Source: Methanothermobacter sp. (GTDB lineage: Archaea; Methanobacteriota; Methanobacteria; Methanobacteriales; Methanothermobacteraceae). Taken from it: a stretch of 45,130 bases of DNA. How positions within the stretch are numbered: the first letter of the stretch is position 1; each line of letters starts with the position of its first letter. Below are positions 1-45,130 of the stretch, in pieces. The notes under the pieces were generated by a model, which saw only the letters and a program-made list of their open reading frames with translations, made no database searches and had not been told where the DNA came from. The stretch lies in the NCBI RefSeq assembly GCF_030055435.1, contig NZ_JASFYG010000008.1:1-45130 (forward strand), in the 5' to 3' direction. The translations under genes and the position numbers were made by a program.

Positions 1-575
1 GTATACGCAGGGAACTGGATGAGCCGGAGATCCTCAGGGCAGAGTTCAGGGCCATAAAGAAACTCCACGAGCAGGGCTACACCAACATAGGCATAATGAT
101 ACCCCTCGTACAGCACCCTGATGAACTCAGGAAGGCCAAGAGGATAGCAGAGGAGGCGGGCCTTAAGCCCCACAGGGACGTTGAATTCGGTATCATGGTG
201 GAGACACCTGCGGCGGCACTCATAATCGAGGACTTCATTGAAGAGGGCATCGACTTTGTGAGCTTCGGTACAAATGACCTCACCCAGTACACCCTTGCAA
301 TAGACAGGAACAATGAACACGTGGCAGACCTCTACACAGAGGGCCACCCCGCGGTCCTCAAACTCATTGAGAGGGTTATAAAGAAATGCAATGAGGCAGG
401 GGTTAAAACCAGTATCTGTGGCCAGGCAGGAAGCATCCCGCGGATAGTTGAGAAACTGGTGGAGCTCGGGATAAGCAGTGTATCCGCCAACACAGATGCG
501 GTTGCCGAGGTGAGGAAGACCGTTGCAAGGGCAGAACAGAGGCTCCTCCTTAAGGCGGCAAGGAAACTTCTCTAA
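1..575 (+). CDS. ppsA: Phosphoenolpyruvate synthase, C-terminal part (5' truncated by window)
   Basis: The reading frame is already open at base 3, so this is the last ~190 residues of a longer protein. The sequence contains the PEP-utilising enzyme TIM-barrel signatures: a GIMVETPAAAL segment, then SFGTNDLTQYTLAIDR, then the SICGQAG loop that carries the catalytic cysteine in this family. PEP synthase converts pyruvate, ATP and water to PEP, AMP and phosphate, which is gluconeogenic in an autotrophic methanogen. Pyruvate phosphate dikinase shares these motifs but is less usual in this lineage. The stop at 573-575 is followed by a T-run (580-585) that probably terminates transcription. Confidence 0.93.
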   Translation, partial: IRRELDEPEILRAEFRAIKKLHEQGYTNIGIMIPLVQHPDELRKAKRIAEEAGLKPHRDVEFGIMVETPAAALIIEDFIEEGIDFVSFGTNDLTQYTLAIDRNNEHVADLYTEGHPAVLKLIERVIKKCNEAGVKTSICGQAGSIPRIVEKLVELGISSVSANTDAVAEVRKTVARAEQRLLLKAARKLL

Positions 576-586
576 AACCTTTTTTC

Positions 587-596
587 ACATATAAAT
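587..596 (+). promoter_or_regulatory. Archaeal TATA box for a (near-)leaderless mfnA transcript
   Basis: ACATATAAAT is centred about 25 bases upstream of the ATG at 616. Archaeal transcription starts about 23-27 bases after the TATA centre, so the mRNA should begin at or next to the start codon. This fits the absence of a Shine-Dalgarno motif before 616. Position is inferred from spacing only. Confidence 0.55.
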
Positions 597-615
597 TAAT
601 TTTCTGGGCGTAAAA

Positions 616-1761
616 ATGGATGAAAAGGGCCTCCCTGAGGAAAGGGTCCTCGAACTTCTTGAGGAATTCAGGTCAAGGGACATGACCTACACCTCAGGCA
701 GAATACTTGGATCCATGTGCACATCATCACACCCCCTTGCAAGGAGGGTTTACTGTGACTTCCTGGAGTCCAACCTTGGCGACCCAGGACTCTTCAGGGG
801 AACCAGGGAACTTGAATCCCGCGTTATAGGAATGCTGGGGGAACTCCTATCAGAACCCGCTGCAGCGGGCCACATAATAACAGGGGGCACCGAGGCCAAC
901 CTCATGGCCATGAGGGCCGCCAGGAACATGGCTGGAGCTGATAAACCCGAGATAATAGTCCCCAAATCAGCCCATTTCTCCTTCAGAAAGGCCTCGGATA
1001 TAATGGGTCTTGAACTCAGGGAGGCGGAGCTGGACAGGGACTACCGGGTCGATGTGGGGTCCGTCAGGGAGATGATATCAGATAATACCGTGGCCATCGT
1101 AGGGGTTGCAGGGACAACTGAACTCGGGAGGATAGACCCCATAGCCGAGCTCTCAGATATATGCATTGAGGAGGGCATCCACCTCCACGTGGACGCGGCA
1201 TTCGGGGGATTCATAATACCCTTCCTACGGGATGCTGGTTTTGAACTCCCTGAATTTGACTTTAAACTTCCGGGTGTATCGTCCATCACCATAGACCCCC
1301 ATAAGATGGGCCTTGCCCCGATACCCAGTGGCTGCATACTCTTCAGGGACGAAACCTACCTGGACGCCATGAGCATAGAGACCCCCTACCTCACAGAGAA
1401 GCAGCAGTCAACGATAGTCGGCACAAGGACAGGTGCCTCCGCAGCTGCAACATGGGCGGTCCTCAAGCACATGGGTCGCAGCGGGTACCGTGAACTCGCC
1501 CTGAGGGTGATGGATGTAACCTCCAGATTAAACGAGGGCCTTAAGGATCTTGGATATGAACCGGTAATTGAACCGGAACTCAACATAGTCGCATTCAATC
1601 ACCCATCCATGAGTCCAGAGAAACTTGCCTCCAGACTCGAGGAGATGGGATGGGCAGTCTCTGTATCAGCATGCCCACCAGCCATAAGGGTTGTTGTCAT
1701 GCCCCACATCAAGGCGGAGCACATTGAACTATTCCTTGAGGACCTCAAAACCCTTATTTAG
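616..1761 (+). CDS. mfnA: L-tyrosine/L-aspartate decarboxylase MfnA (PLP-dependent)
   Basis: A 381-residue group II PLP-dependent decarboxylase. Visible signatures are [18 protein letters not shown] (cofactor-binding region), HVDAAFGGF with the aspartate that contacts the PLP ring nitrogen, and [17 protein letters not shown], where the lysine after DPH forms the Schiff base. In methanogens the family makes tyramine for the methanofuran side chain; some members also decarboxylate aspartate to beta-alanine for coenzyme A. Length matches the archaeal family. It is the first gene after the ppsA terminator, with its own TATA box, so it is probably transcribed alone. Confidence 0.92.
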
Positions 1762-1853
1762 AAAAAATTAAAGTTGATATCTCTGTAGATCTTAAAGATC
1801 TTTGAACCTAAGATTTGTTCCTGGTGATTATAAGGATATCTGCAGCCTTTTAA

Positions 1854-2366
1854 ATGATGGATGGTAGTAATATGAGGATATCTACACCAACAACGAGAAG
1901 GGAACTTGAGGAGCTCAGTCCCGGAGACTGTGTTATCATAGATGGTATCATATACACTGGAAGGGACGCTGCGCTCCCTAAACTTGTGGCTGCCCTCAAG
2001 AGGGGTGAGGAGCCATTTGATGTGAGGGGTGCTGCGATAATGCACACAGCAGTAAGCCCGGCCGGAATAGCCCCCACAAGCAGTAACAAGGAGGACATAG
2101 AGGAGAGCATGCCTTACCTGGCATCAAGGGGTGTGCTGGTCCATATAGGTAAGGGAAAACTTAAGGATGAAACCGTGAGGGCACTTGGTGATGCCGGGGC
2201 GGTTTTCGTTGTAACACCACCTGTCGCGGCACTCCTCACAAGCCGTATTAAATCAAGAAGAGTCGCTGCATTTGAGGAGGAGGGTATGGAGGCCATCTTT
2301 GAGCTCAGAGTCCAGGGGATCCCCGGTATAGTGGCGGCAGCCGGCGGAAGGTCAGTCTACGATTGA
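1854..2366 (+). CDS. Fumarate hydratase class I / tartrate dehydratase, beta subunit
   Basis: 170 residues matching the C-terminal (beta) half of class I iron-sulfur fumarases: the ITGRDAA-like segment reads IYTGRDAALPKLV, followed by GAAIMHTAVSPAGIAPTSSNK and GIPGIVAAAGGRSVYD at the C-terminus. The [4Fe-4S] cluster-bearing alpha subunit is not in this window, so this is a split enzyme with its partner elsewhere. In methanogens it hydrates fumarate in the incomplete reductive TCA branch. ATG codons at 1854, 1857 and 1872 are all possible starts; a TATA-like ATTATAAGG at 1828-1836 favours a short leader and a start at 1854/1857. A tartrate-dehydratase specificity cannot be excluded. Confidence 0.88.
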   Translation: MMDGSNMRISTPTTRRELEELSPGDCVIIDGIIYTGRDAALPKLVAALKRGEEPFDVRGAAIMHTAVSPAGIAPTSSNKEDIEESMPYLASRGVLVHIGKGKLKDETVRALGDAGAVFVVTPPVAALLTSRIKSRRVAAFEEEGMEAIFELRVQGIPGIVAAAGGRSVYD

Positions 2367-2453
2367 TCAGTTAATCCAGCCATTATTTTTTTTCTGGATA
2401 AGTTCATTCTGTGGCTGGGATATAAGTCCCCACCACCATAGGTTTATTGTTAT

Positions 2454-3083
2454 CTATTCTGATGGCCTTCCAAATGCAAGGTCCCCGGCATCCCCCAGTC
2501 CCGGTACAATGTAGCCCCTGTCGTTGAGTTCATCCTCAACACTGCAAGTGTAGACCTCCATACCCAATTCAAGGACCCTCTCAAGGCCGGGCCTTGAGGA
2601 TATAACATTGAATAGGACGGTCCTCTCAGGTGTGCCGTATGCCTCAAGGGCCTCAAGGATCCCCATAACCGTGTTACCAGTTGCAAGCATGGGGTCAGCT
2701 ATCACCATTATCTTACCATCCAGTTCAGGGACCCTCAGGTAGTCGACTGAAACATTGAAGGGAGGATCATCTGACCTGCAGGCCCCAACTATACCCTGTT
2801 CTGCCTCGGGGAAAACCCTCATAACGCCCTCTGTGAATGGAAGTGATGCCCTGAGGATGCTCAGCACAACGATCCTGTTTCTATCTGTGATCTCAACACC
2901 CGATGCAACCCCCAGTGGTGTTTCAACATCAACCTCACGCCACCTGAGGGTATCTGCGAATTCATAGGCCAAGTAGCGGCCTATATCAGATATGCCCTTC
3001 CTGAAACTGGCGGGGTCAATCCCCCTCCTCCTTATACCCGTTAGAATCTCCCTTACAACCAGGTTATCTATCACCCTGAGCAT
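2454..3083 (-). CDS. upp: Uracil phosphoribosyltransferase
   Basis: Converts uracil and PRPP to UMP in pyrimidine salvage. The PRPP-binding loop is clear (IMVIADPMLATGNTVMGILE), as is the uracil-binding C-terminal stretch (DRGYIVPGLGDAGDLAFG). The frame runs up to 3104, but ATG 3083 has the best Shine-Dalgarno (GAGGTG six bases upstream) and starts MLRVIDNLVV, giving 210 residues. It overlaps the end of trm56 by 20 bases, so the two are almost certainly cotranscribed and translationally coupled. Confidence 0.93.
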   Translation of the reverse strand: MLRVIDNLVVREILTGIRRRGIDPASFRKGISDIGRYLAYEFADTLRWREVDVETPLGVASGVEITDRNRIVVLSILRASLPFTEGVMRVFPEAEQGIVGACRSDDPPFNVSVDYLRVPELDGKIMVIADPMLATGNTVMGILEALEAYGTPERTVLFNVISSRPGLERVLELGMEVYTCSVEDELNDRGYIVPGLGDAGDLAFGRPSE

Positions 3084-3621
3084 CAGCATCACCTCTCCTC
3101 TCAATCAATTTCTTTCCGCGGGCCTGGGGCACAATCTCTATCATGGGGTTCTCAAACTTGAGGTCGAATTCGGCTCCATCAAGGAGCATGTGGAGGAAGA
3201 CTGCAAGGGATGAGACCTCTGAGTGGGGCTGATTCGTCACCCCAACATTGTAATCTGCAAGCCTGTAGACCTTCCCGGGGACCCTAGCGCCCCCCACAAC
3301 CACGAGTTTACCTGCTGGACTTTCCCTTAGATCAGGTATAACGTCCCTTGCAGGTAGACCATACATTGTGAGGTGCACAACCTCCCCACCCCTCTTCTTC
3401 CAGGACTCAATGACGCCCTGCCAGTTTCTCCTGTAACTCACCCTGAAGGGTCCGCCCCACCTCTTAACAACATCATCAACGCCCTCCATGAGTTTCGGGT
3501 CCTCCTCACCACTAAGTATGACCTCAGATGCCCCGAAGGCCCTTGCGGTGAGGCACACGTGTGTCGTGATCCTCGCATCCCGTGACTTCCTGTGACCTAA
3601 CCTTAAAACCCTGATATCCAT
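3064..3621 (-). CDS. trm56: tRNA (cytidine(56)-2'-O)-methyltransferase, SPOUT family
   Basis: 185 residues starting MDIRVLRLGHRKSRDARITT, the typical N-terminus of archaeal aTrm56, which methylates the 2'-hydroxyl of C56 in the T-loop of tRNA. The SPOUT trefoil-knot S-adenosylmethionine site is seen as HLTMYGLPARD and KLVVVGGARVPG, with YNVGVTNQPHSEVSSLA following. In most archaea this enzyme replaces the box C/D guide used for C56. GGAGGT lies six bases before ATG 3621. It leads a two-gene unit with upp. Confidence 0.93.
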   Translation of the reverse strand: MDIRVLRLGHRKSRDARITTHVCLTARAFGASEVILSGEEDPKLMEGVDDVVKRWGGPFRVSYRRNWQGVIESWKKRGGEVVHLTMYGLPARDVIPDLRESPAGKLVVVGGARVPGKVYRLADYNVGVTNQPHSEVSSLAVFLHMLLDGAEFDLKFENPMIEIVPQARGKKLIERRGDADAQGDR

Positions 3622-3649
3622 TATATGACCTCCCTAAATCAGTATAAAA

Positions 3650-4393
3650 TTATGTTAACTGGATGGCCGCAGCAATCCCCAGGAGACCAGTCATCCTCCC
3701 AATCTCATTTGAGGCCCCGAGAACATCACCTGTGCTCCAGTAGAAGTTTCTCCTCGCGGTAAATCCTATGAATACTCCCGAGGCAGCGGCCACGGCAACA
3801 CCAACAGCCCCCGGGATCCCCAGTAACAGGTAGGCTGCAGCTGACCAGAGGAACCACACAGGCGCGATGAGAGGGCTCCTGGCCGCAATTATAAAGTGCC
3901 TCCCTGTGCCACTGTCAAGGGGCCTTGAGACCAGTGCACAGCCAGTAAGGCATATCTTTGCAGAGACCTCTGAAATTAAAAGGCCCTGGAATATGATATC
4001 TGATGGAATGGAATATACTGATGCCACTGTCAGTGAGGAGACCATAATGAGAAGCCCCAGTCCACCGGTACCGATACGGGGGTCCCTCATTATCTCTATC
4101 TTCCTCTCGAAGCTCCCATGGGACATGAGGGCATCACCCATGTCTATGAGACCATCAAGGTGGTGGAAGCCGGTGAACCATATGGCAAGGGCATATGCGG
4201 CACAGGCAACCACCGGGTAGGGGAGTATGAGGGATGCTAAAAGACCCCCTGACCCCACAATGACCCCTATGAGGGCCCCCACAAGTGGCCAGTGTAGTGT
4301 CAGGGAGGCTATCTCCTCAACGGTCGCCTCTGAACCCAGGGGGAATATGGTTGAAAATGATATGAGACCAGCGAATTTCCTCAGAAAATCCAT
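3650..4393 (-). CDS. cobS: Adenosylcobinamide-GDP ribazoletransferase (cobalamin-5'-phosphate synthase)
   Basis: An integral membrane enzyme joining adenosylcobinamide-GDP and alpha-ribazole(-phosphate) in the last steps of cobamide assembly. The CobS metal-binding motif is visible as [20 protein letters not shown], followed by [16 protein letters not shown]; several hydrophobic helices flank it. The frame extends to 4414 (TTG), but ATG 4393 has GGTGG seven bases upstream and is preferred, giving 247 residues. It lies 13 bases after cobZ on the same strand, so two consecutive cobamide steps are in one operon. Confidence 0.94.
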
Positions 4394-4406
4394 GAAAAAA
4401 CCACCA

Positions 4407-5240
4407 TCACTCAAACAGCCTTGACATGCAGCCTGCTATGAGTCCAGCGACTGCATCATCCACCATGGGTCCGAGTTCCCCTATCACACCCGGTTTCTCC
4501 TCATCGTAGCGCTTGAAGTTGAAGATTGCCTTGGTGCCCGCCACCTGATTGGCAACCGCCATGCCTATCACCTCATCACTGTAGAGGTAGGCCGGGTCAT
4601 CTGTGAGGTCCACTCCAAGAAGCCTCCTTCTTCTGATGTCATCCTCAATATGCAGTGCCGCGGCAAGAAGCACACGAACGTTCAGGTCCCCCAGCGCACG
4701 GTTTATCTCGGAACGCACCCTCTCCCTCAGTTCATCTGTGACCTCAGCTCCAACCACGAGTTCCATACCAGCATCGACCATGGCCTCAGCTGTCACACCA
4801 TGCAGCTCCAGGAGTTCCTCAACCCCCGGGCCCTCAAGGAGTAACCTCTGAGACGAAAGCCTCAGGGACTTCCTTAAGTCAGGTGCACGGAAGCCGTCAT
4901 CACCGGGCATGGAGACCACGGTTACCCTCGGCTCCAGGATTTCTGTGAGTAACCCCAGCGCCAATGTTATCTCCCTTACAGCAAGCTGCAGGATTTCAGG
5001 TATGCGGTCACCGCACCGCTCCCCACAGACCACGAGGACGTGGAGGAAATCTCCAGCAGAGAATACCGAGAGCACGTTACCCGCACATGTAACCTCAGGG
5101 GGGCCTGGGAGTTCGAGGGTAACCTCAGTGGATGTGCTGATGGTTCCTGAGGCAGCCACAAGCCCGGATTCTGCCCTCACCCTCACAAGATCAGATTCGA
5201 TTACAACCTCTGCACCGTTAAGATTTAACTTTTCATTCAA
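4407..5240 (-). CDS. cobZ: CobZ-type alpha-ribazole-5'-phosphate phosphatase with an extra N-terminal domain
   Basis: The C-terminal ~150 residues match archaeal CobZ, a phosphatase of the PgpA-like family that dephosphorylates alpha-ribazole phosphate or the cobamide phosphate. Visible landmarks are [38 protein letters not shown] and the terminal [13 protein letters not shown]. The first ~130 residues are not CobZ. They may be a diverged CbiZ (adenosylcobinamide amidohydrolase)-like domain, since a related CbiZ-CobZ fusion (CbiS) is known in another methanogen, but I cannot see CbiZ catalytic motifs. The start is probably TTG 5240, with GGTGA five bases upstream, rather than GTG 5249, which overlaps that motif. 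cobS follows directly. Confidence 0.8.
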
Positions 5241-5365
5241 GGGCTTCACCTTCAGATAAGCAGCGTTATTCTATGGGATTCATTATCTGCACCCAGTATC
5301 AGTACAGTTCTCTTCCTCATCAGATTTATTATCTACACACCACATATCTATATAGGGTGATATTA

Positions 5366-5698
5366 ATGAAGGTGCATCTACGGGTATTCGTGGAGGTTGA
5401 GAACCTGGGCCGCGTCATGAACATACTGGCAGATGAGGGCGTCACAGGCTTCTACATAGTTGAATACAAGGGCGTCTCCCCAACAGAGTGGAGGGGATTC
5501 TCAATCAAGGAGGACCCCAAGTCAGCAATCTCACTCATACATGACTATGCAAGGGACGCGGTCCTGGTATGCTCGGTGGTTGACGAGGAGCTCGTTGACC
5601 CCATCGTGGCCAGGTTCAGCAGGGAGCTTGGTGATGAGAAGTACACCATAATAGAGATACCCATAAGGAGAATAATAGTCAATTCACCACCAGAGTGA
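5366..5698 (+). CDS. PII-like (MJ1244-type) ferredoxin-fold regulatory protein
   Basis: 110 residues beginning [19 protein letters not shown]. The alternation of beta strands and helices, and the segment [21 protein letters not shown], resemble the PII-like proteins of archaea (MJ1244 family), which probably bind a small molecule rather than regulating nitrogen. Start chosen at ATG 5366 because GGGTGA (5355-5360) lies five bases upstream; the in-frame extension to 5273 has no support. It is followed 16 bases later by larC, and the two are likely cotranscribed, but no functional link is established. Confidence 0.75.
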
Positions 5699-5714
5699 TC
5701 CAGACGGTGCTTGA

Positions 5715-6926
5715 ATGGTAACGGTCATAGACCCCCAGCTTGCAGGGGTATCAGGTAACATGATGGTTGGGGCCCTCATAGACCTGGGGGCCCACCCTGA
5801 GAGGACAGCGGAGGTCATGGAGGAGGCGGCATCCCACTTTGGGGGGGCCAGCGTGGAGGTTTCAGAGGTTAAGAGGTCAGGCCTCAGGGCAACCCACGTG
5901 GATGTGAGGGCAGACGACTCCCTCAGCATAGGCTACATGGAATTTTTAAAGCGCCTTGAGAGGATCAGCCATCCGGGTATTGATGATGAGATGCTCTCAA
6001 TGGCAAGGGCAGTGTTCCATACCATGGCACAGGCAGAGGCCACGGTTCATGGCGTGAAACTGGATGATGTCCACTTCCATGAAGTTGGGGCCGCTGATGC
6101 AGTTGCAGATGTCCTTGGGACTGTATTTGCCTACTTTGACCTCAACCTTCAGAGGGATACGGTCTACACGCTACCTGTGGCGGTTGGGGGAGGTACAGTG
6201 AGCGGTGCCCATGGAAAGACACCTGTCCCTGCACCGGCAACAGTTGAGATACTCAGGGGGTTCCCTGTGAATGGAGGGCCGGTTGAGATGGAACTTGCAA
6301 CACCCACAGGGGCCGCGCTCCTTGTTAACATGGTTAGGGGATACAGGAGGTTCTATCCTTCAATGGAGATCCAGGCCACCGGTTACGGTGCAGGGGACAT
6401 GGACCCTGATTTCCCGAATGTCCTGAGGGTGGTGAGGGGCTCAGAGGCGGTGCACCATGACATGGTAACGCTACTTGAGACCAATGTGGATCACCTCAGC
6501 GGGGAGGTCCTGGGTAACCTCTTCGAGAGTCTCATGGATGCAGGTGCCCTTGACGTTACACTCACACCGGTTATAATGAAGAAAAACCGTCCAGGACAGC
6601 TAATAAGGGTCATATGCAGGGAAAATGACCATGAAATGATACTTAAACACCTATTCTCTGAGACAGGAACACTTGGTGTGAGGATATTCCCCCAGGTTCA
6701 CAGGGGCGTCCTTGAGAGGAGAATCATGGAGGCAGAGGTTGATATAAAGGGGAGAAGAAGGGCCAGGTTCAAGGTGGGCCTCCTGGGTTCAAGGGTTGTG
6801 AATGCAAGGATAGAATACGAGGATGCAAGGAGGATATCACTTGAGACAGGGATACCCCTCAGGGATGTCATGGAAATGGCCGAGAAACAGTTCAGAGATT
6901 TCATGAAGAATAATGATAAAGAATAA
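5715..6926 (+). CDS. larC: LarC-family protein (nickel-pincer cofactor biosynthesis, DUF111)
   Basis: 403 residues, full length for the family. Recognisable LarC signatures are the N-terminal IDPQLAGVSGNMMVGALIDLGA, DDVHFHEVGAADAVADVLG, and GAHGKTPVPAPATVEILRG, followed by MELATPTGAALL. LarC inserts nickel into the pyridinium-dithiocarboxylate pincer cofactor of lactate racemase; here the gene is one uninterrupted frame, unlike the frameshift-coupled larC of some lactobacilli. No larA, larB or larE is nearby, so the partner enzyme in this organism is unknown. GGTG (5706-5709) lies five bases before ATG 5715. Confidence 0.88.
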   Translation: MVTVIDPQLAGVSGNMMVGALIDLGAHPERTAEVMEEAASHFGGASVEVSEVKRSGLRATHVDVRADDSLSIGYMEFLKRLERISHPGIDDEMLSMARAVFHTMAQAEATVHGVKLDDVHFHEVGAADAVADVLGTVFAYFDLNLQRDTVYTLPVAVGGGTVSGAHGKTPVPAPATVEILRGFPVNGGPVEMELATPTGAALLVNMVRGYRRFYPSMEIQATGYGAGDMDPDFPNVLRVVRGSEAVHHDMVTLLETNVDHLSGEVLGNLFESLMDAGALDVTLTPVIMKKNRPGQLIRVICRENDHEMILKHLFSETGTLGVRIFPQVHRGVLERRIMEAEVDIKGRRRARFKVGLLGSRVVNARIEYEDARRISLETGIPLRDVMEMAEKQFRDFMKNNDKE

Positions 6927-6984
6927 CATAATAGATGGGAAAATCTGAGATGAGAATGTCAATAAGAACATAGGGAGGCTTCTG

Positions 6985-7044
6985 ATGATTAGGTTGATGA
7001 GCATACTGGTAAACATAGGATCTGGGGAGATCTGGAATGAGTAG
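6985..7044 (+). other. Possible 19-residue leader ORF, partial duplicate of the queC 5' end
   Basis: ATG 6985 has a strong GGAGG (6974-6978) six bases upstream and encodes MIRLMSILVNIGSGEIWNE before stopping inside the queC start region (8-base overlap). Both its DNA and peptide resemble the beginning of queC (MSRAISILSAGMDS), 52 bases downstream and in another frame. It may be a remnant of a short tandem duplication that now serves as a translationally coupled leader, or simply chance. No expression evidence can be seen. Confidence 0.35.
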
Positions 7045-7708
7045 GGCGATCAGCATACTGTCAGCTGGCATGGACTCTGCAGTTGCAACAGCACTGCTAG
7101 CATCTGAATATGAGATCCACGCTTTAACATTCGATTACGGCCAGAGAAGTGCCGCAATGGAGATTGAACACGCCAGGAAACTTTCGAAGCACCTTGGCAT
7201 TGAACACACAATCATTGAACTCCCCTGGCTTGGAAGACTTGGTGGTTCCGCCCTCACAGCGGGGGGTGAGATACCCTCACCGGCAGATCTTGATGACAGG
7301 GAGGAGTGCCTTGAGACGGCAAGGATGGTCTGGGTACCCGGGAGGAACATAGTCTTCACAGCCATTGGTGTTTCCTTTGCAGAGGCCTTGGATGCAGATG
7401 CGGTTATAGTGGGGTGGGACCTTGAGGAGGCCGAGACCTTCCCTGATAACTCCGCAGAGTTCCTTGATGCATTCAACAGGCTCCTGGGTATAGGTACGCT
7501 CCGGGGTGTTGAGGTGAGGGCGCCACTTATAGGTATGACCAAGAGGGAGATCGTTGAGGTTGGCTCTGCTCTGGGTCTGCCCTTTGAGTTGACCTACTCA
7601 TGTTACACTGGAGGTGAGGTCCACTGTGGTGTCTGCGAGTCCTGCCTGAGGAGGAAGAGGGCCTTCAAACTTGCAGGTGTTGAGGATCCCACAGAATACC
7701 TTGAATAG
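7037..7708 (+). CDS. queC: 7-cyano-7-deazaguanine synthase QueC
   Basis: 223 residues. It converts 7-carboxy-7-deazaguanine to preQ0 with ATP and ammonia; in archaea preQ0 is inserted at G15 of tRNA and becomes archaeosine. The PP-loop ATP site reads LSAGMDSAVA (an alanine where SGG is commonest), followed by WVPGRNIVF and ADAVIVGWDLEEAETFPD. The C-terminal zinc site is intact: Cys in SCYTGG, then CGVCESC. A GGGGAG lies about seven bases before ATG 7037. No other archaeosine genes are nearby. Confidence 0.93.
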   Translation: MSRAISILSAGMDSAVATALLASEYEIHALTFDYGQRSAAMEIEHARKLSKHLGIEHTIIELPWLGRLGGSALTAGGEIPSPADLDDREECLETARMVWVPGRNIVFTAIGVSFAEALDADAVIVGWDLEEAETFPDNSAEFLDAFNRLLGIGTLRGVEVRAPLIGMTKREIVEVGSALGLPFELTYSCYTGGEVHCGVCESCLRRKRAFKLAGVEDPTEYLE

Positions 7709-7792
7709 AGGGTTGCCCCTCACACTGGCGGCTTATTATAGTTTTTTCCTGACCATAGACTTTTTAACTTTGGGAAGTTGGAGGAGCATCTG

Positions 7793-8269
7793 TTTTTCTT
7801 AACGCGTACCGCTTACCTTAACGGGGCCGCACTGCTTTCAGTAATTCTTAAAAACCCCTTCCTGGCATTTATCCTCATGTCTGCTGACATGCTTGTAGAG
7901 TCCATCTTCCTTGGCTTTGCTGGCTTAACATTGGCGCAAACATGATCGGTATGGGGGTTCCTAGGTGTTTCCTGGGATTCTACATCTACAGCAGGGCAAC
8001 TGGGGGGGAAAGAGGGTTCTTTCAGGATTCATCGCTGGTTTTGCAGCATATGTGCTGGCAGGTATCCTCACAGGAATCCAGCTTGGGCTGCAGGTGTATT
8101 CCCCATCATGAGGTCAGTGGTGAGCATGGGGATCTATTCAGCAACATGGGGCCTCCTTGAGGGTTTAATCACGGCCGCTGGCTGCATCGTCATGTCATCA
8201 TGGATTGAGCGGATCTGGATCTTCACTGATAGCTCTTTTACAGATTTACCTGAATCAGCTGAATACTGA
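7793..8269 (+). pseudogene. Decayed CbiM-like (cobalt/nickel ECF transporter) pseudogene
   Basis: No intact frame, but three successive frames read as one CbiM-type membrane protein: AYLNGAALLSVILKNPF...ADMLVESIFLGFAG (to about 7925), then NIGANMIGMGVPRCFLGFYIY (about 7928-8030), then GFIAGFAAYVLAGILTGIQ (about 8024-8100), then FPIMRSVVSMGIYSATWGLL and EGLITAAG (about 8099-8190). CbiM proteins carry the same order of segments (LNG, TLGANVFNMG, AGF, EGLIT). At least three frameshifts are needed and the metal-binding N-terminus is missing. The remaining 8270-8438 holds nothing I recognise. Possible relation to lost cobalt uptake near the cobamide genes is inference. Confidence 0.75.
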
Positions 8270-8438
8270 GGTTAGGATAAAGAATAGAGGAGGGATCCTG
8301 AGAAATAGATGAGTGCACTCCCACATGGCCATTAAAGGATGCAGAGGAATCTCCTGGACATAAAAGCAGGTAGGCTCCCAATGAAGCAGAACCTGCGGCG
8401 GTCTGCTATGGCCACGGTGTAATAAAAATGTAAAAATT

Positions 8439-10145
8439 TTATTTTATGACCATGAGGATGTCACCTGTCTCAACCCTTTCGCCCTCGCCTGCGTATATCC
8501 TCTCAACAACGCCACCGTGGGGTGTCTGGATGTCGTTCTCCATCTTCATGGCCTCAATAACAGCCACAACATCCCCTGCATTCACATGGTCACCCTCACT
8601 GACCTTCAGCTTCACAACCATGCCCTGCATCGTTGACCTGACGGCACCCTCAACATTCAGGGGTTCTGGTTCAGCCTCCTCGATGGTCATGTATCCTGTG
8701 GGCACGACCTTTACGTTGAATTCGTCACCGTCCACCTCAACATGGAAGACCGTTGGCACATCACCTGCAGGTGCCCTTTCCTCCACGGGGGGCTCTAGTG
8801 GTTCCTCCTCAACCTCTCCCCTCAGGAACTTGGGTGCTATGGCAGGGTAGAGTGCGAGGGTCAGTATGTCCTCCTCCTTCTCTATTATGCCCATCTCCTC
8901 ACCCCTCTTCCTGCACTCCTCGTACTGGGGCTTGAGGATGTCTGCGGGTCTGCAGTCGATGGGCTCCTCATCGCCGATGACCTTCCTTGCGACCTCCTCA
9001 TTTACAGGTGCGGGCGGCCTACCGTAGAGTCCCCTGAAGTAGTCCTTCACCTCATTGGTGACCATACTGTACCTTTCACCACTCAGGACATTCATAACAG
9101 CCTGTATACCCACTATCTGGCTTGTTGGAGTTACAAGTGGAGGGTAACCCATGTCCTTCCTCACGCGGGGCATCTCCTCAAGGACCTCCTCGTACCTGTC
9201 AAGGGCGTTCTGTTCCTTGAGCTGTGCAACAAGGTTTGATAGCATACCCCCGGGTATCTGGTAGATGAGGACGTCTGTGTCGATCTGCTCGGCGATGGGG
9301 TCCAGTATGCTGCTGTACTTCTTTCTGATCTCCTCGAAGTACTTCTTGATGTTCTTCAGGATCTTGAGGTCGAGTCCTGTATCATAGGGGGTGTCCCTGA
9401 GGGCAGCAACGAGGCTCTCGGTCGGAGGCTGTGAGGCACCCCAGGATAGGGGGGATATTGCGGTGTCAAGGATATCAACCCCCGCCTCACAGGCCGCATA
9501 GTAACTCATGGGTGTCATACCACTTGTGCAGTGGCAGTGAAGATTTACCATGAGGTCTGTTTCCTCTTTAAGGGCACTTACAAGTTCGTAGGCATCGTGG
9601 GGTGAAATTAAACCTGCCATATCCTTAATGGCAACTGAGTCACATTCAAGGGCCTCGAGTTCCCTTGCAAAGTCCACGTAACTTTCAAGTGTATGGTATG
9701 GGCTTATGGTGTAGCAGATAACCCCCTGCACATGGGCGTCCTGTTCCCTGGCAACCTTTATGGCGTACTCCATGTTCCGGAGGTCATTAAGGGCGTCGAA
9801 TATTCTGAACACATCAACGCCGTTTTCATAGGACTTCTCAATGAACTTCCTCACGATGTCATCAGGGTAGTGCTTGTAACCCACCAGGTTCTGACCACGG
9901 AGGAGCATCTGTATTGGGGTCCTCTTTATGTGATCCTTGAGTTCCAGCAGCCTCTCCCATGGATCCTCGTTCAGGTAACGTATGCATGTATCGAAGGTTG
10001 CGCCTCCCCATGCCTCCAGTGAGAAGAAACCAACCCTGTCCATCTCCTCTGCGATGGGTATCATGTCCCTTGTCCGGAGGCGAGTTGCAAGAAGTGACTG
10101 ATGCGCATCCCTGAATGCTGTTTCAACGACCTTTATCCCTTTCAT
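8439..10145 (-). CDS. pycB: Pyruvate carboxylase subunit B (carboxyltransferase + biotin carrier)
   Basis: 568 residues. The N-terminal carboxyltransferase barrel (about 1-300) shows VETAFRDAHQSLLATRLRT, WGGATFDTC, the catalytic-lysine segment DSVAIKDMAGL and the metal-binding LHCHCTSGM. A conserved central domain follows, and the C-terminal biotinyl domain has AMKMEND with the lysine that carries biotin. With a separate biotin-carboxylase subunit (PycA, not here) it makes oxaloacetate from pyruvate and bicarbonate, feeding the reductive TCA branch. Sodium-pumping oxaloacetate decarboxylase alpha subunits look alike, but no membrane beta/gamma subunits are present and methanogens use the carboxylase. 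Probably monocistronic. Confidence 0.93.
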   Translation of the reverse strand: MKGIKVVETAFRDAHQSLLATRLRTRDMIPIAEEMDRVGFFSLEAWGGATFDTCIRYLNEDPWERLLELKDHIKRTPIQMLLRGQNLVGYKHYPDDIVRKFIEKSYENGVDVFRIFDALNDLRNMEYAIKVAREQDAHVQGVICYTISPYHTLESYVDFARELEALECDSVAIKDMAGLISPHDAYELVSALKEETDLMVNLHCHCTSGMTPMSYYAACEAGVDILDTAISPLSWGASQPPTESLVAALRDTPYDTGLDLKILKNIKKYFEEIRKKYSSILDPIAEQIDTDVLIYQIPGGMLSNLVAQLKEQNALDRYEEVLEEMPRVRKDMGYPPLVTPTSQIVGIQAVMNVLSGERYSMVTNEVKDYFRGLYGRPPAPVNEEVARKVIGDEEPIDCRPADILKPQYEECRKRGEEMGIIEKEEDILTLALYPAIAPKFLRGEVEEEPLEPPVEERAPAGDVPTVFHVEVDGDEFNVKVVPTGYMTIEEAEPEPLNVEGAVRSTMQGMVVKLKVSEGDHVNAGDVVAVIEAMKMENDIQTPHGGVVERIYAGEGERVETGDILMVIK

Positions 10146-10172
10146 CGTGACCCTCTCATGAGATCATTAATT

Positions 10173-10182
10173 CTTTATATAC
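10173..10182 (-). promoter_or_regulatory. TATA box of pycB
   Basis: On the minus strand the sequence reads GTATATAAAG, placing the transcript start near 10152 and giving a leader of about 10 bases before ATG 10145. Spacing-based inference. Confidence 0.5.
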
Positions 10183-10252
10183 ATAGTAGGAACTTCCTTA
10201 AATACACAGCAGATGTATTAATTCTCTATGAATTTATCCCACGCCTGAAATG

Positions 10253-10260
10253 GTTATAAG
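10253..10260 (+). promoter_or_regulatory. TATA box of the ferredoxin gene
   Basis: GTTATAAG in the divergent 172-bp gap between pycB and the ferredoxin gene; predicted start of transcription about 10282, ahead of an AAGGGAG ribosome-binding site and ATG 10318. Confidence 0.45.
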
Positions 10261-10317
10261 GAATGAGATACTAATCCTAACCATTAAATTTACAACGAAT
10301 TTTAAGGGAGAATCAAA

Positions 10318-10503
10318 ATGGCAAAGATAACCATAGATTATGATGAATGTGATGCATGCGGAGAATGTGTCGATGTATGCCCGATGGAGGTACTCATAAT
10401 AGTTGACGGTAAACTCAAGGTCCAGCACCCTGAGGAATGCAATGAATGTGAGGTATGCATGGACGTCTGCCCCAATGAGTGCATAGAGGTTGAGGAGGAC
10501 TGA
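10318..10503 (+). CDS. 2[4Fe-4S] ferredoxin
   Basis: A 61-residue bacterial-type ferredoxin with two classic CxxCxxCxxxCP motifs: CDACGECVDVCP (residues 11-22) and CNECEVCMDVCP (about 41-52). It is a soluble low-potential electron carrier; in methanogens such proteins couple to hydrogenases, formylmethanofuran dehydrogenase and oxidoreductases. The acidic tail (VEED) is typical. Own promoter and divergent orientation from pycB suggest a single-gene transcript. The specific redox partners cannot be told from the sequence. Confidence 0.95.
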   Translation: MAKITIDYDECDACGECVDVCPMEVLIIVDGKLKVQHPEECNECEVCMDVCPNECIEVEED

Positions 10504-10580
10504 CCCTCAACCCAGATAACTCCTTTTTATAAAGATTGTTTATTTCTTTGGATTCATCCACAAAATTAAAGATTACAATT

Positions 10581-11678
10581 TTATCTCTCTCTTTTACCCT
10601 CAATGAATTCATCCACCATATTGGCGGCCACATCATCAGTGTACTGGACCGGAGGATGCTTCATTGTGTAGGCTGATATTGATGTGAGTGTGCCGCCCAC
10701 TCCACGGTCAATTGCAAGTTTGCAGCACCTTATGGCGTCGATGACGCATCCAGCGGAGTTGGGTGAGTCCTCAACACTCAGCCTCAGCTCAAGGTTCATT
10801 GGGACATCCCCGAAGAGCCTGCCCTCCATCCTTAGGAAGCAGATCTTATTGTCCTTCTGCCAGGGTATGTAGTCGCTGGGGCCTATGTGGATGTTCTCCT
10901 CATCCAGCCTTTCATCGCCCAGTATTGACTGAACTGCTTCAGTCTTGGATTCCTTCTTTGAGTCAAGCCTGTCACGGTTGAGCATGTTGAGGAAGTCAGT
11001 GTTCCCACCGGTGTTTATCTGGTAGGTCCGATCAAGCCTGACACCCCTCTTTTTAAAGAGGTTTGCCAGGGTTCTGTGGGTTATGGTGGCTCCAAGCTGG
11101 GCCTTTATATCGTCACCAACAATTGGTATCCCCCTCTCCTCAAATCTGGCGGCCCATTGAGGATCACTGGCTATGAAGACAGGCATGTTGTTTATGTAGG
11201 CAACCCCGGCCTCGAGTGCGCACTCAGCATAGAACCTTGCTGCCTCCTCTGATCCCACGGGTAGATAGTTGAGTAGTATCTCAGACCCACTTTCCCTGAG
11301 GACCTCAACAACATCAACAGGTTCGGCGTCTGCTACAACGAAGGTCTGATCTTCAGGGTAATCCTTCATGTGGGGCGCCACACCATCAAGAACGTGCCCC
11401 ATGGATACCTCAACACCCATCAGGGGTATATCATCACAGAATACCGTCGTGCAGTTTGGGGGTGCGAATATGGCCTCGCTCAAGTCTTTCCCGACCTTTC
11501 TCTTATCCACATCGAAGGCCGCCACAACCTCAATGTCCCCTGGCCTGTAACCCCCAATATCCCAGTGCATGAGTCCTATTGAATCACGGGCATCCTTGTT
11601 ACGATAATAGTATATCCCCTGAATCAGGGAGCTGGCACAGTTTCCCACACCGACTATTGCAATCTTTATCTTATCCAA
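10581..11678 (-). CDS. Myo-inositol-1-phosphate synthase
   Basis: About 365 residues. It turns glucose-6-phosphate into L-myo-inositol-1-phosphate with NAD+ as internal redox cofactor; archaeal products are inositol phospholipid head groups and, in some thermophiles, solutes. Signatures are the N-terminal dinucleotide-binding [18 protein letters not shown], later [17 protein letters not shown] and the [11 protein letters not shown] segment. GTG 11687 is in frame but overlaps the ribosome-binding motif; TTG 11678, six bases after GGTG, gives the start [10 protein letters not shown] and is preferred. A TATA-like AATTTATAGC (minus strand, 11730-11721) fits that transcript. Confidence 0.93.
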
Positions 11679-11795
11679 TTGAAACACCTTTCAGAGATTT
11701 GTGATAATCATAAAATCAAGGCTATAAATTGATCAACTTACTTTTTAAGATTTGCATATTAAACTATTAAATGTTTCGCCCCTTTTCTGGTGGGA

Positions 11796-12695
11796 TCACC
11801 AATTCAGAATTGAGGCCCTTAGGATAATCAGGACTATCCATGAGGCAAGTAGGACACTTTCCCTGAACTTACTGTATTCTGGAAGCCCCTTATCAAACCT
11901 CCAGGTAAGCATAACTATTAAAATCAGTGAAAGGTTAATGAGGTTTCCCATTATATTCAGGGGGTTTCTGAGGTGGGTGGGTATCCACCCTGCAACGATT
12001 AAAAGGATTCCTGCCCATAGAATCCATCTGATGTCCCGGTGTTCCTTCTCTGAAAGGTAACCACGCCATGAGAGGAGGATAAGCACAAGGAATGACCCCA
12101 TCCCCATGGCCATGCCCAGAAACTGGAGGATGTTAAGGAGTACTGGAACACCGAACACCTCTGACTTCAGGATGGGGAGAATGAAAATGGCGTTCAGAGC
12201 CTCATCCGGCGGGAAGGATTCCTCTTCCCCCACAACAAGGACGTAGCTCCCCCTGTTATTCTGACTACTCACCCTGAGGTAGTATGTGCCCGCCCCAACG
12301 GTCCTGTTGAATTCAGGGCCCTTAAAGTAACTGTCACCACCGAATTCCTCGAAGTAGGGGCTCCAGGAACTCAAGTTACCATCAAGTGTCCCTATAACCT
12401 TACCACCCTTTATTATATCCACAGAGACAGCCTCTGCATCAGGGGAGAGCGGAACCAGAATATTAACGTATAGTCTGAAGGGTCTCCCTGAATCAACCCT
12501 GAAGTAGACTGGCTCCCCCTCAAGTTTACCATAGAATGCCTGTGACACCTCGGGGTTCTTGACTGTAACCTCATTATCACTCACAAGGCGGGGCTGGTGC
12601 GCATATGCTCCCTGAATTAGTATTAACGTTAGTATTAGGATGATAACCCGTTTTATGGTATTATATCTGCGCGTCCCCTTAATAATATCTCTCAT
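11796..12695 (-). CDS. Secreted-domain membrane protein of unknown function
   Basis: 299 residues, not recognised. A signal peptide or anchor (about 15-32, VIILILTLILIQGAYA) precedes an extracytoplasmic, beta-rich domain (about 33-165) with the motif AGTYYLRVSSQNNRGSYVLVVG, which resembles a pre-peptidase-type or cell-surface beta-sandwich. Four membrane helices follow (about 187-208, 226-243, 250-268, 283-297). It overlaps the preceding metallo-hydrolase gene by an ATGA, and a membrane/polyprenol kinase cluster lies further upstream, so a cell-envelope role is conceivable but unproven. Confidence 0.7.
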   Translation of the reverse strand: MRDIIKGTRRYNTIKRVIILILTLILIQGAYAHQPRLVSDNEVTVKNPEVSQAFYGKLEGEPVYFRVDSGRPFRLYVNILVPLSPDAEAVSVDIIKGGKVIGTLDGNLSSWSPYFEEFGGDSYFKGPEFNRTVGAGTYYLRVSSQNNRGSYVLVVGEEESFPPDEALNAIFILPILKSEVFGVPVLLNILQFLGMAMGMGSFLVLILLSWRGYLSEKEHRDIRWILWAGILLIVAGWIPTHLRNPLNIMGNLINLSLILIVMLTWRFDKGLPEYSKFRESVLLASWIVLIILRASILNW

Positions 12696-13471
12696 GTGAT
12701 GATCTCCGTGCCTGTCTGGAGTGGATTGACATTAACTGGACCCTCAGTAAGACCGAGTCGTGCCTTCTCTGATGTGCAGTGACCAGTGTAGACGGGACCT
12801 CTAACAAATTCTCCAAGCCGGGATGCAACCTCCTCTGAGGGTTCCTCAAGGTGGAAACCACCCACAAGAAGATCCACGGGTTTATGAAAGATATCATAGG
12901 CCCTACTGACAATGTTGAGTATGCCGCTATGTGAGCAACCCGTTATGAGGTTAAGATGACCATCTTCTTCAATAACAATGGCCAGTTCATCGGAAAACCT
13001 GTCAGGAACAGGTTCGCCATTTAAACATTCAAAGAGGGCCCTGTTACCAGCGGGTTTCTCGAAAAGATCTCCAAAGTCCCGGATCAGCGTGAAACCTGGA
13101 AAGCTCTCAGTTTTAGAGATGAACTTTATCCTGTCGTCGCGGATTTCCTCGAGGCCTATGAACCTCCAGTCACCATTAACGGCATAGCGTGGTGTAAATG
13201 CCCCCTCCCCCATGAGGACATCTGCCGAGTCATTGATTTCGAGGAAATGTCTTAGTCCTCCTCCATGGTCATAGTGGCCGTGTGAGATAACCGCCAAATC
13301 CACCCCCCTGAGGTCAACGCCCAGTCTTCTGGCATTCTCTGCAAAGAGTCTGCTCTGTCCCATATCAAAGAGTACCCTGATGTCAGACTCGATGTACAGT
13401 GATAGGCCATGTTCACCCCTCAGCGGCGCTTTTGAGGTATCCTCAACAAGGCAGATAATTTTCAGAAACAT
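12692..13471 (-). CDS. MBL-fold metallo-hydrolase (COG1237-like)
   Basis: About 259 residues of the metallo-beta-lactamase fold. The metal motif is complete: SHGHYDHGGGL (HxHxDH), with a second ligand region TGCSHSGILNI and a C-terminal histidine in YTGHC. Family members of this kind include enzymes annotated as dihydropterin-ribofuranosylaminobenzene phosphate synthase in methanopterin synthesis, but the substrate here is not evident. The start is uncertain among 13489, 13477 and 13471; ATG 13471 begins MFLKIICLVEDTS. It overlaps the end of tmk on the same strand and shares ATGA with the next gene. Confidence 0.82.
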   Translation of the reverse strand: MFLKIICLVEDTSKAPLRGEHGLSLYIESDIRVLFDMGQSRLFAENARRLGVDLRGVDLAVISHGHYDHGGGLRHFLEINDSADVLMGEGAFTPRYAVNGDWRFIGLEEIRDDRIKFISKTESFPGFTLIRDFGDLFEKPAGNRALFECLNGEPVPDRFSDELAIVIEEDGHLNLITGCSHSGILNIVSRAYDIFHKPVDLLVGGFHLEEPSEEVASRLGEFVRGPVYTGHCTSEKARLGLTEGPVNVNPLQTGTEIIT

Positions 13472-14045
13472 CACCATCCAGGAGGTCAAGTATCTCGTCT
13501 ATCCTTCGCTGCACATCAGCTATGGGGTCCTCTGTGTTTATTATGTACCAGCCACTGGCAAGTTTGAGGGCCTTTTCCCTTGTTTTTGTGAGGTCCTCCA
13601 AGTTTTCGAACATCTCATGCTCATCCCTCTCCCTTAACCTTCTCAGGGACTCCTCTGGGGACACGTCAAGGAAGAACATGTACTCAGTGGTTGGAAGGAC
13701 CCTTGAGAGGAGGCGGTACAGTATTGATGCCAGGGGCCCGGGGAGGTAGGCCACACCCATGAGGTACCTTGAGAATATCAGGGTGTCGGGGCCAGGATTG
13801 GAGCGCCAGTAATAGAGCCACAGGGACCTTATGACGTCCAGGGCATAGAACACTGCGGCTTTGATATGGTTGACCTTCCCACCTCTAAGGAGGGCCTTTT
13901 TGGCTCTTCGACCGTAGGGGTTATCCTCCTCAGGATGGGACCTGAATATGACGCGCTCACCACGCTCAAGGTACCTCCTTCTTATTATTTCGGCGTGGGT
14001 GTCCTTACCTGCCCCGTCAAGGCCATCAATGACTATGAACCTCAA
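13443..14045 (-). CDS. tmk: Thymidylate kinase
   Basis: Phosphorylates dTMP to dTDP. The P-loop is FIVIDGLDGAGKDT; the dTMP-contact region appears as FSRYLMGVAYLPGPLAS, and the lid region as RRLRERDEHEMFENLE. Start is set at TTG 14045, where TTGA overlaps the stop of the preceding gene and gives the compact start (M)RFIVIDGLDG; the frame upstream to 14093 adds only residues unlike the family. 200 residues, usual length. Cotranscribed with its neighbours on the minus strand. Confidence 0.9.
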   Translation of the reverse strand: MRFIVIDGLDGAGKDTHAEIIRRRYLERGERVIFRSHPEEDNPYGRRAKKALLRGGKVNHIKAAVFYALDVIRSLWLYYWRSNPGPDTLIFSRYLMGVAYLPGPLASILYRLLSRVLPTTEYMFFLDVSPEESLRRLRERDEHEMFENLEDLTKTREKALKLASGWYIINTEDPIADVQRRIDEILDLLDGDVSENYLPC

Positions 14046-14701
14046 ACAGCCATTCCCCCCAGGATTATGTAGGCTGCAACTGCCCCGAAGCATGCTGTAA
14101 GGTTGTCAAGGCCCCTGGGGGTGAGGGCCTCCAGTACAGTTGATACCAGGGCAACCCCCACTATGACCAGCGGGGCAATGTTCTGTGAGTAGTAGAGGAG
14201 GACGAGGGGCAGCGTCACAAGGAGTGTCAGGAACATCCCCAGGGAGCCCTCCAGGCTCTTCCTATCCCCCAGTACACTGAAGGTTGTCCTCCCGAACCTC
14301 TCACCTATCAGGCTTGCAAGGCCGTCGCCATAGGACATGGCGGCTATCCCTATACCCGTGACCCAGGGAATGTTAAAGAATAGGTAGGCCAGCACGGTCC
14401 AGGATATGGAGTAGTAGACGAGGCCAAGGCCGTGTCCATAGGATGAGACCTTGTGTTTTATCTTCAGTGGGGAGTAGGGGCTTATGAGGAATGTTAGGGG
14501 TATGAATGGCGCCGCCGCAAGGAATGTTATAACCAGGCGGCTATCAAAGAGGGGTAATATAAATAGGATGTTACCAACCATTATATGTACAAATTTCCGG
14601 CTCAGGTTTGGTCTATCACCAAGTAGCCTCTCGGATATAATCAGTAAAACCGCAACATACAGATATACCATCAGGAGTCCAAGAATGTCACTGCCGCTCA
14701 T
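14042..14701 (-). CDS. Polyprenol/dolichol-phytol kinase-family membrane protein
   Basis: About 219 residues with six or seven hydrophobic helices and motifs of the CTP-dependent SEC59/DGK1/VTE5 family: RKFVHIMVGN near the N-terminus, MSYGDGLASLIGERFGRTTF in the middle, and DRKSLEGSLGMFL. Known members phosphorylate dolichol, phytol or diacylglycerol; the substrate here could be a polyprenol or geranylgeraniol. The frame opens at TTG 14722, but a TATA-like ACTTATACC centred near 14730 predicts transcription starting by ATG 14701, a leaderless start. Divergent from DGGGP synthase, an archaeal lipid enzyme, which fits a lipid role. Confidence 0.78.
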   Translation of the reverse strand: MSGSDILGLLMVYLYVAVLLIISERLLGDRPNLSRKFVHIMVGNILFILPLFDSRLVITFLAAAPFIPLTFLISPYSPLKIKHKVSSYGHGLGLVYYSISWTVLAYLFFNIPWVTGIGIAAMSYGDGLASLIGERFGRTTFSVLGDRKSLEGSLGMFLTLLVTLPLVLLYYSQNIAPLVIVGVALVSTVLEALTPRGLDNLTACFGAVAAYIILGGMAV

Positions 14702-14824
14702 AGGAATTATGGAGTAGTTCAAGGTATAAGTGGCTTTTGATTTATCATTATTGATACATGTAAAAGCTGGGAGTAGTTTAAGTATAGTGGCCTTTTATGA
14801 TAGAACTGATGGAGGTTTTTCTGC

Positions 14825-15673
14825 ATGAACCCTTACATTGAAATACTGAGACCCGTAAACGCTGTCATGGCTGTAATAACTGTTATACTCATGGCCCTCA
14901 TTGCCGGCAGGTTTGATGTTGATGTTCTCCTCGCATGCATAGTTGTTTTCACCGCCACAGGCGCAGGTAATGTGATAAATGACTACTTTGACCATGAAAT
15001 TGACAGAGTTAACAGGCCATCACGCCCCATACCCTCAGGGAGGATCACAAGAAGGGCTGCTGGTATCTATTCTATCTTACTTTTTGTTTTAGCTTTAGCA
15101 CTGGGATTCTACCTTGGCCCTCTACCGGGTCTTGTGGTGGCTTCAAGTTCTCTTCTTATGGTATACTATGCATGGAGCCTCAAGAAGAGGTGCCTTGTTG
15201 GCAACATAACCATATCCTTCCTCACAGGGATGAGCTTCGTCTTTGGGGGCATAGTTGTCGGTGAGTTATCTGCATCCATCTACCTTGGAACCTACGCCTT
15301 CCTCATGACCATGGCCAGGGAGATAGTCAAGGACATGGAGGACGTTGAGGGGGACCTGGTTGAGGGTGCAACCACACTCCCCATAACACATGGTATGAGG
15401 GTTTCAGGGATCCTTGCAGCCGCATTCATGTTATCAGCAAGCCTCACAAGTCCCAGCCTTTACATTATAGGGATATTCTCAATCCTCTATATCCCGGTCC
15501 TTGCAGTTGCAGTGATTTTCTTCCTGCGGGCGGCCTTCATGATACTAAAAGGTCAGGATAGGGAAACCGCATCACGTGTCTCAGGGTTCATAAAGGTGGG
15601 GATGGCGGTGACGTTTCTGGCATTCGCTGCCGGAAGCGGCACCGTAACAGGGATGGCCGGCATGGTACCTTAG
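14825..15673 (+). CDS. Digeranylgeranylglyceryl phosphate synthase (UbiA superfamily)
   Basis: 282 residues. It transfers a second geranylgeranyl chain to geranylgeranylglyceryl phosphate, forming the archaeal diether lipid core. The two aspartate motifs of UbiA prenyltransferases are present: NDYFDHEIDRVNRPSRP (about residues 52-68) and the second as REIVKDMEDVEGD (about 162-174); about eight membrane helices are visible. GGAGGT (14815-14820) lies just before ATG 14825. Other UbiA enzymes are possible, but the early N-terminus (YIEILRPVNAVMA) matches the archaeal lipid branch. Confidence 0.87.
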   Translation: MNPYIEILRPVNAVMAVITVILMALIAGRFDVDVLLACIVVFTATGAGNVINDYFDHEIDRVNRPSRPIPSGRITRRAAGIYSILLFVLALALGFYLGPLPGLVVASSSLLMVYYAWSLKKRCLVGNITISFLTGMSFVFGGIVVGELSASIYLGTYAFLMTMAREIVKDMEDVEGDLVEGATTLPITHGMRVSGILAAAFMLSASLTSPSLYIIGIFSILYIPVLAVAVIFFLRAAFMILKGQDRETASRVSGFIKVGMAVTFLAFAAGSGTVTGMAGMVP

Positions 15674-15747
15674 ATGTCACAAAAAAGATGCTAATGGGTG
15701 AAATTATTCACAAAAAACCTTTAGTGTATGTGAATAGTAGGAAATGA

Positions 15748-15810
15748 TAGGGTAGGTGAAGGAGTAGATGTTCATCCCCCCAACCTTCATTTAACTCCTT
15801 CAACACCCTA
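15748..15810. terminator. Long interrupted hairpin downstream of DGGGP synthase
   Basis: TAGGGT-agg-TGAAGGAGT (15748-15765) pairs with ACTCCTTCA-ac-ACCCTA (about 15794-15810), enclosing a loop of about 28 bases, and a T-rich run (15813-15818) follows on the + strand. It sits between convergent genes, so it is probably a terminator; a small structured RNA is an alternative. Confidence 0.45.
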
Positions 15811-15840
15811 AACTTTTTCTACATTTAACCCCCCTAACCT

Positions 15841-15866
15841 GTTCCAGGTGGCAAACCACCTGGAAC
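15841..15866. terminator. Perfect 11-bp hairpin between convergent genes
   Basis: GTTCCAGGTGG and CCACCTGGAAC are perfect reverse complements around a CAAA loop. Its place between convergent genes suggests bidirectional termination or transcript-end protection. The rest of the gap 15674-15922 is AT-rich with no gene seen. Confidence 0.55.
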
Positions 15867-15922
15867 CGCTTATTCTTATTGACTCCATTGAATCTCTAAG
15901 GAAACTTCATTCTTATTGAAGA

Positions 15923-16399
15923 CTACTCACCACTTTTTATGCCAACAATATCAACCACATCGACCAGCTTCCATACATAGGAACGGTCCATTTCCACAAG
16001 GCATGTCAGGGGATCCTCAGGCGAATGACCGAGGGCCTTCAGGATGTTCCTTGATAGGCCGTGCTTCTCTATGAGGTCAGCGAACATCTCCTTAACCCTC
16101 TTCCTGGTTGAGGGGTCCTTCTCCTCGACTATCTGGCCCTGCAGTGTAACGAAGCGGTAATCTGATAGGTCCTCCTCATAGTGTTCTATCTCCACTGCGA
16201 CGTAGGGGTTTTTCTTGAGGAGCTCTATCTTCCTGCCGTACCTTGTTGAGAGGAAGTAGATGTGCTCCCCATCGAATACATAGAGGAAGGGTGCTATGTA
16301 TGGATAGTCACCGTTGAAGGCTATCCTACTCATGAAGTTGTCCCTTATGAACTCATCGTACTCCTCCCTGCTCATGAGGGGAATCTTAACTATACCCAT
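15923..16399 (-). CDS. Pyridoxamine-phosphate-oxidase-like FMN-binding protein
   Basis: 158 residues of the split-barrel flavin-binding fold: MSREEYDEFIRDNFMSRIAF, then YPYIAPFLYVFDGEHIYFLS and GRKIELLKKNPYVAVEIEHY are the usual FMN-contact blocks. In methanogens such proteins are flavin reductases or bind F420; the actual activity is unknown. ATG 16399 has GGAGGT seven bases upstream, preferred over GTG 16402. It follows directly on the MBL-rhodanese gene and is probably cotranscribed with it, hinting at a sulfur or redox function. Confidence 0.82.
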   Translation of the reverse strand: MGIVKIPLMSREEYDEFIRDNFMSRIAFNGDYPYIAPFLYVFDGEHIYFLSTRYGRKIELLKKNPYVAVEIEHYEEDLSDYRFVTLQGQIVEEKDPSTRKRVKEMFADLIEKHGLSRNILKALGHSPEDPLTCLVEMDRSYVWKLVDVVDIVGIKSGE

Positions 16400-16402
16400 C
16401 AC

Positions 16403-17749
16403 TCATACCTCCACGACGGGGTAACCTGCCCTCAGCCAGGCCCCTATACCCCCAAGTACAGTCGCGACACTGAACCCATGCCTCTCGAGTATGCTGGCGG
16501 CTATCGTTGACTTGTAACCAGAATCACAGTATATAACCACATCCTTCTCGGGTATCATGTCAATGTTATCAGGGAGATCCCCCACCCAGATGTGCTCTGA
16601 ACCCTCAATGTAGAACCTCTCCCTGTCTGTGATCTTACGCACATCAAGGAGGAAGAAGTCGCCCTCCAGTTCTCTGAGTTCATGGACGCTCATGGCCCTT
16701 ATGGTATTGAACTCGAGTCCAGCCATGTACCATGAGGGGAATCCCCCTGCAAGGTAACCTGCCATGTTATCATAGCCGAGCCTTATAAGGGATCTCCTGA
16801 CAGATTCAACGCCACGCCCATCATCCACCACCACTATGGGGTCATCGTAGTTGAGGAAGTAGCCTGCGAAGGCCGCGAAGCCGTCCTGCCAGATGTTCAG
16901 ACTTCCGGGTATGTGGCCAGATGAGAAGCTTGTGGGGTTCCGGACATCAACAACCTGGGCCCCATCATTCATGAGTTCCCTGAAGTCAGAGAGAGGCAGG
17001 GCTTCAAGGTTCGGGTTCTCCACAGGGGCACCCTTAAGGTTGTTCTCCTCCATCCTCCTGAAGTATGGTGGTGTGTAGAGCCTCTCGGACATCTTGTGCT
17101 CAATGAATTCATCCCTTCCCATCTGGAGGTAGGGGTTTGTGAGCCTCTCATACCCCACAGTTGTCGTGTCCATGTCCCTTATCTCCGCCCCACAGACCGA
17201 CCCGGCTCCATGGGCCGGGCAGACCACAACATGGTCCCCCAGAGGCAGTATCTTCTCATGTATGCTATCATAGAGTAACCCGGCGGTTTCAGGGATTTTT
17301 TCAGGTCCAAAGAAATCAACACGCCCTGTTTCACCTGCGAATAATACATCACCAACGAATACCATCAGATAATCGTCTGAAACGCTCCGATCCTTCACAG
17401 CCACAGAGATGCTCTCATAGGTGTGGCCTGGTGTTTCAAGGACCTCCAGTTCAAGGTTTCCCAGAGTGAAGGTGTCACCCTCCACAACAGAGGTGCCATA
17501 CCTGAAATCCAGGTTCGCACCGTGGAGTATCTCAGCATCCACATACCGCGCCAGTTCCATGGATCCGATGGTGTAGTCCTCGTTCCTGTGGGTCTCAAAT
17601 ATGTACCTGATATTCACGCTGTTTTTCTCTGCAAGCTTAAGGTACACATCCACATCCCTTCTTGGATCCACAACAGCAGCCTCACCACCAGATGCAAGAA
17701 AATAGGAATTATGGGATAGTCCCTCAGACTTTATTATCTCAAATATCAT
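16403..17749 (-). CDS. MBL-fold / double-rhodanese protein (persulfide dioxygenase-like)
   Basis: 448 residues. Domain 1 (about 1-230) is a metallo-beta-lactamase fold like ETHE1 persulfide dioxygenase; domains 2 (about 255-345) and 3 (about 355-448) are rhodanese-like. The usual THxHxDH is ETHRNEDYTIGS here, while GHTYES and FVGDVLF are kept: the three ligands of the ETHE1 mononuclear iron (His, His, Asp) remain but second-metal residues are changed. The first rhodanese lacks its cysteine (VVVDDGRGVES); the last has YCDSGYKS. Expected role is sulfane-sulfur handling. ATG 17749 follows GGTGA by five bases, preferred over GTG 17758. Confidence 0.82.
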   Translation of the reverse strand: MIFEIIKSEGLSHNSYFLASGGEAAVVDPRRDVDVYLKLAEKNSVNIRYIFETHRNEDYTIGSMELARYVDAEILHGANLDFRYGTSVVEGDTFTLGNLELEVLETPGHTYESISVAVKDRSVSDDYLMVFVGDVLFAGETGRVDFFGPEKIPETAGLLYDSIHEKILPLGDHVVVCPAHGAGSVCGAEIRDMDTTTVGYERLTNPYLQMGRDEFIEHKMSERLYTPPYFRRMEENNLKGAPVENPNLEALPLSDFRELMNDGAQVVDVRNPTSFSSGHIPGSLNIWQDGFAAFAGYFLNYDDPIVVVDDGRGVESVRRSLIRLGYDNMAGYLAGGFPSWYMAGLEFNTIRAMSVHELRELEGDFFLLDVRKITDRERFYIEGSEHIWVGDLPDNIDMIPEKDVVIYCDSGYKSTIAASILERHGFSVATVLGGIGAWLRAGYPVVEV

Positions 17750-17936
17750 GCACCTCACCGGATAATAATATGTAAACCGACTTATTTATCATTTTCCACA
17801 AAAAGCGGATAGCTCATTGAAGTGGTCTGTGAGGTTTTAATGATGTTTTTCTGGGCCAAATTTTTCATTCAAGGACATGAGGGGGCATTTATGGTACACA
17901 GATCACCCCTTCCATGAAGGGTAAGCCCAGATAGGA

Positions 17937-18310
17937 TCATAGTGATAACCATAAGTCATGGAGTAAGATCAAGTACCTCGGCAGCACCGAGGTTCTTCCA
18001 GTGTAACTAATGGAGAAGGCGATGAAACAGATGAAAACAAGGCTTACATACCACCCATAAGCTGCCCCATCACAGCATGCCTGTCTTTAATTGGCCCCTG
18101 GGCATGAAGCCACCTGCCACAAGAATTCCGCCTACAAGGAACAGTATCGCGGAGACATCATGGGTCCCGGCAACTACACTGATGGCAACTAGGAGGATCC
18201 GACAAAAAAACTTGATACAGATGCAATCAAAGTGCAACTACACTGCTGGCAGGCAGGAGGATCACTGCGAGGCCAGAGGTCATGGTTGCAGTGTAAACAT
18301 CAACGTCCAT
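17937..18310 (-). pseudogene. Decayed small membrane-protein gene(s)
   Basis: The 580-bp gap between two minus-strand genes has no intact frame, but conceptual minus-strand translation gives hydrophobic pieces in shifting frames: MDVDVYTATMTSGLAVILLP with ASSVVAL and a stop; then RILLVAISVVAG with ILFLVGGILVAGGFMPRGQ and a stop; then AAYGWYVSLVFICFIAFSIS. ILLPASSVVA and ILLVAISVVA are similar, because the DNA carries an imperfect direct repeat (18171-18200 and 18235-18264). I do not recognise the parent family. 17759-17936 holds nothing identifiable. Confidence 0.45.
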
Positions 18311-18340
18311 CTTCAAAACCACTTCCCTTAGATTCAGTTT

Positions 18341-20368
18341 CTAAAGCGGAAAAACAAGGCTCACACGCACACCGTCATCCCCACTGATTCTGAGTTCACC
18401 ATCAAGCTGCCCCGCAAGGTTTCTCATAAGATCCATTCCAAGGCCGCCGCCGGTATTCGTATCAAAGCCGCCTGGAAGACCGGGTCCGTCATCCTCAACC
18501 TCCACATGGACCATGCCATCCCTCAAAAAGAGGCGTATGATGAGTTTGCCCTCTGATTTGAACGCATGCTTCATGGCGTTGGTGACGGCCTCGTTAACTA
18601 TTAAACCCGCTGGTATGGCCCTGTTTATATCCAGGTGAACGTCATTCATATCATAACTAACCGATATTCTTTTTTCAGGATAATTTGACCTGATTTGAGA
18701 TACGAGGTCAATTATGTACTCGGAAAATGGTAGATCAGCCAGGCTCTCTGACTGGTATAGCCTCTCATGTATCATGGCCATGGACTTGACACGGTTAATA
18801 CTATCGGTGAACACCTCAGCAGCCCTTTCATCCTCAATACAGTATTTCTGGAGGTTAAGGAGGCTGGATATTATCTGCAGGTTGTTTTTGACCCTGTGAT
18901 GTATCTCCCTCAGCATCACCTCCTTCTCCTTAAGCGATTCCTTGAGGGACCTCTCATATTCCCTTAGGCGGGTGATATCGTGGATTCTTATGAGGAGGGC
19001 ATCGTCACCTTCCCATGTAACGGGGGTTATCCTCATCTCAGCAGTCTTTAGGGATCCATAGGCAGATAAAACCCGTATCTCCTGCACACGATTTTCTAGG
19101 GGAACCCCCAGGGTTTTACCGGTGTTTTCGGGTGTCACTGAGAGGTATTCCTCTGCTGCGGGGTTCAGGTAGAGGATCTCCCCATTTCTGTTAACTATTA
19201 CCATGGGGTCCGGGCTACCCTCCACCACACCCATGAAGTTGTTCCTTGAAGTTTCAAGTTCTCGCTCATAGAGCCTCTTGGATGTTACATTCACCGCATA
19301 TCCGCCCACGCCCCTGGTTCCATCAGGGAGGTCAACCGCAAATTTATGGACATCATATACTCTTCCATGAACCACCTCCTCTGTGTGTGAAACACCATTC
19401 CTGAGGGCATTCAGGTCAGACTCATGGCATGTCCTCGCCACATCTTCATCAAGTATATCGTAATCCGTTTTACCAATGATCTCCTCCGGTTCCATCCCGA
19501 CAAATGCGCAGAACTTTCGGTTAACAACGATGTACCGCAGTCTGGAGTCCTTAAGGAACACTATGTTGGGGTTGTGGTTTATGAAGCTCTCATATATGTA
19601 TTCAAGGTTTTCCAGGGTCCTTATGAGTCTGTTTTCACGGTCCATGTTCTTGAGCCAGTTTTCAACTTCCACCTCATCGCCGCCACCCCTGAGGAGGGTG
19701 TCGGGGTCTATGTAGTAGGGGTTGATGTATATGCTGTGGTTCCATAAAACCAGTGGATGGGTTAGCAGCACACCCTTCATGATATCTGCTTTGAATCGTG
19801 GCCTGTGATACTGGCAGATGGCGATGCACTCGTTTTCACTGAAGAAATCGTTCAGGAGGGCCTCGTACTCTATTATCCGCTCGCTCCCCGGGGTGCCCTT
19901 GAGTATCCATGTCATCTCACCGGTGGCCCGAAGGCCACTGAAACCATCGGCCAGGGCATTCCTTACCTCAGATTCAAGGAAACTGATCATGGATTGGGGA
20001 TCAAAGACACCTCCAGCGGTGTAGACTTCACTTGCAGATACCATGATAAACTGGCCGGACTTCTCTGCCTCAGAAAGGGATGGGATATCATCGGCGAGGA
20101 CAGACCTCACGTACGGGGCATCATGTTCTGATGTTATGTACATGCATCTCTCCCCAGCCTCAAGGCCAGCCCTGATGAAGGGGACTATGACTCCAAGCCA
20201 CTCATCATCATCCTCATAGATGAGGCAGAGGTGATCCCCCTGCTTCATGTCAAGTATTAGTGACTTTAGGTCACGGTGATTTAACCATGAAAGCCACTCA
20301 GCCCGGTAGCCAGTCGCGTCCAGATTAAGGGCTTTATAAACATTGTCCCCTGAATCCAAGCGTCTCAT
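18341..20368 (-). CDS. MEDS-PAS-PAS sensor histidine kinase
   Basis: 675 residues, no membrane segment, so a cytoplasmic sensor. Order: MEDS domain (about 40-205; DHLCLIYEDDDEWLGVIVPF near its start), a PAS domain (about 258-375), a second PAS (about 383-495), then the HisKA_2 phospho-acceptor helix with REIHHRVKNNLQIISSLLNL, where the second histidine is the likely phosphorylation site, and a HATPase domain with NEAVTNAMKHAF, DDGPGLPGG and GGGLGMDLMRN. ATG 20368 overlaps the kaiB stop as ATGA and has GGTG six bases upstream. Downstream of kaiC-kaiB it occupies a place like SasA; no response regulator gene is adjacent. Confidence 0.88.
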   Translation of the reverse strand: MRRLDSGDNVYKALNLDATGYRAEWLSWLNHRDLKSLILDMKQGDHLCLIYEDDDEWLGVIVPFIRAGLEAGERCMYITSEHDAPYVRSVLADDIPSLSEAEKSGQFIMVSASEVYTAGGVFDPQSMISFLESEVRNALADGFSGLRATGEMTWILKGTPGSERIIEYEALLNDFFSENECIAICQYHRPRFKADIMKGVLLTHPLVLWNHSIYINPYYIDPDTLLRGGGDEVEVENWLKNMDRENRLIRTLENLEYIYESFINHNPNIVFLKDSRLRYIVVNRKFCAFVGMEPEEIIGKTDYDILDEDVARTCHESDLNALRNGVSHTEEVVHGRVYDVHKFAVDLPDGTRGVGGYAVNVTSKRLYERELETSRNNFMGVVEGSPDPMVIVNRNGEILYLNPAAEEYLSVTPENTGKTLGVPLENRVQEIRVLSAYGSLKTAEMRITPVTWEGDDALLIRIHDITRLREYERSLKESLKEKEVMLREIHHRVKNNLQIISSLLNLQKYCIEDERAAEVFTDSINRVKSMAMIHERLYQSESLADLPFSEYIIDLVSQIRSNYPEKRISVSYDMNDVHLDINRAIPAGLIVNEAVTNAMKHAFKSEGKLIIRLFLRDGMVHVEVEDDGPGLPGGFDTNTGGGLGMDLMRNLAGQLDGELRISGDDGVRVSLVFPL

Positions 20369-20622
20369 TGCCCGCACCCGAGGAATTTTTTGAGGGCCTC
20401 TCTGTCTGAGAGGTCACCTATAACCCTCTTTCTGGGTTCAGGACTCACCCTCTCAAGGGTTGGGATGGCCACAACACCGTGCTCCCTTGCAAGCTGGGGG
20501 CACCTTAAAACATCAACCACCTCAATGTCAGCGTCATCCCCAAGAAGCTTCCTGACATTTTTCAGTGCTCTGTCTGAGAGGTAATCCCCACCCACAACGT
20601 AGAGCCTTAGCTGAAGCCTCAC
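20365..20622 (-). CDS. kaiB: KaiB-like protein
   Basis: 85 residues, thioredoxin-like KaiB fold: LRLYVVGGDYLSDRALKNVR at the start, then IEVVDVLRCPQLAREHGVVA and IPTLERVSPEPRKRVIGDLS, the blocks conserved in KaiB and in the N-terminal domain of SasA. In cyanobacteria KaiB binds KaiC to set clock phase; in archaea its role is unknown. GTG 20622 overlaps the kaiC stop (GTGA) and the stop overlaps the kinase start, so kaiC, kaiB and the kinase form one coupled operon. Confidence 0.88.
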   Translation of the reverse strand: MRLQLRLYVVGGDYLSDRALKNVRKLLGDDADIEVVDVLRCPQLAREHGVVAIPTLERVSPEPRKRVIGDLSDREALKKFLGCGQ

Positions 20623-22027
20623 CAGGATCCCCCCTTGAGGAGAATCTCCCTTTCAGTGAATTTCAGCTCTGCGACGCTGCTTGAGTGGTTCATCCCCCTG
20701 CTCTTGAGTATGCGGAGGAGCCTCTTGTAGTCACCATTGGCCCTCACATGCTCCAGGACGATCCATGTATCGATGAGTGATGAGATCTCAAGTTCGGTCT
20801 GGCTTGTGGTGACCGGTGACCTTATAAGGTACGTGAAGAGTGAGGTCACACCCCTTGACTTCAGGAAATTAGTGAACCTTATGAAGAGGTTCTTCGCATT
20901 GGTGGCCCTGTGGGAGGGGCCGCCTGCAGCTGCAAGGCCAGTAACAGGGTCCACAAGTACGGCATCAGGTTTGAAGTCCATTACAAGGTCCTGCATCTCT
21001 GTGAGGTGGGATTCAAGCCCAAGTGATGTGGGCCTGTCAGCGTGTATCATGAGTTTATCATCAAGGTAATCTGTTAGGTGAATTCCCACAGATTCCATAT
21101 TCCTAATGATTTGATCTGCGGGCTCCTCATTGGCAAAGTAGAGGCAGCGTTCACCGCGGCGGCAGGCCTCATAGGCAAACTTTGAAAGAATGGTGGTCTT
21201 ACCGGCCCCTGTAGTACCGGATATCAGGACACTGGAACCCCTGTATACACCCCCACCCAGCATATCATCAAGGTCAGGTATCCCGGTGGAGACAAGTTCC
21301 CTGCTGACACTGTAATCAAGTTTGAGGGAGGTTATCGGGAAGATTGAGATTCCCCTCTCATTGATGAGGAAGGGGTACCTGTTGAGGCCGTGGCCGGAGC
21401 CCCGGTACTTGACTATTCTCAGGTATCTTGTTCCAACCTCCCCATCGAAGGTGTGGGTGAGGTGTATGACACAGTCAGAGTGTAGTCCTCAAGTCCATGT
21501 GTTGGTTTGCCACCCGAGTCCCCTGCGGTGAATACACTTGTAACCCCCATCCCATTCAGCCAGGATATGAGGTGGCGCAGTTCCATATGGAGGGGGCCCC
21601 TATCTGATACGCCATCAAAGAGGCTATCCACCTTATCAAGGACAACCCTGCTGGCCCCCGTAGTTTTAACAGCGTCCTCGATCCTTATCTTAAGGGCATC
21701 CAGACTGTAAGACCCTATACTGGGATCAAGTGCCCCTGAAACGTCTTCAATAAATATTTTACCATCTTTAATCAGTTTTTCAAGGATCCTTTCATCGGCC
21801 TGGAAGTTCTCAACAATACTGGCTGCCGGCTCATCAAAGCTCACAAGGACACCTGGCTCCCCATAGTAGGATGCCCCATTCAGGAGAAACTCAACTGCAA
21901 TGAATGTTTTCCCGGTACCGGGGCCGCCATAGATGAGGGTGTTCCTCCCCCGCGGGAAACCACCCCCTGTTACCATATCAAGGCCCTTTATGCCTGTAGG
22001 TGACTTCTCAATGGACCTGAACCTCAA
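20619..22027 (-). pseudogene. kaiC: KaiC-family double-ATPase gene with one frameshift
   Basis: Two frames together give a full KaiC (~469 residues). The first (from TTG 22027) holds the CI domain with Walker A YGGPGTGKTF and ends at 21419 in a non-KaiC tail. Near 21484 the other frame takes over with DCVIHLTHTFDGEVGTRYLR and runs on through the linker to the CII domain with SGTTGAGKTT, LYFANEEPAD and EISSLIDTWIVLEHV. Inserting one base near 21484 (making YTSDCVIHL) restores continuity. CII keeps the double glutamate, and two serines lie where cyanobacterial KaiC has its Ser/Thr autophosphorylation pair. It may be a real pseudogene, a sequence error or recoded; downstream kaiB and kinase are intact. 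Confidence 0.8.
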
Positions 22028-22165
22028 TCAACCACCCCACACAGGAATAATACTGGGGAAACCCTGATGTGATCCCAAACCGGATTTTCACTTAATACTA
22101 TATTAACCAATGAGAGCATAAAATACTTGTGATGATCAGCCGAGCATCAACGGAAGGGGGTTCCT

Positions 22166-23104
22166 ATGGGTAATATAATTGAAACAGAGGGTATAAGCAA
22201 GAGATATGATGATTTCCTGGCGGTTAACTCCGTGGATCTTGAGGTCCCTGAAAACTCCATTTACGGGGTCCTGGGACCCAACGGTGCAGGTAAAACCACA
22301 CTGATATCAATGCTCTGCACCATACTACACCCAACATCAGGTAGGGGCATGGTAAACGGCTATGACATTGTAAGGGAGGCCAGGAAGGTGAGGGAGTCCA
22401 TAGGCATAGTCTTCCAGTCAAGGGCCCTCGACGACATACTCACAGGGAGGGAGCACCTTGAAATGCACGCCGCCCTCTACGGGGTCCCCAGGGACATAAG
22501 GAAGAGGAGGATAGATGAGGTTCTTGAACTCATAGCCCTGGGTGATAAGGCCGATGAGTATGTGAAGACATACTCTGGGGGTATGAAGCGGCGTCTCGAG
22601 ATAGGACGCGGCCTGATACACCACCCCCGGGTGCTCTTCCTTGACGAGCCAACCCTTGGACTAGACCCCCAGACAAGGGAGAGCATCTGGAGGTACATAG
22701 AGAGACTCAACAGGGAGGAGGACGTTACCGTGCTCCTCACCACCCACTACATGGAGGAGGCAGATAAACTATGCGATGAGGTGGCCATAATGAGCCGCGG
22801 CGAGATAATAAAGGCTGACAGTCCCTCAAACCTCAAGAGGGAACTTGGGGCAGACACCATAACGGTCAGGGTTGACAGGGCAGATGAATTCCATGAACTG
22901 CTGGTGAAACAGGAATACGTTAAGAAGGCATACCTGGTGGATGATGAGGTCAAGGTCCTTGTTGAGAGGGGCGAAAACCTGGTACCCGAGATTGTTAACC
23001 TTGCAGCGAGGACAGGATTCTACGTGAGGTCAGTGGAACTGGAACACCCCACCCTTGAGGACGTGTTCATAAGGTACACCGGTAGGGGTATAAGTGAGGC
23101 CTGA
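22166..23104 (+). CDS. ABC transporter ATP-binding protein, DrrA type
   Basis: 312 residues. Walker A GPNGAGKTT, Q-loop VFQSRALDD, signature YSGGMKRRLEIGRGL, Walker B VLFLDEPTLGLDPQ and the switch histidine in LLTTHYMEEAD are complete. The long C-terminal extension is usual for DrrA-like ATPases that drive drug or lipid export. ATG 22166 follows a GGGGG stretch. It overlaps or closely precedes the permease, so together they form a two-gene exporter. Substrate unknown. It is divergent from the Kai-like operon. Confidence 0.92.
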   Translation: MGNIIETEGISKRYDDFLAVNSVDLEVPENSIYGVLGPNGAGKTTLISMLCTILHPTSGRGMVNGYDIVREARKVRESIGIVFQSRALDDILTGREHLEMHAALYGVPRDIRKRRIDEVLELIALGDKADEYVKTYSGGMKRRLEIGRGLIHHPRVLFLDEPTLGLDPQTRESIWRYIERLNREEDVTVLLTTHYMEEADKLCDEVAIMSRGEIIKADSPSNLKRELGADTITVRVDRADEFHELLVKQEYVKKAYLVDDEVKVLVERGENLVPEIVNLAARTGFYVRSVELEHPTLEDVFIRYTGRGISEA

Positions 23105-23150
23105 TAGATGGTGGAAATTGAGGGCGTATACTGGAGTGAGGTTTGATATC

Positions 23151-23915
23151 ATGGCGGAACTTGAGGGCATATACACAATATGGCTGCGTGAGATGAAGCG
23201 TTTCTTCCGTTACCGTTCAAGAATAGTCACATCTGTGGTAACCCCCCTCCTATGGCTCATAATATTCGGCACAGGCCTTGGGGCTGCTGTCAGGTTCGGC
23301 GGAGTGGCCGGGGGCTACAGGGCCTTCATCTATCCGGGTATAATAGGTCAGACAATACTCTTCACCAGCATATTCTCAGGGGTCTCTGTGATAATAGACC
23401 GCCAGTATGGGTTCCTCAAGGAGATACTGGTTGCACCCATATCAAGGCCCTCCATAGTTATCGGGAAGGCACTGGGGATAAGTACGGCCTCCATGATACA
23501 GGCGGCCATCCTCCTTGTCCTGTCATTCATAGTGGGAGTTACAATGTCCCCCATCTGCTTCGCTGTTAGCATGGTGATAGCCCTCATAATATCCATGGGA
23601 CTCGGTGGCCTTGGCCTCATGATAGCGGCTTTTACAGACAGCATGGAGGGGTTCAACCTTATAATGAGCTTCATAGTGCTCCCAATATTCCTCCTGAGTG
23701 GGGCCCTCTTCCCAATAACTGGACTCCCTGCCTGGCTTCAGGGCGCGGTCTATATAAATCCACTGACCTATGCAGTCGACGCCCTCAGGTTCACAATACT
23801 GAGAAAATCGGTGCTTCCACTTGAGGTTAACATTGCAGTGATATCGGTTTTTGCAGTTATAGCAGTTCTTGCAGCAGCCTTCCTCTTCAACAGGAAGGAG
23901 CAGAATTTAATGTAA
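23151..23915 (+). CDS. ABC-2 type permease, DrrB type
   Basis: About 254 residues with six membrane helices of the ABC-2 family (for example VVTPLLWLIIFGTGLGAAV, GQTILFTSIFSGVSVIIDRQ, FIVLPIFLLSGALFPITGLP). The characteristic REMKRFFRYRSR amphipathic start and EILVAPISR loop are present. An in-frame ATG-led extension reaches 23094, overlapping the ATPase gene, but ATG 23151 with GAGG upstream and the start MAELEGIYTIWLREMKR is more natural. Works with the preceding ATPase. Confidence 0.9.
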   Translation: MAELEGIYTIWLREMKRFFRYRSRIVTSVVTPLLWLIIFGTGLGAAVRFGGVAGGYRAFIYPGIIGQTILFTSIFSGVSVIIDRQYGFLKEILVAPISRPSIVIGKALGISTASMIQAAILLVLSFIVGVTMSPICFAVSMVIALIISMGLGGLGLMIAAFTDSMEGFNLIMSFIVLPIFLLSGALFPITGLPAWLQGAVYINPLTYAVDALRFTILRKSVLPLEVNIAVISVFAVIAVLAAAFLFNRKEQNLM

Positions 23916-24061
23916 TTAACAATACCCTAAATTCTCTGTTCATCATATTCTGACTAGACCTATTCAAATCATTTAAAAGGAGCTGATCATTATCTGTTCA
24001 GTGCCCCCCTTAGTCCTTAATGTCCTCCATGGAAATTATTACCGAAACAAAAATAGATAAA

Positions 24062-24069
24062 TTTATATA
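24062..24069 (+). promoter_or_regulatory. TATA box ahead of the cas6-led operon
   Basis: TTTATATA in an AT-rich stretch, the best core promoter between the permease and cas6. Expected transcription start about 24090, which lies downstream of the first in-frame ATG (24075); see the finding on the cas6 start. 23916-24055 holds nothing else I can identify. Confidence 0.5.
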
Positions 24070-24074
24070 CTATA

Positions 24075-24842
24075 ATGTCAACATTACACATTGACATCAC
24101 AGGGGGTATTGAATTAAGGATCAAAATAGAGTTAAAATCAGATAAAAGGCCATTTAAGATTCCCTACAACTACAATCACGTTGTTTCTGCCATCATTTAC
24201 AGGAGGATAGCGGATATTGACCTTGCAAGCCAGCTCCACGGCGGGAAGGGCTTCAAGTTCTTCACCTTCTCCCAGCTCAACATACCCCGGAGGAAGGCCT
24301 TCAAGAATTTCCTCCTATCAGAGGATGGACGGTTCTATTTCTTCATATCCTCACCCAACGTTGAGCTCATCAAGAGCCTCGTGGAGGGCTTCATAGATAA
24401 ACCGGAGATTGATTTCCTCAGGGGGAGGGTTAATGTTGAGTACGTTGAATTTCTGAAGCCCCCTGAGTTCCGGAGAAACATGAAGTTCAAGACACTCTCA
24501 CCAATCATAGTAAAGACCGTGAAGGAGGAGGATGGGGTGCTTAGGCAGTGGGACGTGAATCCCAACGACCTGAAATTCTATGAGAACCTCCAGAAGAACC
24601 TTGTAAGGAAATACTCAGAATTCCATGGGGGCTACGATGGTGACGAGTACCTCAGGGTCATCCCCTACCAGAGGTCCATAAAAAGGAAGAGGATCATGAT
24701 CCCCAAGGAGGACGCCGAGACCTACCACAGGGCATATCACATGAAATTCAGGATAGAGGGTGACCCAAGACTTATAGAGTTCGGCTATGATTGTGGATTT
24801 GGTGAAAAGAACAGTATGGGCTTTGGAATGGTTGTCACTTAA
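24075..24842 (+). CDS. cas6: CRISPR pre-crRNA endoribonuclease Cas6
   Basis: 255 residues from ATG 24075. The RAMP-type start (R)IKIELKSDKRPFKIPYNYNH and the glycine-rich C-terminal loop GFGEKNSMGFGMVV are characteristic of Cas6. It cuts the array transcript within each repeat, normally leaving an 8-base 5' tag, here predicted AUUGAAAU. As the only Cas6 in view it probably supplies both the I-B and III-A complexes. Base composition is GC-richer and host-like, unlike the genes that follow. The real start is doubtful: AGGGGGT (24101-24107) sits six bases before a TTA at 24114, exactly where the family N-terminus begins. Confidence 0.92.
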   Translation: MSTLHIDITGGIELRIKIELKSDKRPFKIPYNYNHVVSAIIYRRIADIDLASQLHGGKGFKFFTFSQLNIPRRKAFKNFLLSEDGRFYFFISSPNVELIKSLVEGFIDKPEIDFLRGRVNVEYVEFLKPPEFRRNMKFKTLSPIIVKTVKEEDGVLRQWDVNPNDLKFYENLQKNLVRKYSEFHGGYDGDEYLRVIPYQRSIKRKRIMIPKEDAETYHRAYHMKFRIEGDPRLIEFGYDCGFGEKNSMGFGMVVT

Positions 24843-24852
24843 GGTGTTGAAA

Positions 24853-26667
24853 ATGTTGGAGGCAGTCAAGGAGCTGGGCGAATATCTTAAAACTGAGGAT
24901 AATATAGGTGGTGAATCTGTTTTTATAGAGGCCCATAAACTATCAGGGGTTAAACATGTTATCTGTGTCGTGTTTAACAGGGATGAGGGCATATATTACC
25001 ACTCGACACACACGGAACAGTATGATAAAGCAAAAAATGAAAAATACCTCTACAGACAGTTTTCTCACAGAAGATATGACCTTGTCCCCACGTCAAAGAC
25101 ACCATCTCCTGAGAAACTCTCTCAAAGATGGACTCTATGGTTTGCGACTTATGCATCAAAACAGAACAACTTTTGGGATAGTCACCTTATAGAATCACTT
25201 TATAGTGCCATACTTAAAGATGATTCAATCTCTGAAGATATAATTGGAGATATAGAAAGGGAATTAAATAATATACCAAAAAATGAGAGGAATAATATAA
25301 TTTTTACCATTAAAATAAGGGATGGTGGAGTGGAGAAGTACTTAGGTGAATTTAAGATTTTTAGGGAAATTTTCGTTAAGGAGTCAATAAAAAAGTTTTT
25401 TACAAAGCATGGAACAAAATCTAAGGGATGGGGAATCTGTTCACTCTGTAGAAAGGAGAAGGAAGTTTATGGCTTCGCATCACCTTTCTCAGTTTATACT
25501 GTTGATAAAAGAGGATTCGCATCAAACTTTGTCCAAGAAAACTCTTGGAAACAGCTTCCTATATGTGAAGACTGCGGAGTTTCATTAGAGATTGGTAAAG
25601 AATTTATCAACAAATATCTTTCTAAAAATTTTTATAGCCTCGCATTTTATGTCATCCCCCATTTCATATTTGGATATGTTTATGAGGATGTAATTGACGA
25701 AATAAAGGATTATGAAAAAAGAAAGCATGCTAAATGCCTTTTATCCATTGAAGAAGATATTTTGGACATATTAAAGGAAAATAAGGATTTTATGAATCTT
25801 ATTTTTGTATTTTACAAAAAGAAGAAAGGCGATTATTTTGATATCATAAAATATGTTGAAGATGTTTCTCCCTCCTGGATAAAAATACTTTTTGAAGCAT
25901 TTTACGGTGTTAATGCCCCAATTTTTTCTGAAAATTCTTTAAAGAGAGTTATGGGTGAAAAATGGGTTGGTGGGCTACTGGAATGGTCTTGGAATAAAAA
26001 AAACGAGAAAATGGCACTTGGAAATCTTATAAGAACATTCTTCCCTCAGGGATATGAAAAGTACTTCATAGATACGGTTGGTGAGATTCTTTCTCAAAGA
26101 CCCATATCCATGGACTTTCTGATTTCAGCTTTCAATAGGGAGATAAGAGCTGCACATGTTTCAGATCAAAATTTCAAAGAAAGATTACTATGTTTAAAGT
26201 CTCTTTACCTTTTAAGGTTTCTTCACGATCTTAACTTATTGAAGGTGAAAAGAATGGAACAAAGAAAGGAAAAAAGGGATTTTCATCTAGAAAGATTGGA
26301 ATCCTTTTTTGAGGAATTTAAGGGAGTTTTTGACAGTTCCCAGAAGAAGGCTGTGTTTCTTGAGGGGGTACTTACAAAGTTCCTTCTTGACGTCCAGTAT
26401 GCCCAGCGAAAATCCACACCATTCAGATCCAAGTTAAAGGGTCTTAAACTAGATCAAAAAGATATTAAAAAACTACTCCCTGAGATTATTGAAAAATTAA
26501 GGGAATACAATGTCGGTTACCCTTGGTTAGAAAGGCAACTCTCCATATATTTACTTGAAGGTGAAAATGAGGGTTGGAGATTATCAAATGACGATATAAG
26601 CTACTATTTTGCTCTTGGACTCAATCTTGGAGAACTATTCAAAAAAGAGGGTGCCAAAAATGAGTGA
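24853..26667 (+). CDS. cas8b: Type I-B Cascade large subunit Cas8b
   Basis: 604 residues. Recognised by position between cas6 and cas7 and by the Cas8b/Csh1-TM1802-like zinc-finger pairs: CSLCRKEKE and CEDCGVSLE about 45 residues apart in the middle of the protein. It should recognise the PAM and recruit Cas3. AAGGTG (24841-24846) lies six bases before ATG 24853; earlier in-frame codons belong to the cas6 end. The first ~50 codons are GC-rich like cas6, then composition becomes strongly AT-rich, which suggests a recombination point inside the gene. It overlaps cas7 by 8 bases. Confidence 0.87.
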   Translation: MLEAVKELGEYLKTEDNIGGESVFIEAHKLSGVKHVICVVFNRDEGIYYHSTHTEQYDKAKNEKYLYRQFSHRRYDLVPTSKTPSPEKLSQRWTLWFATYASKQNNFWDSHLIESLYSAILKDDSISEDIIGDIERELNNIPKNERNNIIFTIKIRDGGVEKYLGEFKIFREIFVKESIKKFFTKHGTKSKGWGICSLCRKEKEVYGFASPFSVYTVDKRGFASNFVQENSWKQLPICEDCGVSLEIGKEFINKYLSKNFYSLAFYVIPHFIFGYVYEDVIDEIKDYEKRKHAKCLLSIEEDILDILKENKDFMNLIFVFYKKKKGDYFDIIKYVEDVSPSWIKILFEAFYGVNAPIFSENSLKRVMGEKWVGGLLEWSWNKKNEKMALGNLIRTFFPQGYEKYFIDTVGEILSQRPISMDFLISAFNREIRAAHVSDQNFKERLLCLKSLYLLRFLHDLNLLKVKRMEQRKEKRDFHLERLESFFEEFKGVFDSSQKKAVFLEGVLTKFLLDVQYAQRKSTPFRSKLKGLKLDQKDIKKLLPEIIEKLREYNVGYPWLERQLSIYLLEGENEGWRLSNDDISYYFALGLNLGELFKKEGAKNE

Positions 26668-27640
26668 TATAGTAAAAAACAGGTCTGAGATACTTTTCCT
26701 ATACGATGTGAAAGATGCGAACCCTAATGGGGATCCACTGGATGAAAACAAACCTAGAATAGATGAAGAAACAGGAATAAACATAGTAACTGATGTTAGG
26801 CTGAAGAGAACCATTAGAGATTACCTGCACAATTTCAGAGACCACAAAGTTTTTGTTATAAAGGATGTGAAAGACAATGGGACACAGAAAACTAGGGAAG
26901 AAAGGATAAAGGAATTGCAAGAAGACCTGAAAAAATTGAAAGTAAAGGATGAGGAAAAATTTGAGGCTGAAAAAAGTCTACTTTTAGAGAAATATATAGA
27001 TCTTAGGTTGTTCGGCGCAACTATAGCCCTTTCAAGTGGCAGTGGAAGGGGTAGATCTATAACTCTAACAGGGCCAGTTCAATTCAAATTGGGACGATCA
27101 TTACATGAAGTTGAAGTCAAAACACTGAAAGGGACAAGTGTAATGCCCTCAAAGGCTGAAGCAACCCAGGGAACATTTATTGAAACACATGTTCTTCCCT
27201 ACTCATTGATAGGATTCTATGGTATAATAAATGAAAATGCAGCTAGGAATACCTCCCTCAAGGAAGAGGATATAGATCTTCTACTAGATGCGCTATGGAA
27301 TGGAACCAAGAACCTCATCACGAGATCAAAGGTTGGACAGATACCCCGATTCCTCCTCCGAGTTGTATACCGTGAAAAAAATTACCATATAGGAGATCTT
27401 GATAGAAAAATAAAACTTTTAACAGATATAGATGAGAAGGCAATAAGGGATATTTCTGATTTTAAGCTAGATATTTCAAGACTAGTAGAGACTCTTAAAG
27501 CAAATAGCGATAAGATAGAAAGATTGGATCTCCAGTTTGATGAGAACCTTAAATTTGTAGTTATGGGAGATGAAAAGGACCCTATGGAAGTTCAAAATAT
27601 TTTAAGTGATATTGCAGTCGTAAATAGACTAAATTTATAA
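26660..27640 (+). CDS. cas7: Type I-B Cascade backbone subunit Cas7 (Csh2)
   Basis: 326 residues. Typical Cas7/Csh2 start EILFLYDVKDANPNGDPLDE, then TDVRLKRTIRDYL, RLFGATIALSSGSGRG and TGPVQFKLGRS. Multiple copies would bind the crRNA spacer. ATG 26660 overlaps the cas8b stop (ATGAGTGA) and the GAGGGTG upstream serves as ribosome-binding site. AT-rich, same composition as cas8b to cas1. An additional lysine/glutamate-rich insertion (about residues 70-105) is predicted helical. Confidence 0.93.
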   Translation: MSDIVKNRSEILFLYDVKDANPNGDPLDENKPRIDEETGINIVTDVRLKRTIRDYLHNFRDHKVFVIKDVKDNGTQKTREERIKELQEDLKKLKVKDEEKFEAEKSLLLEKYIDLRLFGATIALSSGSGRGRSITLTGPVQFKLGRSLHEVEVKTLKGTSVMPSKAEATQGTFIETHVLPYSLIGFYGIINENAARNTSLKEEDIDLLLDALWNGTKNLITRSKVGQIPRFLLRVVYREKNYHIGDLDRKIKLLTDIDEKAIRDISDFKLDISRLVETLKANSDKIERLDLQFDENLKFVVMGDEKDPMEVQNILSDIAVVNRLNL

Positions 27641-28366
27641 GTGAGTAAAATGGAGATGGATAAGGTCCTAGTGTTCGATATTTGGGGAGATTATGGACAC
27701 TTCAGAAAGATAGAAACAACAACCTCCCCCCTTACTTATTCAATCCCTACGATAACCTCCCTGAATGGATTGATTGCAGCGATAATGGGACTTCAGAGGG
27801 ACTCATATTATGAGCTGTTTTCACCTCAAACTATAAGGTACGGTATAAAAATTCAAGCACCAGTAAAGAGGATTAATATAAACATTAATCTTATAAATAC
27901 TTCTGATGGGTTTTTCTTATGGGATATAAAAGATACATCAAGTTCCCCAACTCCTTTTGAATTTCTAAAAAGTCCTCACTACAGGATATATGTATGGCTA
28001 GGAAATGAAGATTTATACTTGAAACTCAAGGATTCTCTTATAAGTCATAAGTCTGTTTTCACACCATGTCTTGGACTTAGTGAACTAATAGCAAATTTCA
28101 GATTTATTGGTGAATTTAAACCGGAGATAAGGGAGGGGGTAGAGGATCATGTTGACACCGCTATAAAGAAGGATGACTTCAAAATAGAAGTTGACAAAAT
28201 TGAAGCGGGCATGAGACTAGCTATGGAGAGCATTCCCTTTTATATGGACTCTAATAGGAGGGTTCTAGATTATAAGAGGGTTCTCCTTGAACAGAATGGG
28301 AGACCCTTAAAGGTTGAGGAGGGCATCATATATAAAGTTGGAGAAGATAAGGTTGCATTCCTTTAA
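27641..28366 (+). CDS. cas5: Type I-B Cascade subunit Cas5
   Basis: 241 residues if GTG 27641 is used; ATG 27650 or 27656 are alternatives. VLVFDIWGDYGHFRKIETT and the following SPLTYSIPTITSLNGLIAAI, with GLQRDSY, match the Cas5h N-terminus, which caps the crRNA 5' tag in the interference complex. It starts directly after the cas7 stop and its end overlaps the beginning of cas3. Confidence 0.92.
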   Translation: MSKMEMDKVLVFDIWGDYGHFRKIETTTSPLTYSIPTITSLNGLIAAIMGLQRDSYYELFSPQTIRYGIKIQAPVKRINININLINTSDGFFLWDIKDTSSSPTPFEFLKSPHYRIYVWLGNEDLYLKLKDSLISHKSVFTPCLGLSELIANFRFIGEFKPEIREGVEDHVDTAIKKDDFKIEVDKIEAGMRLAMESIPFYMDSNRRVLDYKRVLLEQNGRPLKVEEGIIYKVGEDKVAFL

Positions 28367-30794
28367 ACTCTATTCACACCCCCAAAAACCCTTATTTGAG
28401 CATTTAAAAAATGTGGGGAACACTTCTAGGCGTATTGTTAATTCAAAATTCCTTGAAAACAGGGAACTTTTTGCTGAAATTTCTTACCTCATAGGGGTCT
28501 CACATGACTTTGGAAAATCAACCAAAGCTTTTCAAAAAATGCTAAAAACTGGCATGAGAAGCGAAAAGGCAAGGCATGGCTTAATATCCTCCCTATTCGG
28601 TTATTTTTTGATTAAAAATTTCCTTGAGAAAAGAGAAAAATTGGATAAATTCTGGTACATACCCCCCATATCGTGGATTGTAATAAACAAGCATCATGGA
28701 GATATAAATGATATAAGGGATGAAATAAATAAATTGAGAGATCAGAGAAATATCAATTTGACAAAGGAACAGTTAGAGGATATAAAGGATTATAATGAGC
28801 TTGAGGAGATATATGGGAAGCTTCTTACTGTTATCAAATTTCACGACTTTAACTTAAACTCCTTTTTCACACTCAATATAGAAAATTTAATGAGAGATAT
28901 CTACAGAAATGTTAAGAAACTTAAAAGAGTCAAAAATCTCGACTTCTATTTCAGGATACTATTCTTCTACTCTGTCCTCCTCGACGCTGATAAACTTGAC
29001 GCCTCTGGAACTAAAGTCCCTTCAAGGATAGCCCTAAATAAAAGGATTGTAGATGAATATAAGTCTTTTAAATTTAAAAGAAAAAGTGACATAAATAACG
29101 TGAGAGAAAGGGCCTATTTAGAGGCTAATAGAAGCTTAAAAACTTTAAACATAGATGAGGAAAGAATTCTTTCAATTAACCTTCCTACGGGAGTGGGAAA
29201 AACTTTAACTGGTTTTGCATTTGCACTGGGACTTCGCGAGAAAGTAAAATTAAAATACGATTTTGAGCCTAAGATAATTTATTCGCTCCCCTTTTTGAGT
29301 ATAATAGATCAGAACGCATCTATAATTTCTCAAATTTTTGATTACAATGGATTTCCAGTAAATTCTGAGTCACAATCCAACCTATTATTAAAACATCATC
29401 ATCTCGCTGATGTAAAATATAAAGAAATATCCGACAATGAATTGTATGTAGCTGAAAATATTAATAGTTCTATTCTTTTAACAGAAGGCTGGCATTCGGA
29501 GATAATTATAACAACATTTATACAGTTTTTCCATAGCCTTATAACAAACCGCAACAGGGCAGCAAGGAAATTTCACAATATAGTAAATTCTATAATAATC
29601 CTTGATGAGATCCAGTCGATTCCCCATAAATACTGGTTAATAATAAATAAGACCATCAGTTATCTTACTGAAAACTTTAACTGCTGGGTTATACTTATGA
29701 CAGCCACTAAACCATTAATTTTCGCTGAAAATGAAACGAAAGAGATCATAGAGGATAGAAAATCCTATTTTAAATATTTTGATAGAGTTGAATTTAAGTT
29801 TAGACTTGGTGAATTGGATTTCAGCAAATTCCAAGAATTAATTTTAAAGGAAGTAAATAAAAGGCGTGATGAGGACATAATGATAGTCTTAAACACAATA
29901 AGAGCTTCGAGGGATCTTTATAACTATTTAAAGGGTGTGCTCTGTAGAGAAAGGGGACTTGATCCTGAGGATACAATTGACGATGATGGAATATGTGAAT
30001 TACCTGACCTGGAACTTATAAACATGTCAACTCATGTTCTCCCATTCTACAGGCTGGCTAGGATAAGGAGGATCAGGGAGGATAATAAAAGAAAAATAAT
30101 AATAACGACCCAGTTAGTGGAAGCAGGCGTAGATATCAGTGTCGACGTTATATATAGGGATATGGCCCCCCTTGATTCAATAATACAAACTGGTGGAAGG
30201 TGTAACAGGAACTATGGTTCCAAGAAGGGAGAAGTGAATGTCGTCCTCCTTAAAGATGAAAATAATAGGCTTTTCTCTACCTACATATATGATCCATTAC
30301 TTATAAGTATAACAAAAGAGGTATTGGGGGAATTTGGGGATGTTCTCTCAGAGAAGGACTTCACTTTCAACGCCGCAAATGAATACTACCAGTTATTAAA
30401 AGAAAGAGGTTCACAAGATGAATCAAGGGAACTTATAGATCATTTGAAATCACTGAACTTTTCAGAAACATCCAATTTCAGTTTAATAGAAAATGTAGGG
30501 ACGTTTTCAGTTTTCATTGAACTAAATAGTGTAGCTAAGGAATGCAGGGAAAAGATGGAGGAAATAATGAAAGCAAAAGATTTTTCAAAAAAATGGAAAC
30601 TGAGGGAAATCAGAAAATCCATCAATAATTTCACCCTCTCCGTTAATTATGCTGGTAATGACCTCTCCCAGCTACCGCCAATTAACAACCTTGAAAACTT
30701 CAGATATGTGCCAATTGAAATCCTTAAAGAATGGTATAAGCCGGATGTCGGGTTTCAGCCACCCTTGCAAGATATATCTATTAGGATCCTGTAA
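28353..30794 (+). CDS. cas3: Cas3 HD nuclease-helicase
   Basis: About 813 residues, one protein with an N-terminal HD nuclease (FEHLKNVG, VSHDFGKSTKAF, and later LDADKLDASG) and a superfamily 2 helicase: motif I NLPTGVGKTLTG, motif II IILDEIQSIP (DEIQ rather than DEAH), motif III LMTATKP, motif VI QTGGRCNR. It unwinds and degrades target DNA recruited by the I-B complex. No ATG fits: the frame runs back to ATG 28314 inside cas5, while TTG 28353 gives the family-like start HSFKLYSHPQKPLFEHLKNV. Overlap with cas5 is 14 bases in that case. Confidence 0.92.
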   Translation: MHSFKLYSHPQKPLFEHLKNVGNTSRRIVNSKFLENRELFAEISYLIGVSHDFGKSTKAFQKMLKTGMRSEKARHGLISSLFGYFLIKNFLEKREKLDKFWYIPPISWIVINKHHGDINDIRDEINKLRDQRNINLTKEQLEDIKDYNELEEIYGKLLTVIKFHDFNLNSFFTLNIENLMRDIYRNVKKLKRVKNLDFYFRILFFYSVLLDADKLDASGTKVPSRIALNKRIVDEYKSFKFKRKSDINNVRERAYLEANRSLKTLNIDEERILSINLPTGVGKTLTGFAFALGLREKVKLKYDFEPKIIYSLPFLSIIDQNASIISQIFDYNGFPVNSESQSNLLLKHHHLADVKYKEISDNELYVAENINSSILLTEGWHSEIIITTFIQFFHSLITNRNRAARKFHNIVNSIIILDEIQSIPHKYWLIINKTISYLTENFNCWVILMTATKPLIFAENETKEIIEDRKSYFKYFDRVEFKFRLGELDFSKFQELILKEVNKRRDEDIMIVLNTIRASRDLYNYLKGVLCRERGLDPEDTIDDDGICELPDLELINMSTHVLPFYRLARIRRIREDNKRKIIITTQLVEAGVDISVDVIYRDMAPLDSIIQTGGRCNRNYGSKKGEVNVVLLKDENNRLFSTYIYDPLLISITKEVLGEFGDVLSEKDFTFNAANEYYQLLKERGSQDESRELIDHLKSLNFSETSNFSLIENVGTFSVFIELNSVAKECREKMEEIMKAKDFSKKWKLREIRKSINNFTLSVNYAGNDLSQLPPINNLENFRYVPIEILKEWYKPDVGFQPPLQDISIRIL

Positions 30795-30796
30795 AA

Positions 30797-31312
30797 ATGT
30801 CAGATTTAGGAAAAAATCTTCTAGTACGCGGAACTCAAATAAACTATTACTTCATATGTGAAACCAAATTATGGCTTTTTTCCCATAACATCCACATGGA
30901 ACATGAATCAGATCTTGTGGAAGTTGGAAGGATTTTGCACGAAGAGAGCTATCAAAGGGAAAATAAAGAATTGGTAATTGATGGTCTACTAAGTGCAGAT
31001 TTTATAAAGAAAGGTGATACGCTGGAGGTTCATGAGGTCAAGAAAAGTGCTAAAATGGAAGAGGCCCACACATTTCAGCTTCTTTACTATATCTACTATC
31101 TAAAAACCAAGAAGGCTGTAGAGGATATTAAGGGCTTTATAGACTATCCTAAACTTAGAAAAAGAAGAGAAGTGCACTTAACACCTGAAATTGAATCTAA
31201 AATAGAGAAAATTCTCGAAAAAATTGATTTAATAGTTAGAGGCGAATTTCCATCACCTAAAAAGAAGATGATATGTAAGAAGTGTGCATATAGGGAATTT
31301 TGCTGGGCTTAA
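30797..31312 (+). CDS. cas4: Cas4 iron-sulfur nuclease
   Basis: 171 residues. A RecB-like nuclease core (LEVHEVKKSAKMEEAHTFQL, with the E-V-K catalytic pair and the QLLYY helix) and the four-cysteine cluster: one Cys near the N-terminus (YYFICETKLWLF) and three at the end (ICKKCAYREFCWA). It trims and orients prespacers by PAM during acquisition. It starts 2 bases after the cas3 stop and ends 7 bases before cas1, consistent with the usual cas4-cas1-cas2 adaptation block. Confidence 0.95.
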   Translation: MSDLGKNLLVRGTQINYYFICETKLWLFSHNIHMEHESDLVEVGRILHEESYQRENKELVIDGLLSADFIKKGDTLEVHEVKKSAKMEEAHTFQLLYYIYYLKTKKAVEDIKGFIDYPKLRKRREVHLTPEIESKIEKILEKIDLIVRGEFPSPKKKMICKKCAYREFCWA

Positions 31313-31319
31313 CATTAAG

Positions 31320-33132
<1,813 letters not shown>

Positions 33133-33133
33133 G

Positions 33134-33397
33134 ATGTATCTTCTAATCGTATATGACGTCGGAGTTGAGAGGGTTAACAAGGTCAAGTCGTATCTTAGGA
33201 CAGAACTTCACTGGGTCCAGAACTCAGTATTTGAGGGCGAAGTTACTGGGAGCCAGTTCAGACGCATAGAGATGAACCTTAAGAGGATCATAGATGAGGA
33301 TAGGGACTCGGTGGTCATATACTCATTCCGGTCAGAGAGTGCATTTAAGAGAAATGTTCTTGGGGTGGAAAAATCCCCCCTTGATGTGATACTCTAG
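33134..33397 (+). CDS. cas2: Cas2, adaptation subunit
   Basis: 87 residues, ferredoxin-like fold: MYLLIVYDVGVERVNKVKSY with the conserved Asp, then LHWVQNSVFEGEVTG and SVVIYSFRSESAF. It bridges Cas1 dimers in the integration complex. ATG 33134 is preceded by GGTGGTAGG, overlapping the cas1-remnant stop. It is the only cas2 in the window, so it must serve the intact AT-rich cas1 although its composition follows the truncated one. Its last codons and stop form the first copy of a duplicated sequence (33382-33406). Confidence 0.95.
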   Translation: MYLLIVYDVGVERVNKVKSYLRTELHWVQNSVFEGEVTGSQFRRIEMNLKRIIDEDRDSVVIYSFRSESAFKRNVLGVEKSPLDVIL

Positions 33398-33466
33398 TAC
33401 ATTGGGAGGTTCTATGGTGTTCCTGATTTGCCTATGGAGCCTGATGTGATACTCTAGTACATGGGG
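33382..33466 (+). repeat. One-spacer repeat unit at the 3' end of cas2 (ectopic CRISPR-like duplication A)
   Basis: 33382-33406 and 33442-33466 are the same 25-bp sequence with one mismatch (the first 21 identical, TGATGTGATACTCTAGTACA plus T, then GGG after the mismatch). The 35 bp between (33407-33441) are unrelated. Copy 1 includes the cas2 stop codon; copy 2 is noncoding. The sequence is not the array repeat. The gap up to cas10 otherwise holds a promoter. Confidence 0.8.
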
Positions 33467-33513
33467 CTTCTCTGTGGCCCTGATCTCCTCTAGATTCAGT
33501 CACACTAAAAAAC

Positions 33514-33523
33514 CTTTTATAAA
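33514..33523 (+). promoter_or_regulatory. TATA box ahead of cas10/csm operon
   Basis: CTTTTATAAAC-type core in AT-rich DNA; transcription would start near 33545, about 60 bases before the cas10 start, separating the III-A genes from the adaptation genes as their own operon. Confidence 0.45.
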
Positions 33524-33604
33524 CATTTTCATTTAATGTGTAATGGGAAAATATATATTATCATAATTTCAACTATATTAAAATATTCATTTCCGGTGTT
33601 CTAC

Positions 33605-36040
33605 ATGAAACTTGAGGATATACAGCTAGCCGCCCTTCTACATGATATAGGTAAATTTTATCAGAGAACATCTTCACCTCACAGTGAAAAATATAGGGGT
33701 CTCACCCCGTCTGAGTTTGGACAAACAGGGGCACATGGCAAATGGTCGGCGACATTCGTAGCTGAAAATGGCCTGGGAGAGGACATAGAGGACCTTGTAC
33801 TCTACCACCACAACCCATCAAAATCAAAAAATCCAGAGTACGCCAGAATAATAAGGGATGCAGACCACCACTCGGCAAGTGAAAGGCACAAATCAGAATC
33901 AAAAAGGAATGTTAATGAATATCCCCTCATATCGGTGTTCTCACAGGTCAGCATAGGAGAGAAAAGGGAAACAGAAAATGAATACTACCTCCCCCTCATG
34001 GAACTCAGACCCTCCAACCTTGACATGATAAAACCCGAGAAATTCAGAAGGGCCGTGATGTCAGGCTGGAACCTTGAAAAGGAATACAGGCGCCTCTGGA
34101 ACCTCTTCATGGAGGAGATAACTGAACACGGGAAACTGGATATTAACACCATGTACCATCTACTGAAAAAATACACCTCACTCATGCCATCAGCGGTCTA
34201 CATGAGCGTACCTGACATCTCACTCTTTGACCACCTCAAAACCACCGCTGCACTGGCCGGCTGCCTCTACCTCCACAGAAAAGATGCTGGTGGAGGGAAA
34301 CCATACCTCATAGTATCAGGTGACATATCAGGTATCCAGAACTTCATAACAGGTGTGGCGTCACCTGAGGAGGCCCAGAAGGGTATGAGCAAGAGGCTTA
34401 GGGGGAGATCCCTCTCAATAAGTCTCATAACAGATGCGGCTGCAAACAGGATAATATCTGAAGCGGGCCTCTCCCAGACAAACATCCTGTTCTGTGGTGG
34501 TGGTCACTTCACACTGGCCCTCCCAAACACTGAGAGGATGAAGGAGATAATTGAAAAGGTTTCCCTTGAGGTTAACAGGAGGTTCATAGAGGCATTCAAC
34601 GGGGAGCTCTACCTTGCACTTGCAGTGAGGGAAACTGACCCGGAGGAACTCAGGGACTTTGGGGCTGTCCTGGATGACCTTGCAGCAGAGAACCTTAAAA
34701 ATAAGAGGTCAAAGTTCAGGGGACTTCTCGATGAGTTCTTCAGGTCAGAAACTGAACCACCTGAGGGTACATGCGCGGTATGCGCCCTGCCATCAGCCGC
34801 CACAATATGCAGCTCATGCAGATCCCATGAGGAACTCGGGGCCAGGATAGCCAATGCAGATCACATGATAAGGGTCTATGGCACATTGGATGCAGATTTT
34901 AGTGAAGCAGGGATATCCTACTTCTTTGAGAACTCCAGAACAGTTATTTCAAGGATAGACGAACTAGCATCCGGAAACCATAGAATGGATGTGCTCAGGC
35001 TCAACAGCACAGACTTCCTTGAAATCAGGGATAGAATCCAGGCAGATAACGTCTCATTCGGGTTCAGCCTCATAGGTAACACGGTCCCGGCGGTCAGTGA
35101 GGGTTCTAAATTGAGGGCACTGGACTTCACAGAGATAGCCTCCACAGCCAGGGGCGCAGATAAACTGGCCGCACTCAAGATGGACGTGGACAACCTCGGG
35201 AGGATATTCGCAGAGGGCCTCCAGGACAGGTCAGTGTCAAGGATCTCAACCATGAGTTCATTCCTGGACCTCTTCTTCCTTGGCTACATAAACCAGGTTG
35301 CATCAGAGTTCTCCTTCATAATGGATCCATGTGACAGCTGCAGGGGTAATCTCGTTGAGATAAAAAGTTCTCTCGGGACAATATACAGGGGGGAGCTATG
35401 TGAAGGATGCAGGGAAAACTCCATCCCATCAATTTATATAACCTACTCTGGGGGGGACGATGTACTGGTATTCGGACCATACGATGACATTGTTGAATTC
35501 GCAGGGAGACTCAGAAACGAATTCAGGGAGTGGACATGCTCCAATCCATCCATAGATGTTTCAGCCGGAATATTCATGGGAGGACATAAATTTCCGGCTG
35601 GAAAGGCAGCTGAAATTGCAGAGAGGCAGCTTAAAACATCAAAGGACCTGGGGAGGGGTAAGATATCCCTCTTCGGCGAGACGGTCCAGTGGGACACAGA
35701 CAGGTTTAAGGGATTCAACGAACTCCTTGAATTTGGCCTGAAACTTGAAAAACTCCATGAAGCCGGTAAATTATCCAAGAACTTCATATACTCTCTTCTG
35801 AAACTGTGGGACTCCACATTCCATGAGGATATCAGGGATGAGGAGACCTGGATGAGGTGCCAGGAGATAAGACTCTCCAGAAAGGACTATGTGCCCTACT
35901 ATGTCTATAAACTCAGAAACATATCCGATGCGGAGCTCAGAAGGGAGCTCTTCAGGGAGGGCATCAATTTCATCCCATGGATCAGGATACCCGTTTCATG
36001 GGTCAGTTTAAGAACAAGAAGTGGTGAGGTTAATGAATAG
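33605..36040 (+). CDS. cas10: Cas10/Csm1, type III-A signature protein
   Basis: 811 residues. N-terminal HD domain (LAALLHDIGKFYQR, later LVLYHHNP), zinc cluster CAVCALPSAATICSSC in the middle, and the second palm domain with the cyclase motif YSGGDDVLVFGPYDD. HD is expected to cut single-stranded DNA, and the GGDD palm to make cyclic oligoadenylates when target RNA is bound. GGTG (33595-33598) lies six bases before ATG 33605; the in-frame extension to 33536 is not supported. Host-like GC-rich composition. It overlaps csm2 by 8 bases. Confidence 0.95.
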   Translation: MKLEDIQLAALLHDIGKFYQRTSSPHSEKYRGLTPSEFGQTGAHGKWSATFVAENGLGEDIEDLVLYHHNPSKSKNPEYARIIRDADHHSASERHKSESKRNVNEYPLISVFSQVSIGEKRETENEYYLPLMELRPSNLDMIKPEKFRRAVMSGWNLEKEYRRLWNLFMEEITEHGKLDINTMYHLLKKYTSLMPSAVYMSVPDISLFDHLKTTAALAGCLYLHRKDAGGGKPYLIVSGDISGIQNFITGVASPEEAQKGMSKRLRGRSLSISLITDAAANRIISEAGLSQTNILFCGGGHFTLALPNTERMKEIIEKVSLEVNRRFIEAFNGELYLALAVRETDPEELRDFGAVLDDLAAENLKNKRSKFRGLLDEFFRSETEPPEGTCAVCALPSAATICSSCRSHEELGARIANADHMIRVYGTLDADFSEAGISYFFENSRTVISRIDELASGNHRMDVLRLNSTDFLEIRDRIQADNVSFGFSLIGNTVPAVSEGSKLRALDFTEIASTARGADKLAALKMDVDNLGRIFAEGLQDRSVSRISTMSSFLDLFFLGYINQVASEFSFIMDPCDSCRGNLVEIKSSLGTIYRGELCEGCRENSIPSIYITYSGGDDVLVFGPYDDIVEFAGRLRNEFREWTCSNPSIDVSAGIFMGGHKFPAGKAAEIAERQLKTSKDLGRGKISLFGETVQWDTDRFKGFNELLEFGLKLEKLHEAGKLSKNFIYSLLKLWDSTFHEDIRDEETWMRCQEIRLSRKDYVPYYVYKLRNISDAELRRELFREGINFIPWIRIPVSWVSLRTRSGEVNE

Positions 36041-36458
36041 CGATTTTAAGAGTATGAGGGATATTAAAAAAGAGCTTGAGAGAATTGATAAACTTACGGA
36101 TCTTGATGTCAAAGAATATGCAGATACTGGTGGCTATGCGGATAGAATAGCAAAACTTTCTAAGGATGATCTTAAACCTACACAATTAAGGAAATTTTTT
36201 AATGCTATAAAGGATATGGAGAAGAATTCAAATAAATGGGAAGATTTAGAAATGAATTTTTACATGTTGAAACCTCAGCTAGCTAACGCTGTAGGCAGAA
36301 AACTCGTGCCACCAGAATTTTATGAAATATTTATTGAGCTTATGGAGAAGGTTGATAGAGGAACAGATGAAGATAAAATAAATAATTTCAGGGTTTTTGT
36401 ACGCTTTGTAGAAGCTATAGTTGCTTATCATAAGTACTATTATCCAAAGGCGGGATGA
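36033..36458 (+). CDS. csm2: Csm2, small subunit of the type III-A complex
   Basis: 141 residues, all-helical and charged, in the csm2 position between cas10 and csm3; the C-terminal IINNFRVFVRFVEAIVAYHKYY-like helix (without exact match claimed) is typical, the family being otherwise poorly conserved. It lines the inner filament of the complex. GGTGA (36023-36027) lies five bases before ATG 36033. The gene is conspicuously AT-rich while its neighbours are not, and the change continues into the first ~15 codons of csm3. Its stop shares ATGA with the csm3 start. Confidence 0.82.
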   Translation: MNSDFKSMRDIKKELERIDKLTDLDVKEYADTGGYADRIAKLSKDDLKPTQLRKFFNAIKDMEKNSNKWEDLEMNFYMLKPQLANAVGRKLVPPEFYEIFIELMEKVDRGTDEDKINNFRVFVRFVEAIVAYHKYYYPKAG

Positions 36459-37177
36459 AAATGGAATCTAAGGTAACTTTTAAAGGAAATTATGTCATTA
36501 GGGGCGAAATAATCTGCAGAACGGGGCTTCATATCGGGGGCTCAAAGGACTCAATTGAAATTGGCGGCTCAGACAACGTCATAATAAGGGACCCGGTAAC
36601 AAGGCTCCCCTACATCCCAGGTTCATCAATCAAGGGAAAGATGAGGGCACTCCTTGAGCTTGCACTTGACAGGGTAACCAATGGGGGTCCATGCAAGTGT
36701 GGAGAATGCGAGGTCTGCAGGGTATTTGGAAGCGCCGCAGATAACATCAGCGTCTCAGGTCCAACAAGGATAATAGTAAGGGACTCCTTCCCAACAGAGG
36801 AAACAAGGAAGGTGTGGAAGAAAAGCGTTGATGTTGTTGAGGGTGCTGAACTTAAGTACGAGAACACCCTTGACAGGATAACATCAAGGGCAACCCCCAG
36901 AAACCAGGAAAGGGTTCCAAAGGGCTCCAAATTCGAATTTGAGATAATAGTAAGCGAATATGAAAGGGACGGTAACAACCTTGCTCTCGTCCTTGAGGGA
37001 CTCAGACTCCTTGAGGATAATTACCTCGGTGGTAGCGGAACCAGGGGTTACGGTAAGGTGGAGTTCAGGGATATAACAATCACAGAAAGACCCGCTGAAT
37101 ACTACCGTGGAGAGGCCGGTGAAAACACCCTGGGAAACTTTGAAACTCTCGCAGATATCCAGCTTTCTGAAGAGTGA
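36455..37177 (+). CDS. csm3: Csm3, RNA-cleaving backbone of the type III-A complex
   Basis: 240 residues, RAMP fold. RTGLHIGGSKDSIEIGGSDN is followed by VIIRDPVTRLPYIPGSSIKG. The Asp at about residue 40 (in GGSDN) aligns with Asp33 of characterised Csm3, the catalytic residue for target RNA cleavage. A CKCGECEVC zinc-type cluster lies about residues 83-91, and the glycine-rich loop YLGGSGTRGYG near the end. Start at ATG 36455 or 36461. Operon position and overlap with csm2 support the call. Confidence 0.94.
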   Translation: MKMESKVTFKGNYVIRGEIICRTGLHIGGSKDSIEIGGSDNVIIRDPVTRLPYIPGSSIKGKMRALLELALDRVTNGGPCKCGECEVCRVFGSAADNISVSGPTRIIVRDSFPTEETRKVWKKSVDVVEGAELKYENTLDRITSRATPRNQERVPKGSKFEFEIIVSEYERDGNNLALVLEGLRLLEDNYLGGSGTRGYGKVEFRDITITERPAEYYRGEAGENTLGNFETLADIQLSEE

Positions 37178-37182
37178 GTTAA

Positions 37183-38094
37183 ATGCTCGTCTACCTGAAA
37201 CCAGAATCCTCCCTTCCCGAGCTATCATCGGACACCATATTCGGCTCCATCATCTACAGTTTCAGCCAGCTGTATCCAGACGAGCTGAATGACATAATGG
37301 ACCTCTTCACCTCGGACCCACCCTTCCTTGTATCATCCAGTTTCCCCTACATTGAGAATGATGAAAGGGTGCGGTTCTACCCTAAAATCATCACAGAACC
37401 AGAGAAGCGATACGATCCCCAGAAATTCAAGAAATACAAGAAGACAGCCCACATCCAGGAGGATATCTTCCTCTCATGGACATCAGGAGAAATCGGGGAG
37501 GCAGATATTGTCGGGTCAATCGATGATTACAGGGTCTATAGGGGCCTACTCTTTGACAGTGAACTGGACCTGAAATTCGGTGAAGGGGAATTTGAGGAAC
37601 CACACAACGTTGTAAACAGAATCGAGAGAAAAACAGAGAACATATACCACATAACGAGGGTGTTCTATGAGAACATGGGCAGATTCTTCCTTGTGAAGTT
37701 CAGGGATGAATCATTCAGGCCATACCTTAAATCAGCCATGAAATTCCTCTCTGACAGGGGCCTTGGGCCGGACGTCTCAACAGGGAAGGGACACTTCTCC
37801 TTTGAAATTGCTGAAAACAGACGCGAAGACAATGGAGGCGACAGGTTCCTGACCCTCTCAAGGTTCATACCAACCCCTGATGAGGTCAAGGCACTGGGTG
37901 CTGATGCCTGGTTTGAACTCGGATCCAAAAGGGGTAGGGGCCCTGACGGTGAGATAAGAAGACAGGTCAGGTTCTTCAGGGAGGGCTCAACCTTCAGGGA
38001 CACAGGAAAGGAGTACTATGGGACCATAGTGAGGTCAGGGAAGTCTGCAGTGGAATATGGACTGGCATACAAGCTATCACTGGGTGGTGGTTAA
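37183..38094 (+). CDS. csm4: Csm4, crRNA 5'-tag binding subunit
   Basis: 303 residues, RAMP superfamily. Start MLVYLKPESSLPELSSDTIF with GSIIYSFSQLY, and glycine-rich LSDRGLGPDVSTGKGHFSFE in the middle, with SRFIPTPDE afterwards, as in Csm4. It pairs with Cas10 at the base of the complex and holds the 8-base tag. It begins 5 bases after csm3, with GAGTGAG upstream. Confidence 0.9.
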   Translation: MLVYLKPESSLPELSSDTIFGSIIYSFSQLYPDELNDIMDLFTSDPPFLVSSSFPYIENDERVRFYPKIITEPEKRYDPQKFKKYKKTAHIQEDIFLSWTSGEIGEADIVGSIDDYRVYRGLLFDSELDLKFGEGEFEEPHNVVNRIERKTENIYHITRVFYENMGRFFLVKFRDESFRPYLKSAMKFLSDRGLGPDVSTGKGHFSFEIAENRREDNGGDRFLTLSRFIPTPDEVKALGADAWFELGSKRGRGPDGEIRRQVRFFREGSTFRDTGKEYYGTIVRSGKSAVEYGLAYKLSLGGG

Positions 38095-39171
38095 TTGAAA
38101 TGCACTCTTAAGGTCATAACACCGGTTCACATAGGAAATGGTGTAAAGTATGGTCCCCAGGAATTCTACACAGGAAAGGGTAAGGCAGGGAGCAGAAAAC
38201 TTGAGATTTTCTCACGGGTCGATACCACCAAGCTTTACTCAAAACTTGATGAGAAAACACGGGAGGAGTTCCTTCATAATCTCACAACGCCAGAATTCGA
38301 CCTTAACGGATTCTTCAAGGGATCCCCAGCTGCTAAAAAGGCTGCAAGGGAATCTGTAAGATACAGGGGGGTTATAAAGACAAAATCCAGTCAGATAAAA
38401 GAGGTCAATGAACACATCAAGACCTCTGATGAACTCTACATACCTGGTTCATCAATAAAGGGGTCCATAAGAACAGCACTACTCTACCAGCACATCAGGG
38501 AATCTGATCTTGAAAGAATTTCAGGCGCCGTCCAGAGAAGAAGGTACCGTGATTTCCAGAGTATCATCAACGAATTCTTCTCAGCCGAATCCAGAGACGC
38601 TGCAAAGACGAGTGTAATGAGGTTCCTGCAGGTCACCGATACAGGCACGGTGAAAACTCCTCATCTGTATGAAATGAAAGTTCTGAATGCTGGGAGAGGC
38701 TCATTTGGATATAAAAAGTTCCCACTTCATCTTGAATTTATCCCCAGGACAGAACTGGAATTTGAGATGAGGTCAACGTACAGGGGGGTATATGATGGCA
38801 TCGGATTGGGGGCTCGCAAGAGGCTTGCAGATCCGGAAACAGTAATTGAGTCATTATATAGCTTTAGCAAGGACTACATTGAACATGAAATCGAATTCGC
38901 GTCAAGATACGGCATAGATTTTCTTGAGAAACTTTACACAAAACTTCGGAGTATAAACTCACCTGAAACTCCCCTCATGAGGATAGGGTATGGCAGCGGA
39001 TTCCTGGCAACCACAATCGCCCTGAGGTTCAAGGAAGAAGACCCAGCAACCTATGACTCAATAAGGAAACTTGCAGGAAGAAGAACATATCCATACGAAT
39101 TCCCAAAGACAAGGAAACTTATAAACGGTAGAACACCTCCAGGCTGGGTTAAGGTGATTTTCCATGAGTAA
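38095..39171 (+). CDS. csm5: Csm5, crRNA 3'-end subunit
   Basis: 358 residues, RAMP superfamily. MKCTLKVITPVHIGNGVKYG and ELYIPGSSIKGSIRTALLYQ are the family's typical N-terminal blocks; LMRIGYGSGFLATTIAL is the C-terminal glycine-rich loop. Caps the head of the III-A filament and helps mature the crRNA 3' end. TTG 38095 starts it, directly after the csm4 stop, with GGTGGTGG upstream. Overlaps csm6 by 8 bases. Confidence 0.92.
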   Translation: MKCTLKVITPVHIGNGVKYGPQEFYTGKGKAGSRKLEIFSRVDTTKLYSKLDEKTREEFLHNLTTPEFDLNGFFKGSPAAKKAARESVRYRGVIKTKSSQIKEVNEHIKTSDELYIPGSSIKGSIRTALLYQHIRESDLERISGAVQRRRYRDFQSIINEFFSAESRDAAKTSVMRFLQVTDTGTVKTPHLYEMKVLNAGRGSFGYKKFPLHLEFIPRTELEFEMRSTYRGVYDGIGLGARKRLADPETVIESLYSFSKDYIEHEIEFASRYGIDFLEKLYTKLRSINSPETPLMRIGYGSGFLATTIALRFKEEDPATYDSIRKLAGRRTYPYEFPKTRKLINGRTPPGWVKVIFHE

Positions 39172-40366
39172 CAGGATACTCTTCATGACAGTAGGGACCG
39201 GTGTAGGGGACTCTGAGGAGAGGGTGAGGAGCCTGGCGCATGGGCTTCTAAGTTCAATACACCACAACCGACCAGACAGGGTAATCTTCTTTGGGTCAGA
39301 TAAGAGCAGGAAAACAGTTGAGTACATATCAGAGGAAGCAGAGAGGGAGGGGAAGGACCTACCACCATATGATTTCATCGAAATTAATGATATTGACCTT
39401 GTGGGTGAGTGGTTCACGAGTATCGATGAACAGATGAAAAGGTACAGTGACGATGAGATAATAGTTGACTATACCTCTGGAACCAAGACGATGACTTCAA
39501 TAGCCTTCATAATGGCTGTCCTCTATGGAAAGGAACTTTCAGTGATATCTGGTTTCAGGGATAAAAACGGGACAGTACAGAGCGGCACAGAGACCGTGAT
39601 AAAACAGAACGTCTACCAGATCTATGATAAACTCAGAATAAGAAGGTTCAGGGAACTCTTCAACCTTGGAAGGTTTAAAACAGCCCTTGATGTCCTCAAT
39701 GAAGTTGTTCAGCATGAGAAAAAGGACGCCTACATCAAGCTGACAGAGGCTTACCTGCACTGGGACCTCTTTGACCATGAGAGGGCAATGGAGTGCCTCA
39801 ACAGTGAGGAGGTAAAGGAACTTGAGGAACTTGAGGATGTGGTGATGCGCAATAAAAAGATACTGGGCCAGATTGTGAGTTCACGTAAGGGTAAGAGAAA
39901 ATTCAGGTACAGACCATTTCTCCCGGATCTTTTTGCCAATTCTAAGCGTAGAGCCTCTGAGGGACGCTATGATGATGCTGCGGCCAGGCTCTACCGTGCA
40001 CTTGAACTGATAGCCCAGATAGTCATTGAGGAAAAGTATGGTGATGAAACCGACAGTCTGAACCCTGAGAATTACAGTCTGAGTACAAGGTCAACGCTTA
40101 AACTTGGCGCCAAGAAGCACGTGGCCCTTAAGAATGCCTACAGGTTACTTGAATGTGAAGGTTATGAGGTTGGGAAGACCTTTGGGGAGGATAAGGAGAT
40201 AATGGATCTTCTTAAGATACGTAATTACTCTATACTGGCCCATGGCCTTGATTCGGTTACAGAGGATGATTACCTGAGGTTTTATGAAAAAGTACTTGGA
40301 TATGCACGCATTATTGATGATAAGATAGACTCAAAGATAGAGGATGCCACTTTCCCTGAACTTTAG
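39164..40366 (+). CDS. csm6: Csm6, CARF-HEPN ribonuclease
   Basis: 400 residues. The N-terminal CARF domain (about 1-150) has ILFMTVGTGVG and the ligand loop DYTSGTKTMTS; the C-terminal HEPN domain has RNYSILAHG, an Rx6H active site (about residues 352-359). Binding of cyclic oligoadenylate made by Cas10 switches on nonspecific RNA cleavage. From memory, a Csm6 of this organism has been studied biochemically; I cannot verify that it is this gene. Last gene of the csm operon; a T-run (40368-40375) follows its stop. Confidence 0.93.
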   Translation: MSNRILFMTVGTGVGDSEERVRSLAHGLLSSIHHNRPDRVIFFGSDKSRKTVEYISEEAEREGKDLPPYDFIEINDIDLVGEWFTSIDEQMKRYSDDEIIVDYTSGTKTMTSIAFIMAVLYGKELSVISGFRDKNGTVQSGTETVIKQNVYQIYDKLRIRRFRELFNLGRFKTALDVLNEVVQHEKKDAYIKLTEAYLHWDLFDHERAMECLNSEEVKELEELEDVVMRNKKILGQIVSSRKGKRKFRYRPFLPDLFANSKRRASEGRYDDAAARLYRALELIAQIVIEEKYGDETDSLNPENYSLSTRSTLKLGAKKHVALKNAYRLLECEGYEVGKTFGEDKEIMDLLKIRNYSILAHGLDSVTEDDYLRFYEKVLGYARIIDDKIDSKIEDATFPEL

Positions 40367-40442
40367 TATTTTTTTGAAGGGTTTTATTTGGTCACAAAGC
40401 ATATGAGATTATTTGCATGTTCAATATTCTGGGGATTGTCAG

Positions 40443-40553
40443 ATGGAAGCCGAAACCGCTCTTGTAATTGGGTTCCTGATTGCCCTTGTTTTGAATCCCA
40501 TGGGCGCCCTTATACTGCTGGTGCTATTTATAATATGGTGTATCATTGATTAG
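40443..40553 (+). CDS. 36-residue predicted membrane microprotein
   Basis: ATG 40443 to TAG 40551-40553, too short for most gene callers. The peptide starts METALVIGFLIALV-like (exactly MEAETALVIGFLIALVLNPM) and continues GALILLVLFIIWCIID, i.e. two very hydrophobic segments around an NP turn, or one long helix. GGGGAT sits six bases before the ATG. It lies 76 bases after csm6 on the same strand, separated by a T-run. The last codons and stop are duplicated downstream (40598-40628). Function unknown; expression not shown. Confidence 0.5.
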   Translation: MEAETALVIGFLIALVLNPMGALILLVLFIIWCIID

Positions 40554-40628
40554 CCATTATACAAGGCTTACATCTGAAGCTGAGGAGACTTGCAACCAAT
40601 ATGGTGTATCATTGATTAGCCATTATAC
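40532..40628 (+). repeat. One-spacer repeat unit at the microprotein 3' end (ectopic CRISPR-like duplication B)
   Basis: 31 bp at 40532-40562 recur without mismatch at 40598-40628 (begins AATATGGTGTATCATT, ends TAGCCATTATAC). The 35 bp between (40563-40597) are unrelated. Period 66 equals the commonest period of the main array (30-bp repeat plus 36-bp spacer), yet the duplicated sequence is not the array repeat; it is the end of the small gene before it. Confidence 0.93.
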
Positions 40629-40680
40629 TCTTTTAAATTGTTTAATAGCTGTCACTGATCCATGCAGATGGTTTAATGAG

Positions 40681-40769
40681 TCTAGTGACGCATTGTAGAT
40701 GCAAAATACAGGCTCCACACACCCTACAAGCATCCAGCTGGATCCAGTGACGCATTTTAGATGCAAAAT
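40681..40769 (+). repeat. One-spacer repeat unit upstream of the leader (ectopic CRISPR-like duplication C)
   Basis: 40681-40707 and 40743-40769 are the same 27-bp sequence with two mismatches (core AGTGACGCATT, then TAGATGCAAAAT). The 35 bp between (40708-40742) are unrelated. Period 62. The target is noncoding and again unlike the array repeat. Confidence 0.8.
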
Positions 40770-41425
40770 CTGATTTTTTCATTTTTTGGGGGGGTCTGAC
40801 TGATCGGAATGGTTTGAAGGCCTAACATTTTTAATTTTTTTATTTGGATTTCACAGTTCATCTTAAAAGAATCTAGATGCATCAAACAGCTTTTTATTGT
40901 ATACTATATCTTCTAGCTGTTCCCGTATCTCATTTAGTTATTTAGAGCTATTTTAATCACCTGATTTATAATGATGAGATATTATAAGGCTTTATTAAGA
41001 TTCTAACAATCGTTTATAGGTTTAAATATAAAAATTAGGCATTAAAGATTTTTATTCTAGCTATATCACACCATAAAATTTTAAATTATCATTTAAATAC
41101 TTTATAAATCTTTTATCTTCATTCAGAGCCTTTTCAGAGGTTCGTTTTTGACGGTTTTTTCACAAGTGTCTTATAGTAACTAAATGTTATTTTAAGCCTC
41201 TTTTATAATTAAAAGACATTATATTTGATTTTTGAATTTTTATCTTGTTAAAATATTTTTCATGTTATTTTGGATTTATTTAACGCTTTATTTTTGAACT
41301 CAGAGCCCTTACAGGAAGTCGTCTGTCAATATAAATGAACTGCATTATCGGGGATCGACAAATTTATAAGTCTGAAAGGAGAAATTTCAGAGTGATACAG
41401 GCCAAATAGAGAAAAAATCCGCCCT
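40770..41425 (+). promoter_or_regulatory. CRISPR leader
   Basis: About 650 bp of strongly AT-rich DNA without a gene, directly before the first repeat, on the side from which this repeat orientation (ending ATTGAAAT) is transcribed. AAATTTATAAG (41360-41370 region) is the likely TATA box, putting the pre-crRNA start near 41390. A 7-bp hairpin, TCTGAAA (41371-41377) and TTTCAGA (41385-41391), lies next to it. The last 14 bases, AAAAAATCCGCCCT, recur almost unchanged before the orphan repeat at 32301. Confidence 0.8.
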
Positions 41426-44400
41426 GTTAAAATCAGACCAAAATGGGATTGAAATGATTTTGTCCGGGGTGTGTCCTGGCCTCCTTTCCCTGTTAAAATC
41501 AGACCAAAATGGGATTGAAATGTATAACTGGCCATCCCCTCAATATCCACCCATCCAGTTAAAATCAGACCAAAATGGGATTGAAATGGAGGAGATCCTG
41601 GATGAAATGAACCGTGATTATATCGTTAAAATCAGACCAAAATGGGATTGAAATCTGTGACCTGACTGATCTCCATTACCTTCTCGAAGAGTTAAAATCA
41701 GACCAAAATGGGATTGAAATGTTAACCCTGAGAGTTCTGTTGTCGCGGCTCCGGGTTCGTTAAAATCAGACCAAAATGGGATTGAAATCTGGTCCCAGGC
41801 CATCTTCAACTGCTGGAAGGCGAACTTGTTAAAATCAGACCAAAATGGGATTGAAATGAATATGGGGGCTATCGCAACGTTAAGGCAGACCGCGGGTTAA
41901 AATCAGACCAAAATGGGATTGAAATCCTTCAACGTATACCATGCGGATTCAAGACCATAATGGTTAAAATCAGACCAAAATGGGATTGAAATAAGTCTAC
42001 GCTCACCCTTCTAATATGGTCTCGGATAGGGTTAAAATCAGACCAAAATGGGATTGAAATGTGTGCCCCTATGATGTACCCGACCCATCCGAGCTGGTTA
42101 AAATCAGACCAAAATGGGATTGAAATCTTTGAATGTGGGGGCTGCCTGTGAGTAGTATTCCCGTTAAAATCAGACCAAAATGGGATTGAAATATAACGGC
42201 TCTTTCAAGGTAATCGTTGGGTGCTGTGTTAAAATCAGACCAAAATGGGATTGAAATGCACCCCCCGGATCCCGGTGGGGGCGTTCGCGGCGAGTTAAAA
42301 TCAGACCAAAATGGGATTGAAATCTGTTCACCTTCACCCAACGTTTCTGGTTCCCTGAGGAGTTAAAATCAGACCAAAATGGGATTGAAATACTCTCATC
42401 CACGACCACCGGGGACCCCATACCCTTCAAGTGAAAATGTTAAAATCAGACCAAAATGGGATTGAAATTCCCTGGTGTCGTTCACTGGGAATGATATGTA
42501 TCCGTTAAAATCAGACCAAAATGGGATTGAAATATAAGATATTTCGGATTTAAAAAGGAGGCCAGCTTCGGGTTAAAATCAGACCAAAATGGGATTGAAA
42601 TCTGATACGCCCCCGAACCTCCTCAAGGGCTTCAACGTTAAAATCAGACCAAAATGGGATTGAAATAACCAATCCGAACCTGCAAACACCCCCCGAACCC
42701 CCGGTTAAAATCAGACCAAAATGGGATTGAAATCTTAAAGGATACCTCCGGAATGTCCGGCTCTACAACACAGCGTTAAAATCAGACCAAAATGGGATTG
42801 AAATCAATACCGGTCTCCTCAATTATGTCAAGGACGTCGTATAGGTTAAAATCAGACCAAAATGGGATTGAAATTTACGTGTTAACGTTAAGATTAGGAG
42901 GGATGCCTAGTTAAAATCAGACCAAAATGGGATTGAAATCAACATATGTTTATACAATATTTTTAGAATATTTTAGTTAAAATCAGACCAAAATGGGATT
43001 GAAATGATCATATGAATCTCCATCAAGTTCATCCAAATTAGTTAAAATCAGACCAAAATGGGATTGAAATTTCATCGTCCGCGAGTACTCTGCGGGGGGG
43101 ATTACGAGTTAAAATCAGACCAAAATGGGATTGAAATTAAAAATTCACATATATCGTTTATATCTTCTTCATATTCCTGGTTAAAATCAGACCAAAATGG
43201 GATTGAAATTTAGTAAGGGTCGCATTCCATTTCCCTGTATTAAGTTAAAATCAGACCAAAATGGGATTGAAATCTTTTATCCCTGAGATTTCATAAACCT
43301 TTTCAGCTATGTTAAAATCAGACCAAAATGGGATTGAAATGATTATCATGATGATCAGGTTGATGCTTCGAGTGGAGTTAAAATCAGACCAAAATGGGAT
43401 TGAAATTTTATGAACTCATATCTTTTTTCATTGAATATTCGTTGTTAAAATCAGACCAAAATGGGATTGAAATTTTATCTGGACTTCCTCTCCGTCCATA
43501 TAATATTTTAGTTAAAATCAGACCAAAATGGGATTGAAATTCATTATTGAAGTTGTATCCTCCACCGAAATCACCAGTTAAAATCAGACCAAAATGGGAT
43601 TGAAATCAGCATAGGTTGATGGGATCACGGATCTCCTGAATAGGTTAAAATCAGACCAAAATGGGATTGAAATGTAGACATCGCTGACATCTATGAAGAT
43701 GGAGAAATGGTTAAAATCAGACCAAAATGGGATTGAAATCAAACGTGTTCCTCTCCTCAGGGGTTGTAACGTATCGTTAAAATCAGACCAAAATGGGATT
43801 GAAATACGTTGGGAATAACACAGGCTTAATCTGGCTGGGTTCAAGTTAAAATCAGACCAAAATGGGATTGAAATGGACTTCTATACTGTCTATCCGCGCC
43901 CCCTGTGGTATGCGTTAAAATCAGACCAAAATGGGATTGAAATCAAAGGACTGACTTTATACGTGAACAATGGTGCTCGTAGGTTAAAATCAGACCAAAA
44001 TGGGATTGAAATCTTGTTCAACTATGTCGCATGGGACTTCATCAGGTGTTGCTGGTTAAAATCAGACCAAAATGGGATTGAAATTCATTGGAGCTTTAAC
44101 TGGCAATCCAGCCCTTATAAGGGTTAAAATCAGACCAAAATGGGATTGAAATGTGAAACACTCGCAGGCATCATCCTCCACCACCTAAGTTAAAATCAGA
44201 CCAAAATGGGATTGAAATATGACAAAACACAAACAAAAACAAGACAAGACAAGACAAGACAAGTTAAAATCAGACCAAAATGGGATTGAAATATTCTTTT
44301 CTTAACCATCGAGACAGTTGCTGGGTGTCGTGTGATTGTTAAAATCAGACCAAAATGGGATTGAAATTGTTTTTTTGGTGGTTTTTTGTTTTGTTTTGTG

Positions 44401-44773
44401 TTTTGTTAAAATCAGACCAAAATGGGATTGAAATCGCTTCGAATATGGGAAGATACGTGCTTGACGTGCAAGTTAAAATCAGACCAAAATGGGATTGAAA
44501 TTTTTGGCTAAGGCACTCTATCCTTCCTTCTTTTCACTTGTTAAAATCAGACCAAAATGGGATTGAAATGATGTTATTCATTATCTTGAACATCTGGCAG
44601 ATGATGTGTTAAAATCAGACCAAAATGGGATTGAAATGTAGAAGTAGTATCTCCCGTGTTCCCCTATGATGTACGTTAAAATCAGACCAAAATGGGATTG
44701 AAATCATGGATATAAAGTCTCCATCGGCGTCCCATGGCTTATCGTTAAAATCAGACCAAAATGGGATTGAAAT
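41426..44773 (+). CRISPR. CRISPR array, 50 repeats and 49 spacers
   Basis: I counted 50 copies of one 30-bp repeat, first at 41426-41455 and last at 44744-44773, and found no variant, not even at the distal end. Spacers are mostly 34-39 bp, with long ones at 42392-42438 (47 bp), 44219-44262 (44 bp) and 44293-44337 (45 bp). The transcription direction (+) is the same as the cas genes. Cas6 cleavage should leave the tag AUUGAAAU. Spacer composition ranges from GC-rich to very AT-rich, so several sources are likely. I could not search spacers against viruses or plasmids. Confidence 0.99.
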
Positions 44774-44787
44774 TGGGACTATCTATT

Positions 44788-45130
44788 TCATCTTAAAAAA
44801 TCTGTTTTAATAATATCATGAAATCTTTGTATAAAGTCCCGAAGTTTATTTTTAAATTTATCTGCTTTATGCATGTTATTGTTCCATCCAGCATGATTTA
44901 TGTCGTTTCTGTAGTTTATAAGTTCATACCAGAGATTCCTGATTTTTTCTGGAAGAATTTCGTCACCCCTGAGCATATTTTCGGCTTTTTCTCTTGCTGC
45001 CCGATTTTTAAGGTCATTTCTTTCCAGGAACTCTATAATTACATAGTTCACTATGGTTTCTCGTACTACCGTAAAGCCCTGCTGAATCAGGTTTTTCTTT
45101 AAACACCATTCCGATATTTCCAGACCTAAT
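44788..45130 (-). CDS. HEPN-domain protein, C-terminal part (TM1812/Csx-like), cut by window end
   Basis: The minus-strand frame is open from the window end to a stop at 44788-44790, giving at least 114 residues. It contains LWYELINYRNDINHAGWNNN: an Rx4H HEPN ribonuclease motif (R-N-D-I-N-H) in the context seen in TM1812-type CARF-HEPN proteins; WCLKKNLIQQGFTVVRETIV lies before it. GTG 45051 is in frame but the upstream frame continues, so it is not the start. If a CARF domain precedes it outside the window, this would be a second cyclic-oligoadenylate effector. The gene runs towards the array and ends 14 bases from the last repeat. Confidence 0.7.
   Translation of the reverse strand, partial: LGLEISEWCLKKNLIQQGFTVVRETIVNYVIIEFLERNDLKNRAAREKAENMLRGDEILPEKIRNLWYELINYRNDINHAGWNNNMHKADKFKNKLRDFIQRFHDIIKTDFLR

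Follow-up and report, generated by a model that had tools for sequence, protein, structure and literature searches.

A 31-bp sequence duplicated exactly around a 35-nt insert, beside the CRISPR-Cas genes of a Methanothermobacter sp., a thermophilic methanogenic archaeon, is in our estimation (roughly 90% probability) the scar left by the host's own Cas1-Cas2 in one off-target integration of a spacer, that is, a neo-CRISPR unit of one spacer. This unit, here called unit B, lies between a csm6-like gene and the leader of the canonical array in the 45,130-nucleotide stretch of DNA that was analyzed as a whole (the window; Table 1). We observed the duplication, a novel insert, its source and the accompanying protospacer adjacent motif (PAM), an empty site, intact cas1 and cas2 genes and units of like size in sister species, and infer from them, without direct observation, that Cas1-Cas2 was the agent of insertion.

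Structure of the duplication and its insert

The two copies of the repeat, AATATGGTGTATCATTGATTAGCCATTATAC, recur at a period of 66 bp, and the chance expectation for an exact 31-mer at a spacing of 60 to 75 bp is ~6e-12 in the source genome (G000). The first-pass annotation had described perfect 31-bp repeats around 35 bp, with the period of the main array and derived from the end of a 36-codon gene, and in each respect the description holds. The canonical array likewise has a period of 66 bp, with 30-bp repeats and spacers of 34–47 nt, most commonly 36 (12 spacers), 37 (11) or 38 (8), and the unit B repeat covers the 3' end of the small open reading frame (ORF). Since the stop codon (40551–40553) falls inside copy 1, the 36-codon ORF is intact despite the duplication; a Pfam search with its product returned no match.

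The last base of copy 1 (C40562) also matches the base found just before the insert sequence at its source, which puts the length of the duplication at either 30 or 31 bp, the shorter alternative spanning 40532–40561 and leaving C40562 as a possible part of the spacer. Compared with its source, the insert has since lost one base (TCTGGAAG to TCTGAAG), which implies an original length of 36 or 37 nt. A neo-CRISPR unit is expected to combine a duplication of about repeat length (30 bp) with a spacer-length insert foreign to the site. Unit B has both, the insert falling within the range of the array spacers and being absent from the sister-species genome G003.

Empty site in a sister species

In a genus-wide search of a comparison set with one genome per species, the left flank plus one copy (G003:C1 611861–612041) and one copy plus the right flank (612016–612093) matched overlapping stretches of G003. 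The alignment at this site reads ...TTTATAATATGGTGTATCATTGATTAGCCATAGGGTACCTTTTAA..., with a single copy of the target and no insert. We take it to be the same locus because the csm6-like protein of G003 is 97% identical to that of the window. An uninterrupted target had been proposed as a check in sister strains and is here present in a sister species; the two findings that would have refuted the proposal, conservation of the unit in sister genomes and an insert colinear with the ancestral sequence of the locus, do not apply, as unit B is missing from the sisters and the G003 site is without the insert.

Source of the insert and PAM

The insert matches one other place in its own genome, on the minus strand of contig C6 (37 of 38 positions with a 1-bp deletion, E = 8e-12), and a counterpart in G004 with a single 1-bp gap (97%; Table 1). 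It was the only one of 27 inserts tested to give a strong own-genome match. The source sequence sits within a 182-aa ORF for which Pfam and PHROG searches gave no match, in an accessory stretch that, of 8 genomes, only G000 and G004 possess. Encoded ~2 kb away is a phage-type integrase of 396 aa (PF00589), 30% identical over 397 aa to the psiM2 integrase, parts of the region also turn up at other places in G000, G004 and G007, and a 96-bp piece of it resembles an M. tenebrarum plasmid (76%); we infer that the source region is an integrated mobile element. The recommended search of the insert against viruses, plasmids and host gave the predicted outcome, the host genome supplying a source with a PAM; phages, plasmids and viral contigs supplied no match. 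The Methanobacterium viruses PhiF3 (L179:32187–32501) and Drs3 (L182:1477–1788) have genes annotated as CRISPR-associated (Csx16 family; Cas_VVA1548).

We extracted 209 spacers from the arrays of G000, G003, G005 and G007 and compared them with Methanothermobacter viruses and sister sequence. All nine near-perfect protospacers (94–100% identity), which correspond to G005 spacers on psiM2 or psiM100, have CC two and three bases upstream, as does an 82% match of one G007 spacer. Judged from these alignments, CCN is the PAM of the array repeat family common to G000 and G005. By inference, the repeat sequence and the psiM2 and psiM100 matches of sister-species spacers also assign G000 to Methanothermobacter or its vicinity. 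The unit B source reads GAACTCCCC / AAGGCTTAC, with the 5' flank CTCCCC and hence CCC directly before it, and fits CCN whether the spacer begins at A or at the preceding C, with the caveat that a CCN flank alone arises by chance at ~1/16. The insert therefore also has the expected origin in other DNA beside the PAM of the system. Its PAM end faces copy 1 (relative to the plus strand), the same orientation as in the main array.

Adaptation genes and the canonical array

Adaptation genes, a further expectation for a neo-CRISPR unit, are present: Cas1, Cas2, Cas7, Cas8b and Cas3 were all found in the source genome, and the adaptation module (cas1 plus cas2) is seemingly complete. The canonical array begins 0.8 kb downstream of unit B. 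Resemblance of the insertion site to the leader-repeat junction, elsewhere a preference and not a strict requirement, is the one expectation not met, the unit B target giving no alignment to leader or repeat better than shuffled sequence. Classification of unit B as a canonical CRISPR array was rejected, its repeat being unrelated to GTTAAAATCAGACCAAAATGGGATTGAAAT and leader similarity absent.

The CRISPR-Cas genes and arrays of this genome have other features of note. A lone canonical repeat (32301–32330) stands between two cas1 genes, the second of which (32326–33129, 69% identical) has no start and is fused to CRISPR repeat sequence, which looks like the product of a type I-B module recombining into an older module. 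A duplication also affects the 3' end of cas2 (33382–33477; 21 bp exact, period 60), and the same structure in G003 indicates that it predates the split of the two. Two low-complexity spacers lie close together in the main array (44219–44404; CAAGA repeats and T/G-rich TTTTG repeats), and a second canonical array of 40 repeats (G000:C2:243087–245793) has one spacer nearly identical to spacer 40 of the window array.

Table 1. Features of unit B and the surrounding CRISPR-Cas locus, in window coordinates
Feature	Position	Strand	Basis or remark
cas1, type I-B module	31284..32288	+	PF01867, E 4.9e-87
cas2	33134..33397	+	PF09827, E 1.2e-21
csm6-like gene, directly upstream of the unit B interval	39164..40366	+	Pfam Csm6 HEPN PF09670, E 3.9e-41
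Small hydrophobic ORF, 36 aa, MEAETALVIGFLIALVLNPMGALILLVLFIIWCIID then stop	40443..40553	+	Translation; kept in G003
Unit B copy 1 (duplicated target)	40532..40562	+	Exact repeat of 40598–40628; single, uninterrupted in G003:C1:612016 onward
Unit B insert AAGGCTTACATCTGAAGCTGAGGAGACTTGCAACC, spacer-like, 35 nt	40563..40597	+	97% match to G000:C6:38716-38753(-), G004:C8:75932-75969(+)
Unit B copy 2 (duplicated target)	40598..40628	+	Exact repeat of copy 1
Unit A, older and decayed, ~30 bp duplicated around ~32 bp, period 62	40678..40770	+	G003 without unit in this register
Leader of canonical array	41226..41425	+	Final ~110 bases conserved ahead of two G000 arrays and of arrays in G003 and G005
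Canonical CRISPR array, 30-bp repeat, 49 spacers	41426..44773	+	Repeat detection, spacer-length count

Similar units in the genus

Unit B is not alone in the ~1,060-bp interval from csm6 to the leader, which in the window also holds the decayed unit A. In the G003 interval, ~75 bp away, two copies of GTTTTACTGCTGCATATCATGAYTCATTGC (30 bp, differing at one position) flank 36 nt; their register is not that of unit A, so that the two represent separate events. In the G005 interval, a local sequence occurs four times at periods of 65, 65 and 77, enclosing three different spacers. No source match was found for the inserts of unit A, the G003 unit or the G005 units, and an exact search of viral contigs with the unit A insert, the G003 insert and a single G005 spacer out of three returned nothing.

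G007 provides a second case, in which an exact 29-bp duplication surrounds a 37-nt insert (G007:C1:1355735) within a gene for a surface-type repeat protein (the protein type is our reading of the sequence) that now forms two ORFs. The orthologous sites in G001, G002, G003, G005 and G006 are uninterrupted, and at these five empty sites the flanking matches overlap by 28–29 bp. The insert matches G007:C1:1084946–1084985 in its own genome (98% over 40 nt). Two further G007 units nearby, with duplications and inserts of 30+37 and 30+38, have neither a source nor a clear empty site.

Across the G000 genome, direct-repeat pairs number 18 at 60–69 bp versus 8 at 50–59 bp and none at 70–79 bp. Two of the 18 fall in the csm6-leader interval, for which the Poisson probability is 6.5e-5, a rough figure only since the 18 include minisatellites. 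We did not count the 60–69 bp excess as proof of many integrations, since sister alignments reveal a mixture. Pairs C3:103067 and C7:31082 are minisatellites, C5:59115 and G003:C2:86143 recur with the same insert, and C1:328767 (26+39), C1:155458 (~30+34), C5:110939 (27+39) and C3:156883 have an empty site in sisters and inserts for which no convincing source was found. C1:107694 is another example among the excess pairs. A control without cas1 (G022; one noisy 369-kb stretch of 25% G+C) showed no peak at 60–69, its four 10-bp bins between 50 and 89 containing 12, 12, 16 and 15 pairs. Elsewhere in G000, a degenerate array of GCTGTGACTTTAATGTACATG repeats (G000:C2:37253) includes one insert with 20 exact bases in common with a conserved gene (C4:20235–20264).

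It is an evenly balanced question whether ectopic Cas1-Cas2 integration is recurrent and lasting in Methanothermobacter, with the csm6-leader interval as a hotspot where unrelated local sequence gives rise to new arrays that may expand to several spacers, as the four repeats and three spacers of G005 would exemplify, so that arrays are seen being born.

Origin of unit B

Templated repair, in which the ends of a staggered double-strand break are filled in and sealed with a short copy of another genomic site between them, would also leave a duplication with filler from another locus, and the unit B filler does match another locus. It does not, however, predict that duplications of 29–31 bp with fillers of 35–38 nt should recur (unit B, the G003 unit and three G007 units), that the source should have a PAM or that such units should cluster beside CRISPR loci, and we consider it very unlikely. 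The occurrence of repeats in the csm6-leader interval of several species might point to a regulatory repeat under conservation, or to a separate CRISPR array belonging to the type III module, but the local sequences differ from species to species, so that no repeat is inherited, and this explanation is less likely still.

A minisatellite origin, by tandem duplication of 66 bp followed by divergence or by loss of the outer part, draws on the many tandem repeats of period 46–69 in G000 and on several candidate pairs elsewhere that proved to be of this kind. Both copies of the unit B repeat are exact, however, and a locally duplicated unit is contradicted by the absence of the insert at the G003 empty site and by its distant source, making this the least credible of the alternatives. 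Transposon insertion was likewise rejected; the 35-nt insert is too short to encode a transposase and no terminal inverted repeat was apparent on reading.

The first-pass annotation had attributed unit B to a single Cas1-Cas2 insertion into a 30-bp non-CRISPR target, and this attribution is supported by the source with its CCC flank, the G003 empty site and the units of like size in G003, G005 and G007. Under Cas1-Cas2 integration, a ~36-bp fragment would have been cut beside a CCN PAM from the mobile element, either the copy still in the genome or an incoming relative. Two staggered strand transfers would have placed this fragment at the 3' end of the small gene, between csm6 and the leader. 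Gap filling would then have duplicated the ~30 bp between the two nicks. No function has been demonstrated for the resulting unit, which we infer to be probably inert: its repeat does not resemble that of the canonical array, and its target lies in the same genome, where an active spacer against a PAM-bearing target should be harmful. The 1-bp loss from the insert fits unselected sequence.

Relation to known off-target integration

Off-target spacer integration is established in E. coli, where the products are known as neo-CRISPR loci (Nivala, Shipman and Church 2018, to the extent covered in PMC11788318 and PMC9456107). Unit B resembles these loci in having spacer-sized DNA outside an array and a target duplication of repeat length. 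It differs in being a natural unit of an archaeal type I-B system, in having an identified source, PAM and empty site, in a target dissimilar to the leader-repeat junction and in the presence of several units near the CRISPR locus of sister species. The E. coli study is said to have included putative natural cases as well, among them Yersinia pestis and Sulfolobus islandicus.

S. thermophilus Cas1-Cas2 integrates pre-spacers in vitro at a low level into non-CRISPR plasmid sites, favoring those that are leader-repeat-like, and in CRISPR adaptation gap repair is known to duplicate the target (PMC6895254). Unit B would likewise represent the joining of a spacer to non-CRISPR DNA by Cas1-Cas2, but whereas the S. 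thermophilus products are likely half-site, formed in vitro and sequence-preferring, unit B sits in a genome and is complete, with both ends joined. An effect of IHF-like motifs is reported for E. coli (PMC9456107). The lack of leader or repeat likeness in the unit B target is a misfit with both this effect and the S. thermophilus site preference; as a guess, proximity or DNA shape may be what matters for integration next to the leader in Methanothermobacter. Unit B agrees with the type I-B array of the same locus in period, repeat length, spacer length, PAM and spacer orientation, and differs from it in having an unrelated repeat, no leader motif and only one spacer.

The expectation that such a unit would be notable in an archaeon is tempered by off-target integration being already established and by the putative Sulfolobus islandicus case; unit B is a new natural case, unusually well documented. 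That such units recur close to the CRISPR locus of sister species would be a more novel claim than unit B itself, and could as readily fail as hold.

Few natural cases have so far been available to inform the origin of CRISPR arrays and the natural misfire rate of Cas1-Cas2. Unit B can be assigned a source, a PAM, a target and an empty site, like events appear to recur close to the CRISPR locus of sister species, and one such event apparently split a gene in G007. Comparison of strains makes the rate, site choice and fate of misplaced spacers directly testable in Methanothermobacter.
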